This document shows positions 1 to 64,000 of a stretch of 64,000 nucleotides of DNA, one piece after another. The DNA comes from Caenorhabditis elegans. Its lineage: Eukaryota; Nematoda; Chromadorea; Rhabditida; Rhabditidae. Each line of letters starts with the position of its first letter. The first letter of the stretch is position 1. The notes beneath the pieces are model-generated. The model was not told where the DNA came from. It did not search any database and saw nothing but the letters and a program-made list of their open reading frames with translations. The DNA lies in assembly GCF_000002985.6 (NCBI RefSeq), contig NC_003279.8, forward strand, positions 9,300,001-9,364,000. The letters are read 5' to 3'. A program made the position numbers and the translations under genes.

Positions 1-569
1 CACTGGTAGTTTTTTTCTCGAGAAAATGAGATGGATTTTTGAGTCATTGGTTAGGTAAATATTGTTCAAGGGTCGGAAACAGAATTTGCACAAGACACAG
101 TTTTTATTTGGCTTTTTTTCAAAAATTAAATTGGGTTGCCAATATTCTGGAACTATTGAACAAAAATTGTGAATAAAGAGAAAATGAGAAAGTGGGCGTG
201 CCCCTAGTAGTTCTACTGTACCGCTTGACAACATTTTTAAATAGTTTTTCGTTTTGTTCAAATCTTCTTCCGGAAAATATAACCGAAAACAAAAAATTGA
301 AGAAGCCTTGATTTTTTTTTTGTTCTCCTGATGAACCACAACTTTACAGCGATTGTGAGAAAAGAGAGAGTGAAAAGATTCAAAGATCTGTCTGTGTCTC
401 TCTCACTTCACATACTATTTCTTATTTGAAGTGAATGTGTTTCGAGTTGAACACAAATTAATGAGGAAAGTGGGGATGTGTGAGCCATTTTGTAGATTCA
501 AGAACAACTTTTTGAAAGTGCTTTTAAATGAGAAAAACTGATCAAAAGATTTCGGAGCCTGGAGAAGTT
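1..569. other. intergenic, left of the mariner element
   Basis: AT-rich DNA with T-rich runs and a short CT/GA-rich patch near 360-410. No splice-consistent coding exon, RNA gene or repeat pair was recognised. The open frames here have no protein-like composition. Confidence 0.5.
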
Positions 570-1855
570 TACAGGGTGAGTCAAAATTATGGTAAGTCGA
601 GGCGCGCGCGCGAAAGTTCTGTGGTTCGGGTCTCCCCGCCAAAATTAATTGATTATGTTATTTCGTGTTTTGTTCATTTATTTTTCCATCGTTTTTCCTA
701 AAAAATAATTTTTTTTTCGCAGGTATGAGAGCGTCACCCATGCGTGAACCCATCGTTCGTTTTCATAGGAATGGTGTCGCGGCGAAGAGCATTGCTCGAC
801 GGCTCAAAGTGTCTGAAAAACTTGTTTCTACCACCATTGCACGGTTCAAGGAGCTCGGCAACTTTTCCGATAGATCCGGACGCGGAAGACCCCCCACAGT
901 CACTACACCAGCGATGATAAAAAAAGTTCGTGGACGCTTCCGTCACAACTCCGGGCGGTCGGTCTGTGCGATGGCCCGAGAATTGAAAATTTCGCAAAGT
1001 TCTCTGTGCCGAATGGTAAAAAACAACTTGAAATTGAAGGCTTACAAAAAATCTACTTGTCAATTTCTGTCTGAAGCTGCTAAAATCAAGAGAAAAGACC
1101 GTGCCATGAATCTACTCCGAAGATTCAGAAATGGAGCTCACAGGAAGGTACTTTTCACCGACGAAAAGATATTTTGCATTGAGCAGCCTTTTAATACGCA
1201 AAATGATCGAGTTTATGCAAAAACTCAGCCAAACTCCCGCGTTCAGCGTACTGGTTACCCGAAAGGAATCATGGTCTTTGCCGGAATCACTGCTAATGGA
1301 AAGACTCCACTCATTTTTGTTCCACAAGGGATAAAAGTTAACGGAAACAACTATTTAGATATGTTGAAGACGGAACTCATGCCCTGGGTCAAGAAGCATT
1401 TCAAAAAAACAAAATGGACTTTTCAGCAGGATGGGGCGCCTGCTCATAAGCACAAGAACGTTCAGGCATGGTGTGAAAGCAACTTCCCGGACTTCATCGC
1501 TTTCAATCAATGGCCACCGTCATCCCCGGATCTCAATCCGATGGATTACTCAGTATGGAGTGTCCTCGAAGCAGAAGCTTGTTCAAAACCGCATAGGAAT
1601 ATCGATTCGTTGAAAGATTCACTGAAGAAGGCATGGGACGAGCTGGATATCAACTACTTGCGCGCCACAGTCGACTCGTTCCCTAGGCGTCTGGAGGCCT
1701 GTGTTGCTGCTAATGGAGATATTTTCGAACTTTAAAATGTTTTTCTATAGTGTTTTTTACGGTGAATAAAATGTGTATAGTTAGAAGTTGTTTGTGTTTC
1801 TGGAAAAATGTATGGAGCACGGGAACTACTTACCATAATTTTGACTCACCCTGTA
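570..1855 (+). mobile_element. Tc1/mariner-superfamily transposon (DD37D), apparently complete
   Basis: Two perfect 28-bp terminal inverted repeats, each beginning TACAGGGTGAGTC, occupy 570-597 and 1828-1855. The outermost TA at each end is the expected TA target duplication, leaving an element of about 1.28 kb (572-1853). It encloses one uninterrupted transposase frame on the + strand. Size, TA duplication, TIRs and the catalytic signature all agree with a DD37D (maT-like) mariner. The identity of the two TIRs and the intact frame suggest recent insertion. Confidence 0.93.
725..1735 (+). CDS. mariner-type DD37D transposase
   Basis: The protein is 336 residues from the ATG at 725. Residues 7-40 and about 77-100 look like the paired helix-turn-helix DNA-binding domain (KSIARRLKVSEKLV; CAMARELKISQSSL), joined by a GRGRPP AT-hook-like linker near 52-57. 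The DDE/D catalytic core is readable: D146 in LFTDEKIF, D236 in QQDGAPAH and D274 in SPDLNPMDY. There are 37 residues between the second and third Asp, which defines the DD37D (maT) group rather than Tc1 (DD34E) or mariner (DD34D). The length is normal for the family and there is no stop or frameshift. The frame stays open upstream to 665, but a splice-acceptor-like TTTCGCAG just before the chosen ATG suggests that a short 5' exon or UTR may be spliced on there. It sits between perfect TIRs and may be functional. Confidence 0.9.
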   Translation: MRASPMREPIVRFHRNGVAAKSIARRLKVSEKLVSTTIARFKELGNFSDRSGRGRPPTVTTPAMIKKVRGRFRHNSGRSVCAMARELKISQSSLCRMVKNNLKLKAYKKSTCQFLSEAAKIKRKDRAMNLLRRFRNGAHRKVLFTDEKIFCIEQPFNTQNDRVYAKTQPNSRVQRTGYPKGIMVFAGITANGKTPLIFVPQGIKVNGNNYLDMLKTELMPWVKKHFKKTKWTFQQDGAPAHKHKNVQAWCESNFPDFIAFNQWPPSSPDLNPMDYSVWSVLEAEACSKPHRNIDSLKDSLKKAWDELDINYLRATVDSFPRRLEACVAANGDIFEL

Positions 1856-4800
1856 GAAAAAGTGATAAGGAGATATTTGCTTCAAAATTTTAGATCTAGT
1901 TGCAATAAAATAAATTGACTTTCCCATTTTCATTGAATAGAAAGGAATAATAGTGGAAAAAGGAGGAAAAGAGCACAAAGAGATCATGAAACAACTGGTG
2001 TTTTGTTAAACAATTTTGAAAATTGGAAACATTGTGGAATCTTTGATCTTGAAGCAATTGGCGTACTCAACTGCACTATAGATATTCTCTGTGATAAGTA
2101 TATTATATTAACTGGTAAATGGGATTAAATGAATCAAAAATGTAAAAGTTCTTGTGAAGAAATTATATTACCATAGTATCGAAACTCTGGCACATATTTT
2201 TTCGGGTGAGTCTCACCAGAAAAGTTTATGGCAGCGTTTTTAATTTTAAGAGTTAAAAATATGAGTAAATTTTTAACAAATTTTAAAAAAGTCAGAAGAT
2301 TTAAGTTTCTGAAAATAGAAAATTGAGGGCACCGAAAATACCAAAAGTAAAAAACCATAAAATTGTTTTTCAGCTTCTCATAATTTTTTACTCATTTATT
2401 TAAATTAGAATATTTAACAAATAAGCTCAAAAAGTGACGTTGAAACTTTTTTTCTTGTTTCTGGTCGAAACCACCAATACCAACACAAAATGCCGTTCAA
2501 ACAGAAAAAAAGAGAGAATGAGTATTGAGAGGCTCAAGAACGCACTTACAACCTGCTCTCTTTCTGCTCTCAAAAGAGCCAACCACATGATACGTAAACA
2601 GTGCTCACTTGGAAGGAAAATTGAGGATTTATTAAAGAACATGGTCATCCACAAAGTTTAATATTTCAAGTTTTTCATATCGTTTGAGAAATTTAAATGT
2701 ACCAGAAATTTTGAAAATTTTCCTTAATTTATTAATTTTTTTCATTGTTATACTGTTATTGAATTTAAATTCTTTTCAGCCGAAGGCGTTTTTCCGCAAA
2801 AACTTATTCTAAAAGGTGTTTAATTATTACTTTTTGAGAAAACTTTATCGATTCAGCAAATTTTTTCTGGTTAATCAAGTTTTCTTCACTGAAAAATATC
2901 TTTAATTTTGACAAACAATTCTGACTCGAATTAAAAAATAAAAAAAGAAAAAAATAATAATGAGTTCATCCCTAAAGTAGAAAATGAGCTTACAATTAGA
3001 ATAATTTTTAATTTTTTAAGAGTTATATTCGGACAAGCAATGCAAGTTATAGAAAAGACGAATGAAAAATATATTTGAAAAGAATCAAGAAGTCAAAATT
3101 GTGAACATCAAAAGCTCATCGTTGCTCTTGCTTATAATTATTCATTAGATCACTTTGTCCTCATGTCCCTGACACATATTCTTATTTATTACAACACTTT
3201 GACAAATCCCCTGCGGGTTCAACCATTCATCTCACTTTGAATATTTGCACCCATTGAAAATTGGATAAGAAAAGAAGAAAGGAGAAATAGGAACAATTGT
3301 AAATCATTGATGAGTTCAAATGGAAAATATGACCTAGAGATTGAAAGAAAAAGAGAAAGTGAGGGAAAAGCTCAAAGCATCAGAGATTACACAATTTCAA
3401 GTGGGTATATTGATAGGTATAGACATAACGGGATAATTGAACAAAAACTCCCACTTCTATTTCAAGTGTTTCGGTGGAAAATTACATGTTTTTCAGTTTT
3501 TAATAAATTGCAGAATTTCAAAAGATTTATTCAGAGTTCCCTTGTTGCATCAAGAGTTTTGTGGCTAACATTTTGGACTTAAGAACTTGAAATTTTTGAA
3601 ACTTTCTCGAAACTTTGTAAAAACTTTTTCTCTTAGAAATGTAGAGTAGCGGCCGAGTACAAAAAAGCATACAAATAACACAATTTCAGCTATTGAACTT
3701 TATCATGAAAATAAAATTTCATTCGACAATTGTGAAATAGTGATTTGAAAAACATGAATTGTGAACACGTGTCAACAAGTTAAAGTTTATGTTTTCTACC
3801 ACAATAATTTGATGTCAGGTGACAATATATCCCAATAACACTTATAAATGATAAGCTTACCTGATGCCGGAGTGATAATGACACGTGGAATTGTGATTAT
3901 TGTTACAGATACATCTCGGCTTCTCATCTGAAATTCATGGCAATTTTCATGTTTCAAAAATTAAATTTTTAAAGTAGTGTAGCCAGTAGGAAATATGTTT
4001 AAATTCCCTCCTATAAGGCTGAAATAACCAAATATCATAGGAAATGCCATATACTTACCACCAATCATAACTTTGAAAGTCAATCAAAAAACTGTGCTTT
4101 TTGAGTATTAGTTCGGGCTAGTCTAGAATTTTTTAAAGTTTGACAAATTCCTAGAACGTATTGATTTTTTTTGAATTTTTTCTCTCCACGGGCTTCACCT
4201 TTAAAAAAACTTCTTCATTCAAAGATCGGTCAGATTTTTGGCAAATGTTTCATATTTTAAAAATTTCGTTTAAAATAGTTTGGATGTATATATTAATGCT
4301 ATACATTAATGGTTTTTATAATTTTTCTCCATAAATCTGTTTTTTAAAGATACCACCAATTGTGCGGAAAATTCAAATTTATACTACTTTCTCGTCGAAA
4401 TAAGAATCATAACTTTCATGATAACATTCTCTATACTTTTCCATTGTTCCAAACCAATTGTGTTTCCATTTTGGGATAGTTTCCTATTTGAAACAAAAAT
4501 ATGTAACTTTTCAAACCAAAGTCAAAGAAAAACGAATTTAAACTAAAAAACTAGTTGTTCTCTCGTCAGAGCCCTTCAGGAAAAGCTCACGGAGATATGG
4601 GAGGAGTGTACACTTGGGAATGCTCACAAAGAAGAACCAACGGGAATTTTTGAATTGTTTTGTGTGTGAAAAAGTAGAGATTGTTCTACAGAAAAATAAG
4701 AAGGACAAAGATGAAAACGTTACCCAAGAATGGTCATCCGTCTGTTTAAACAGGGCAGAGAGTTGATCTCAAAGATTTGGGAGGCTCCTATAAAGAAAAG

Positions 4801-5762
4801 GTCAAATTGAAAGAGGGAACCGCCCAAGTAAAGTGTTCACGAACAGGTTGTATTGATACTGTTCCCAAAATACACCCGTCTGATGGTCAATTAAACATTG
4901 AAAAACAATGTATTAAAAAGTCGCATGATACTTGTAGTATTTGGTATTCCACGTTTTAAATTGAAAATTTTGTTTTCTATAAGCATCAAGGCTGATAATC
5001 TATATTTAAACAATTTCGTAATTTTCAGTATGTGTATTAAGTGGATTATTAAAATTTATTTTCATACGGTTAGTACGGCGTATGCTGAGGACAGCTTCAA
5101 ATTCATTTTAGTCAATCAGAAATATTGATCTTTATATGAATTAAAATGCGAGGAATTTACTAAAAAAAAAGAGGGCCACAAAAGGACGCATCAAACCTAT
5201 AAAAATCAATATTTTTGAAATGTGTAAGATGGATTCGAAGGTTCACTATAAGACGTACTAACCGGATGAGAATAATTTTAACGATACTAAAAATTCCCAC
5301 TCCTAGTAAGCATGAACAGTGGCAACCAGCTGAAATGATTTTTGAAATCAATTCAACCGACAGCAATTTCTATTCATTTTAAATAGATAAACGGTATTTT
5401 GGTACTTGTGTATTATTTCCCCTCATTTTAAAATAATAAATTTTAAAAAAAGTTTTTGTATTTTTGGCTTAGAAATTATGTACACAAGTACCGTATTTTT
5501 AGTGTGGGGGTACTGTGGGATTACTGTAATATTAATTTGAATACAGAATTTTCTCTGAAGTGAGACAAGGATAGTGTTTGGTTAGGGAAGAGGTACTGAA
5601 GGATTACTGTAGTTATTATTTTGTAAAATGTTCAACCGGTTTAGTGTTGTATTTTCTGTGAAATCTATCAATTAATCAGCATTGAAAGTCATTTAAAATT
5701 CTATTTCAACAGCGAGACGCAAGAAAAAAACATGATAAAGTCAATTCAATCAGACCGCAATT
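1856..5762. other. gene-poor intergenic region
   Basis: No exon chain with consistent splice phases was found. A fragment near 2190-2240 (tctcaccagaaaagtttatgg) resembles the arms of the inverted repeat at 14.96-15.18 kb, so it is probably a diverged transposon remnant. A short inverted motif (GGTACTTGTGTA, near 5401-5412 and its reverse complement at 5481-5492) was also noted. The longest open frames (3307-3582, 4777-4959) are not protein-like. Confidence 0.5.
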
Positions 5763-5850
5763 TTTATTCGATATTTTGAACAATGCCATTAATTAAAACC
5801 CGTAGCATTTAAGAATATATTCAAAAGTATATATATTTAACAGTAAAAAA

Positions 5851-6819
5851 TTAAATTTTCTGATACAGATTATTCTCCCTGATAAAATTGATAACCTCAT
5901 CTGGCGTCGAATATTTTATGGATTTTTTATTCATAATTGCGGCTCGAAGACGTGTTGAACTAACTCCACTGGGACACACTTCATCTTTCACTTGAATTAT
6001 TCTATCACAAAATTCGGAAATTGCAGGCATTGATTGAATTGTGTTCAATGGATTCGATCCTTCCCGTGACAAAACTATTAATCCAAATTCTGTTATAATC
6101 GTTCGAATATCACTGGAATTCCAAAGATTTGATCCATCGGGAAGAATTCTTGTGAATGAATCTACTACGTCACCTCCGACGACTAACATCATACCGACGT
6201 CTGATCCAAATTTCTCCTGGAAATAAGAATTGATTAAGTTTTAGTTTTATTAAGGGGTTATGATTGGTGATAGCAGAATATTGATATTTTAAAAATATTT
6301 TTAAAAACTAAGTTTCTAAAAATGCTCAACTTTTGAAAATTTTCGCGATTTTTTGGTGTGTGAAACTTCCCAATTTTAATTCCCTTTCGGTTTTTTAAGT
6401 TTTCAGAAAAAAAAGGGCGAACCTGAACAAGTTCTCTATGATGTCTAAGAACATCAATTGTCCTTGTCCACGTGGTTCGAGTACATTCCCAGTCATCGGC
6501 TCGTATCCAATCAGAACTTTTTGTGGCGGCTCGAACCATTTGAATGCTGAATTAGAACATTTTTTATCAAGTCTTAAAAACTTTTTCTACCGAAAATTAG
6601 ATTTTATAAGCGTTGGTTTATTGTTGTATGAATCAGCAACGGGACTCATTATTCCTTCAACAACTTGTGTATTAATCGTTTCGAGATGTGACCTGGCGAC
6701 CTGAAAATTCATATATCATACATTTAATGTTTTTTTTATTTGATTACCTCAAGCATACGTAAATGTGCAATTGTTGGTGGATTGAACGACCCGACGGCAA
6801 GAAGAGCGACTCGTTTCAT
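5851..6819 (-). CDS. nmat-2: nicotinamide/nicotinate mononucleotide adenylyltransferase
   Basis: Joins ATP to NMN or NaMN to make NAD or deamido-NAD, the last shared step of NAD synthesis and salvage. Four exons on the minus strand, 6748-6819, 6591-6700, 6423-6546 and 5851-6216, join in phase to give 223 residues. Residues 10-19 are the nucleotidyltransferase ATP motif GSFNPPTIAH. Exon 3 carries the SDWIRADDWE and VLRHHRELVQ segments typical of eukaryotic NMNATs, and residues 188-193 (SSTRLR) match the second ATP-binding motif. The length fits the short, single-domain NMNATs and no targeting extension is seen. A candidate poly(A) signal lies at 5763-5768. The family call is secure; the symbol comes from recognising the locus (C. 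elegans has two paralogues). Confidence 0.9.
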
Positions 6820-8444
6820 CGTTTTATCACAATATTTATTGAAACTGAAAAATATTTTGTTTTCTTCTGAGCTATTTAGAACGAAACGTTTTTGAAAAAA
6901 TATGAAAAATATCGAGAGTGATCAGAAACGAAAAATTTTTTTTAAAAGTGTGTCAAAAAATGCAAGTCAGGTGGAAAATCAGGATACGTTTAGGAAATTT
7001 CTTATTTATTGAACCTTTTATTCACAAAATCGACAAATTTTTATGATTGGGAAATATTAAAATTAAGCATGAAACAAATTTAAAATGAGAATTTTAATGT
7101 GAAAACATTCTAATACAGTTTACTCTTAAAGGGACATGGCTCAAACAAAAAAAGTTGTCTCGCAACGACTCAGCTACAGTAGTCTCTTTTGAATTTTCTT
7201 GAATATTATTTGAGACCCGAAGAACTCGGGGGATGTCCAATTGGGGGGATTACCAACTCGGGGGATTGGCCCCGCCCACAGAACCGTGGCTTGCAATACG
7301 CCCATTTCTGCAACTGCCGCACGGTTTTAAAATTATTTTTTCTTGTTATTTCTCGCTCTATTGAGAAAAATACAGTTTTAAAACCGTGCGGCAGTTGCAG
7401 AAATAGGCGTATTGCAAGCCACGGTTCTGTAGGCGGGGCCAATCCCCGAGTTGGTAATCCCCCCAGTTGGACATCCCCCGAGTTCTTCGGGTCTCTATTA
7501 TTTCACACTTTTTCCGCTTAATTTTGCGCGTTTTTTTTAAATTTAGCCAAAAATTACCGGAAAATAAAAGTTTTTCGAAATGAAAAATAATTTTCATCAA
7601 AAATGTAAAATTGGCCTAGCGCGAAAAAATATAAATTCGAAAGCGCGCGCACCGAAAAGCCTCCTCCCGTTTTCATCCATTTTTGTCTAACTGTCTGCGA
7701 TGTCACACAAACATTGAATACTCAGTCAACTGCGCCCGTCACCACCCCAGAAGGTACGCAGCCAAATTGGCTACCCCCGACGAAGCCCGTGTGTGTCATC
7801 GATGTCTGTTGCGCAAATATTTCTTTTTTTTAGTTTTATTGATTTTCATATATCCTGCAATTTAATTCGTTCACTACTTTTGGATGCTTCCAGAAAACTA
7901 ATTTTAATCTCAAACTTCATCAAAACTTGAGAAAAAAGTTTATCAATTAATCAAATTACACGTGATGAATAATATGCAGAGATAAGCAAACTGAATTGAT
8001 GAAAATAGTGATCAAAACCCGTATTTCTTTATCGATTTCATCACAATTTCGTTCCTCGTGAGACACCCGTATGAATCAATAATACGCTTGTTTACCACTC
8101 TTCAGTCTCTCGCGTGCCTTCAATCTTTTTCGGAAATTGCTCATTTCAAATCAATTTTTCCACTTTTTAAGTACAAGGATTTTTAGAAATTTTTCTAGAA
8201 ATTTCAGGGATTCAAAATTGTTTTATCAATGAGAATTGAGATATAGAATTTTAGTCGAACATTATTTTTTTTGTTCTTTCTGGAAAGAAAAATGCAACAT
8301 TATTTCTCTTTGAAACCATTTTGATATTTTTTCAGCTGAATCCTCCCTCATATCGTTTCCTATGTGAAATTATGCTTATTTTTTGCTTGTAATTTATTCG
8401 ATCGATTTTTAATGTAATAAATTCAACAAATTTGTATTTAGAAA
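6820..8444. other. intergenic between nmat-2 and rab-5 (divergent promoters)
   Basis: nmat-2 (-) and rab-5 (+) are divergently arranged, so this stretch should hold both promoters. It also contains the 284-bp palindrome listed separately. A GC-richer patch near 7640-7800 with a donor-like AGAAG|GTACGC at about 7752 could be a 5' noncoding exon of rab-5. That reading is inference only. Confidence 0.5.
7212..7495. repeat. near-perfect 284-bp palindrome (foldback element)
   Basis: The left arm starts GAGACCCGAAGAACTCGGGG at 7212 and the right arm ends with its reverse complement at 7495. The arms are about 120 bp each, near-identical, and separated by an AT-rich loop of roughly 45 bp (about 7332-7376). 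The arms are much more GC-rich than their surroundings. No coding capacity is seen. This looks like a non-autonomous foldback or MITE-type element. Confidence 0.88.
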
Positions 8445-9770
8445 ATGGCCGCCCGAAACGCAGGAACCGCCCGGCCTGGAGGTCCAAACAGAACGTGCCA
8501 GTTCAAACTCGTTCTTCTCGGAGAAAGTGCTGTAGGTGAGTTGATACTGAAAATGGAAAAAACCGCTAAAGGTTGGAGTAGAAAATAAAAGCAAACAAGA
8601 ACAGTTTTCCAAAAAATAAAGATTTTTTTATTCTACTCCGTTCTGTCTGTAGCATATTTCGCAGTTGCTGAAAACCGTCACAAAATTTCGAAATTGCGTT
8701 GATTTCGAAGTTTAATTCTTCGTCTTTTGATTGTTTATATGTTTAGAATTATGGGTCATCTGATAGTTGCTAGCATATGACGTATATGCTCTCTTATTTC
8801 ACCTAAACATCACAGAAAACTATCATTTCAGGCAAATCATCTCTCGTATTGCGATTCGTCAAGGGACAATTTCACGAGTATCAGGAGTCGACTATAGGTG
8901 CTGCGTTCCTCACTCAAACTGTGAGTTTTTGAATTTTTTGTGAAAATATAACAATTTTCCCTAATTTGAACAAAAATTTTGACTAAAATGAAAAATCTCG
9001 AATTTTAATAATATATTGTTTTTTAATAATATAATTGCGGAGATTTTTGCTCGAAAAACACGGATTTTATATTGAAAGACGTAAAAACGTTAATAATTAA
9101 GAATTGAATTTTCGAAATTTCAGGTGTGCCTTGACGATGCAACAATTAAATTCGAAATCTGGGATACTGCAGGACAAGAAAGATATCATTCATTGGCACC
9201 AATGTACTATCGAGGAGCTCAAGCGGCTATTGTTGTCTACGATATTACCAATCAAGAATCTTTCCAAAAAGCGAAAAATTGGGTAAAAGAACTGCAGCGA
9301 CAGGCATCTCCAAATATTGTGATGGCATTGGCTGGAAACAAGGCTGATGTTGCCAATAAGCGAACTGTTGAGTATGAAGAAGCTAATGCTTATGCTGAGG
9401 ACAATGCTCTCTTGTTCATGGAGACATCTGCGAAGGTACATTAGAAAATTTGGATTTTGACAATAAAAACATGTTAACAGAGTACTGAAATAGATCAAAA
9501 ACTAAAATTGTTATTAAAAATAACAATAAACTTTGTTTTCTGCGAAGATAGTTTTTGAACTAATCTCCATTAAAAAATGAATGAGAAATTTAAGATTTCC
9601 AATTTAAAATCAATTCTCTATTTATTTAATTACAGACCTCAATGAACGTGAACGATATTTTCATGGCAATAGCTAAAAAGTTGCCAATCGGACCAGCACA
9701 GGGTGAACCAACGGGAACTGTCGATATGAACCAACCACAACAGCAACAAAAGGGTTCATGCTGTAAATAA
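8445..9770 (+). CDS. rab-5: Rab5 GTPase, early endosome
   Basis: Small GTPase controlling early-endosome fusion and endocytic traffic. Four exons (8445-8535, 8832-8920, 9124-9435, 9636-9770) give 208 residues with consistent phases. The GTP-binding motifs are all present: GESAVGKS at 26-33, switch-I STIGAAF near 50-56, [10 protein letters not shown] from 73, NKAD at 132-135 and TSAK at 161-164. The C terminus GSCCK carries the paired cysteines for geranylgeranylation. The ATG at 8445 follows a TTTAG acceptor by three bases, consistent with SL trans-splicing directly onto the start or a 5' noncoding exon. Rab5-specific sequence and full length make the call firm. A poly(A) signal AATAAA lies at 10206-10211. 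Confidence 0.98.
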
Positions 9771-10328
9771 ATTGACGACTTTTTCATGTACCATCAACCC
9801 TTCTAGCTCCGCTCCTCTTTTGTTCTATATATCTTTTGAATCCAACGCCTGTGATCGTCGTCATTGTTTTCCCCTCGAAAAAAAAACACTTTTGAACAAG
9901 TTTTTTGTGCTCGCTTTCTTTATTTATTTTCACTCTTTTAACCCATATTTTCTCATTTTTTGTATATTTCTGACTAATGTTCAGCCAGTGAATGAGCTTG
10001 CACAATTGGCTCTGCCCATTTGCTTTTTATATGCGAAAACTCCCATTTTTTCATTCAAATGTTCCAATTATTTATTGCTTCTCACCATCAACATCCAAGT
10101 CCCGAACCCCACCATCCCACTGTTAGTACTTTTCTCGTCAAAGTTTCACCACCTTTTTGTCAATTTTTTTTCAAAATTTTATAGCATCCTTTCAGAATCT
10201 ATCCGAATAAATTGAAGTTCGAAAATGTATATACTTGGTAACACAAAACCCTTCGTATACGATCGATATTAGATATTGAATTCAATTTTCTGAAAAACAA
10301 CAAGGTGAGAATTATTTGAAGAATACAA
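9771..10328 (+). other. rab-5 3'UTR and short gap before uev-3
   Basis: This is the pyrimidine-rich 3'UTR of rab-5, ending at a poly(A) signal at 10206-10211. Only about 118 bp separate that signal from the uev-3 ATG. Same-strand genes this close are typical of C. elegans operons, in which the downstream gene is trans-spliced to SL2. A 147-codon open frame here is not supported as a gene. Confidence 0.6.
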
Positions 10329-12604
10329 ATGTCCGATCAACCTGGAACAAGTAGACCGCCTCTTCGAGCAGAACCAACGCCCACAAAAAGTAAATGCTTT
10401 TCAAATCAATTGAATTCAAAAGAAAGTTAAATTTAAAAATTAAATAAATTTACTTTAAAATATACAAAATCATCTGAGATTTTTTAATTTTTTTAAATTT
10501 TTACATTCATTTTTTAAATATGTATCTGATTTTTTTTTCGAAAAGCAATGAAAAAGTATGGAAAATTATTTGAAACTACAGTACTCTTTAAAGGCGCGCA
10601 CCTTTTTATATTTAACAATAATTTGTCGTGTCGAGACCGGGTACCGTGCCTGTAGTGAAAAAACACAAAGAAAATAGTTCTGTAATTTTTGTCATCAATT
10701 TTAGCTTTTTAAATCAAACTTTCTAGTAGGAACTTTGAATTTTTAATTTTCAGCTGCAACACGTCGACGTGCCCGTCCAATTGCAATACCATCAGATGAA
10801 ACTCCACGGAATGAGGTTACATTCCTAAGACCATCAGAAGTTCCACAAAGAAAACCACTTCCAGAATATCGAGAACCACAACCACGAAAAACGTAGTCAC
10901 ATTTAAAAAAATCATTCTTAATTTTTAAAACATTTTCAGAGTTCCAAAGAATGTTCCACTTGAAGATCTTCATAATTATCATCGGGAGGAGTGTCTAAAC
11001 GTTAGCATTCCACATTTTATAAATACAGAAGATCTTATCAAAGAATCTCAACGTGTCAATGGTCTCATTTCATTTCGAAGCACAAATTTTGTGGATCCTT
11101 CTGTTATTTTGAAGGTTTTTATTTAAATTATTATTTATTTATTTGTTTTAGATTTTAACGAGAAAAAATCAGCCAAAAACGCATCTGGATATTTTTTTCA
11201 AAAATTATTTTAATGAGAAAAATATGAAACAAATATTTTTTAAAAGAGTATTGAGAAATGACCTAACATTTTTTTGCAAAAAAAATCAAACTGAAAATTG
11301 TTGCTCTCCAAAAATCAGAACCCACTTGAAGTCAGAAATATAAATATTTCTCCTAATTAAAATTATTTTTACAGGAAATAAAGAAAAAAGAAGAGGAAAC
11401 TGTAACATTAATGGACAACGACAAAAATTCTATAATAGACATAGTTGGAGATGGAATAAACTACGAAAAATTGAAGAAAGTCGAGAAATCCCTCTGCCAG
11501 ATTGATATTATCACCGAATTTATGAATAGAAGTCGACATTTACAAGGAAAAAAAGTCAACGGATGCATAATGAGAATCGACGTACGGTTTATGGTTTTTG
11601 GAAAATTTCAAAAAAAAAAATTCAAAATGGATTGACATTGCCTGACTTTTCCACCACAAGAAAATGTCAAATTTAAAATTATTTTTTCGGATTTTTTTGT
11701 AGAATAATAATAATAATTTTAAGTGATAAAATTACTAAATATCATAGTTTAAAGTTTCAAAAAAATTTTAATGCGATTTCTATTTTTTTTTTAATTTTTA
11801 AGAGTTCGGCTATGATATTTAATTTTTTTAGAATATTTTGAGAGTACTTATAAATTTATGCAAAATACCTCTAAAAATAACAAGAAACAGTAAACATTAT
11901 ATTTTTCGCAATAAACAGTTTTTTAGCCAAATCTGAGTCGACTTTCTGTTTTTAAAAAATTTGAGTAACTTTTCAGGAAACGAAACAATTATTATTTCAT
12001 GTAATAATTGATGGACCTGTTGGAAGTATCTATGAAGGTGGAACATTTTTTGCCGATATTAACATCCAACCATATCAAAATCATTCATTGATTCCAAGAG
12101 TTTGTTTTCACACATTTATATTTCATCCGAATCTTGGGAAATATGGAAACGTAAGTTTAAAAACCTAATTTTGAAAACATTTAAATTTTTTGCAATTATT
12201 CAGTGGGACATGCGTGGAATTCAATGGGAACGACGATCCAATTTGGAAGTTTTATATAATTTTATTGTGGAAGGAATGCGAAATGTGAAATATGATATTG
12301 GTAAATTCTTTCTACATTTATAAGACATTTTAAACTACTTGGCTATCTAAATATCAACTAAAAAATTAAATTATGAACTCTTCCAGAACGTAGAAATCTT
12401 GCTCAATTGGAAGATATGTCACAACCGAATATCTCGCGGCTTGCTAAAGAGGATTGGCCGAAATTCGAGCGTACAGCCCGGGAATTTGTAATGAAAATGG
12501 CCGGAGGAACTATAAACGGACGCAAGACAATTTTTGCTGAAACAAAAAAAAGGAGAAGACAAGATTTTCTTGATGAAGACATTGATGTCATTGGAATTTC
12601 ATAG
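10329..12604 (+). CDS. uev-3: ubiquitin E2 variant (UEV) protein
   Basis: Seven exons (10329-10389, 10754-10892, 10940-11114, 11375-11581, 11977-12150, 12204-12300, 12387-12604) give 356 residues. The C-terminal half, about 150-290, has the UBC fold: LLFHVIIDGP, YEGGTFFADI and FHTFIFHPNLGK are the recognisable strands. Where a catalytic E2 has its HPN...C active-site segment, this protein runs HPNLGKYGNWDMRGIQW with no cysteine, so it is an inactive E2 variant. The N-terminal ~125 residues are Pro/Arg-rich and of low complexity, and the C terminus is basic (KKRRRQDF). From the literature, UEV-3 works with the p38 kinase PMK-3 in the DLK-1 axon and synapse pathway. An operon with rab-5 is likely. 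Its poly(A) signal is at 12621-12626. Confidence 0.93.
10571..10645. repeat. dispersed repeat fragment in uev-3 intron 1
   Basis: The segment contains ACTACAGTACTCTTTAAAGG followed by GCGCACC and, later, TGTCGTGTCGAGACC. The same words recur in lin-41 intronic DNA (39.77-39.99 kb, both orientations) and, more loosely, near 26.49, 42.76, 44.42 and 45.47 kb. This indicates a family of dispersed non-autonomous repeats. Confidence 0.6.
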
Positions 12605-12768
12605 TTTTCTGTTTTTTTTAAATAAACAAAAAATGTTAACCATTATTTATTGGTTCTTAAAATCACTTTAAAAATTCAAATACAAACAATCAAAAAGGCA
12701 CATGAAGGTTTTTAAAAATCACAGACAAATTCAGAATAAGAATACAAGAAAAATATAGTGTCTCCCGA
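12605..12768. terminator. convergent 3' ends of uev-3 (+) and psat-1 (-)
   Basis: Only 164 bp separate the two stop codons. The + strand poly(A) signal for uev-3 is at 12621-12626 and the minus-strand signal for psat-1 at 12646-12651. Cleavage some 15 bases past each would make the two transcripts abut or overlap by a few bases. Confidence 0.65.
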
Positions 12769-14452
12769 CTAGTTAGTATTATGGAGTTTCTGGAACTCAT
12801 TCATCCACGTGGCAAGTACTTGTGTCTCCTCGACTGAGATGGCATTATAGAGCGATGCACGGATTCCACCAACTGATCTATGTCCCTTTAAACTAATCAT
12901 ATTTCGTTCAATAGATCCTTTCAAGAACTTCTCCTCAAGTTCATCGTTTCCAGATGGACCGCCAATTCGGAAGCAAACATTCATAATACTACGGTAGCGT
13001 TTGTCAACGGCGCAGTGATAAAAACCATTTGAATTATCAATTATATCATAAATCATTCCAGATTTTTGAAGGTTTAGCTCATAGATTGCTTGAAGTCCAC
13101 CTTTTGATTTTATCCATTTGAGAACGAGATTTGTTGTGTAGATACCTCCAGTTGGTGGTGTATTATACAAACTATTATTTGCAATCATTTCTTTATAACT
13201 GAAGACAGATGGAGTGATTGCTTGTTGCTTTCCGATAAGATCTTTCCGAACAATAACGATTGTAAGACCAGCGGCGCCAAGGTTTTTCTGAGCTCCACCG
13301 AAAACCACTCCGTGCTGAAATGAAACTTTTAAAAAAAGGTTAATGATTTTTTCATAAAACTTATTTGGTAATTTCACAAGATTTTCTCTTGCCAAAATCT
13401 TGTAAAATTAGGATAAAACATCTGGCTAATTTTCTAAAAGATTTTTATATACATAGTTGTGCTTACATCTTTAAAATCAAATGGTCTAGCCATGAAATTC
13501 GAAGAAACATCAGCCACCAATGGAACATTATGTGATTCTGGAGCAGTTGGAGTAAATTCAATTCCATGTACAGTCTCATTGGCACAATAATACAGATATG
13601 CGGCTTTTTCATCGTGAACCCAATTCTCTTGATCTGGTACAGTGACATACGGTTTTGATGGTTGAAAAACCTTCTTCACATTGATATATTTTCCAGCCTC
13701 ATCTGCTGCTTTTGAAGACCACGCGCCTGTCACAATGTAGTCCGCGTGTTCATGATCACCCTATAAAGGAAACTTTATTTTTATATTTTATTTTTTATTG
13801 TGGGTATATTGAGATTTGCCTAACTTTTCAAGTCATAAGATTTTTTTTTCATTTTCTAGGAATGATAAATTGTTTTAAACAACATTTTTTTCTAGTTAGG
13901 GAAGTCTCAAAAGCCATCAGAGACGTGTTTCACTCTTATCATAAATTATACCTTAAGATTGAGAGGAATAGCGGCGAATTGACCGGTTCCGCCGCCTTGC
14001 ATGAAAAGAATTTCAAAGTTGTCTGGTACGTTCCTGCAAATAGATTTTTATTAAGATTAAATGCCACTTCCGGGTTTTCTTTTTCTTTTTTTGAAGGAAT
14101 GGAAGCATTTTGCACTTTAATTTTAAAAAGGCTTGGTGCACAATGTTTCAAGTTTCATCACTCTAGCTAGTTGAACTAATTACAGAATAATTTCAGAAAC
14201 ATCGAACTTACATAAGTTCCCGAATAAGACTGATAGTTTCATTGAGAAGAGCTCCGAATTCCTTCGATCTATGCGACATTTCTGAAAATTTGTCTTGAAT
14301 TCTCACAATATCCGCATATTTCTTAATTTACCAATGACACTGACTCCTAGATTATTGAAATTGAGTTGTTCTTCTTGCATTTTAAGTAAAACTTCTTCAG
14401 GAAGCTTTGCTGGACCAGCAGCAAAGTTAATTTTTCGTCCGGGAGCTGCCAT
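12769..14452 (-). CDS. psat-1: phosphoserine aminotransferase
   Basis: PLP enzyme that converts 3-phosphohydroxypyruvate plus glutamate to phosphoserine plus 2-oxoglutarate in serine biosynthesis. Five minus-strand exons (14332-14452, 14212-14281, 13952-14033, 13467-13760, 12769-13314) give 370 residues, the usual length for the family. The sequence opens with [16 protein letters not shown], continues through [16 protein letters not shown] and the [15 protein letters not shown] loop, and places the Schiff-base lysine at K199 in [25 protein letters not shown] near the C terminus binds substrate carboxylate. The start ATG at 14452 is the one matching homologues. The ORF continues a little upstream without homologous sequence. 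Symbol recalled from the locus (F26H9.5). Confidence 0.94.
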
Positions 14453-14778
14453 TTTATGGAGAAGAGGGTTAGTGTGTTTTATTGATTTCTGCAAAAATAG
14501 AGTAGCGGTTTCGCAAAAAACAAACGTTTCGAACAATGAGCAGGAATTCCTGCAGGAAAAGAAGAAAAAAAGAAGAAGAGTAATAGTATATTTATGATGC
14601 TGAGAGATTGAAGTTTAAAAACAATTCAGCGATTCAATTTACTTAAATTTAAATTTTTAAAAATGAATTAAAGTTATAATTTTGAATATTTTAAACTCAA
14701 AAGCAATTTATTGGAATTTCTTGTGTAAAAAATTGCAAAAGAATCCGTTGGATGGGTCAAGATTTAAGTATTAAGAGA

Positions 14779-14926
14779 CCATGAGATCATGAGAATGCCT
14801 ACCGTTTTGGCGCGGGAATATCTCGTAGCGAAGGCACCTAAATCTCTCGTCACCGCACGTTCTCTCTGCTGCCGCTACTTTCGCGCCACAAAGTAGGCAT
14901 TCTCATGAACTCATGGTTTCGTAATA
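14779..14926. repeat. short inverted-repeat element
   Basis: ACCATGAGATCATGAGAATG at the left is mirrored by CATTCTCATGAACTCATGGT at the right. A GC-richer, non-palindromic core of about 95 bp lies between, including GGCGCGGGAA. This structure fits a small non-autonomous transposon. Confidence 0.75.
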
Positions 14927-14960
14927 TCGTAATTTTGAAAAGGCGCACAGATTAATTTGA

Positions 14961-15182
14961 ACAGGTCTCGCCACTCGAAAAAGTTTATGGTAGCACTTTT
15001 TTCGGCGGTTGTTGTAAACGCGCTTTCCGTTTTTTTCAAACGAAAATTCTTTTAAAATCAATGTTTTTCTTGATAAAAAAGATTTAAGGAAATTTAATTT
15101 TCGAAAAGAACAGTTAGGAAAATAGGAAAGCGACCGCCGCAATGATAAAAAGTACTACCATAAACTTGTTTCGTGGCGAGAC
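14961..15182. repeat. inverted-repeat element, about 220 bp
   Basis: Left arm GGTCTCGCCACTCGAAAAAG followed by TTTATGGTAGCAC; the right arm carries the reverse complement with a few mismatches, ending GTGGCGAGACC. Arms are about 50 bp. The GGTCTCGCCACG word also occurs in the 44.4-kb inverted repeat, so the two may share an origin. Confidence 0.7.
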
Positions 15183-15721
15183 CCACCTCACTAAAACTGT
15201 GTACCTTTCATTTCGTATTTCAGAAAAATTCAGAATAACCATAACTTTTAGTAAATACGAGTAAACTTGAAACTTTATGTTTGTTTTTATATTTGGTTTG
15301 CTTTCAAATATTTGGAAGATTAAAAAATCCAACAAAATTTTTGAAAAGTGAACAATTTCGGGTTGAGAAATCAACGCTATCAAATAATTATCAAACAAAT
15401 AATACTGATGTTTTTTTTTCAAAAAAAAGCTATCCAAAAATATAACAAATACCAAACATCTTCTAATTCAGATGACAATAGTCAGAGGACATAAATCGCT
15501 AAGCTAGCAAGCTGATCATTATGATAAGAAAAGGGGTACACGTGTACCAACAACCGCCATGCAACAAAATGAATGCATAAATGACGGAGAACAGGGAAAA
15601 GAAGAGGAGGGGAGGGGTATGATGTTATCATGAGACGACTCTTTTATGGAACAAAAAGAAAGTTATGAAAGTCACGTACACAGATGGTTTATTTAGATAA
15701 ACTCATGTTTTTTGGCTATAA

Positions 15722-15871
15722 TGGGGTTATTCAAGTAATGTAGCAAAATGTACTTAAATACATTTGTGACGTCACAAATGTATTTAAATACATGTTTTTA
15801 TCTACTTGAATAAGGTTGTGACGTAATTTTTCTACACTTTTTAATTTTCCGACACTACTTGAATAACCCCA
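15722..15871. mobile_element. 150-bp MITE, copy 1
   Basis: Termini TGGGGTTATTCAAGTA and its inverse form terminal inverted repeats. TAA lies immediately outside each end, consistent with a 3-bp (TAA) target duplication. The core contains the palindrome ATTTGTGACGTCACAAAT. A second copy of identical length sits at 51218-51367. No coding capacity. The 3-bp TWA-type duplication suggests PIF/Harbinger mobilisation, which is an inference. Confidence 0.88.
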
Positions 15872-16547
15872 TAAATGTCATCATAATGATGTAAGATTCG
15901 TGAGAACAATGGGTGTGTCTTTGAGTGGGATAAATTGGAAATTAAATAGGTCAACTGTTTATATGTTTGTACTAAAAACCGAATCGCTACAGGAAATGTT
16001 GCATAATGTAGTTGTAAATGTACAACTGACTGGCCCAAACATTAAACTCTTGGGAATATATTTCTGCCTTGTTGACATTGGAATCAGGCGGCAATCGAAA
16101 ATTTTCGAGAATTCTGCAATTCGGCAATTATCGAGTTTAATAAACTTTTATTGTAGTGAGTCTTTTTTTTGGTAATACAATTTAACTTTTTTCCTTCCCA
16201 ACACATAAAAAACTGGAGATTTTAATATTTCATTCTGAGAATTTTCTCGATAATTCGATAATTGCCGTTTTTCAAAATTTTCGGATAAAATTTTTTAACA
16301 AATTTCAACTTATAGCTCACTTTTTCAAAATTCTTATTGAACGAAACCAGGGATGTTTGCCAAAATATGTTCAGTATTAGTCAAAAATACTGAAAATCTA
16401 AATAGAAAACTGCGAAAGTTTTTACACTTTTCAAAATTTTCAGACAGAGTTTTGGCAAACTGCCAAACTTTCGTTAAAAAATTTTAAAGGGTTTTTTTCC
16501 TGGTCTTCTTTTCTAAAAAAGTTTTATCGATATTTAAATATCGTTTA

Positions 16548-16936
16548 GGGCTGTGCGGCTGATGACTCGGTTGATGGAGACAATCAACGTTTTTCAACGT
16601 ATTAGCAATGATCATTTAGGGAATACTTGTATTTGCCATATCGGCTGAGTCTTGAGCTTCTAATTCTAGAAAAAAGTTTTTAAAAAAGTGCACACCCCTT
16701 CCAGAAAAACTCGTTTTTCCAATCAGCCGACAGCCGACAGCCGAGTTACTCGGCTGATTCAAAAAGCCGACTGTTTTGTCAAGGTGTGTGCACTTAAAAA
16801 AAAAAAAACTTTTTTCTAGAATAAGAAGCTCATGACTCAGCCAATACTGCAAATACAAATATTCTTTAATTGATCAGTGCTAACACGTTGAAAAACTTGA
16901 TTCTCTCCACCAGCCGAGTCATCAGCCGCACAGCCC
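16548..16936. mobile_element. 389-bp TA-flanked inverted-repeat element
   Basis: GGGCTGTGCGGCTGATGACT at the left is inverted at the right end (AGTCATCAGCCGCACAGCCC), with TA on both outer flanks. Much of the interior is also imperfectly palindromic, with CAGCCGACAGCCGACAGCCG in the centre. It has the features of a non-autonomous Tc1/mariner-type element. Confidence 0.85.
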
Positions 16937-17735
16937 TAATATCGTTTCAAAAATTGAGATTGTAAATAAAACTGGCTTCAGATACATTGTCCAATGTGAA
17001 TTCTCAGTTTCCTGTAAAAATACAGGTAGTTTTAACTATACACATACAAGCCTTATCTTTATTTTTTTAATCTGGAAAACTGATTGATAACGCAAGGATA
17101 GACGAAGAATGGGCTGATGATGCAAAGAACGATTAGAAAACGAAACTGACATGTGTTTTAATCAAATTTTCACGTGTAGAAAGACAGAAATAAGGATACA
17201 TCTTAAATGGAAGAACTTGGAAAAATTTTACAAGAACGTTATACAATTAAGGGCTATTAGCTGATGTCAAACTTTTCCAAATTCGACCCGTTGAAAGGAT
17301 GTTGTGAAATAAATCAAGAGCAATTGGGAAATTCTCATGTTTTCTTATAAATTTGAATAAAAATATAATTTTCTAAAAGTTAACATACTCTATCGCTTTC
17401 AAACATCCCATCCCGAATATATTAAAGTTCATTTAGATATTTAGATGAATTTATAATAAAAATTTAATATTTGATCTTCAATATTGGCTTGTAATTCTTC
17501 AGATACATGTCAAGATGATACATGGACGAATCACTTTTACTGTCTTTTTTGGCTCAATTCGTTGCTTGAAATGGTGTTTCAAAAAATATAGAGACGTATT
17601 TAAAAATGGTAACGGTTTTCATGAGGGACCGTGACCCTTCGAAAAGTGGAGTAATTTTGTTGAGTTGGAAAACTTCTTGGTAATCGGAATCAGTTCTCAA
17701 ATATCACATCTCAAGTTAAATTTGACCCGTCTCCA

Positions 17736-20700
17736 ATGCGTTTAACACACTTTCTATTGTTTCTTGCAAATTTAAAGTTTTGCTGGAATGACAATTCAAT
17801 AAACGTTCGTCTTAATGCCAAGTGGAGGTCATCCTCGATTTTGGCCGAAATTAGGTGAGTTGTTCAGTTTTTAATATTAAAAAAGTTGACTTTTTAGTGA
17901 GTATATTGGAAAAGAAAACCCCGAAGCATTCTGGAATTTTGTGAATAGTGTCAACCAGGAAATCGATGAAACTTCCAACAAAAATGGTTAGTTTTTCCAC
18001 AATGGAAATAGATTGATTTTATAAATGAAATATTTATCAGATTCTATTCGCAATAAATATGATTTTGGTATGTCGGTTGCAAACAATATTCTCGGCCCAT
18101 TTGAAATGAAGCTTCTCCGTTTTTCATTGGCTACTAGATCAATATCACCTAGAGTACAGGCTCATGAGCAAATTGGAATGGAATTCAAACCAGAAAAATG
18201 TTCATTTTCGTTTTTTGTATATGGTGGTCAGGCGGGATGTCAGTTGAGTGAGCTGAATCTTAATAATTATGATGATAACAATTTAAAGTTGGTTGATTTG
18301 AATATAATAATATAAATTTTTGTGATTTTTACAGAATCTTTTCATTTGATCATATTTACCCAGTTCAATCAACCGCTGAGAAAACTATTTTAATTTATGG
18401 AGAACTTGGCACTTACGAACTCAAGAATCTCCTTCTTGAAGCTCAAAGTCTGATCGAAAAGCACAAAAATCTCAGATTCGTGGTTCGCCACTTTTCTAGA
18501 TTTTCAGATCAAAAGCCTTCATTATCTGGTTATGGAGTGGAACTTGCTTTGAAAAACACGGAATACAAGGCTGTGGATTCTTCGTCAACCAATAAATTGG
18601 ATGAACCTGAGAACCTTCATGGATTGAATTTCAAAATTCTAAAAAATCGGCACTTGGAATTGCAGAACGAGTTGGAATCTTTACGTGAAAATCTTGAAAA
18701 ACAAGGAGAAATTGTGCCGTTAAAGCAGTGGCAGCTAAAAGATTTGGGTTTTAAAACGTGCCAAAAACTGAAAAGTTTGACCGAAATTCGTGAAATGGAA
18801 ATTCTACTGCAGGATTTTCCTACACATGCCAGGTTATTTAATTGTTTTAATTTCAAAAATCTGAAAACGTATTAAAAACAATCTTTTAATTCAAATATCA
18901 AATATAATAAACACCTAAAAAAAAGTTGAGATTCTGAAAAATTTCCGGCAGCTCTAATAACTTTTATAAATTTGGGCTCTTCTTGAAAGTTAAGGTTTTT
19001 TTGTTCGAATTAACAAATTAACCACTAAAATATTTATAGAACAACTAGAATAATGAACTTTTTGGAATCTAAAAATGTAATTTTTAGGGTAACATCTCAT
19101 CAAAATCTCAATGAAACATTGCAAAGATCAATACAAAAAGGACAAGAAACTCTCGAAGCAAAAGGAATTGAATCAGGAACAAATATTTTGGCAATTAACG
19201 GAAGAGTTATTGCTAAAGGAGACTCATTTGTTGATTTATTTGCTTTGATGGAAAAAGTAGAAGAAGAGAAGAAAATGGTCAATGAATTTGTGAAAGGGTT
19301 CGGAAATTCAGAAACTGAGGAATTCGAGAGAATCAATATTCCCAAAATGCTTACCTTGGTGGATTTATCTTCAGTGAAACTATCTGAACACGCATTTGAT
19401 TATTCCATTGCCGAGCCTGTTGTACGTTAATTTTTGATTGGGCCAATCTAAAAGGATTCAATAGAAAACAATTTAATTGAGAAAATATAAAATAAAGTAA
19501 TTTAAAAAACAAACTTTCAGTATCTGAACGATCTGGAATCAACAAGAAGTCCATATAAATCTCTTATGCTAATGCTTCAACCATTCCCTCCTGGCCAAAT
19601 CCGACCAATTTCTCGGAATATATTTAACCTGATTATGTTTCTTGATCCGTTTGATTCAGACGACAGAGTTTTCGATGATGTTATCAGAAATTTCCAAACA
19701 GGAATTCATATTAGGTATATTTCTAATTAATTTCAAATAAGAATTGAACTAATTAAATTTATTTAAAGATTTGGTTTCGTGCCGATTCTCGACGAAGCGA
19801 AATATGGAAAAAGCATAGAAGAAGCTGTAGATTCTATGATTGTTCCTCCTACAAAAAAAGTTTTTTGGAAGTCAAAGGATAGTCTAATCAATGCTTTGAA
19901 GGTTCGTTAAAAAGGGATAATTCCATATCATTTCGAATTTTTTTGACAAAAATTTCAAAATATCTGCGTTCGGGGGGAATCGAACCCCCGTCGAATGCTT
20001 GGAAGGCATCCATGCTGACCATTACACCACGAACGCGGTGGTTTGACGAAAATAGATATAAAAAGAAGAAAATATGTTTATATGTACGATTTTATCGGGA
20101 TTTATAGGGATGCATAGTCGGAAAATCAAGTTCCCATCTTTTAAATACCCTTTCCATCATTTCTTCATGAAATCACCGCGTTCGTGGTGTAATGGTCAGC
20201 ATGGATGCCTTCCAAGCATTCGACGGGGGTTCGATTCCCCCCGAACGCAGATGTACTTATTTTGAAAAAAAATTGTTCAAATTTTAAAGCTAATTGTACA
20301 GAGAAAAACTTTTAATGAGGAATTGTATTTTTTCCAATGTTTATTTACAAAATATTACACAGATATCTTTAAAATAAATACAAAGTCTTATGAAAATTCA
20401 GTGTAGATAAATTAATCAACTTCCTCTACAGTAGGTCCTTGTGGATAATTGCTGGAATGGAATCCACCAGATCCTGGGTTGCCGCATCCGGAACCTGATT
20501 GGGCTTCTTGTTGATGCATTTTTGTTAAAATATCTTGACAAATAGACTTTAACTCTTTGTCCTTTGCTTCAATTTCATCTTTATCCGCTAATGTATTACG
20601 TTCCATCCAACGAAGGGTATCTTCAACTGCATCTTTTGCACGTTTTGCATCTTCTGCTGATAACAGTGATCCATGTTCTTCGAGAGCCTGCTTAACTTGG

Positions 20701-23700
20701 AATGCATACGCTTCTAATTGATTACGCGAGCTAATTCGATCTCGTTGTGCTGCGTCTTCTCTTTCAAACTGTTTTGCTTCATTGACCATTCTATCAATAT
20801 CAGCTTGAGAGAGTCGTCCCTTCTCATTGCGAATTGTAATTCTGTTTGATCTACCAGTTGATTTATCGGCAGCTGATACATTGAGAATTCCATTTGCATC
20901 AATATCAAACGTTACATCGACTTGTGGAACTCCTCGTGGAGCTGGTGGGATTCCAGTTAATTCAAATGTTCCAAGACGATGATTATCTCGAGTCATAGCA
21001 CGTTCTCCTTCGTATACTTGAATAGAGACACCAGGCTGATTGTCTGCATACGTTGTAAATGTTTTGGAAGCTTTGGCAGGAATTCTAGTGTTTCTATCAA
21101 TCAAATTGGTCATTACTCCTCCAGCTGTTTCAATTCCATGACTTAGTGGGACAACATCAACGAGTAAAACATCCTTGATAGTATCATCTTTTACTCCAGA
21201 AAGTACAGCTGCTTGAACGGCTGCACCAAAGGCTACTGCTTCGTCTGGATTAATGGAGCAGTTGAGGTCCTGAAAATTGAGATCATTAAAAGTTACTATT
21301 TTCATCATTATCTAGAGTAATTATTCTTACCTTCCCATTGAAAAACTCCTTCAGTAGTTTCTGAATCTTCGGTATACGAGTTGATCCCCCAACCAAGACA
21401 ACTTCATCGATTCTGCCTTTATCAGTTTTTGCATCACGAAGTGCCTTTTCAACCGGCTCCAAAGTCTTGCGGAAAAGATCAGCACAGAGCTCTTCGAATC
21501 TTGCACGTGTGATTTTCGAATAGAAATCAGTTCCATCAAATAACGAATCGACCTCTACAGTTGCTTCAGTGGAACTGGAAAGAGTACGCTTAGCACGTTC
21601 ACATGCCGTTCGGAGACGACGAATTGCGCGGGGATTTGATGAAATATCTTTTCCAGTTTTTCTTTTGAATTCGGTCATAAAATGTTGTAGAACTCGAGAA
21701 TCAAAGTCTTCTCCTCCAAGATGAGTATCTCCTGCAGTTGACTTGACTTCGAAAATAGATCCTTCCGCAATCGAAAGGATCGAGACATCAAATGTACCTC
21801 CTCCCAAATCGAAAATCAAAATATTCTTCTCATCAGTAATTCCTTTATCGAGTCCATAGGCCAAAGCTGCCGCCGTTGGTTCATTGATAATACGAATTGC
21901 ATTGAGTCCAGCAATAGTAGCTGCATCTTTGGTCGCCTGCCTCTGGCTATCATTAAAATATGCAGGCACAGTAATGACAGCATCCCGTACAGAATGCCCA
22001 AGTACAGCTTCAGCCGTTTCTTTCATCTTCTGAAGTACCATTGCAGATATTTCTTCAGCATTGAATTCTCGTTTTTCTCCTTTCACTTCAACCTCAACAA
22101 CGGGCTTTCCTTGTTTTCCTTTAACTGTGAATGGCCAATGTTTAATATCAGATTGAACAGTTTCTTCATCGAATCGTCTTCCAATTAGACGTTTTGCATC
22201 GAAAACTGTATTCTCCGGATTACGAGCGGCTTGATCTTTTGCTGCATCACCAACGAGTCTCTCTGTATCTGTAAAAGCCACGTAGGAAGGCGTAGTCTTG
22301 TTCCCTTCGGAGTTCGCGAGGATTTCAACCTGAAAACGGAAAATAAATTATCTTCTTCCAGTTTACATAATCCTAAAAATTTTCATTCATTTATACAACT
22401 ACATACCTTTCCATTTTGATAAATACCGACACATGAGTACGTAGTACCCAAGTCGATTCCAATCGCTTTGCATGTAGACATATTCAGTTAATTTCAGCGT
22501 TTGAATAGCAGAAGTTAAAAATTCTTGTTTGGTTAAAATTCTGCATAAGATTTGAGTTTTTATACGTTCCTCTGGCATCTTCTAGAACCTTCTACAATTT
22601 ACTAGATGCAAGGGGTGCTCCATCCTTTAGTTCTTCCACTGCCTGAGTCTCTGTGGGTCGCCTATGCTATTTTCTCTGTTCTCTTTTGCAAGAACGTTCT
22701 TGTGGCTGTTTTTTGGTTAGTGCATCACAGATGTTTACGCCAGGGAAAAGGAAAGAAATATCTAGAATAGGTCTTTGTTGTTGACGTTTCTAGTGGGGAT
22801 TGGTTAAGCTAGGAACCATAGAGGAACTTTCTGGATTAAGAAACACTCATCGAACGTTTGCAAGAGAAGAATGTATATTTTAATATGAATCACTGGAAAT
22901 TATAGAGTATCAAGGGAATATTTAAAAAAATGTTTGGCTGTAATTTTTTCTTTTCAAATAGCGCCTCGAAAATCGCTGCAGTGTGCACACTCACAAATTC
23001 GTTTTCGCGATGACCGCATTGTGCCCGATGCTCGATTCATATGAGCCCATGGTGCTCACCGAGGCAATATGAGCATATCGCGATTTATAGGTAATAAATT
23101 GTTTCAAAATAAGTAAATCTGCGTTTGGGGAACATTTTCTAATAGCTGTCAGTAATATTCAAGTAATAAGCGTCCACTTTTGTTGTTGTAAAATTGGTGA
23201 TATTGAAATCAACTATTTAATTTTTGAATTCTTCCAGAAAGGTAGTCGATTTGTGGCTGAAGCTGGTCTAACCCAATTACCACTTGTTCTACTCAACGGA
23301 TATCCATTAGATGTGGTGAGTTCGTTCTTTCAAGTCATTTTTTACGGATAACAAGTTTTCATTTGAAACTATGTACACATTTCGAATTTAAAGAAAATAA
23401 CTATTATTTACAGACATCAATTGAAAGATTTGAATCTTCGTTGACACAAAATATTCAAAAACAAACAACACGACTCCAACTTGCATTACTTCATGGACTA
23501 ATTGAAGATTCTGTACAAATTGATCGTTGGTGGTTCGAGAAAAAGACAAATCCGGATATTATTCAACGCCTTAATCAGAGGTTCACAAAAATTCTGGTTT
23601 GTTTAAAAATTATTGAAAATTGTATTTCAGGATCACTACGGCATTCAACAATAAGGAATTTTTGAATATCAGCAGGTTTTTAGAATTAATACAAAATAAA

Positions 23701-26700
23701 TATATTAGGAACAGTTTGTTTTCAGAAGATCTATTCAATTTTTAAAGAATGTGCACTATTTCTCGGAGGAATCTGATACAGTTTTAGCGAATGCGGTAAA
23801 ATTGATAAAACGTGATAATTAAAAATTGAACTAATTTTTAGGATGTTACAACATGGATTATTGCTGATTTTGAGAATCCATCAAATCGGTTATTTGCTAC
23901 CAAAGCTATTCGATCTATTGCATCTCAGAAAAATAATAAGATTGCACTGATCCCAAATCCATCAAGCTCTCGGAGCAACGACAATCCATGCTCGTTCAAT
24001 TTTGAAAATGTTGGACCAAACTCTGACATGACGATTCTATCAAAAATTGAGAGTTTTTGTATGAAAAATATTAATTTATCTCCTTTGGATATTGGAGTTA
24101 ATCCTGGAGAAACGGTTGTAGTGTCGAATGGATTGCTAATTGGGCCTCTTGCTGGAAGAACTGAGCTTTTGAAAACGGATGATTTCAATTATTTGGATAC
24201 ATTTTGGAAAGAGAAAGGAGCAACAGTGAGCAGTTTTACCAAACTTTATAAATTTCTGAGCATTTCAGAAAGCTGCAACGTTTTTCAACGAAAATACAGT
24301 GTATGACGTCACTATCAGTTTCTACTGCTCTATCGCAAAAAAATTTAAAGAAGACCAGCAAAGAATGGATTTTGATGAGTTCATGGAATCAGGAAATGGG
24401 TAATTAAATTTGTAACAGTTTCAAAAATACATTACTAAAAACAGATTAAATCGAATTTGTTCAAAAGTGATGGAAGCAAATTGCTAATTAGTCTTGTAGT
24501 TCTTATTATAGGCTAAATTGAAGCAAATAGATATGGCAGAGTGTCAAATACATTTTTCTTTTTTTTTAGTGGTATTTTAGCATTTTGAACTACGCCGAGT
24601 ATTTCAAATTCAATTTAACGTTTTTCTGTCAAAACATATAGGACACAACTAATTCTATGAACACGTGACTTTCAGAAATACAATCATATTTCCTCCAATT
24701 GATTCCACCAATTCAACAATTACTGTAACTTGGATCGCCAATCCAGTATCACGAGAAGCTCAACAAATAATTTCAGTCGTTAAAATTCTGCAAAGAATCA
24801 CCAATTCACGAATCGAAGTTTGACTTTGCAGGATACTATCAAATAATAAAATAAGTTTAGATAATCTTCAATCCGTCTGCCGATATTCAAGAAATGCCCA
24901 TTAAACGATTTTATCGATTTGTTGCAAACGAAAAGCTTTTGTTTAATGAAGATGGATCAATGGAAAATCATTCTGTAGTATTCTCAAATCTTCCTCAAAA
25001 ACAATTATTGACAATGTCTCTTGAGACAAATGATGCTTGGATGATTGAAGTGAAAAAGGCGGAATATGATTTAGATAATATTCTATTAGAAACAGTAAGT
25101 ATATGCATTTAGAGTTATGTAACCATTAGGATATTTTCATATTTTCAAGTTTTGATTTACAGGCATCAGAGGACGTTGAAGCAGTTTACAGCTTGGAGCA
25201 TATTCTTGTCGAAGGTACATCTCGGAAGATGAGTGGAGAAGCATCAGATGGATTGGAAGTTGAATTGAGTTCGGGTGGCAAGAACTATGACACAATAGTC
25301 ATGTTGAACTTAGGATATTTTCAATTGAAGGTATATACTTCTGTTACTAATTTTATATTCATACTTTGCTTTTTAAACAGGCTGAACCAGGAGTTTGGAA
25401 TCTGCATTTAAGAAATGGACATTCGGCGGACGAACACAAAATTGTGACGATTGACTCGATTCCAGTTGAGAATGATATTCAAATTGTTGTTGGTTAGTAC
25501 AATTTGAAAAGTTATATTCAATTTTAGATTTGTTTTTGTTTAGCGAAGTATGAATAGGAAAGTTAAATAATTTATTTGATCAATTTACACGTAATTCATA
25601 CTTAATACTCAATAATTTTCAGACTCGTTTTCTGGAAAATGGGTAGAACTTTCTGTTGAGGAGCTTACCGAACCGAAAGAGTCAGATGACGAGTTATCAA
25701 TTGAAAGTCTTTTGAACAGTGCTAAAAAGTTAGTAATTATTATTTGAAATTTCTATTAAAAACATATTTTAGCTACTTCGCATCACCTGAACCATCAGAA
25801 GTCATAAATGTATTTTCGCTTGCTTCTGGTCATCTCTACGAACGTTTCATGCGGATTATGATGACTTCCGTCTTGAATAACACGAAAACACAAAAAGTCA
25901 AATTCTGGCTTCTCAAGAACTACTTATCGCCAAAATTCAAAGAAACGATTCCCAAATTGGCGGAATTCTATAAGTTTGAATTCGAGCTTGTCGAGTACAA
26001 ATGGCCAAAATGGTTGCATAAACAAACGGAAAAACAAAGAGTTATGTGGGGATACAAGGTAAATCTTATTAGAATTTTGGATAATCACACTTGAAACTTT
26101 TCAGATTCTATTTTTGGATGTTTTATTTCCTCTAAATGTGGATAAAATCATCTTCGTAGATGCCGATCAAGTTGTTCGAGCTGATTTACAAGAATTGATG
26201 GATTTCAATTTAAATGGGGCTCCTTATGGGTAAGAATTACAATATAAGAACCCAATTAACTGTTATTATTCATTCAGATATGTTCCATTTTGTGAGAGTC
26301 GAACAGAGATGGATGGATTCCGATTTTGGAAAAGTGGATATTGGAAGAATCATTTGATGGGGCGAAAATATCATATTAGTGCACTTTATGTTGTTGATCT
26401 TAAGGTATATAAGGATTAATTTTGTGGATTACGGGAAATTGGGTTTCGAAAAGTTTGTATATTTTTAAAGGAAGCTGTGAAAAACTGTGCGCCTTTGAAG
26501 AATTACAGTAGCTTCCAGACTTCGTTGTTTTACAATTTAAGTCGTGGAAAACGAAGTAGTAGAAAAATGGATCTTATACAAAAAAAAGTGAAATAATTGA
26601 AGAAAACGAAGTAGAATCAAGTAGAAACTACCGTACTCTTACAAGGCTTACAATCTTGTTCGTAACAAAATATTAATTTCATTTCCTATCTAACGTGCAT

Positions 26701-27161
26701 GTTCTTTTATAATACAACATTTTTCAGGCGTTCCGCGAGTTCTCAGCTGGAGACCGCCTTCGTGGTCGGTACGACAGCCTATCTGCTGATCCGAACAGTC
26801 TTTCGAATTTGGATCAAGATCTTCCGAACAACATGCTTCACGAAGTTCCTATTAAATCATTACCTCAGGAATGGCTTTGGTGTGAGACATGGTGTGATGA
26901 TGGAAGTAAAGAAAAGGCAAAAACAATTGACTTGGTGAGATTTAATACTTTTAAGCACTTTTTGTGTTAAACCAATATTTTTAAAAAATATTTTTAAAAA
27001 ATGTATTTCAGTGCAACAATCCACTGACAAAAGAACCAAAACTGAACTCGGCAAAACGTATTATCAAAGAATGGACAGAATACGATTCAGAAATTTCGAA
27101 AGTTTTGAATTCTGCAGATATCAACACTCCATCACCATCAGTGGATCGAGATGAATTATGA
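17736..27161 (+). CDS. uggt-2: UDP-glucose:glycoprotein glucosyltransferase paralogue
   Basis: ER folding-sensor family. UGGTs reglucosylate N-glycans of misfolded glycoproteins so that calnexin/calreticulin rebind them. Twenty-three exons join in phase to 1381 residues. Residues 1-17 form a signal peptide ([12 protein letters not shown]...). The thioredoxin-like and beta-sandwich sensor region follows to about 1080. The GT24 glucosyltransferase domain spans about 1093-1370, with the DxD metal site at D1198/D1200 (FVDADQ) and conserved [21 protein letters not shown] and [11 protein letters not shown] blocks. The protein ends in RDEL, an ER-retrieval signal. Intron 7 (19902-23237) is 3336 bp and contains hsp-70 and two tRNA genes. 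The literature reports that UGGT-2 lacks detectable UGGT activity although UGGT-1 has it. No obvious catalytic-residue loss is visible here. Poly(A) signal at 27259-27264. Confidence 0.95.
19965..20036 (-). tRNA. tRNA-Gly (UCC), pair 1 minus-strand copy
   Basis: 72 nt, read on the minus strand: GCGTTCGTGG start, acceptor stem closed by CGAACGC plus discriminator A. The anticodon stem GATGC/GCATT encloses loop CTTCCAA, giving anticodon UCC. The T arm contains GGTTCGATTCC (B box). It lies in uggt-2 intron 7, downstream of hsp-70's 3' end. Confidence 0.96.
20178..20249 (+). tRNA. tRNA-Gly (UCC), pair 1 plus-strand copy
   Basis: Same 72-nt sequence as the copy at 19965-20036, in opposite orientation. 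A 141-bp spacer separates the two 5' ends, so the genes diverge. A T run follows downstream (TTATTTTG), giving a possible Pol III terminator. Confidence 0.96.
20412..22481 (-). CDS. hsp-70: heat-inducible cytosolic Hsp70
   Basis: ATP-dependent chaperone. Three minus-strand exons (22407-22481, 21331-22329, 20412-21269) give 643 residues. The actin-like ATPase domain shows [12 protein letters not shown] at 8-19, the [14 protein letters not shown] phosphate loop and [11 protein letters not shown]. The peptide-binding domain follows, then a Gly-rich tail ending EEVD, the motif bound by TPR co-chaperones, which marks a cytosolic/nuclear member. The gene lies wholly within uggt-2 intron 7 in antisense orientation. 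Upstream are a TATA box (22558-22564) and two strong heat-shock elements, so it is the stress-inducible type. A minus-strand poly(A) signal lies at 20340-20345. Symbol recalled from C12C8.1. Confidence 0.96.
22482..23237 (-). promoter_or_regulatory. hsp-70 promoter region with heat-shock elements
   Basis: Reading toward hsp-70: AGAACGTTCT at 22691-22700 (nGAAnnTTCn palindrome), a three-unit heat-shock element TTCTAGAACCTTC at 22580-22592, then a TATAAAA box on the minus strand at 22558-22564, about 77-83 bp upstream of the ATG. Weaker GAA/TTC half-site runs occur near 22756-22770 and 22820-22850. HSF-1 control is inferred from these. The remaining sequence to 23237 is uggt-2 intron without further recognisable features. 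Confidence 0.88.
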
Positions 27162-27423
27162 TTTTCCTGTATTTTTTCATTATTTGAATTTTTTGTTTCT
27201 TAAACTGTATCCGAATTATCACAATTGTGTTAAAAATTGTATTACTTGAATGAATATGAATAAATATTTTATGAGCTTATACAAGGAGGAAGGACGGCTA
27301 GAAAACCCATGGCTTTAAGCAATCCAGTAACAATGTTTCAACAATTCCAAAATTACCTCTGCTTTCGGGGGGATTTATTCAACTTCAAGATGTTCTTGTA
27401 AAGCTTTTCAAAATAAAATAATC

Positions 27424-27495
27424 TGCGTTCGGGGGGAATCGAACCCCCGTCGAATGCTTGGAAGGCATCCATGCTGACCATTACACCACGAACGC
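27424..27495 (-). tRNA. tRNA-Gly (UCC), pair 2 minus-strand copy
   Basis: Matches the 72-nt tRNA-Gly(UCC) at 19965-20036 base for base as far as I can read. The cloverleaf arms and the CTTCCAA anticodon loop are intact. Confidence 0.96.
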
Positions 27496-27636
27496 GGTGA
27501 TGTAACGAAAATGGATATAAAAAGAATAAAATATCTTTATATGTACGATTTTATTGGGATTTATAGGGATGCATAGTCGGAAAATCAAGTTCCCGTCTTT
27601 TAAATACCTTTTCCATCCTTTCTTCACATAATCGCC

Positions 27637-27708
27637 GCGTTCGTGGTGTAATGGTCAGCATGGATGCCTTCCAAGCATTCGACGGGGGTTCGATTCCCCC
27701 CGAACGCA
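27637..27708 (+). tRNA. tRNA-Gly (UCC), pair 2 plus-strand copy
   Basis: Same 72-nt gene in + orientation, 141 bp from its partner. The spacer closely matches that of pair 1 in the same orientation (GGGATTTATAGGGATGCATA shared). A TTTTATTTT run follows the 3' end. Confidence 0.96.
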
Positions 27709-27967
27709 GATTGTTTTATTTTGAAAAGTTTTACAAGAAGAATGAAGTTGAATAAACTTTGCTGGCAAATTTTACCTCTACATTTCGTTGAAAATTTACC
27801 AAAACCAAACTAACAAAACACTGATAATTTTAAAGTCATCATGTGGAGACTAACTAATGATAAGAACTGATAATCTATCTGATCTTGCATCAGCGAGAGA
27901 TTATTGGAGAACTGATAAATACATTTCATTTGTAATCACATTTCAGTTCTATTTGCTGTTGGACACA

Positions 27968-30724
27968 ATGAGGTAAGTGTCCACACTGATATTCTCGTAT
28001 AGTTGAAATTCTTTTAGTGACAGTTTCAACTGGCCAGCTGGAAATAACGAGGCAAGAGAACGTTTGGGAGAAAAGTGAGTTTACTGAATTTCAAGGAGTT
28101 CCCCGGTCATTTTCTAAAGTAAAAACTAGGTTTTTTAGGCATCGTAATTTTCAGTTTCGTTGCATTTTTTATTTTTCAATGTTTAATTGACTACTGTAGC
28201 GCATCCATCAGAGGTAGGCACGGTTTCAAGGCCTGTGACAGCCTGAAACCTACCGGCCTCCTCGTCTAAATAATGCATTCTGGCGTGAAATTAAAAAACC
28301 TGGAGATTGAACCACAAGTTGCGATAGGTATATGTGTTTCTCCTATGCAGAGTTTGCCAGCAAATGTGTTCTAGGGCAAGGGTGTTCTGGTAAAACTTTA
28401 AAAAATAAAACAATCTGCGTTCGGGGGGAATCGAACCCCCGTCGAATGCTTGGAAGGCATCCATGCTGACCATTACACCACGAACGCGGTGGTTTTATAA
28501 AGAAATGATGGAAAGGGTATTTAAAAGACGGGAACTTGATTTTCCGACTATGTATCCCTATAAATCCCGATAAAATCGTACATATATTTATGTTTTCTTC
28601 TTTTTTATATCTATTTTCATCAAATCACCGCGTTCGTGGTGTAATGGTCAGCATGGATGCCTTCCAAGCATTCGACGGGGGTTCGATTCCCCCCGAACGC
28701 AGATCAAACTTTTTTGAATGTATAAAAAAAGTTTTGTTAGTAACGGAATTGTTTTCACATATCCTTTTAATCAGATTTGAAAGTCTCCACTTGGACAGTC
28801 GAATTTCAACATCTCATGCAAAACCACTTTCAAATGCTGATCCAGTAGTTGTTCCAATTTATCATTCAAGTACTTATCGTTTCAAAACAGTTGATCAATT
28901 CAATGAAGACAATCACGGTGCCAACTTTGTATATCGTCGATGCGGAAATCCAACAACTGAAAATGTGGAAGTTGTGATTAATGAGATAGAAGGCGGTGCA
29001 GGATCCCTCCTATACAACTCGGGTCTTGCAGCGATTAGTGCAGTTTTTCTGGAATTTCTGAGTTCCGGTGCTCATATGATTGTTATGAACCCAATTTATA
29101 GTGGTACATCATCATTTATTAATGAGACATTGGCTCGTTTTGGAGTTGAAATAACTTCTGTTGACGTTGAAAAAGAAAAGGATTTTGCTGGAGCTGTTGA
29201 AAAAGCAATTCGGCCAAATACTAAGATGATTTACTTTGAATCAATTGCCAATCCAACGATGGCAGTTCCAGATATTTTGGGAACAATTGAAGTGGCAAAG
29301 AAATATAAGGTTAAAAAATATACGATTAAGAGAGCTAGATTAATTATTCAAGTAATCTATTAATTTTACTGTTTTTCAGATTCTTACATGTCTTGATGCA
29401 ACTTTCTCATCTCCATACAACATTCAACCACTGAAACTTGGAGCAGACATCAGTCTTCATAGCTGGTAAGACTAGTTATTCCAAAATTTAATTCATAGGT
29501 GGATCGAGTCTCAAAAATAAAACGGAGATTGGCAGTTGAAAATTTGTCTAGGCCACATTAATTTTAAAGTAAAACTTTCCATTCTTTTAAAAGCGTCGAA
29601 GGAGAAGCATCAGTAAGGAAATGATTTGAATCATCTCCTATAGTGTTGAAATGTCCAAGTAAAAGACTTTAGTAAAAAGCTTCCAGTTTTTGAAATTTTG
29701 GCAAGTAACCAGAACTTTGACTGGAAACTTTGAACAATTTAAACATTTTGCAGTGTTAGGTGCTCATACTGAACTACAATAAATTTGATTTTACAAAACT
29801 CCCACTGATTTTTTCGTAAATAAAATTCGAAAAGAATTGCAGCTCAAAATACATTGGAGGACATACGGATGTGATTGCTGGAGTTGTTACAGTATCATCT
29901 TATGATAATTGGAAAAAACTTAAACTTCAACAATTGACGACTGGAAGTTCTTTGGTAAGCAGTTTCTGAGTAGAAAAAAAAACAAAAAACTTGAAACTTG
30001 CAGAGTCCATACGACGCTGCCCTGTTGACCAGAGGTCTCAAAACTCTTGGATTGCGAGTTGATAGGATTTCAGAAAATGCTCAGAAAACTGCAGAATTTC
30101 TAGAATCCCATCCAAAAGTTGAACGTGTCTTTTATCCAGGACTTCCATCCCACCCACAGCATCAATATGCTAAACAAGTAATGAAACAATTTGCTGGAAT
30201 GATTGCATTTGATGTTGGAACTGCTGAAAATGCAATCAAGCTTGTTGAGGCTAGTTTATTAATCTAAATGAAAATTCTGAAGAATTATTATTCCAGAGTC
30301 TTAAACTAATCATTCATGCAGTATCTCTTGGTGGTACTGAATCTTTAATCGAACATCCTCTGTCAATGTCTCATGGTAAACATTTACTTCGATATTTGGA
30401 TGGTCCGACTGTTGCCCCTGGACTTCTCCGATTTAGGTACGCTCTGAGTTCTTCTGAATCAAAACTTTTGTATTTAAATTCTATTTAAAGTACATAACAG
30501 AAACTTTCTATCGGCAATTTTGACAATATCCGATTTTCAATTCGAAAGTGCTCCCTTAAAATTGTTTTGGCCATTTTATTTTTTCCAGTTAAAAACATTT
30601 TTTAAAAATAACTTAAATAGGAGTAAATTATTAGAAACTACAATTTAATAATTTTTGCAGCGTTGGCATTGAAAATGTGGAGGATATTATTGGAGATTTG
30701 AATGATGCCCTCGAGAAGCTTTGA
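27968..30724 (+). CDS. cbl-1: cystathionine beta/gamma-lyase family PLP enzyme
   Basis: Fold-type-I PLP enzyme of the Cys/Met metabolism family. Eight exons (27968-27972, 28018-28074, 28775-29309, 29380-29465, 29843-29954, 30004-30249, 30297-30436, 30661-30724) give 414 residues. Recognisable are VYRRCGNPTTENVE, the LLYNSGLAAISA PLP-phosphate loop, D205 in LTCLDATFSSPYN (contacting the pyridine nitrogen), and the Schiff-base lysine K230 in HSCSKYIGGHTD. SLGGTESLIEHP near the C terminus is the substrate loop. Intron 2 (28075-28774) houses the third tRNA-Gly pair. Exon 6 appears to end at a GC donor (GAG|GCTAGT). Reaction specificity (beta- versus gamma-lyase, methionine lyase) cannot be settled from sequence; the symbol is recalled from C12C8.2. 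Poly(A) signal at 30910-30915. Confidence 0.9.
28416..28487 (-). tRNA. tRNA-Gly (UCC), pair 3 minus-strand copy
   Basis: Same 72-nt tRNA-Gly(UCC), antisense inside cbl-1 intron 2. Structure and anticodon are intact. Confidence 0.96.
28630..28701 (+). tRNA. tRNA-Gly (UCC), pair 3 plus-strand copy
   Basis: Same tRNA in sense orientation inside cbl-1 intron 2. The 142-bp spacer to its partner is the reverse complement of the spacer in pairs 1 and 2: here TATCCCTATAAATCCCGATA reads forward. Confidence 0.96.
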
Positions 30725-33700
30725 GCAATTTCTTCAACATTTCGAAATCATTTCTCTTTAAAAAATTAATAACTTCTTTTTTCAGTTTTTTTTCAGATTA
30801 TTGTCAAAAGTCTATAGATATTCTATAAAAGTTCAGAAAAATCATCGCTTGTGCCGTCTCACTTTTGTAACAAATGAATTGCAATCAGTGATTTATTGTA
30901 CTTCTCCTAAATAAAAAAGATGATATACAATAGAAAATGTAGAGAATTAGAGATTAATTGACATGATATCTATTGACAGGAAACAAGATGATTCTATCAC
31001 TAGTGAAACGATTAAGAACTTGATAATATTGAATGTATCTCAAAAGGAAATTATATTGCTTAGAGATCATTGATTCTTTAGTAGAAGTGCACATTGAAAA
31101 TGGCAATCACTATCAGGAAAACTGGAGATTGGAATTTAGAAAAAATCTTATACTTTTCTGCAAAAAAAAACCGCGCGATTAAGAACTCGGAGAAACAAAA
31201 AAAAACATTTTCGTTGCTTGCTAATTAGCAAAATTTTCCAAGTTTCAATTTTGTTTCAAGGACGTCGACAAATGTTTATCTTTTTTTGTAATTTTTGGTT
31301 TTGTCAACAAATTGAAAAAAAATCTGTTGCAAAACTTTCCAAAAATTAAAAAATAATGAAATATGGACTTTGAAAAAACAAAAGATATTTTTGTCGTTAT
31401 CATATTCTCATACCTCTTATCTCTCTTTCTGTAATATTCTCTCAATAGATTCTGTCTCTATTGACAAATGAGCTGCTCGGCGAGCAGCAGTGAGTTGGCT
31501 TGTTCTTCGTGACTCCACTTATCTTTTATCACTTCAACAACACTTCTCTCTGTCTGAGAACAGAAAAAATTAATGAAAAATGTTTTTTTCTCAAATCGAG
31601 TTTTCTTAAAGTTTAAACGGACTAACAAAATGAATGTCAGTATTCAAGTAACTTCCCACTAATAAAATGAAATTCCCAAACATAATGCAAAAAGTCAGAA
31701 TGTTAATGAGCATCTATTCTGTGTCTCTTCATTCTTTAATTCTCTCTATCTATCTCTTCGTCCCGCCCGTCTTCTCCGAAACAAAAGCAAACTGTGCTCC
31801 GATGCGGCGCGGAGCCCTGTGTGTGTGCCTGCTCATTTCAAAAATGAGCACACTCAAATGTCGTGACAAGGCACCAATTTTCCGTCTTCTCAACCACATT
31901 TTTCTTAGTTTTCTATATTATTTGAAGATTCTGATAATCAGCAATAAAATCGGTTAAGTTTCAAAAAAATTTGAAACTTTAGTTTTGTGTATCAACAATT
32001 GCTCAAAATTAAAATAATCACCGTAAATTCTTTAAAAAATTTTAGAACAACAGGATTAAATAAAACTTCCATAAACGTTAAAATTCAAACAATTACTTGT
32101 AAATTTAATTCTGATATTCAATTGTAAAACAGTTACCAAAAAAAAGTACAAATTTAAAAATTAAAACTTTAAAGGTACATATGTTGGAAACAATGTGACA
32201 ACATGCCAAAAAGTTATTGTTATTTAAAAAAAAACATAAGAAATATCTTTGAATTTTTAGGCTTACAATTTCTAATAGTCAAAAGAATGTTTTTGAAAAA
32301 ATGTGTGGTTGGGAAATTTTATTTTTAATATTTTGAAGTTCTCAATCAGATCATTTGACAAAATTAGACTGCAGGAATTTGTCTGAAATAAATTATTAAT
32401 TTTCAATATTTTATTCCCTGTTTATAATTTTCGTGGCAGGACCCAAAATCGTTTTTCAGATGTTTTACTTCATTTTGTCACTGACTTCTCAAAACAAAAT
32501 ATACTCTATCAATTCGAATGTATAAAGATAATTAATCAAGTATTGTGACCTAATTCCCTCTAATATTTCCTTCCGTCTTCTTTATCATTCCGTTATCATT
32601 CAAAGGTATTCAGGTCAAATCCACGTGGAGTTATCTCATCCCGCGCATCTCCTTCGATACTATCTTCTTATTCGGGGCGTCCTTGTACCTATCTTGAGAC
32701 ACAATCTGCGCATCGTAACGGTCCTGCAAGTAGGCGGAGCCTCATCCTCGTCTCCCCTCCCCAACCTATTTGTCCCGCCCGTCTCCAAAACGCCTTCAAT
32801 TCGACATTCAATGTGTATGTCTGTGTCGGTTGTGCTGCGCTGTCGGTGTGTTCACATCTACTTTTTTGGACTGTTATATATATACTATTAGGTTATATTA
32901 TTTTACTACTATATTCCAAACTATATTCATATGGTAAGTTGAAATTAGTAGACATTCTCCGATCTTTGGTGATTCAGCTTCAATGATTGGCTACAGGTTT
33001 CTTTCATAAAGCTAGGTTACCAAAGCTCGGCGTCTTGATCTACAGTTCTTTTTTTTTTTAAATTTTCTGTAGGTCTTAAATTTTTTCCTAACAAAAAAAA
33101 GTTTTTAAACTGATAGTAAGTAGAAAAAAGTTTTTGAAAAATGAGAGTTGCGAAAAAGGCAATTCCATTCGCTATTTGATTGTATCACGAGATCGTCGGG
33201 TTGTGATTCCTCTCAACATTTCAAATCGATCGACTAAATGTTTGGTCAGTTGATTGGAAACGGATAGGGGGAAAATGGATTAATTTGATTTGATAACAAT
33301 GATAGAAGGGTTACTGTAGTTGATACTTGGCGTCTAGTAAGGATAACGAAATATGGCTTTAGCAAAAAACATTCAAAGTATTGATAGATTGTAAACTATT
33401 TGGAACAAGTTTTGGCATAATGCCAGAAAATGATTATATCATACTTGATCATTATAGGGTCAGCTTACCATATTTTCCTAATAGATGTGCACCCCCACAG
33501 CTCTACTTTGATTGCTTATATCTCGGTTTCCTTGACTTTTATAAAAAATGGTTATGATTAATATATAAAATTCTAGGGTGAGCTAAACCTAGAAACCAGT
33601 ATATGAATTAGAAATTTAAAAGTGAATCAGTAAATTCCTAAACTGACTGATAGTGAGTCTAAAACTAAAAAAAAAACTACTACATATTTTAAAGACAAAT

Positions 33701-34815
33701 CGAGAAGTAATAAAAAATTAACACAAATGTTTTTTAATACAGAATCAAGTTTCTCATAGCTAATTCAATATATATTTTTGGAAATTATAAAGTTCCAAAT
33801 AGATCATGATGAGTCCTAAAAATTCAAATAGTATTTCTAAAATGTATTGAAACTCTAATTGAACTTATGTTTGATGTTGTAAAAATTTGGAACGAAATAG
33901 TTAGTAATGTCAAAAAATATCAATTAACAAACTAACAAACGAGGCGAATTTATTTGACCATATTTAACATGTAAAAATGTTTACGTTTGTAAACTCCTTT
34001 TCATTCTCTTCCATTTTCTTCAAAAATGCCATAAATTAGTATACACTCGTACCTTCTCATTGACGTGGCATACAAGCCGTTTTGTTACAGTAATGGGGCT
34101 TTTCAACTAATCTATGACTGTCTGCATCTATCACTGAACTCTTTGTTCTTTCGTTTTGTATACTACAACTATTCGCCTCGCTTCAGAAAAAGGTTTTCGC
34201 CACGTTCTTTTATACATTTATTTTACCGCTTTCTTCACATTTGCGTCTATGATATTACAAATAGGATAATGAACTCTATTTAAATTGCATGGATGACAAG
34301 ATTCATAAGTTTAGATAATAATTTATTTTTTAAGAAACATAATATCCTTCTAGAAAAATACGGGAAATCAAATGGATCTTAAAATGCGATGTATTTGAAC
34401 TGACCATATCAGATGTGTTGTACTGAATTGAAATCTCTTAATTATTCTGAATTCTTATACTATGGGTTGAAAATCCAAAAAAGAAAACTTTTCTTGTAAT
34501 TTTAAATCAAATTTTACAGAAATGTATTTTCATTGCGTACTCTATAACCTTGCAATAAAATTAATGATCATGAGTAAATCACCTTGTAGTTGTCTCTCTT
34601 GCTATGGAGATCCTTACGTCACACAATTTTATTTTAGAGATTTACCGAATCAGATAACATAGATGACCCTCATCAATCATTCCTCTTATTCCCTCTACAG
34701 CTCCTTTGCTTTTTGATTCATTTTGCAATGATAGTGGTTAGTACTGAAACTCGACTAGGAATTCGAGTTCTTCAATTGATGTGTTGTTGTAAAACTGAAT
34801 TCTTAAAAAAAACAA
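30725..34815. other. 4-kb gene-free region between cbl-1 and the lin-41 3' end
   Basis: No coding exon chain was found on either strand. Two islands differ from the AT-rich background: about 31720-31870 and 32620-32880. Both are pyrimidine- and GC-richer and both contain GTCCCGCCCGTCT (31760-31772 and 32772-32784), followed by TG-rich sequence. They could be promoters, enhancers or ncRNA starts. Elsewhere only T/A runs are visible. Confidence 0.5.
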
Positions 34816-35207
34816 TTTATTCCAATTATGTTATCAGCAATATATTTCAAATTTCGCAGTGAAATTTGCGAATTTAAATTACAAATTGTTGTAAAATTGG
34901 GTGCGCAAGAAGGGGGAGGGGCGTGCAGGAAGCATGCATTAAAATAAAACAATATTTAGCGCTAGGGCACAAAAACCAAGACAGTGAAATAAAAATAAAT
35001 GGGGAGCTTAAATGAACACTGGGGACATTAGGCAATTGGGACAATTAACACCGGAAAAGAAAATAGTCACCAGAGGTGTTGAGAAAGTTTTTCAGTGTTG
35101 GAAATTATGCGAATCAGTTTAGAAAATTATGATTCCAACACAGAAAAACTCTCAGAAAAGTGCAATAATCTATTGGTGGGAGTACGGGAGAAGGTTTCAA
35201 TGGTTCA

Positions 35208-35227
35208 GAGGCAGAATGGTTGTATAA
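35208..35227 (-). promoter_or_regulatory. let-7 complementary site LCS2 in the lin-41 3'UTR
   Basis: On the minus strand it reads TTATACAACCATTCTGCCTC. The 5' part pairs with the let-7 3' half and CTGCCTC pairs with the let-7 seed. It lies downstream of LCS1 in the transcript. Confidence 0.95.
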
Positions 35228-35254
35228 AAAGGGATTGCGATATTTACATCGCGT

Positions 35255-35276
35255 TGAGTGTAGAACGGTTGTATAA
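35255..35276 (-). promoter_or_regulatory. let-7 complementary site LCS1 in the lin-41 3'UTR
   Basis: On the minus strand it reads TTATACAACCGTTCTACACT plus CA: 3'-half and seed-region pairing to let-7 with a bulge. Exactly 27 nt separate it from LCS2, the spacer known to be needed for let-7 repression of lin-41. Confidence 0.95.
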
Positions 35277-35964
35277 AAGGTATACTTGAGTTGGTGCAAT
35301 TTGAGGAAAAGAGGTGCTATTGTGGGTGTTTTAATTCTTTAGACTTTTCCTGAGATTTCAAATATTCCGACAAAATTCGTTCGATTTTTTGGAAAAACCT
35401 ACATGAATCTCATCGAAATATTCTCAAATTTCTCTAAATATCAAAGAATTTTCAGATAAAAAGTGCACAGGGAAGGGGCGGAGCCATATGAATGGATGGG
35501 AAACCATTAAAATGGTGAGAGAAAACTTGCATAAATGTATGAAAAACAAGGATAATTACGAGGGGAAGGGGATTTGGCTGAAGCGCTCGAGAGAAGATAA
35601 AACAGACAAAAAACTGGGATATACAGATGGAACATGGATTTGGGGGGACGGGGGAGCTTTTTGGATGTTCTACCGGGTAGAAGCACAGGAAAATAAACAT
35701 TACACAAATACTATATGAAATACATAACTCTTAATTAACCTGTGTAGAAAAGGGGAAAAGGACAATACTCGGGGGGAAAAAAGGGAACATTTCTGGAATG
35801 TGTGTGCTTTGCGCCCGATTTGATGGGGCCGATCATCGACTAGGAGTGGGGGAAAAAGAAAGAAAGTACAAGTTGAACTGTACTCTAGATGCAAGAAGGA
35901 TCAAGGGATCAAAAGATTATTTTAAAAAACAATCTGAAATGGGTAAAGAGCAAGAAGAAAGTGT

Positions 35965-38900
35965 CTAGAAGACACGGATGCAATTGTTTCCGAAATCAAC
36001 GACGTATATGCGACCATCAGGTCCAACTGCCAAATCAGTGGGACGATCCAGAAGCTGACGTGGTGAAGGAGTCAGTGGAGTTGGAGCCGATGAAAAGGCT
36101 GGAGCACCGAATGGACCACCGAGAGACTGAAAAGTACAAATACAAAAACATTTCTTGAAATCAAAAACTAACCGAATACGGAGCCGGTAGCTCTTGTGGC
36201 ATTTGGAACCCAGAATTGGGGACGGGTCCAAGTCCAAATGAGCCAATGAATCTCATATCATCAGACGCAAAGACTTGAACTCGATTGTTCCGAGAGTCAC
36301 ATACAAGTATATGTCCCTCTGGATCAATCACAACTCCTTGTGGACGAACGAACATTCCATCACCATCTCCTTCACTTCCGTAAACCTTCATCTCTGACAT
36401 GTTTCTGGGCGATAGGACTGCGAGTCGGTGATTGTTGAAGTCGCTGAAAGAATTAAGGTTTTTAAAGGAAATATTAATATTTTCTCATACGTAATGAGTA
36501 ATTGTCCATCTGGCAGATAGCACAATCCACGTGGCGAGTCCAAGTTCTTGAAGAAGTAGGCGGAGTCAAATCCACATTTGCGAACGAATTGTCCCTGTGG
36601 TGTGAAGATCTGAACACGATGATTCCGAGTATCCGAGACGGCTATCGCATTATGAGAATTCGTGGCAACTCCCCATGGATAGTTGAAGTAGCCAACAGCA
36701 CGTCCACGATCTCCAAACTTGAGAAGGAACATTCCGTTTTCATCGAATACCTGGACACGATGATTATCTTTATCAGCCACCACAATATTGTTCAGAGAAT
36801 TGGTAGTTATTCCAGCAGGACGATCAAACTGTCCTGGACGATTTCCACTGGTTCCGAACTTTGAGATGAAATTTCCATCTTTGTCAAATATTTGAACACG
36901 ATTGTTGCTTCGATCAGCGACAATAACACGTCCTCTCTGATCAACACATATTCCCCATGGACGACATAATTCTCCGTCACCGGATCCTTCTTTTCCGAAT
37001 GTCAGAATTGGCCCTTTTGCTGCAATCTCATCATAGTTCCTGCCACGTCGAATATCCATTGTTGTCGGGCATCCACTGATTGGAGTTCCTTTGACAAGAA
37101 TATTCAGTGTGTAGGATCCTTCGATAGATGGATAATACGAGAGTGCGACGATTCCATTCTCACGGGGTCTGAAATTTTATTGTGTTTTTTTGGAAATAGT
37201 AGTCAAATCATACGTCATTGTGACCTCTACAGTTGATCCATCTGGTGAAATGACAAAAGCCTGTACATCAGAAGTTGGCATAGCTTGTTCCAAATGGGAA
37301 TGTGGTTCTTGATGAGGAAGAAGTGCTTGGGATGTTGGTTGAGTTGCAGCAATCGATGAAGACAACAGATCTCCACATGCATCGCGGAGTTGCACATAGA
37401 TCACTGTTTGACGCTCACGAATCGCTCTGAAATTTTTTTTTTTAAATAAAAATAATTGTTTGTTATAAAAATGATTCACATGTTTGGTTTTCCGCAAACT
37501 TCACTCTGATTTTGAAAAAAAATACAAAAATTAATTTCGAATTGCGACAAAAAGTGGTTACTGTAACGCGACCAATTTTTCCATTTTTCTTTATTTATGA
37601 TTCTAAAATTTAAATCGCGATTTTGCAAATTCTGATGCACTTTACCACATTAAAAAAGTCCTCCCTATAACTGTAAAAAAATTATCTAAATTTTCTATGA
37701 TTAAAAAAAAATTTTAATAGCAATAATTTTATACAATTCTATGAAAATTTACAAAAAATTTCCATATATCTGAAATCTGAACTAACTTTTTAAAAGAGTC
37801 TCCGACAATTGAACTATTCTTGGCACATGGCCCACTCTCAATATTTCCGAATTGTCGAGCTTTGTTAAGAAGAATTCCATCCTGTGGAGCTGTGAATTTG
37901 AGTCGATCGTCTTCATTCACCTGACATGCCAACATCAATACATTCAAAATATTGTTGTTTGGCTCGGTGCCCTCATTTCCCATTTGGCACGATGCCAACT
38001 TTTCAAATACTTGACGAAGAACCATCTCATCACAATCAGAACTATCCATCAACTTTGTTGCAGTTTGAATTGCTTGTTGTAAATCAATTTGCTTTGATTG
38101 AAGACTTTCTGCTTGTGAAATGAGAACTGACAGTTTCAGATTCTTCACTGTCTCCACCCTGAAATTAATTGAAAAGCTTAGTGATTGCAGATTTGAAATT
38201 AATAAACCTCTTGAGTAGTTCCTTTCGTCGTTCCTCCAAAGCGTTGACGTGTGTATCGAAAGCGGCTCGAATCTCGTTTTCAGCGGTCTGAAAATTGTGG
38301 AGATTATATAGTCAGTTTTTCGATTTCTCACTAAAAAACATAAAATTTCATAAAATAGTTTGTTTTTGCTAATTTTTAAATTTTTTTTTCGATTTCAATT
38401 TTTTTCTCTGCAAAAATCGAATGAAAAAGTTTGATGACACCATAGATCCAAACTCTATTTTTAAATAACAAAACGCATCGGACTGAAAATTATGAAAATT
38501 ACCGTTGCATTTGTAACAATTCCATCGATAATCTGCTTGATAGTATCACCAGTCTTCTCACATTGCCATTGCAATAATTGACTCTCATTAACAACTTCTC
38601 CAACAGCAACTCGAATATCTCCAAGTGGCTGAACTCGATGCTTTCCAGGATGTTGAGCAACACAGATTGCACACAATAGAACTGAATGAGGACAATTCTC
38701 ACAGATTCCAATGATTACTGAATCATGAGTTCCACACACAGAAGAGCTTCGAGGTGATGATTCTCCACTGCCAATTGAATCATTTTCAACGCCAGACACA
38801 TGTCCTGAAAAGAAAACTGAAACAGTTTGAATTACTGTAGAATATCTTCATATACCATCTCCACTTCCAACTGATCCAAGTGCTTGACGAACTGATCCTC

Positions 38901-41897
38901 CAACATTTTGAGTGTATTGCTGTGCTTGTTGTGGTTGAACTGCACGGCTCATCTGAAAATAATACTTTTAGATTTTAGAGGAATTACGTGTTCGCCGAGC
39001 AAAAAATAATACTATAGTGCAAAAAGAGCACCGGATGAGGAGCAGACACCTCTCTCTCTCTCGGCACTAAATTGGCCCTCCGACTGGCTTGTGAATAATG
39101 GCGAAAAAAGGTGGTTGAAGGAGAAGAAAAAGGGAAACGAACGCCTGGATGTTGAAAAATGGGAATTTCCTAGTACGTGGACATATTCGGATAGAAAAAT
39201 CTATAAACTTGTAAGGAAAGTATTTCAGCTCTGAAACTGCTTTCAGTAAATTGTTTTCTTCGAAATGTGGATTTTTGCAAGCTTTTGGTGATGTTTATGG
39301 TGTTTGGAGGTAAGCAAACACTCTGGGAGCTTTTTGGAACTTGGTTTTGTTTGAAAAATGTGAAACTGCTGACACAAGTTTCATTTAAAAATCTAAAAGT
39401 GAGCTGAAATACTTTCCTTGATAGTTTTCAAAAAGTTATTTTCAAGAAGTTTTACTAATGTAGTGGAACGGTCGGCAGCCAATTTTTGTGTTCTAATCCT
39501 GCAATCAGTTACTGATAAGACATTTAAAAACGGAAAAATACACCAAAAAAGTACTGATTCTGTGTTTTTTCTTGATTGACAGGAGTCATTGATTTATGAT
39601 TATTGCGTACTCTTTTTATGATTCCTGATTACAAACGATTCACGTCATCAAGCACGTGGAGAATCTTGAAACGGATCAAGGTGATATTAATATAGACCAC
39701 ATATATTATTTTTTGCTCCCAAACTACGGTATCATGTCTCAAAATGTCAATTTTTGTAAACTACAAAAAGGTGTGCGCCTTTAAAGAGTACTGTAGTTTC
39801 AAATTTTTGTAGCTGTGAATTTTCATCGATTTTTTATGGTTTTAATTTTTAATTTTAGGTTTTCGATAAATAAATATACAAATATTTAATGAAAAACAAT
39901 GGAAAAGTTTAATTACAGTACGTTTTAAAGGCGCATACTTTTTATGAATTTCCAAAAAAATAATTGTCGTGTTGAGACGCAAAAAGCGTGTAGTAACACA
40001 CGATAAGATAAAAACTAACCAAAGTAGCCATCAACTGCTGAAGCTCAACGAACGCATGTTGTTTGGTGGCTCGAACACGCTGATGAGCTTGAACACAATG
40101 AATACACAAAGCTTCCTGACATTGCATACAGTAGGCGAACGATCTGAAAAATTTAAATATAATTTAATTATCTTTGAAGTTTTAGGGGAAAACTAACATT
40201 TTCGATTCGCATCCTTGACATTGAATCGGACCCATTGGCTGTTGTTGTTGTGGCTGAGATCCAAGTGGTGAAGGAATTGGAAAAGTTTGCTGTGATTGTG
40301 AAGACATTGGTGTTGCCAATTGAAGACGTGGCGTCGAGCACATGGAATTACGTGGTGGAGCTATGGTTGCAGAATGTTTTGGAACATCTGGTGATGCCAT
40401 CAATGATGGTGGCATATGCATTGAAGTATTCGTTGGAGAGAGTGGAGAGAATACAGGAGTATCATCGTTCTGTAAAGAATACGAGGAATTAGGTGCAATT
40501 TCAGCTCGCAGGAGGGCGCATTTAGCAAAAAAAATTAGAAAAAAGACTTATTGAACTTATTGAAGCCAGGGAGAAAAATATGTTTCTTGGGAAGAGAGAA
40601 ATGCTAACTTTTTTTTGCGAAAAAAATGATTTTTGAAATATTATGGGGCCGTAGAAAAATGCTCATTTTTTAATCGAGGTCCACCCCCAGAAGTTGGGTC
40701 TCGTTAGGTATTGACGGCGAAACCGTAAATTGAACCATTTTTCGATTTGCGACCACATAATATATAACATCATAAATTCGGGAAATTGAATTTGTTTATA
40801 GCTCCACACTCCACAAAATTGTACTTTTCTCTGTTTGAAATTTGATAAAAACTGACCACTGCCAACGAATCAAACACATTTTGCATCAACATCGGCGATT
40901 GTTGCTGGTGTCCTCCGATGCTCGACAGATTATTGATAGAAAGCTGTGATGGTTGTTGCAATGGAGACCATGATGTCAAACTGCTGTCCGAGTCGGGGAA
41001 TCCAATTGGACGCATCATGAGCCCACCAGCAGACGATGGCATCCGTGCACCCATCACTGGAGACGGTGATCCAGGCATTCCACTGAGTGAGAATGAGAAT
41101 GCACGAGGTTGATGAAGTGGAGTTGATGCTGGAATTTGGGTTATTCTTCGGTGTAAATTGAGAATTAAAACATACAATTAATGTGATTATTCATCGTTGG
41201 TGTCGAACAATCCGACATCAGAGCTCCACGTGGCGGTGATGGAAGCGTCGGAGACAGGTACATCTGCGATGTAAAGTTGGCGGTGGCTGTCGATACGGCA
41301 CCACACAGCTTGCAAGCTAAAATTCATAAATCATACAGAAAGTTGAGATATTTATTTACCCCGTCGATCGTACGAGGACGGTGTCATCTGGTAGCATGAT
41401 TGGCACGTTCTAAAAATAATTGTCATTTTGATAATTTGTCTTGAAACCCCACTTGTGCGCACAAACGAACGGCAGCACTCCAATCGTCGAGCTCTTGGAG
41501 CAGACTGAGCACCGAAAGGAGTCTTGCGGGAGTCCGAGTCCGAATCCAGTGTTGAACTGGAACTGTGGTTGCTGCTGTGGTGACTGAATCATTGACGGTG
41601 GAGTGTCAAATAGTGAGCCAGTGAACTGTGGTGGTGGTGGTCCCGAGCCAAGATGATTATCCTGATGATGATGGTTTGGTGAATGCTCACCGCGATGGTG
41701 GGACATTGAGTCACCTGAAGTTGTTTCGTTGGAAGCTTTTTTTTCAATTTTCAAGTGTTACCTTCACTGCTGCTTCCGCCCATCGACAGCTCGTTTCCGC
41801 TGTCGTTGGCGTCCACGTCGATCTCAGTTTGAAGCCGACGAGGTCCTGATGGTGCTCCTTCTTCTTTCTCCAATGAGCATGGCACGATGGTCGCCAT
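35965..41897 (-). CDS. lin-41: TRIM-NHL RNA-binding protein LIN-41
   Basis: Heterochronic and oocyte regulator that binds and represses target mRNAs. Fifteen minus-strand coding exons (41762-41897, 41453-41714, 41360-41409, 41176-41316, 40857-41128, 40198-40469, 40020-40143, 38856-38952, 38503-38804, 38208-38287, 37787-38158, 37214-37426, 36491-37168, 36173-36443, 35965-36126) join in phase to 1143 residues. Domains in order: RING about 113-160 (FRCSVC, CAHKTC, CKLCG), a Ser/Pro/Gln-rich linker, B-box 1 about 370-415, B-box 2 about 474-515 ([18 protein letters not shown]), coiled coil about 520-690, filamin/Ig domain about 704-800, and six NHL repeats about 830-1143. Upstream noncoding exon(s) are expected. 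Small differences from the published isoform lengths may reflect alternative splice sites. Confidence 0.96.
39770..39990. repeat. two opposed dispersed-repeat copies in a lin-41 intron
   Basis: GGTGTGCGCCTTTAAAGAGT at about 39770 and, inverted, CAGTACGTTTTAAAGGCGCA near 39916, the latter followed by TGTCGTGTTGAGACG. Both match the uev-3 intron copy at 10571-10645. Together they form an imperfect inverted repeat of about 220 bp in the intron between the exons at 38856 and 40020. Confidence 0.65.
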
Positions 41898-42317
41898 TTC
41901 ACTTTTTCCAAGTCTGAAAAGGTTGATTAATTATCAGTGGAAAGGGCAAACGATGACTCTACAATTAGAATACTTATGAATTTTTTGACTTTTCAGAACG
42001 AATGGAACAATTAATCGAACAAAAAAGTCAGTGAAGCACAAAAAAAGTGCACTTTTTATATGAAAATAATGGAACAAAATGAGAGAAAAATGGCCCGAGG
42101 GCTGCTGATGACAAGGATTTTTGATGGGAAAATCAGAAAAATGCCGCTCTTTCAATTTAATATTCGAAAATAAAAACAAAAAACAAAAAATTAAGTAGTC
42201 AAAAAATTTGTGGTAGGTCAAAATTTTTCGAATAAAAAAATTTTATTAATTTTTTTTCGACGTTTTTAATTTTTAATATATTTTCGCATTTTGCTTTGTT
42301 ATTTAAAAGTTCCTCAC

Positions 42318-42496
42318 CTTTATTCAAGATCACGATCGTTTCCAACGTCGCATTCCCGCCGTTTCCGGCTCTTTTTGTACTTTAAGTTGGTTTTTATCCT
42401 AAAAAACCAACTTTTCCCTCCTCCAGCGACGTCGAGCCTTTTCCTTGAGTAACGAGGCGATCGGCTCTTCCTTTTTACCCGTTCGCCAACCGTGGC
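42318..42496 (-). other. probable lin-41 5' noncoding exon
   Basis: Bounded by an acceptor on the minus strand (TTTATTTCAG|GCCACGG at 42496) and a donor (AATAAAG|GTGAGG at 42318). The next acceptor, CTTTTCAG at 41914, leads into the ATG exon after 16 bases of leader. No long open frame in phase with the protein. Confidence 0.6.
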
Positions 42497-44723
42497 CTGA
42501 AATAAAACGAGACTTAAATATATTAATTGAATGTTTTTCAAAAATTATCGAAAAATGATGCGACAATAAAATAATAAAACAAATGGGGTTACGGTAGCTT
42601 ATCGATTTTTCCTTGAAAATACGGGGCGAAATGAATTTGAATGTATCTGAAGATATTTTTAAAGAGTTTTTTGTAATAAATTTGTTAAAATTTTATTTGA
42701 TAGAAGAATTCACTGAAAACACTTATTTTTAGATGAAAACTCGTAATTTTATGTGTTGGGTCTCGTCACGAACACAAAATTTTTCCAACCGACTATGCGC
42801 CTTTAAGGATTACGGTACGGTTCTCTATCTCAAAAATTGTTTTACCAAACATTTTTTGCGACATAATTTGTTTTTTCGATAAATTTTCAAAAAAAATTAA
42901 ACAAAAAAATCTGAAACATTTTTCCTTCCAAAAAATTCAATACGGAAGTAAGTTTTTGAGCAGCTCCTTAAAAAGTGATGGAAATGGCAAACATTTTAGG
43001 CTTTGTGAAAGCTTTACAGGGATTTAATCGAAGCAATAGAAACCGGGAAGCGAAAATTGAAGAATGCGAAAAACACTAACTAAATAAACATCTCGCGTTG
43101 GATTAATCAAAGTAAAATAAACAAAAACGCCCCTTTTTTCGAAATTGTAGGAGTTTTCTGGACAATTCTCTAGGTTTTCCAGGCCAAAAACTTAAAGTTG
43201 GAATTTGTCTTAGGATCACATTTTACACCGAGTGATTTTTACTATGTGGCCGCGACATACAAAAACACGGCCACCTTCCTAAAAGGAGCTATGGTCATTT
43301 TCTCGAAAATCTGCTCGTTGAAATAACTTGGTCGGCAAGCTTCACAAAGTTCTGAAGTGAAAAATTAAAGATGAATCACTGGCCGAATTTTTGGACTTTC
43401 TAGGCCACGTAGCAAAAACCAATATATTGTACGAATTATGTTCTGGATGAACCATATAAAAGATACATGTCTAACTATTCATTGCTAATTTTTATTAAAT
43501 ATTACATGTCCGGATATCTGGAAGCAAAGTTTCATGAATTTCGTTTCAATTACTGATTTTTATTTCTAAGACTTATTGAACTTGTGACCTTTTGACCTAA
43601 AGTCTCAAAATATCATAAAGGGGCGTGACATATCTTTTTCATATCAAGACAGATTCTAACAGATATACATTGGAAGTAACTTCAATTCATTTTTTGAAAA
43701 AAAAATCGCAAAAACCTATGGGACATTGAACACGGTGGGAACGATAAAAGTGTGTGTATGTCTGTGTGTGTGTGTAGAAGTCTTTTTCCCCTCTTTCCTC
43801 TCCATTTCTCTAAATTTCCACCCCTAGGCTGCCCCGCTGTCTCCCCCAGGCGCCCCAAATGTCTGTAGTCTCTTCGTCGTTCCCACTCTCTACACACCTG
43901 GGGGTGAGCGCCGCGCCGAAGGACTGCTGGGGGTAGGCTGCACGAGAGTGGACAGATGGTTAGAGAAAGAGTGAAAACTCTTTTTTTTTTGCGGAAAAAA
44001 GGGGAAGAAGGGGAAGACGAAGAGACCAAAGTGTTTCTCTTTCACTGGGCTCAGTGCTTTTGATCTCTGCGTGTCTCTAGTTTGTTCTCTCTTTCTCATT
44101 CTTTTTTCCATTCAGTGTTCCCCTCTCACCCCCAGTGATCTTCTCCGCCGCGCCGTCGTCGCAAAAACAGAATTTCGTGCCAAAAGTGCAAGGCCTCATG
44201 TTTGAAAGAGTAGTGTACTTTTTCACTTTTTTCGCAAAAAAAGGAGAAGAAACGTCGCGAAGCGTGCGTTTCTTTTTTTAATACCTCAGACCGAAACTAA
44301 CCAAACAGGAATTGTGAATGAAATAAGAAATACAAATTAAGGCGAACAGTGAAAAATGAAGACCTCTATTACATAGTCGTCTAAAGATGGGAGTTTTCGA
44401 CATACCATAGGCGCATTGGTCTCGCCACGCGGACAACAAATTACCGTATCTCATGTCTAATTATGGGCCGTTATTGAATCATATTTTAAAAATTGAATCA
44501 AAAATTGCTGTCAAGATTTTTAAAACAAAATTAGGATGCAACAATCGTTACAGTAATAATCGTTACAGTAGCTCCTTGTCTGCGTGGCAAGACCCATGCG
44601 CGTAAGATATGCCGAAAATTCTCATATTTAGACGCCTACCTAATCGTGCTGTTTCCGTTAAATATAGCACTAATATACATATGTACATTTATAGATCAAA
44701 TTTGCACTATTTAAAAAAGACAA
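42497..44723. other. upstream region of lin-41, with microsatellite and inverted repeat
   Basis: Likely lin-41 promoter and first intron(s). It holds dispersed-repeat fragments (GGTCTCGTCACG..., near 42759), a (TG)n stretch at about 43748-43776, and a compositionally distinct C/T- and GC-richer block at about 43780-44170 that may mark a transcription start. The inverted repeat at 44378-44634 is listed separately. Confidence 0.5.
44378..44634. repeat. 257-bp inverted-repeat element
   Basis: The left arm CGTCTAAAGATGGGAGTTTT followed by CGACATACC and GGCGCATTGGTCTCGCCACG is mirrored with mismatches by the right arm ending AATATTTAGACG-type sequence at 44634. The loop is AT-rich and contains a short duplicated ATCGTTACAGTA. 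It shares the GGTCTCGCCACG word with other repeats in the window. Confidence 0.75.
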
Positions 44724-47700
44724 TTAAAAATCATTTATTGTGATAAACTTGATTGCCTCACGAATCACGTTGGTCACTGCTTCTTTTGTACATTCTCCTC
44801 TGTAAATATTTTCAAAAAATGCTCGGCTTCAAAATAAAAGATAAACTCACTCAAAAGGTGGAATATGAATAAGAAGTGTATTGATCGGTCGTTCACGGAG
44901 GGATAAGTAATACAAATAACCGCCAACTGATCTAAATTGCAATCATTAAAAAAAGCAAAAAAAAAAATTAAAAAGAAAACAAACCTTCCCGGTTCCTGAG
45001 ACTTCCCAACTGTTAATCCACCAAATTTTTCTCCATCTAATCCACACTTTTCAGTGACATCTTCTATCAAAAAATCAAAATCAATAAATGGCTTTAATGA
45101 CTTTCTATCATCCGCATCTTCATAATTTTCAGAGGAAATCGTATTTCCTTCTGGAACGAATCCATTCACATCTTTCTTAACATAACCATCTGAGAATGCT
45201 TTTTCCTCGAAAAGAACTCTGTTTTTGACAGAGTGTGCAGCAAGATGGAGCACTTCCTGAACAAACAATATTTACTGGTGTTGCATTGGATAAGATATTA
45301 TTTAAAAAAATAAATTAAATCTCTCTAAATAAAACCAAAAAATGTTTTACTTTACCAGATGATTTCTTATATTTTTCTTTGTGAGTTACAGTAACTCTAT
45401 CATACCACTACCCTGAACTATCAATACTCTACAACGTGACGTCTTTAGATGATATTTTTTGCTATATCTTGCATGGGTCTCGTCATGCGCACAAATGATT
45501 ACTGTACTGATTGTGAGTACTTTTTCCACTTCTACGACTTTAAAGAGGGTGTAATGGTCTACTGAAAACATTATCACCTTTATACTTCTACGAAATAAAA
45601 AGTTTGTGTCTAAGTGATTATTTTCAGTGTGAGTTAATGAATAGGCATATAGTTAAAGAATGAGAGTACAGTTGTTATATTTACAATCAATATTGTCAAA
45701 ACTCACATCCGGATATTTTTCTCTCAATTCTGGGACTTTTTCTGCAACTGTTTCATATGAAACCGGGAACTTGTGAACCGTAAATCTGACGTCTGAAAAT
45801 AAATTAATTCGAGATATTTTATTCCTGCGGGGATGTTTTAAATATGAAATTGTCTTTAATTTGAAATAAAATTCCGTCTCTTAAAATCTAAAAGCGCATG
45901 ATTAGTAGTTGGTCTATGACATAATTAGATCTAATACCTAAACTTGAGCAGTCTCATTTTTAGTTTCAAAAAATATTTTTTTTCCTAATGAAGTATCTTC
46001 GTAATGAAGGTAATGATTAGCAGAAACAAAAAGCCAACAAGATAGATGGAAAAGAAAACCAATTATTTTTTATAAGGGATTTATGAGATGTGTTGAGGAT
46101 TAAGTGAAAAATAAAGATTTTTAGATTTTCCTCTTTACAATTAAATATACAGTGCGTCCAACTTCTATAGCACCCCCCCCCCCCCCCCCCTCCAATTCGG
46201 CCGTTTGTTCAAAATTTTTTTGGAAAAGTGTTAGTGCAGTTCGATAGCAAATGTTGAAAAACCTATGCTCCCCAATTTTTATCATGATATCTCAAAAATC
46301 ACGGAAATTAGGTCAAAATATCTGAAAAATGGCCGTCCAACTTCTATAGCACCCCCTCTGATTTTTGACAAATTTCTGAATATTCGGGGTTTTCTTCGTA
46401 GTTAATGAATTTATTTTGTAAATAACTTCACACCAAAATAATCAGGTGGTTTCACTTTCACATTTAAAAAATAAATATAACACTTGGAAACACGTGGAAT
46501 GCCTGGGATTGTCCTGGAACGTTCTTATTTGCTTCAGAGGCCATATCTCGGCTCCCAATGATTTTCGCAGCACCAAAATTGATCAAAATGTTCTTCTCCG
46601 TCTATTCATTACTATGTAATTAGTTGTAGAAAGCATTTATTCATATGAACCAAATGATAAAGGGAGCAACTTCAGTGGTTTTTAAAAGGTTCGATTTAAC
46701 CATGAAAACGAGCGTTCGGAGGCGCAGAGATAATGGTTGGGAATACATTTTCGACTAAAAATTACTACATTATAGCAAAAATTAAAAATTATTTTATATG
46801 AACAACAAATCCGTGGAAATCCATGGGTAAATCAGATGCCAGACATCTACAATCGCAGGTTCAATGTTTTGTCTGGTAGATTTTGCATTACTTGACCAAA
46901 AAAAGATTCAATGAGCGAATTCGCTAAATTTAAAGGGGGAGTAGAGTTTGTGGGGAAATATATGTTTCTGACTCTAATTGTGCTCCTGATACCGAATATC
47001 GATGTGAAAAAAATTAAAAAAATTTCCCTGATTTTATATTAATTTTTAAAATCCGCAAATCCATTGGATGCCTATATGTGAAATTTCAAACGCAAGATTT
47101 TCCCGCCAGAGACGCCCCGCCCACGAAACCGTGCCGCACGTGTGGGTTTACGAGATTAATTTTTTCCTTCTATTTTTATTCAATTTTATGCCGATTTTTT
47201 CCATTTTTTCGCTGTTTTATATCGAAAATGTTGTTATTTAACGTTAATTTATGCCTTTTTATTGATAAAAATCAACAATATTCCATGTAAAGGAAAAAAC
47301 AATAACAAAAAAAAACAAAAATTGAAGTTTGTCCTTGGGTGCACTACGAATCAACGTATTCCGGATATCTGGAATGTTAAATGTTTGTATTAATGTGGAG
47401 AACTTTCGTTATTGTGATTTGTAAAGGAAATATGATGAGTATTTGGATGAAAATTGGAATTTACAGACTAAATCGACAAACTGTTGATTTTTTAAAGATG
47501 TTTTAGGCCTAATTTTTTAGCGAACGGAATGCTTTTCACTTTTAAATTGTTTTTTGAAAATGTTTTTTAAATGAAATGCTCACTTTTCCTAGAAACGTTG
47601 TGTCGCCGTAATTTTCCTTGTTTTCCGTCGATTTTGTGCTGAAAATGGAACTTTACATGGAATTTTGTTGATTTTTATCAATAAAAAGGCATAAATTAAT

Positions 47701-49665
47701 GTTAAATAACAGCATTTTCGATATAAAACAGCGAAAAAATGGAAAAAATCGGCATACAATTAAATAAAAATAGAAGGAAAAAATTAATCTCGTAAACCCA
47801 CACGTGCGGCACGGTTTCGTGGGCGGGGCGTCTCTGGCGGGAAAATCTTGCGTTTGAAATTTCACATATAGGCATCCAATGGTTTTGCGGATTTTAAAAA
47901 TTAATATAAAATCAGGGAAATTTTTTTAATTTTTTTCACATCGATATTCGGTATCAGGAGCACAATTAGAGTCATAAACATATATTTCCCCACAAACTCT
48001 ACTCCCCCTTTAACTTGAGTTATAAATACAACTAGCAAAATCGTCATTTGGAAAGGTATATCTTACTTTTCTGTCTAAAATTTTCGAATGTTAGCTTGAA
48101 AAAAAGACTTGCGGCTCTTTTTTGAGCGGTCTCATGATCTTTTCCGTATAAATTTTCAAAGACTTCTATTCAAAATCGAAGCTTCAAAGACATTTGAGCA
48201 GGATGAGCGGAAGTTCTGTACAATACGAAATCAAAACCTTCAGCTCTGCGCCTCCGAACGCTCGTTTTCATGGTTAAATCGAACCTTTTAAAAACCACTG
48301 AAGTTGCTCCCTTTATCATTTGGTTCATATGAATAAATGCTTTCTACAACTAATTACATAGTAATGAATAGACGGAGAAGAACATTTTGATCAATTTTGG
48401 TGCTGCGAAAATCATTGGGAGCCGAGATATGGCCTCTGAAGCAAATAAGAACGTTCCAGGACAATCCCAGGCATTCCACGTGTTTCCAAGTGTTATATTT
48501 ATTTTTTAAATGTGAAAGTGAAACCACCTGATTATTTTGGTGTGAAGTTATTTACAAAATAAATTCATTAACTACGAAGAAAACCCCGAATTTACAGAAA
48601 TTTGTCAAAAATCAGAGGGGGTGCTATAGAAGTTGGACGGCCATTTTTCAGATATTTTGACCTAATTTCCGTGATTTTTGAGATATCATGATAAAAATTG
48701 GGGAGCATAGGTTTTTCAACATTTGCTATCGAACTGCACTAACACTTTTCCAAAAAAATTTTGAAAAGCTCCAAACGGCCGAATTGGAGGGGGGTGCTAT
48801 AGAAGTTGGACGCACTGTATGTTAAATGTGAAATAGCGCCAGAAAATTGTTCAAAACTACTCGTATGGTACAAAACATCAATGGTTCCAAAAATTTTCTG
48901 AAATTTATTTTTTGCGATCAGAAATAAACAATTATTCCGTTTCCGCCTATCATAATTTTGGAAGTTGACCGAAAAAGGCGATATACATATATCATAGGGC
49001 TTCAAACATGCAAGAATACCTTGAATATTAAAAAAAAAAAGGTTTTGTTCAAAAGTTGATCAATTGTCAAAGTTTTGAAATATTAGAGTGTTTTACTAGT
49101 ATTTAGGTATTTGGTTTTATTCACCCGTTTTGAACATAAATATTTTAACACTTCATCGTTTAACTCGGAACACTCAACTTACTCTCTATTTCTTCTTTAA
49201 GTAGTTCATCAATTACAACCGACGATGGGTTGTAATCCAAATCTTCAAATTGACCATCAAATGCTGAACACTTTCTATGCTTTTTTATATGTAAGAGAAG
49301 AACACTTACCTGTGATGACAACATCTCTGGTGTACTGAAAATTATTATTTAATTTTTTTTCATTAGAAAGTCTTACCTGATGATCCACTAGAATCCTATC
49401 ACACGCTGGTGATATATTCATTGTATTTTCTGCATCCTCTATGTTTTCCTTATCTTCCTGAAAAATGTTAACGCGTGAAAAAGAAGAGTTTTTATAAAAT
49501 TGGGTCAACTTACTTGATTTCCAATTGGAATTGGATCGGAAACTGGAGTCATTGTCATCATGCTTCTTTTTTTTGTCTGGAAATGAAAATATTAAACAAG
49601 AATTGTTATTATCAGGAACAAGAGCACTGAGAGACAAGGTCAATTTTGTCACCAGTACTCATCAT
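44724..49665 (-). CDS. pyroglutamyl-peptidase-I-like protein, paralogue A (catalytic Cys lost)
   Basis: Peptidase C15 fold. Secure minus-strand exons: 49377-49457, 49310-49334, 49183-49263, 45707-45792, 44985-45256, 44851-44931 and 44724-44799. An upstream piece (49514-49577) and a first exon from an ATG at 49665 (MMSTGDKIDL...) are probable; the 5' splice choice is uncertain. The N-terminal loop, TGFGPF in true enzymes, reads TAFDGQFEDLDYNPSS. The Glu of LFEEKAFSDGY is kept, as is His in LLIHIPP. The catalytic RYLC block, however, reads RSVGG, with Gly in place of the nucleophilic Cys. It is therefore predicted to be inactive as a peptidase. The 3390-bp intron 45793-49182 contains a 2.7-kb foldback element. 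It is the most downstream of three tandem same-strand paralogues. Confidence 0.82.
46173..46190 (+). repeat. 18-base poly-C tract
   Basis: Eighteen consecutive C residues in the left arm of the foldback element. The mirrored position of the right arm has only six G. A G-tract of this length on the complementary strand can form a G-quadruplex. Confidence 0.95.
46931..48012. mobile_element. 1.08-kb palindromic element nested in the foldback transposon
   Basis: Ends TAAAGGGGGAGTAGAGTTTG and its inverse, with arms of about 350 bp each (to about 47290, and from about 47655). The loop is about 360 bp. The outer DNA on either side (46745-46930 and 48013-48244) is not mutually complementary, so this palindrome is best read as a separate insertion in the loop of the larger element. 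TA at both edges is compatible with a TA target duplication. Confidence 0.78.
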
Positions 49666-50361
49666 TTTGATAACTGAAGTTTTCTGTCATTTTGAGAGCT
49701 TTATCTTTGAGATACACAAGCAGACACCTCGGAGGGTGGGCACATTATCACATGAAGATAGTTGTTTGTTTGTTTGTTTAAAAGTTTAAATTCCACGTGG
49801 GTGAACTTATGTTCTTTTAGAAATCAAGATGATCCTTTGCTGAAAATCAAACATTTGGAAATCAAAAAGTTATTTTGAGATACTTTTTCAATGTCATGGG
49901 GGCAGAATTTTTATAATCACAAATTAAAAGGTGACCTATCATTTGTTGAATGACTCTCTCCAACAAAAAATTTGGAATAAAACCGATCGGAAAAAAAAGT
50001 CGCATCAGACAACTTCTCAACCAACTCTAGCCACTTTTGGTTTTGGCAATTATATCTAAAGTTGGTTGAAAAGTTGCGGCAAATTCGCAAGCTTATTTGA
50101 GACTTTTCCTGTTCCTGACCGCAAAATAATCTAATTTAAATTTTCTTGAAATTTTCCGAATCTTCCAGACATTCCATTATGTCCCTATAGCTCCCAGTAA
50201 AAAATGGCTGTTAGACGTTTTGCACGCCTCTCGGAGAATGTACTCTTTCATTATAAATGTTAAACAAATTGTTGAAAATATAACCAATTTATTCAGAAAT
50301 CAGAAATCTGGAAATCGAATAAAAAATCAAAAAATTTCGTGTAAATTTTAGTTTATTGGCT
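49666..50361. other. intergenic between paralogues A and B
   Basis: AT-rich. A small imperfect inverted repeat (ACAACTTCTCAACCAACT near 50008, inverse near 50060) and a (GTTT)n run near 49762 are the only structures noticed. The paralogue A promoter is expected here. Confidence 0.5.
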
Positions 50362-52598
50362 TTATGTGGCAGCATCAATAATTTCTTTAACAACATTGAC
50401 AACGGCTTCCTTTGTACATTCTCCTCTGCAATAATGTGTTGAAAAATGATTTTTCATAATTAAAAAGACAACATTTGGAAGGGCGTTCAAGACAAGACTT
50501 TGAGATCTTGCGTTCAAGACAAGACTTTTTTCTGAACTGACCCAAATGGCGGAACATGGATGAAAATACTATTCTTGGTACTTTTTTGAAGTGATAGATA
50601 ATAAGAATATGCTCCAATTGATCTATAAGTTTTTGTTAAATGCTCAAAATTAAAAATAAACTTACCTTCCTGGATCTTCAGACACTTCAACTTTCAATCC
50701 TCCAAACTTTACCCCATCTAATCCACATTTTTCTGTCACTTTCTTCACCACATCCATACAGTCTATGATAGTTTCCAGGGTATTATCAACACTTTCACAT
50801 GAAACTTTATTTCCTTCTGGTAAATATCCTTTTTCATCTTTTTGATGATATCCACTTTGAAATGCTTTTTTTTCCACATAAATTGTATTCTTCACCAAAT
50901 GAGTCTCAAAGTGAAATGCCACCTCAAATATTTCAAAACTATTATACAGGGTGACCCATAACTATGGAGACTGGAGTAGACGTTCACCTAGTTTTTGAGC
51001 ACGTATTACTTTTTTGAACGCTGTAGATTTTTGAGTCTGGACGTTTCGAAAATAGTTATTTACACATAAATTCTCACATTTTTAATGCACAAAAAAATTG
51101 GAACCTCATAACTTGCAACAGTATGCGTTTTTAATATTTTTCCACAAAGGGAAGAAAAGTTAATATGATTAAATGTCAATATTATCAAAAAAATCCCTTA
51201 CCTTCCCTGCTATGTAATGGGGTTATTCAAGTAATGTAGCAAAATGTATTAAAATACATTTGTGACGTCACAAATGTATTTAAATACATGTTTTTATATA
51301 CTTGAATAAGGTTGTGACGTAATTTTTCTACACTTTTTAATTTTCCGACACTACTTGAATAACCCCATAAAGTAGAATGTAATATTTTTTTGAATTTTCA
51401 GATTAAACTTTTTTGTATTTAATAGAGAGTAATAAAGTGCGTTTCAATACGAACTCTCAAACTAAAAACATTTCAAAAATCATTTTGAGACCTCTGAGAT
51501 CTGAAAGAGCAACTAGAAAGGACAACAGAAAGCAAATAATCCACGAAGATGCGTGCCAGCGACATTTTTAAAAGGTTTACTGCTTCATACAAGTTGATAA
51601 TTTAAAAGCGTAATTTCATATTTTGCTTATTACAGTGTGGTTAACAATATCCGATTGCTAAAAGAATTAGGGAATGCTTACATCATATCTCAAGAGAGCC
51701 AAAAACTGTCTCCATAATCAAGGGCCATGTAATTAAAAAAGGATACTTACAACTCCAGGGCATTCAAATAATTCATCAATTTTCTGTTTTAATGGATCAT
51801 AGGATAACGGAAATTTGATGAGGAAGATCATCTTGTCTGAAAACTTCATTTGTTTCAGCATTTTATTAACTTCTAAATTAAGATATAAAAAAGAAACTGA
51901 CCAGAATATTGTTCAGAGCAAATTTGTTCCATGACATCATTGGATGGATTTGTCGCATTTTCAGAGGTTTCAAAACCAACTATTGCTATTCCTTTTATCT
52001 GAAATAATGATAATTCAGCAATTTTTGTTGTAGAAATTTGAAAAAATTGTTTTCTAAAATTGGAAAATGGATATTTCTGGAATAAAAAAGTTTTTTTAAT
52101 ATTAAATGTTTTTTTTTTGGAAAATTGAAAAACGAAATTTTTTTTTTTCGATTTCAGGAAAAACTCCAACTTTTAATATTTTTTAGGCGTTTTTTTGTTG
52201 AAAATTTTTTTTCTAATAAAGAAACACCATATTTTCAAAAAAAACATCGTTTTTTCTCATACTTAATAAAACTTTTGATTAAAAAAATCGGAAATTTGCA
52301 AAGTCTTGTTTTCAGTAAAAAGTACAGGGCTTTATATACGGTGGTTTCTGATTTTTTTATTCAAACAAACTTGTTTTGTTCACATACCATCACAACTTCA
52401 CGAGAATGTGGAAATGGAATATCACACATTGTCAAAATATCTGAAATCTCTCCTTCGCATCCTACCTGGAAAAATAACTTAACCCTTTCAGTTAATAAAC
52501 TCACAAACATCCAAAACTGGAAATACAACAGTTATTTTTTAAGTTTCAAATCATAGTTTTACCCTTATGATCTTCAAAATGAAACTTACCCCCATCAT
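50362..52598 (-). CDS. pyroglutamyl-peptidase-I-like protein, paralogue B (catalytic Cys lost)
   Basis: Seven minus-strand exons (52590-52598, 52388-52465, 51902-51998, 51751-51836, 50666-50922, 50542-50622, 50362-50425) give 223 residues. Exon 1 is only 9 bp, coding MMG. The C15 TGFGPF loop has decayed to VGFETSENATNPS. E107 (IYVEKKAF) and H198 (IFIHVPPF) match the catalytic Glu and His positions, but the nucleophile block is RSIGA instead of RYLCx, so the Cys is Gly (G179). The helix after the active site, ECTKEAVVNVVKEI, is well kept. The intron 50923-51750 carries a mariner TIR fragment and a 150-bp MITE. A non-peptidase role is inferred; the fold assignment rests on the strong similarity to paralogue C. 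Confidence 0.85.
50946..51010. repeat. mariner-type terminal repeat fragment
   Basis: ACAGGGTGACCCATAACTAT preceded by TAT resembles a Tc1/mariner terminus but differs from the element at 570-1855. No matching inverted end was found nearby, so it looks like a relic or a solo end. Confidence 0.55.
51218..51367. mobile_element. 150-bp MITE, copy 2
   Basis: Same length and termini as the copy at 15722-15871, again flanked by TAA on both sides, with only a few base differences (for example TGTATTAAAATAC against TGTACTTAAATAC). It is inserted in intron 4 of paralogue B. Confidence 0.9.
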
Positions 52599-52962
52599 TT
52601 TTAAATTGAAACAAAAGTTAGAGATTTGGTGGGGCCAAAACTTTTCTCTGCAACGTGATAGTAGTGTCTTTGAGAGATATATTTTCTTATAGCTGTCTGA
52701 ACAGAAATGTGTGTATCTTTTATCGAATGAAATCGAAATCAATATTTCTTTGAAAAGGCGCACCATAAATCATTTTTAGTGGCATTCTCTGAGCTAAAAT
52801 TACTTTATCAAAAACCACTATCTTTTCAAACTAGCTGCCCGTGATTTTCTGTCGAATCCAGTTTACTAAAATTAACTTTCAAGAGAAATTTCGAAAATTT
52901 ATATAAACATAATATCACAGTAAAAAAATCTAAATACTTCTTGACCCAAAGAATTATCACAT

Positions 52963-54612
52963 CTAGAATGCAAATAAAATAGTATTTATAGTTTCTCGAA
53001 TAACCTCGGTCACAGCTTCTTTTGTGCATTCTTCTCTGAAAAAAAGAAGTTCATTCAAAAATGAAAAGGATTTCACTCACTTAAAAGCTGGAACATGGAT
53101 AAAAAGTGACTTTGAGCAGTCTTCATGAAGAGAGAGGAAATACGAGAAACCGCAGAGATATCTGAAATATGTAATAAGGGAAATAATATTGTAAATATAC
53201 ATCAATTTTATACAGAGCACAGAGCTTTTACAGATGAAATTATGTCAGTTGTATGAAAACCGTTTGAGAAGTTCATAAAAATAAATTAGCTGCCTAGGGG
53301 GCGTTTAGAACTAGAAAAAATCAACCAAAAAATGTTTCAGTTAATTTTTTCAACAAACCAGAAAAATTGAAAAAAAAATTCAAAATTCAAAACTTCTCAA
53401 AAATACACAAACCTTCCGGGATCTTCAGACTTTTTGACACATAATCCACTGTATTTCTGTCCATCCAATGCACATTTCTCAGTAACTTTGGTTACCAAAA
53501 AATCACAATTAATACATGAAACCAGAGTCTCGTGTTCACTCGAACATGAAGTCTTATTATCAGCTGGAGTACATCCGTTTACATCATTACTACAGTAACC
53601 ATTCGAGAATGCTTGTTGCTCGAATTTAATAGTCTTCTCAACTGGATGAGCACCAAGGTGGATTACCAACTAAAAATGTAGCTCTATAATTTAATTTATA
53701 ATAATATTCACGTACATCCGGTTTATGCTCATTCCACAGCTCCGGAACTTTCTTGCTTACATCCTCATAAGCAACTGTAATCTTGTGAAGCTCTAGGTCA
53801 ACTCCTGAAATTATTTGAGTTTAAGATCTTCTGTCAACTAATCAATGGTTTAAAAAATGTTTTAAAATTGAAGGAGCGTTTAAAACTAAATTTTTAGAAA
53901 CTTATTTCTGTCCAACTTTTTTGAAAAATAGCATTCTTGCAAGAACCTCCGCAATCTTTGAAAGAAAAAAATGAATACATCTTTATAATATAAAAATCAT
54001 AGAAACACTTTTTTTGGTCCACTTTCAAAATTGTTATAACTGAGCACAGCAAATAAAAACATTCAAAACTCGCACTTTCTATTTTAAAAGTAAGTTTGTA
54101 AAACTTACCACTAATTCCATTTTTCGTGAGCTCGTCAATTATAATAGAAGACGGATTTTCTTCTTCAAAGCCCCGAAATGGTCCGAATCCTAAAAAATTT
54201 AGAACAGATATTTTTTCAAAACAATTTGGCAAAACTGACCCGTAACGACAACTTTCTTCTTCATTGGAATTGGCTGAAAAATAGGATAATAATGACAGTT
54301 TGCATAAGTTAATTTATTATAATTTTTTTCTAATAGTAAAGATGAATTAAATTCTAAAAATCTGAATTTTTTAAAGAAAAATAAGAATTTTATTAAACAT
54401 AAAGTTGATACAAGAACACAGTGACCCTCACAATAAATAAATATACAAATAACCAACAGAGCGTACTTGCATACACATTTTCCCGTCACTTACCACTGTT
54501 TCCATTCCTGGATTGCACATTGTCAGCATATCACCGAGTTCACCCGTTACATTCATCTGAAAATATTAATATATATATCAGATATACAGTAGTATGTACT
54601 TACGCCCATCAT
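52963..54612 (-). CDS. pyroglutamyl-peptidase I (C15 cysteine peptidase) paralogue C, active site intact
   Basis: Removes N-terminal pyroglutamate from peptides in the cytosol if active. Eight minus-strand exons (54604-54612, 54494-54556, 54240-54273, 54109-54189, 53716-53804, 53413-53669, 53081-53161, 52963-53035) give 228 residues; the family is about 210. The VVVTGFGPFRGFEEENPSS substrate loop is canonical. The likely catalytic triad is E109 (IKFEQQAF), C181 (GRYLCGFSYF) and H200 (LFIHVP); the Cys-His spacing of 19 equals that in vertebrate enzymes. As in paralogue B, the first coding exon is a 9-bp micro-exon encoding MMG. It is the only member of the tandem trio predicted to be catalytic and is probably closest to the ancestral copy. 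Confidence 0.9.
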
Positions 54613-55168
54613 GTTTTTCTCCTGGAAATTTAACTATTAAAGGATAATTGGGAAATTGAAAAATCTGTGGAAATAGAATGGCTACAAGAAAAGTATGTTA
54701 CTAGAATAGAGAAATAACTTTTGTTTGACAAACGTGTAATGCAGAAGTACTTTTTATGTTCAAAAAATTTTTTCTTCGAGATAATAGTATAAAGTTAGGA
54801 ATTTCCAAATTCAAAGAACAATATGGCAAAAGGAATCGAAATTTGGAAATAAAGTTTCCTGCTCGGCATTTCGTGTCTTCTTTCTCCCACCTTTTTGCCA
54901 CCTTTCTACCACCAAAATGTAGAAAGGCGAAAAATGGATAGGGAAAGGTGGCAAAATGGTGGCAGATTGGTGACAATAGGTGGCAAAATAGTGGAAATTC
55001 AGCGACAATAGGTGGCAAAGCGACTTCAATTTTCGTTTTTTATCCTGCTAATCCAATTGGCTCGAAATCAATACAAAACAAAATTTTATATGGTCAATAA
55101 CAAAACAACAATAACAACAAATAAATAAAAGTCAACTAGCAAATTAGCTAAATTGAATGAATGTTCTT
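54613..55168. other. gap with GGTGGCAAA-type repeats
   Basis: Between paralogue C and the next minus-strand gene. From about 54945 to 55020 it holds degenerate tandem units AGGTGGCAAAATGGTGGCAG, TGACAATAGGTGGCAAAA and similar. The same motif recurs on the other side of the neighbouring gene at 57.3-57.55 kb. No gene recognised. Confidence 0.6.
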
Positions 55169-57079
55169 TCATGATGTTGCATCTCTATTCGGAGAGAGAC
55201 TGTAGCGTGGCATCGCACGTTCCCGGCAACTGAAAAATATTGATACTGAATTGATTTTTTTTCGTGACAACTTACAAAGCCATGACATCATCCGGACGTG
55301 CCAAGTCACACTCTTCTTTGGTCTTTCCACTATGTGCCCTGTAGAATCTCAACTGGTGCCATGTCAAGTGCTCCTTGCAATCTGAACGAGCTGAACAATA
55401 CGATACAGTGTCACGAGCGGCGTTGTAGTGATGTTGGCGGAGACTTTTCCTGAAAACACGTAATTGAATATTTAATGGAACGAAGCAGTCGTAGACTCAC
55501 ATAGCTGCTGCCATAGCTCCGATACAAGTTTTTCTGGCCGGTCCACGGAATTTTCTACGTCGTTCCACTTCTTTGCTTGCATTTTCTCCCAGCGATTGTA
55601 GAAATCTTTAAAAAAAATTATATAGAAACAGCTTAAACTTATATCTTATTCCAAAAAGAAGGCACATTTTTTATCAGTCGCCGAAATAAGATTTTGCTTC
55701 TTTTTAAACAATTTTTTGGGAAATCACTCACGTTTCTGATGCATCTGAAACATTGTAGCAACCTCCTACGAGAAGATCTTCAGGGAGATAGACACCGAGA
55801 ACTTCCATTGAAAACGCTGGAAAAAATAATCGTTTTTATAAGAAAAACCATCCAGTTTTCTACCAAAAATTGTGTCGATAACTGATGCTGGGTATTCCAC
55901 AAAGTGCTTATCAAAGTTGTAGGCAGACGACGGGCGGTAGGTGAACAGCCAAATCTTGAATGATGGCTTGAACAACTGTAAAAAGGAGCAATAACGCATT
56001 TTAAAATAGTATTTTCACATACGTTTTTCAAAAATCCGACATAAACACTTGTCAATTGAGCCACAGCTCCTTGTCCTTGGAGTGTAGTGTTATTATAGAA
56101 GTTTGTCAAATTATATCGAGGGAATCCGTCTTTCTCTTCAATGGCGTACTCTCTACTAATCACACGTTTGACAATGGATCCCACTGTGTTCGCCTTCGAC
56201 AAATTTGCAGCCAATGAGTTGACCGTGGCTTCCGTATTAGCCCAAGCTGTGTCTTTGGAGGACTTCATCTTAGACTGAAAAAAATGAGTAAATGGAAATA
56301 TATATTTATAAGTTTCTGAATTACCAGTACAAATTGCCCCATACTGAATTTCTTCCAATCACCATTTCCGCTAGACGCAAGCTCCTCGTAAAACTCTCTA
56401 GGCGTTACTTCGGGCTTAACTCTCGATCGACAAAATTCTTCAAGTTGAACATCTGCCAAAGTGCCGGTTTCCAATCCTTCCATAACACGGCTGCCCAATT
56501 CTCCGATTTGATGATTTTGAAGACATTCTTCCATCTTATCTGTAAACGAAAATTAAATTTAGAAATTTTGAATAATTTTAATCATCATACCAATAATAAA
56601 AGGAGAATCGGCGTATTCCTCTTCACTTTCATACATGCTCTCGTCGTAAACTTCTTCATCACTGTTTTCATAGATTTCGCTATCTATTGAGTTCCTACTA
56701 GTACAACGATCACGATCATCACATCCTTCATTTTCAAGCTCTTCTGCTTCGTCTCCTCTTGACTCGTTTATCGGGTTATCTGTTTCGATTTCCTCCTGAT
56801 AACCTTCCATTTGCCGAAGAGATGAATCATAGTTGGCCTCTGAAATGTGAAGCGTTATTATTTTGGACAATCAAGCTAGAACTTACGTAAAATTCTCCTG
56901 GGCACGATGTTGTAACTGTTGAAGAAACGGTCATTTGACGCAAAGTCTCTGAAAGGAATATAATACTATAAAATACAGATTTTTTCGTATATATATAATT
57001 TTAAATTTGAAAAATTATAAGTATCATTATTTAAAACTCACTGTTCTCCTACATTTTCTTCCAAATTTGGGTGCTCCAT
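55169..57079 (-). CDS. unrecognised nematode protein with acidic N-terminal region
   Basis: Ten minus-strand exons (57042-57079, 56887-56948, 56591-56839, 56325-56539, 56023-56274, 55864-55975, 55732-55816, 55501-55605, 55276-55449, 55169-55229) join in phase to 450 residues. I do not recognise the family. Residues about 40-115 are strongly acidic (ESEEEYADSP; NSDEEVYDESMYESEE) and probably disordered. The middle contains DWKKFSMGQFVL and a segment GSIVKRVISREYAIEEKDGF. The C-terminal third is basic with spaced Cys/His (KTCIGAM, YCSARSDCKEHLTWH, EECDLA, CRERAMPRYS), which might bind metal, but no known zinc-finger spacing is apparent. No signal peptide or membrane segment. Every splice phase is consistent, so the gene is real even though its role is unknown. 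Confidence 0.8.
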
Positions 57080-57295
57080 CCTAGATTTTCGAAAAGTCTT
57101 GAAGTTGGTCTTAACTTTGCCTGCAAATTTGTCATACATACAGTAATTAATTTTTCCAACAAAAAACAAAAAAAAATTGAAAAAAAAGATGAAAAATGAA
57201 GTTTTAAATTACAGTTTAAATATTTTCAATTCGAAAAACAGCTTCAAAAAATTGAATTAGCCGCGGAGCGTGTGCGTTGCGTTTTTTGGACTGAT

Positions 57296-57560
57296 AGGAT
57301 GTGACAAAATGTGACAAAGGGTGACAAATGGTGGCAAATGGTGGCAAATGGTGGCAAAGGGCGGCAGTGGATATTGGCTTGTGGCGGCTGCTGCGCGCGG
57401 AAGCTCATGTTTTCGGCAACCAAAGGTGGGAGAAAGGTGGCAAATAAATTGGAATTTAAGAATTTGAGGAAATTTTTGTGATAGTTTAACAAAAGGTGGG
57501 AAGAAGGTGGCAAAAAGGTGGACGGAAAGTGAGAAGGCCACAAAAGGTGGGAGAAAGGAG
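57296..57560. repeat. minisatellite of (ATGGTGGCAA)n and related units
   Basis: Starts with GTGACAAAATGTGACAAAGG, then three near-perfect 10-bp units ATGGTGGCAA, then GGCGGCAG. Degenerate AAAGGTGGGAGAAAGGTGGC units continue at about 57420-57560. The strand asymmetry is strong (G-rich top strand). Confidence 0.85.
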
Positions 57561-58867
57561 GCACTAAATGCCGAGTGGTTTAATGTAGAGTATCGTAATT
57601 GGGGTTTTTTTGGAATTTGGTAATTCCAAACTTTGTGTATATATACATATTTGTTTGAAATTAGTTTTATGATTCTGAAATAACTATTCATCAAAAAATT
57701 TGTTGAAATGGTTTTAATTTTAGTAAAAAATTGGCAATTACTCAGTAAAAAATTGGCAATTACTGGAAGAGGGTTGGGGAGGGATAGTGGTGGTGGATGG
57801 AAGACTGAATTTGAGGATTTTATGTGGGCCTGAAGGGAAAATGTAATGAATTTCAAGAAATTTCTTGCATTTTCACTCCATGGTCAGGACTACTGTCTAC
57901 GACTTACGTTTTAATGAACTGTATTTGAATATTTTAGAGTTCGAGCCTGCAGCTCTTGATAAGTTCCAAAGTTTTGTCATGTTGGAAAATGACCTACACT
58001 TTGGCAAAAAAATCCCCACTGTACAAATCTTACAAATCAGCTTTTCAATAGCGCAGCGGTAATTAAATCAAAGCATCTGTGCTGCAAATATAATATGTGA
58101 AAATTGAGTCATTGGAAATTTAAAATTACATAACGAAACATAACGAATCACTTTGGGCAAGGTTTTTGTGGAAAAAAAAACGCAAAACTTAATTGTTTAT
58201 TAAAGAATGTGGCAATACTTGGAAATAAAAAATAAATACGATTGACTATGAGAAAAAAATCCAGGAGAACAATATTCCTCTACAAATGGCATAATATCAC
58301 ACTGGGTGGGTGTGTGAAACATATGTAAACACAAATTTCAAATGGAAAACCACTATATATTCACGTTTTTCATTGCATGAATTTTTTCAAAATTATTCGA
58401 AAACAGATGATAGAGCTAATTCTGGCGTTCTTTTTGCCGAAAAGTGGAACTCGAGGATTAAATCCAATCAATGGTTAACCATACACATTTTTCAACAAAA
58501 AATTTTTAACGTTTTCTACTCTCCGGTAATAATTTTCTGCTGTCTCTTAATGTACTTCACAGATGAAACTTTGATTAAATAAAACGCAACAGCTACATTT
58601 GCTTTACTTGATTAATTTTGAATGACCGCACATTAAAAAAATATTTTTAAATTTAAAAAAAATGCATGTTTTCCGGAAACCCTCCCTGAGATCCTCCCAC
58701 ACCATCTTCGAGCATGTAAAATCTTCCAACTCTTCGAGGCTCTTAGTTTCTCTATCTAATTACCGAAAGTGCATAGCATGCTCACCTGTTTGTGAGCACA
58801 AATGTGAGCTCCGAGCTGCTTCCCTTCCTCATCTCGTCTTCTTCTTGTGCTCCGCCGTTTGCTCTTG

Positions 58868-58881
58868 GTTACCATAGAAAC
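58868..58881 (+). promoter_or_regulatory. X-box (RFX/DAF-19 site) upstream of dyf-5
   Basis: GTTACCATAGAAAC is a 14-bp imperfect palindrome that fits the X-box consensus RYYNYYATRRNRAC at every position. It lies 285 bp upstream of the dyf-5 ATG. DAF-19 drives ciliary genes in C. elegans through such sites. Confidence 0.88.
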
Positions 58882-59152
58882 TGTCTGTTACACCCTTTTC
58901 TCTTCTTCATGCTTCTTCTCTTTTAGTCTTTCCTCTCATGGCTCACTCACTCGTCTTTTCCAATATCTGAACCTATGTTCATGCTCACTGCTTTCTCTCT
59001 ATTTTTTATCGCGCGTATTTTCTCATATTTCTCATTTCTCTTCAATTTTTCTAAACGTTTTTTCTTGTTTTCAGCTGCAAAACGGGTCAGATTGACAATA
59101 AAAGGACGCCAAATACCGGAAAGTAGAAAGGAAAATATAAGGGCAAGAAGCC

Positions 59153-62100
59153 ATGTCATCGGCTGTTAAACTTGCTGATCGGTACGTTTTTTATCATTTT
59201 TTGTAGGTTTCCGGGCAAAAGGAGAAAGTGTAGAGTTCACAAAGTTCTGAATACAAAAACTAATTGCAGGTGAAAAATTTGTTTAGATGTTAATACCAAA
59301 AAGTACACCCAATAATATATTTTAAAAATGGAAAAAAAAGTATTTGTAACGGTGTGTAAAGATGTTCGTCGATTAAGGTGTTCATAGTTGTAGTCAATGA
59401 TTCCAAAGATTATTTAAATGTCAGGATATGGCCAGTTGAATGTTAAGTAACTGTAGTAGGGTACTGTCCTGAGTTTATTTTTTTTTAACCAGTTTTATGC
59501 TCCAAAATTGTGTTATTGCCGGAATGCCTTTATGGCAAAACTGTGTTGTACCACAAATTAAGTGAAATCAAAATTTAGGGCGTTCATATTAGCGCCCGTC
59601 GAGCGCGCCACGCTGTTACGCCGCAGAAAAGTGGTGAGAGGCAGAAAAATAGACTTTTTTGAAATTTTTTAAAATTTTGAGATTATAGTTTTGACAGTTT
59701 TTGCAAGAGATTGTAGTTTATGAGTTTTCTCTTTTTTTCTTGGGTGCCCACCGAATTCATTAGTTTAACGCAAAAATCTATTTACTTGTTCATCTATTTT
59801 GTCTACCAAATACACAATAAATTCTTCCTCTTTTCTGTCTGCAATTATGACGCCACGGATTCGCAGAAAAACGAATATTGCCAGTTTCCGTATTTTTCAC
59901 ATTAGTGGGGATTATATCCTCTGTATTGTTATGTCTATTTATTTTTTATTATCGTCAAAAACAGACAATATTTTTAGATATCTGATGACAAAAAGGCTTG
60001 GAGATGGAACATTCGGTGAAGTTATGCTTGCAAAGAAAATAGACACTGGTGATCGAGTTGCAATTAAAAGGTGTGTAGTTGAATGGATCCAGATAATAAT
60101 GCCCAGACTATTTAAAGTTTTCAATCATTTTAGTTCGTTTTGCACGAAATTCATGTTGTTTGATAAAACTTAATGAGAATTAGTTTTTTGCAGAATGAAG
60201 AAAAAGTTCTACAGTTGGGAAGAAGCAATGAGCTTACGAGAAGTGAAATCCCTCAAAAAACTCAATCATCCGAATATTATTAAATTGAGAGAGGTAAGAG
60301 AAAACTCAGAAAGATTAGATTTCGTTGCGAAATATTCATGCATAAGTCACAAAAATACGAAAATCTGAACTCAAAAAGTAATATGACTCTCTCTGATTAA
60401 TTTTTAGCCAATTTTTTTTTCAAAATGCACATAATCATTCTCAAAACTATATAGTCAAACATACAACTTTTAAACTACGGAAAGAGTCGAACATTCGGAA
60501 ATATGAAAATTTTGAAAAACTAAAGTGACTTATTTTTTCCATTTTCATAGTCCTAGTGATGGTTTAGAATGGCGACTACTGTAGTGTTACTGTAATGGTT
60601 TGGTGAAGGTACTGAAAATAGTACTGTAGGATTACTGGAACTATTCTGAAAATCCGTTCAAAGCTTTTGAGGGAAGACTGAGTTGAGTGTCATAACACTG
60701 CAGAGCCTCTGAGGAATCACTGTCCTGTAGAGTTACTGTAGCTACACTGTAAAATTTTAGAAACTTCTTGAATTCTCTAGATGCTTTTGAAAAACTTGTA
60801 AAAACTCCTTCAATATTTATGAAAAAATTTTAAAATGGACAATTGGATGCATTTTCTGTAGTTGTACAACAAATAAATAAATAATTGAAATCCCATTTTG
60901 CAGGTAATTCGTGAAAATGACATTCTCTACTTTGTGTTCGAGTTTATGCAAGAAAATCTGTACGAGCTAATGAAAGATCGTGATCGTTATTTTCCGGAAA
61001 GTGTTATTCGAAATATAATATATCAAGTACTACAAGGACTTGCATTCATGCATAAAAATGGATTCTTTCATCGAGATATGAAACCCGAAAATATAATGTG
61101 TAATGGAACAGAACTTGTGAAAATTGCTGATTTTGGATTGGCACGAGAAATCAGATCAAAACCACCATATACAGATTATGTATCAACAAGATGGTATAGA
61201 GCACCTGAAATTCTTCTGAGATCTACTTCATACAACTCACCAATTGATATGTGGGCATTGGGATGCATTATGGCAGAACTTTATATTCTAAGACCACTTT
61301 TCCCTGGAACTTCTGAAATGGATCAATTATTCAAAATAATATCAATTCTTGGAACTCCAAATAAGGTTCGTTCTTTATTATGACGGGGTGGAAGCAGAAT
61401 TTTTCTTCATTTCCCCACGAACATACCTTAGCAATCCGTGAACTCTGTTACAAATTTAACAAGTAGAGAACACCAATAGACTGATCACATTTATTCAATA
61501 TATTAATAATTTCAGGATGAATGGCCAGAAGGTTATCAATTAGCTTCAGCAATGAACTTCCGTTTCCAACAAGTTGTAGCAACACCAATGGAACAGGTGA
61601 GCATTGTTCGAGTTTCATTTTTAATAAAATTTATTTAAAAACTGTAATTCCACATTGCTTTCCAGGTTGTGAACACAATAAGTAAAGAAGGAATGAAATT
61701 AATGATGGATATGATGCTTTGGAATCCAGAGAAACGTCCGAATGCTAATCAATCACTTCGCTATAAATATTTCCAAGTTGCTGAAAAGTTGGGTGCTCCA
61801 GTTGTTAGTCAACCAGCTCCTGGAAGTATTCGAAAGACAAGTGCAGCTTCAGTTAAAAGTGATACGAAAGCAATGACAGCTAAGGCGGCAAAGGTTGGTT
61901 ATCACTAATTTTTTTTGCTGAACAATGATGCAGCTGTAATTTGAAGTTAATCGAATCTTCAAGATATTTAAGGAAATAAGCATTACTTTTTGTAGATGGT
62001 AGAAATTATTTCCAGACTTACAGAGAATCTATACAATAAAAAGTAGACATTTCAGAAAGATTACATTGGATCAGAAAATGTGTCTCCTCAACAACCAGCC

Positions 62101-64000
62101 AAAGTTATTGACCGTCACATAAATCGCAATCTACCTCTCAATAAGGAAACTCTTTTTGAAAAGTAGGTTGCATATCTGTTCTACAGTTGATTCGCGACGT
62201 CCAGGGATCGGACGTTGCAAGTTATCAGTGTCTTACTAAACTAGAATTATTCAGAAAAGTTAAGACTTACATTCACAAATTACAATTTCAGATCAGATAA
62301 CAAGCCTCTGGGACCAACAAAATCAAATGAAGCAAAGCCGACAGCAAAGGAGATATATTTATCAAAAAGCAAATATGTGCCCGGTACTGTCAAAAATAAA
62401 TTCAAAAAATCTTGTAAATTATGAAAATTATGTTTTCCTTATTTTGTAAGTATTTAGTTTTTTTCAACGTAGTTTTAAGCCATAATGCTCACTTTCAAAG
62501 CCTTCTCTATTACATTTGTATAATTTATTTTTAAGCTTCAACATATTAAAGTTATAAAAATTATTTATTCAGTAAAATGGTTGGACTTGCTCATACCTTA
62601 TTTGAATTGTGATTGTTCAATTTTTTAAAAATTGGTATTACTTACAAAAATCTCCCTAAGTTTCTATATTTTCTTGTCCTTTCTATTTCTTTCAATTTTC
62701 AGGCCAAGTATCCAAAGACACTCATCAAAATCAAATAATGACAACAAATGGATTAACTGGAACAACTAAAACGACAACATTTTCTGCAAAAAAAGAGGGT
62801 CGAACGGCAGTTCAAACAAGGTTCGAGTATGCGTACGGTTCGTCGTTTTGTTCTTCTCATAAATCTCTCTTTTTGTTTGTTTTTTTACTTCCTTTTGGCG
62901 CATGCCTTTCTTCCCAATATTCTTAGTGTTTGCAATTGCTTTTGTTCGATCAAAGATTTTATAGCAAAACTGATATATCTATGAAAAAAAATCTGCCAAA
63001 AAGGTCAATGTAATACTTCTAACTATATAATTAGCCGAAAACTTGAGAACATAGTTCTATTTTTTGGAAATTGTTCCAAACCGCTCATGGTGCTGAAATA
63101 TCCAAAAATCATAATAAAACAAAGACGTTTTTTGACATTTTTTATTTACTATTAGAGTCAAATAGTAGTTATAGCTCTTTTTCACTAATCATAATTTTGG
63201 AAGTCGAGAAAGTTATTCCTCCAAGTTTTATATTTTCATTGTGTTTTAAATGTTCGTATTTAAGCATTCTGGGGGTCGAACCTGCAGCAAATCTCGAAAT
63301 TACTCAAGATGACCATAGTTTTGTAAAATATGGAAATTTTCCAAAACCAAAGTTTTTTTTAACTAAATTTTTTTGTGTTTTATTATCATATTTGGTGAAG
63401 TCGGACTATTACATTTGTACTTAGACTAAACACCAAACAAAAAAGTTGAGTTGTGAAAATTAAATTGATAGTTTCAACTATCAAGAAAATTTTCGCTTTC
63501 TAATGTTTTTGAAAAATAAGTCACGTCTCGTTCGCACCATTTTTTTTGAATCCTTAACGTTCAGAATTTGAACCTCTGAAAAATTGAAATATATCTTTTT
63601 TAATTTGAAATTAATAGTCTTGTGGTGTCGATTTTGATAACTAATGAGATTGTAATTCTATGAGAGTGACCGAGTTTTCTCTTTTATAAGCACGTTTAGT
63701 TTAGACACTATAAAGTTACAACAAATCTTTTTTCTGATTTATCATATTCCTATTTTTTTCATTCATTTCCCAATATAGTTTTCATTCCTAATTTTTGTTT
63801 TTTAACTTTGAAATTACAGGTTACATCCCAAGCTTCGGAGCAAGACAGACGGGACCAACAGTGTCGAATCAAACAAATAATCATTCAGCAAATAATTCTC
63901 ATTCACCAAATAAAATGAGTAATACGGGTCGAGTCGATTGGGCAGCCAAGTGAGTCTTTTTTTCGAGTTTTCCAAATTTGAAATGCTTTCAGATATGTAA
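59153..64000 (+). CDS. dyf-5: MAK/ICK-type ciliary protein kinase (3' end beyond window)
   Basis: Ser/Thr kinase that limits cilium length and controls intraflagellar transport motors in ciliated neurons. Exons seen: 59153-59181, 59978-60070, 60194-60293, 60904-61365, 61516-61596, 61666-61893, 62056-62162, 62292-62383, 62703-62837, 63820-63949 and 63993 onward. These give about 488 residues before the window stops. The kinase domain is at about 11-295: glycine loop GDGTFGEV at 18-25, ATP lysine K40, HRDMKPEN from 130, DFG at 150-152 and the TDY activation motif at 164-166, typical of MAK/ICK/MOK. The C-terminal tail is Asn/Ser/Thr/Lys-rich and low in complexity. It is truncated by the window edge, not by mutation. 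Symbol recalled from M04C9.5. Confidence 0.94.

Follow-up and report, generated by a model that had tools for sequence, protein, structure and literature searches.

The window, a stretch of 64,000 nucleotides of Caenorhabditis elegans DNA on a contig (C1) that we take to be chromosome I, contains a tandem array of three genes, here termed paralogues A, B and C, all on the minus strand. Spliced models were assembled by manual splicing and checked by script; the frames of all three models were open, and every intron had GT-AG ends. The outer limits of the trio, given by the stop codon of A at 44724 and the start codon of C at 54612, coincided with those of an earlier sequence-only reading of this DNA. 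Paralogue C (52963..54612) encodes 228 aa in 8 exons (54604-54612, 54494-54556, 54240-54273, 54109-54189, 53716-53804, 53413-53669, 53081-53161 and 52963-53035). Paralogue B (50362..52598) encodes 223 aa in 7 exons (52590-52598, 52388-52465, 51902-51998, 51751-51836, 50666-50922, 50542-50622 and 50362-50425), the acceptor of the fifth being unusual (tttgag). Paralogue A (44724..49561) encodes 249 aa in 8 exons (49514-49561, 49377-49457, 49310-49334, 49183-49263, 45707-45792, 44985-45256, 44851-44931 and 44724-44799).

The exon carrying the positions of the catalytic Cys and His was 81 nt long in all three genes (44851..44931 in A, 50542..50622 in B and 53081..53161 in C, minus strand). An alternative exon restoring an RYLC motif in A or B, the case that the sequence-only reading had set against itself, is unlikely because little space is available in the introns beside this exon, which measure 53 and 51 nt in paralogue A and 43 and 116 nt in paralogue B. 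A genome pattern search located an N-terminal motif, GELGDMLTMCN in C (54512..54544, minus strand) and GEISDILTMCD in B (52421..52453, minus strand); in C it lies upstream of the part that can be aligned with C15 peptidases.

The fourth intron of A (3,390 nt) contains a palindromic repeat of about 2.7 kb (46131-48836), with two pairs of arms, 46208-46751 against 48222-48765 and 46924-47292 against 47651-48019, each pair 98% complementary. The end stretch of the palindrome had at least 45 matches in the genome, counting itself and both arms of each copy, which makes the palindrome a repeated element; it may be a non-autonomous DNA transposon. On the left side of A, minus-strand open frames at 37729-41757 have clustered Cys and His residues resembling B-box zinc fingers; these frames may belong to lin-41.

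Active-site residues and substrate loop of the trio

The catalytic residues of C15 peptidases, which we take from the C15 literature to be Glu, Cys and His, were located by aligning the trio with the solved C15 peptidases 6ltq and 1iof, to which A, B and C could all be aligned, and with 80 prokaryotic relatives, the best 80 of at least 494 confirmed. The relatives had been fetched with the patterns [LV]TGFEPFG and DN[DE]G..., and the Cys, His and Glu positions lie outside these patterns. The three columns were E, C and H in 80/80 of these best relatives. The motif TGFxPF was also present in 80/80 of the best 80 of at least 494, a figure that is biased since the motif is part of the retrieval pattern.

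Paralogue C resembles pyroglutamyl peptidase I (C15, PF01470) in having Glu, Cys and His together with TGFxPF, its motifs being TGFGPF, KFEQ, RYLC and IHVP. The corresponding motifs are TAFDGQF, LFEE, RSVG and IHIP in A and VGFETS, YVEK, RSIG and IHVP in B. A and B thus keep Glu and His and differ from the C15 enzymes in the absence of the catalytic Cys, which is replaced by Gly, with Ser in place of the Tyr/Phe two residues before it. These assignments, as proposed in the sequence-only reading, were confirmed by the splice models and the C15 alignment, and the GT-AG spliced models likewise supported its claim that long open frames had been retained in A and B despite loss of the Cys. The further claim that both genes had lost the TGFGPF substrate loop was correct for B, in which VGFETS no longer contains TGFxPF, but not for A, whose loop is one residue longer than that of C and retains both Phe residues. 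The TGFxPF loop of active enzymes was nevertheless found in C and in neither A nor B. Judged from these residues, A and B are unlikely to cleave pyroglutamyl peptides, because the nucleophile is absent and the pocket is altered.

All three proteins matched the PF06162 (PgaPase_1) profile, with 97.5 bits for A, 235.9 for B and 101.5 for C against a cut-off of 24.4. With PF01470 (C15), C scored 48.9 bits, above the cut-off of 22.7, A scored 15.7, below it, and B had no match. A search of the whole genome with PF01470 returned no match, probably because exons were scored separately. A scan of viral contigs with paralogue C found no relative.

Family copies on chromosome V

A genome profile search with PF06162 detected at least seven further copies, all on a single contig (C5) that we take to be chromosome V, at 3.287 (V2), 3.289 (V1), 3.355 (V3), 18.199 (V4), 18.202 (V5), 18.208 (V6) and 19.736 Mb (V7). 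Genome searches with the A, B and C proteins recovered the same loci and, beyond the family loci, a single stretch on contig C6 that scored at chance level (E 0.998). The family therefore comprises at least 10 copies in C. elegans, of which the trio is only a part, the rest lying outside the window on another chromosome. The PF06162 scores of V2, V4 and V7 were 286.3, 213.7 and 230.7 bits, above the cut-off, and none of these three matched PF01470.

Catalytic Glu, Cys and His were all absent from 7/7 of the chromosome V copies, as determined by alignment for V1, V2, V4 and V7 and by eye for V3, V5 and V6 (the frame being partly shifted for the last two). All seven have RN(L/I)DG in place of RYLCG, Arg in place of His (Gly in V7) and Val or Phe in place of Glu. 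PF06162 is named "putative pyroglutamyl peptidase," yet 9/10 of the C. elegans copies found have no catalytic Cys. Paralogue C would be, from its residues, the only copy that could still cleave off N-terminal pyroglutamate.

The models of V1, V2 and V7 were open throughout. V4 has a stop after PPLE, and its last exon is apparently damaged; V3 lacks the middle exon; in V5 the 81-nt exon is reduced to 77 nt and in V6 the 257-nt exon to 243 nt, each with a resulting frameshift. The present splice models use weak exon 2 donors (gttcgg) in V1, V2 and V3; under these models, 4/7 chromosome V copies thus carry lesions or are truncated at the end, a pattern of birth and decay of gene copies. A 9-nt first exon, ATGATGGNN, followed by a donor (ATGATGG, then two bases, then the donor), was found in 9/10 family copies and was absent from A. 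The degenerate N-terminal pattern GE(I/L/M)xD(M/I)(L/F)xMC(N/D) had eight matches in the genome, in B, C, V1, V2, V3, V4, V6 and V7, and 0 matches in a reversed-genome control; V5 has a near match and A has none. Near the C terminus, CTKE was encoded in frame by A, B, C, V1, V2 and V7 and was readable outside an intact model in V3, V5 and V6.

The Ser shared by A and B raised the question of whether these proteins are still hydrolases whose nucleophile has moved from the Cys to the Ser of GRS(V/I)G, giving a serine hydrolase within the same fold. GxSxG is a signature of serine hydrolases, and A and B have G-R-S-V/I-G, with the Ser two residues before the Cys position, together with the retained Glu and His. 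Furthermore, V1, V2, V4 and V7, which have no catalytic Glu or His, also have no such Ser and carry Glu for the first Gly. However, the nucleophile of the C15 fold lies two residues later, the unchanged length of the 81-nt exon gives no visible shift of register, and the substrate loop has changed. Such a pattern also arises easily, because its first Gly is ancestral (present in 80/80 of the best 80 of at least 494 relatives). A relocated nucleophile is therefore considered highly improbable.

Constraint on copies without the catalytic cysteine

Pairwise codon models were compared with omega = 1, with 2dL as the statistic. Neutrality was rejected for C and A (omega 0.203, dS 2.35, 2dL 42.3) as well as for C and B (2dL 66.2) and A and B (2dL 92.0), in both of which dS was saturated (about 22). 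It was likewise rejected for V2 and V4 (omega 0.157, 2dL 49.0), V2 and V7 (0.203, 44.2), V1 and V4 (0.272, 30.2), V1 and V7 (0.366, 19.5) and V4 and V7 (0.452, 10.0). Neutrality was not rejected for the recent pair V1 and V2 (omega 0.609, 2dL 3.1).

Branch tests were performed on A, B and C with 217 codons and on seven taxa (the trio with V1, V2, V4 and V7) with 177 shared codons on a single arrangement, (C, A, (B, V)). The three-taxon tests against omega = 1 gave 2dL values of 25.2 for the B branch, whose length was at the upper bound, and 9.2 for C; with seven taxa these were 5.4 and 4.9. The B-branch test is weaker than its 2dL implies because synonymous sites are saturated and the branch length is at its bound. 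For the A branch alone omega = 1 was not rejected (2dL 2.1 with three taxa and 0.1 with seven). Among the branches of V1, V2, V4 and V7, all of them triad-less and V4 with its damaged last exon, omega was 0.375 and neutrality was rejected (2dL 40.4), and the V stem gave a 2dL of 6.6 with its length at the upper bound. These results showed constraint in the absence of an active site in V1, V2, V4 and V7 and indicated that selection outlasted the active site in these copies. Constraint without the catalytic Cys is likely for B and is indicated only indirectly for A. The suggestion of the sequence-only reading that A and B had been kept by selection was thus supported by the pairwise comparisons and the B branch, with the V copies in agreement; the A branch taken alone gave no rejection of neutrality.

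Survival of the frames under neutral drift was simulated from today's sequences with an assumed base composition, in 2000 runs per level. At 0.05, 0.1, 0.2, 0.4 and 0.8 neutral substitutions per site, A remained open in 340, 77, 7, 0 and 0 of the 2000 runs and B in 335, 81, 10, 0 and 0. Long neutral drift of A is thus improbable given its open frame, and the 77 open runs at 0.1 per site leave room for a recent loss in this gene.

These data bear on whether A, B or both might be recent pseudogenes, or duplicates under drift, in which stops have yet to arise. Such an origin would fit the A-branch test and the broken models of V3, V5 and V6, along with the damaged last exon of V4. Against it are the absence of any open frame among the simulations of either gene at 0.4 substitutions per site, the rejection of neutrality in the pairwise tests and the GT-AG ends kept in all introns. 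Moreover, the loss would be old if the TCA Ser codon and the SxG common to A and B were inherited. Recent pseudogenization is on balance rather unlikely. Retention of A has further points against it beyond its branch test, namely the missing N-terminal motif and 9-nt first exon. Overall, A and B are probably C15-like pseudopeptidases that have been retained in the PgaPase_1 family of C. elegans.

History of the cysteine loss and possible roles

Trees were built with 14/80 of the prokaryotic relatives plus 6ltq and 1iof, both with all columns and with the catalytic columns masked. The best rooted tree from all columns was (C,(A,(B,V))), with a p-AU of 0.792. The nodes of all trees were weakly to moderately supported, the values for all columns being 74/63 (B+V) and 78/67 (A+B+V). 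The p-AU values of other arrangements were 0.425 for (C,(B,(A,V))), 0.459 for ((A,C),(B,V)), 0.46 for (B,(V,(A,C))), 0.438 for (V,(B,(A,C))) and 0.0668 for (V,(C,(A,B))); ((A,B),(C,V)) was rejected (p-AU 0.0145). With masking, A tended to join C (A+C support 93/73). The best tree was then (V,(B,(A,C))), with a p-AU of 0.643; two others, ((A,C),(B,V)) (p-AU 0.714) and (B,(V,(A,C))) (p-AU 0.558), had almost the same likelihood, and the p-AU of (C,(A,(B,V))) was 0.601. Trees restricted to the worm copies gave B+V support of 43/55 and 55/58.

Individual characters conflicted. One intron, which interrupts the codon following the T of TGF, is common to A and C and absent from B and the V copies, an extra Asp in the loop is common to A and the V copies, and the TCA Ser codon is common to A and B. 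In the 81-nt exon identity was highest between A and B (14/27, compared with 11 and 12 of 27 with C); A and C were closest in exon 4 (13/25) and exon 5 (15/29), and in exon 6 all pairs were equal (42/86). If C branched first, one loss of the Cys would suffice for A, B and the V copies; with A as the sister of C, the Cys would have to be lost twice or the 81-nt exon exchanged between A and B. The sequence-only reading had proposed that a single inactivation preceded the split of A and B. The corresponding tree, (C,(V,(A,B))), was allowed (p-AU 0.258 with all columns and 0.24 with masking) but not preferred, and in view of the conflicting characters a sisterhood of A and B with a single loss before their split was not established by these comparisons.

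Pseudopeptidases, among them inactive ADAMs, iRhoms and alphaMPP, are well described as a kind (PMC11266112). A and B would resemble the pseudopeptidases described there in that a catalytic residue is gone and the protein is retained, and differ in belonging to the cysteine-peptidase family C15. As pseudopeptidases, A and B may keep the fold and act by binding or scaffolding. One option is that a partner is contacted through conserved noncatalytic parts, candidates being the N-terminal GExxDxLxMC stretch, present in B but not in A, and the CTKEAV tail, present in both. The other is that A or B would attach to C as an inactive subunit. A specific form of the latter, in which A and B are inactive partners that tune the peptidase activity of C in mixed oligomers, is a special case of the pseudopeptidase reading, so that the likelihoods of the two overlap. 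The tandem arrangement of the three genes on one strand would suit such a pairing, and 13/15 of the C15 chain sequences listed come from four-chain entries, which is compatible with an oligomer but is no proof of one. The seven other copies are, however, unlinked to C, and regulation of C through mixed oligomers appears unlikely.

The chromosome V copies have gone further than A and B, having lost the whole active site. If the pseudopeptidase reading is correct, PF06162, whose members are labelled peptidases in Pfam, would be mostly noncatalytic in C. elegans, and its annotation would need to be changed. One genome would furthermore hold a graded series, from a full site through loss of the Cys to loss of the whole site, which would be useful for studying the conversion of an enzyme into a binding protein.

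A search of titles and abstract openings in the open-access literature found no report of a function for the trio genes, nor any measurement of activity or protein for paralogues A and B. M04C9.2 is reported as upregulated under simulated microgravity and M04C9.1 is entered as "No expression" in a table of Wnt-regulated genes; neither name could be matched to A, B or C. The other M04C9 literature found concerns M04C9.5 (dyf-5). Two published primers for dyf-5 matched the window exactly at 59331-59351 (plus strand) and 63084-63103 (minus strand), spanning 3,773 bp, in agreement with the published length of the fragment (PMC1794439).
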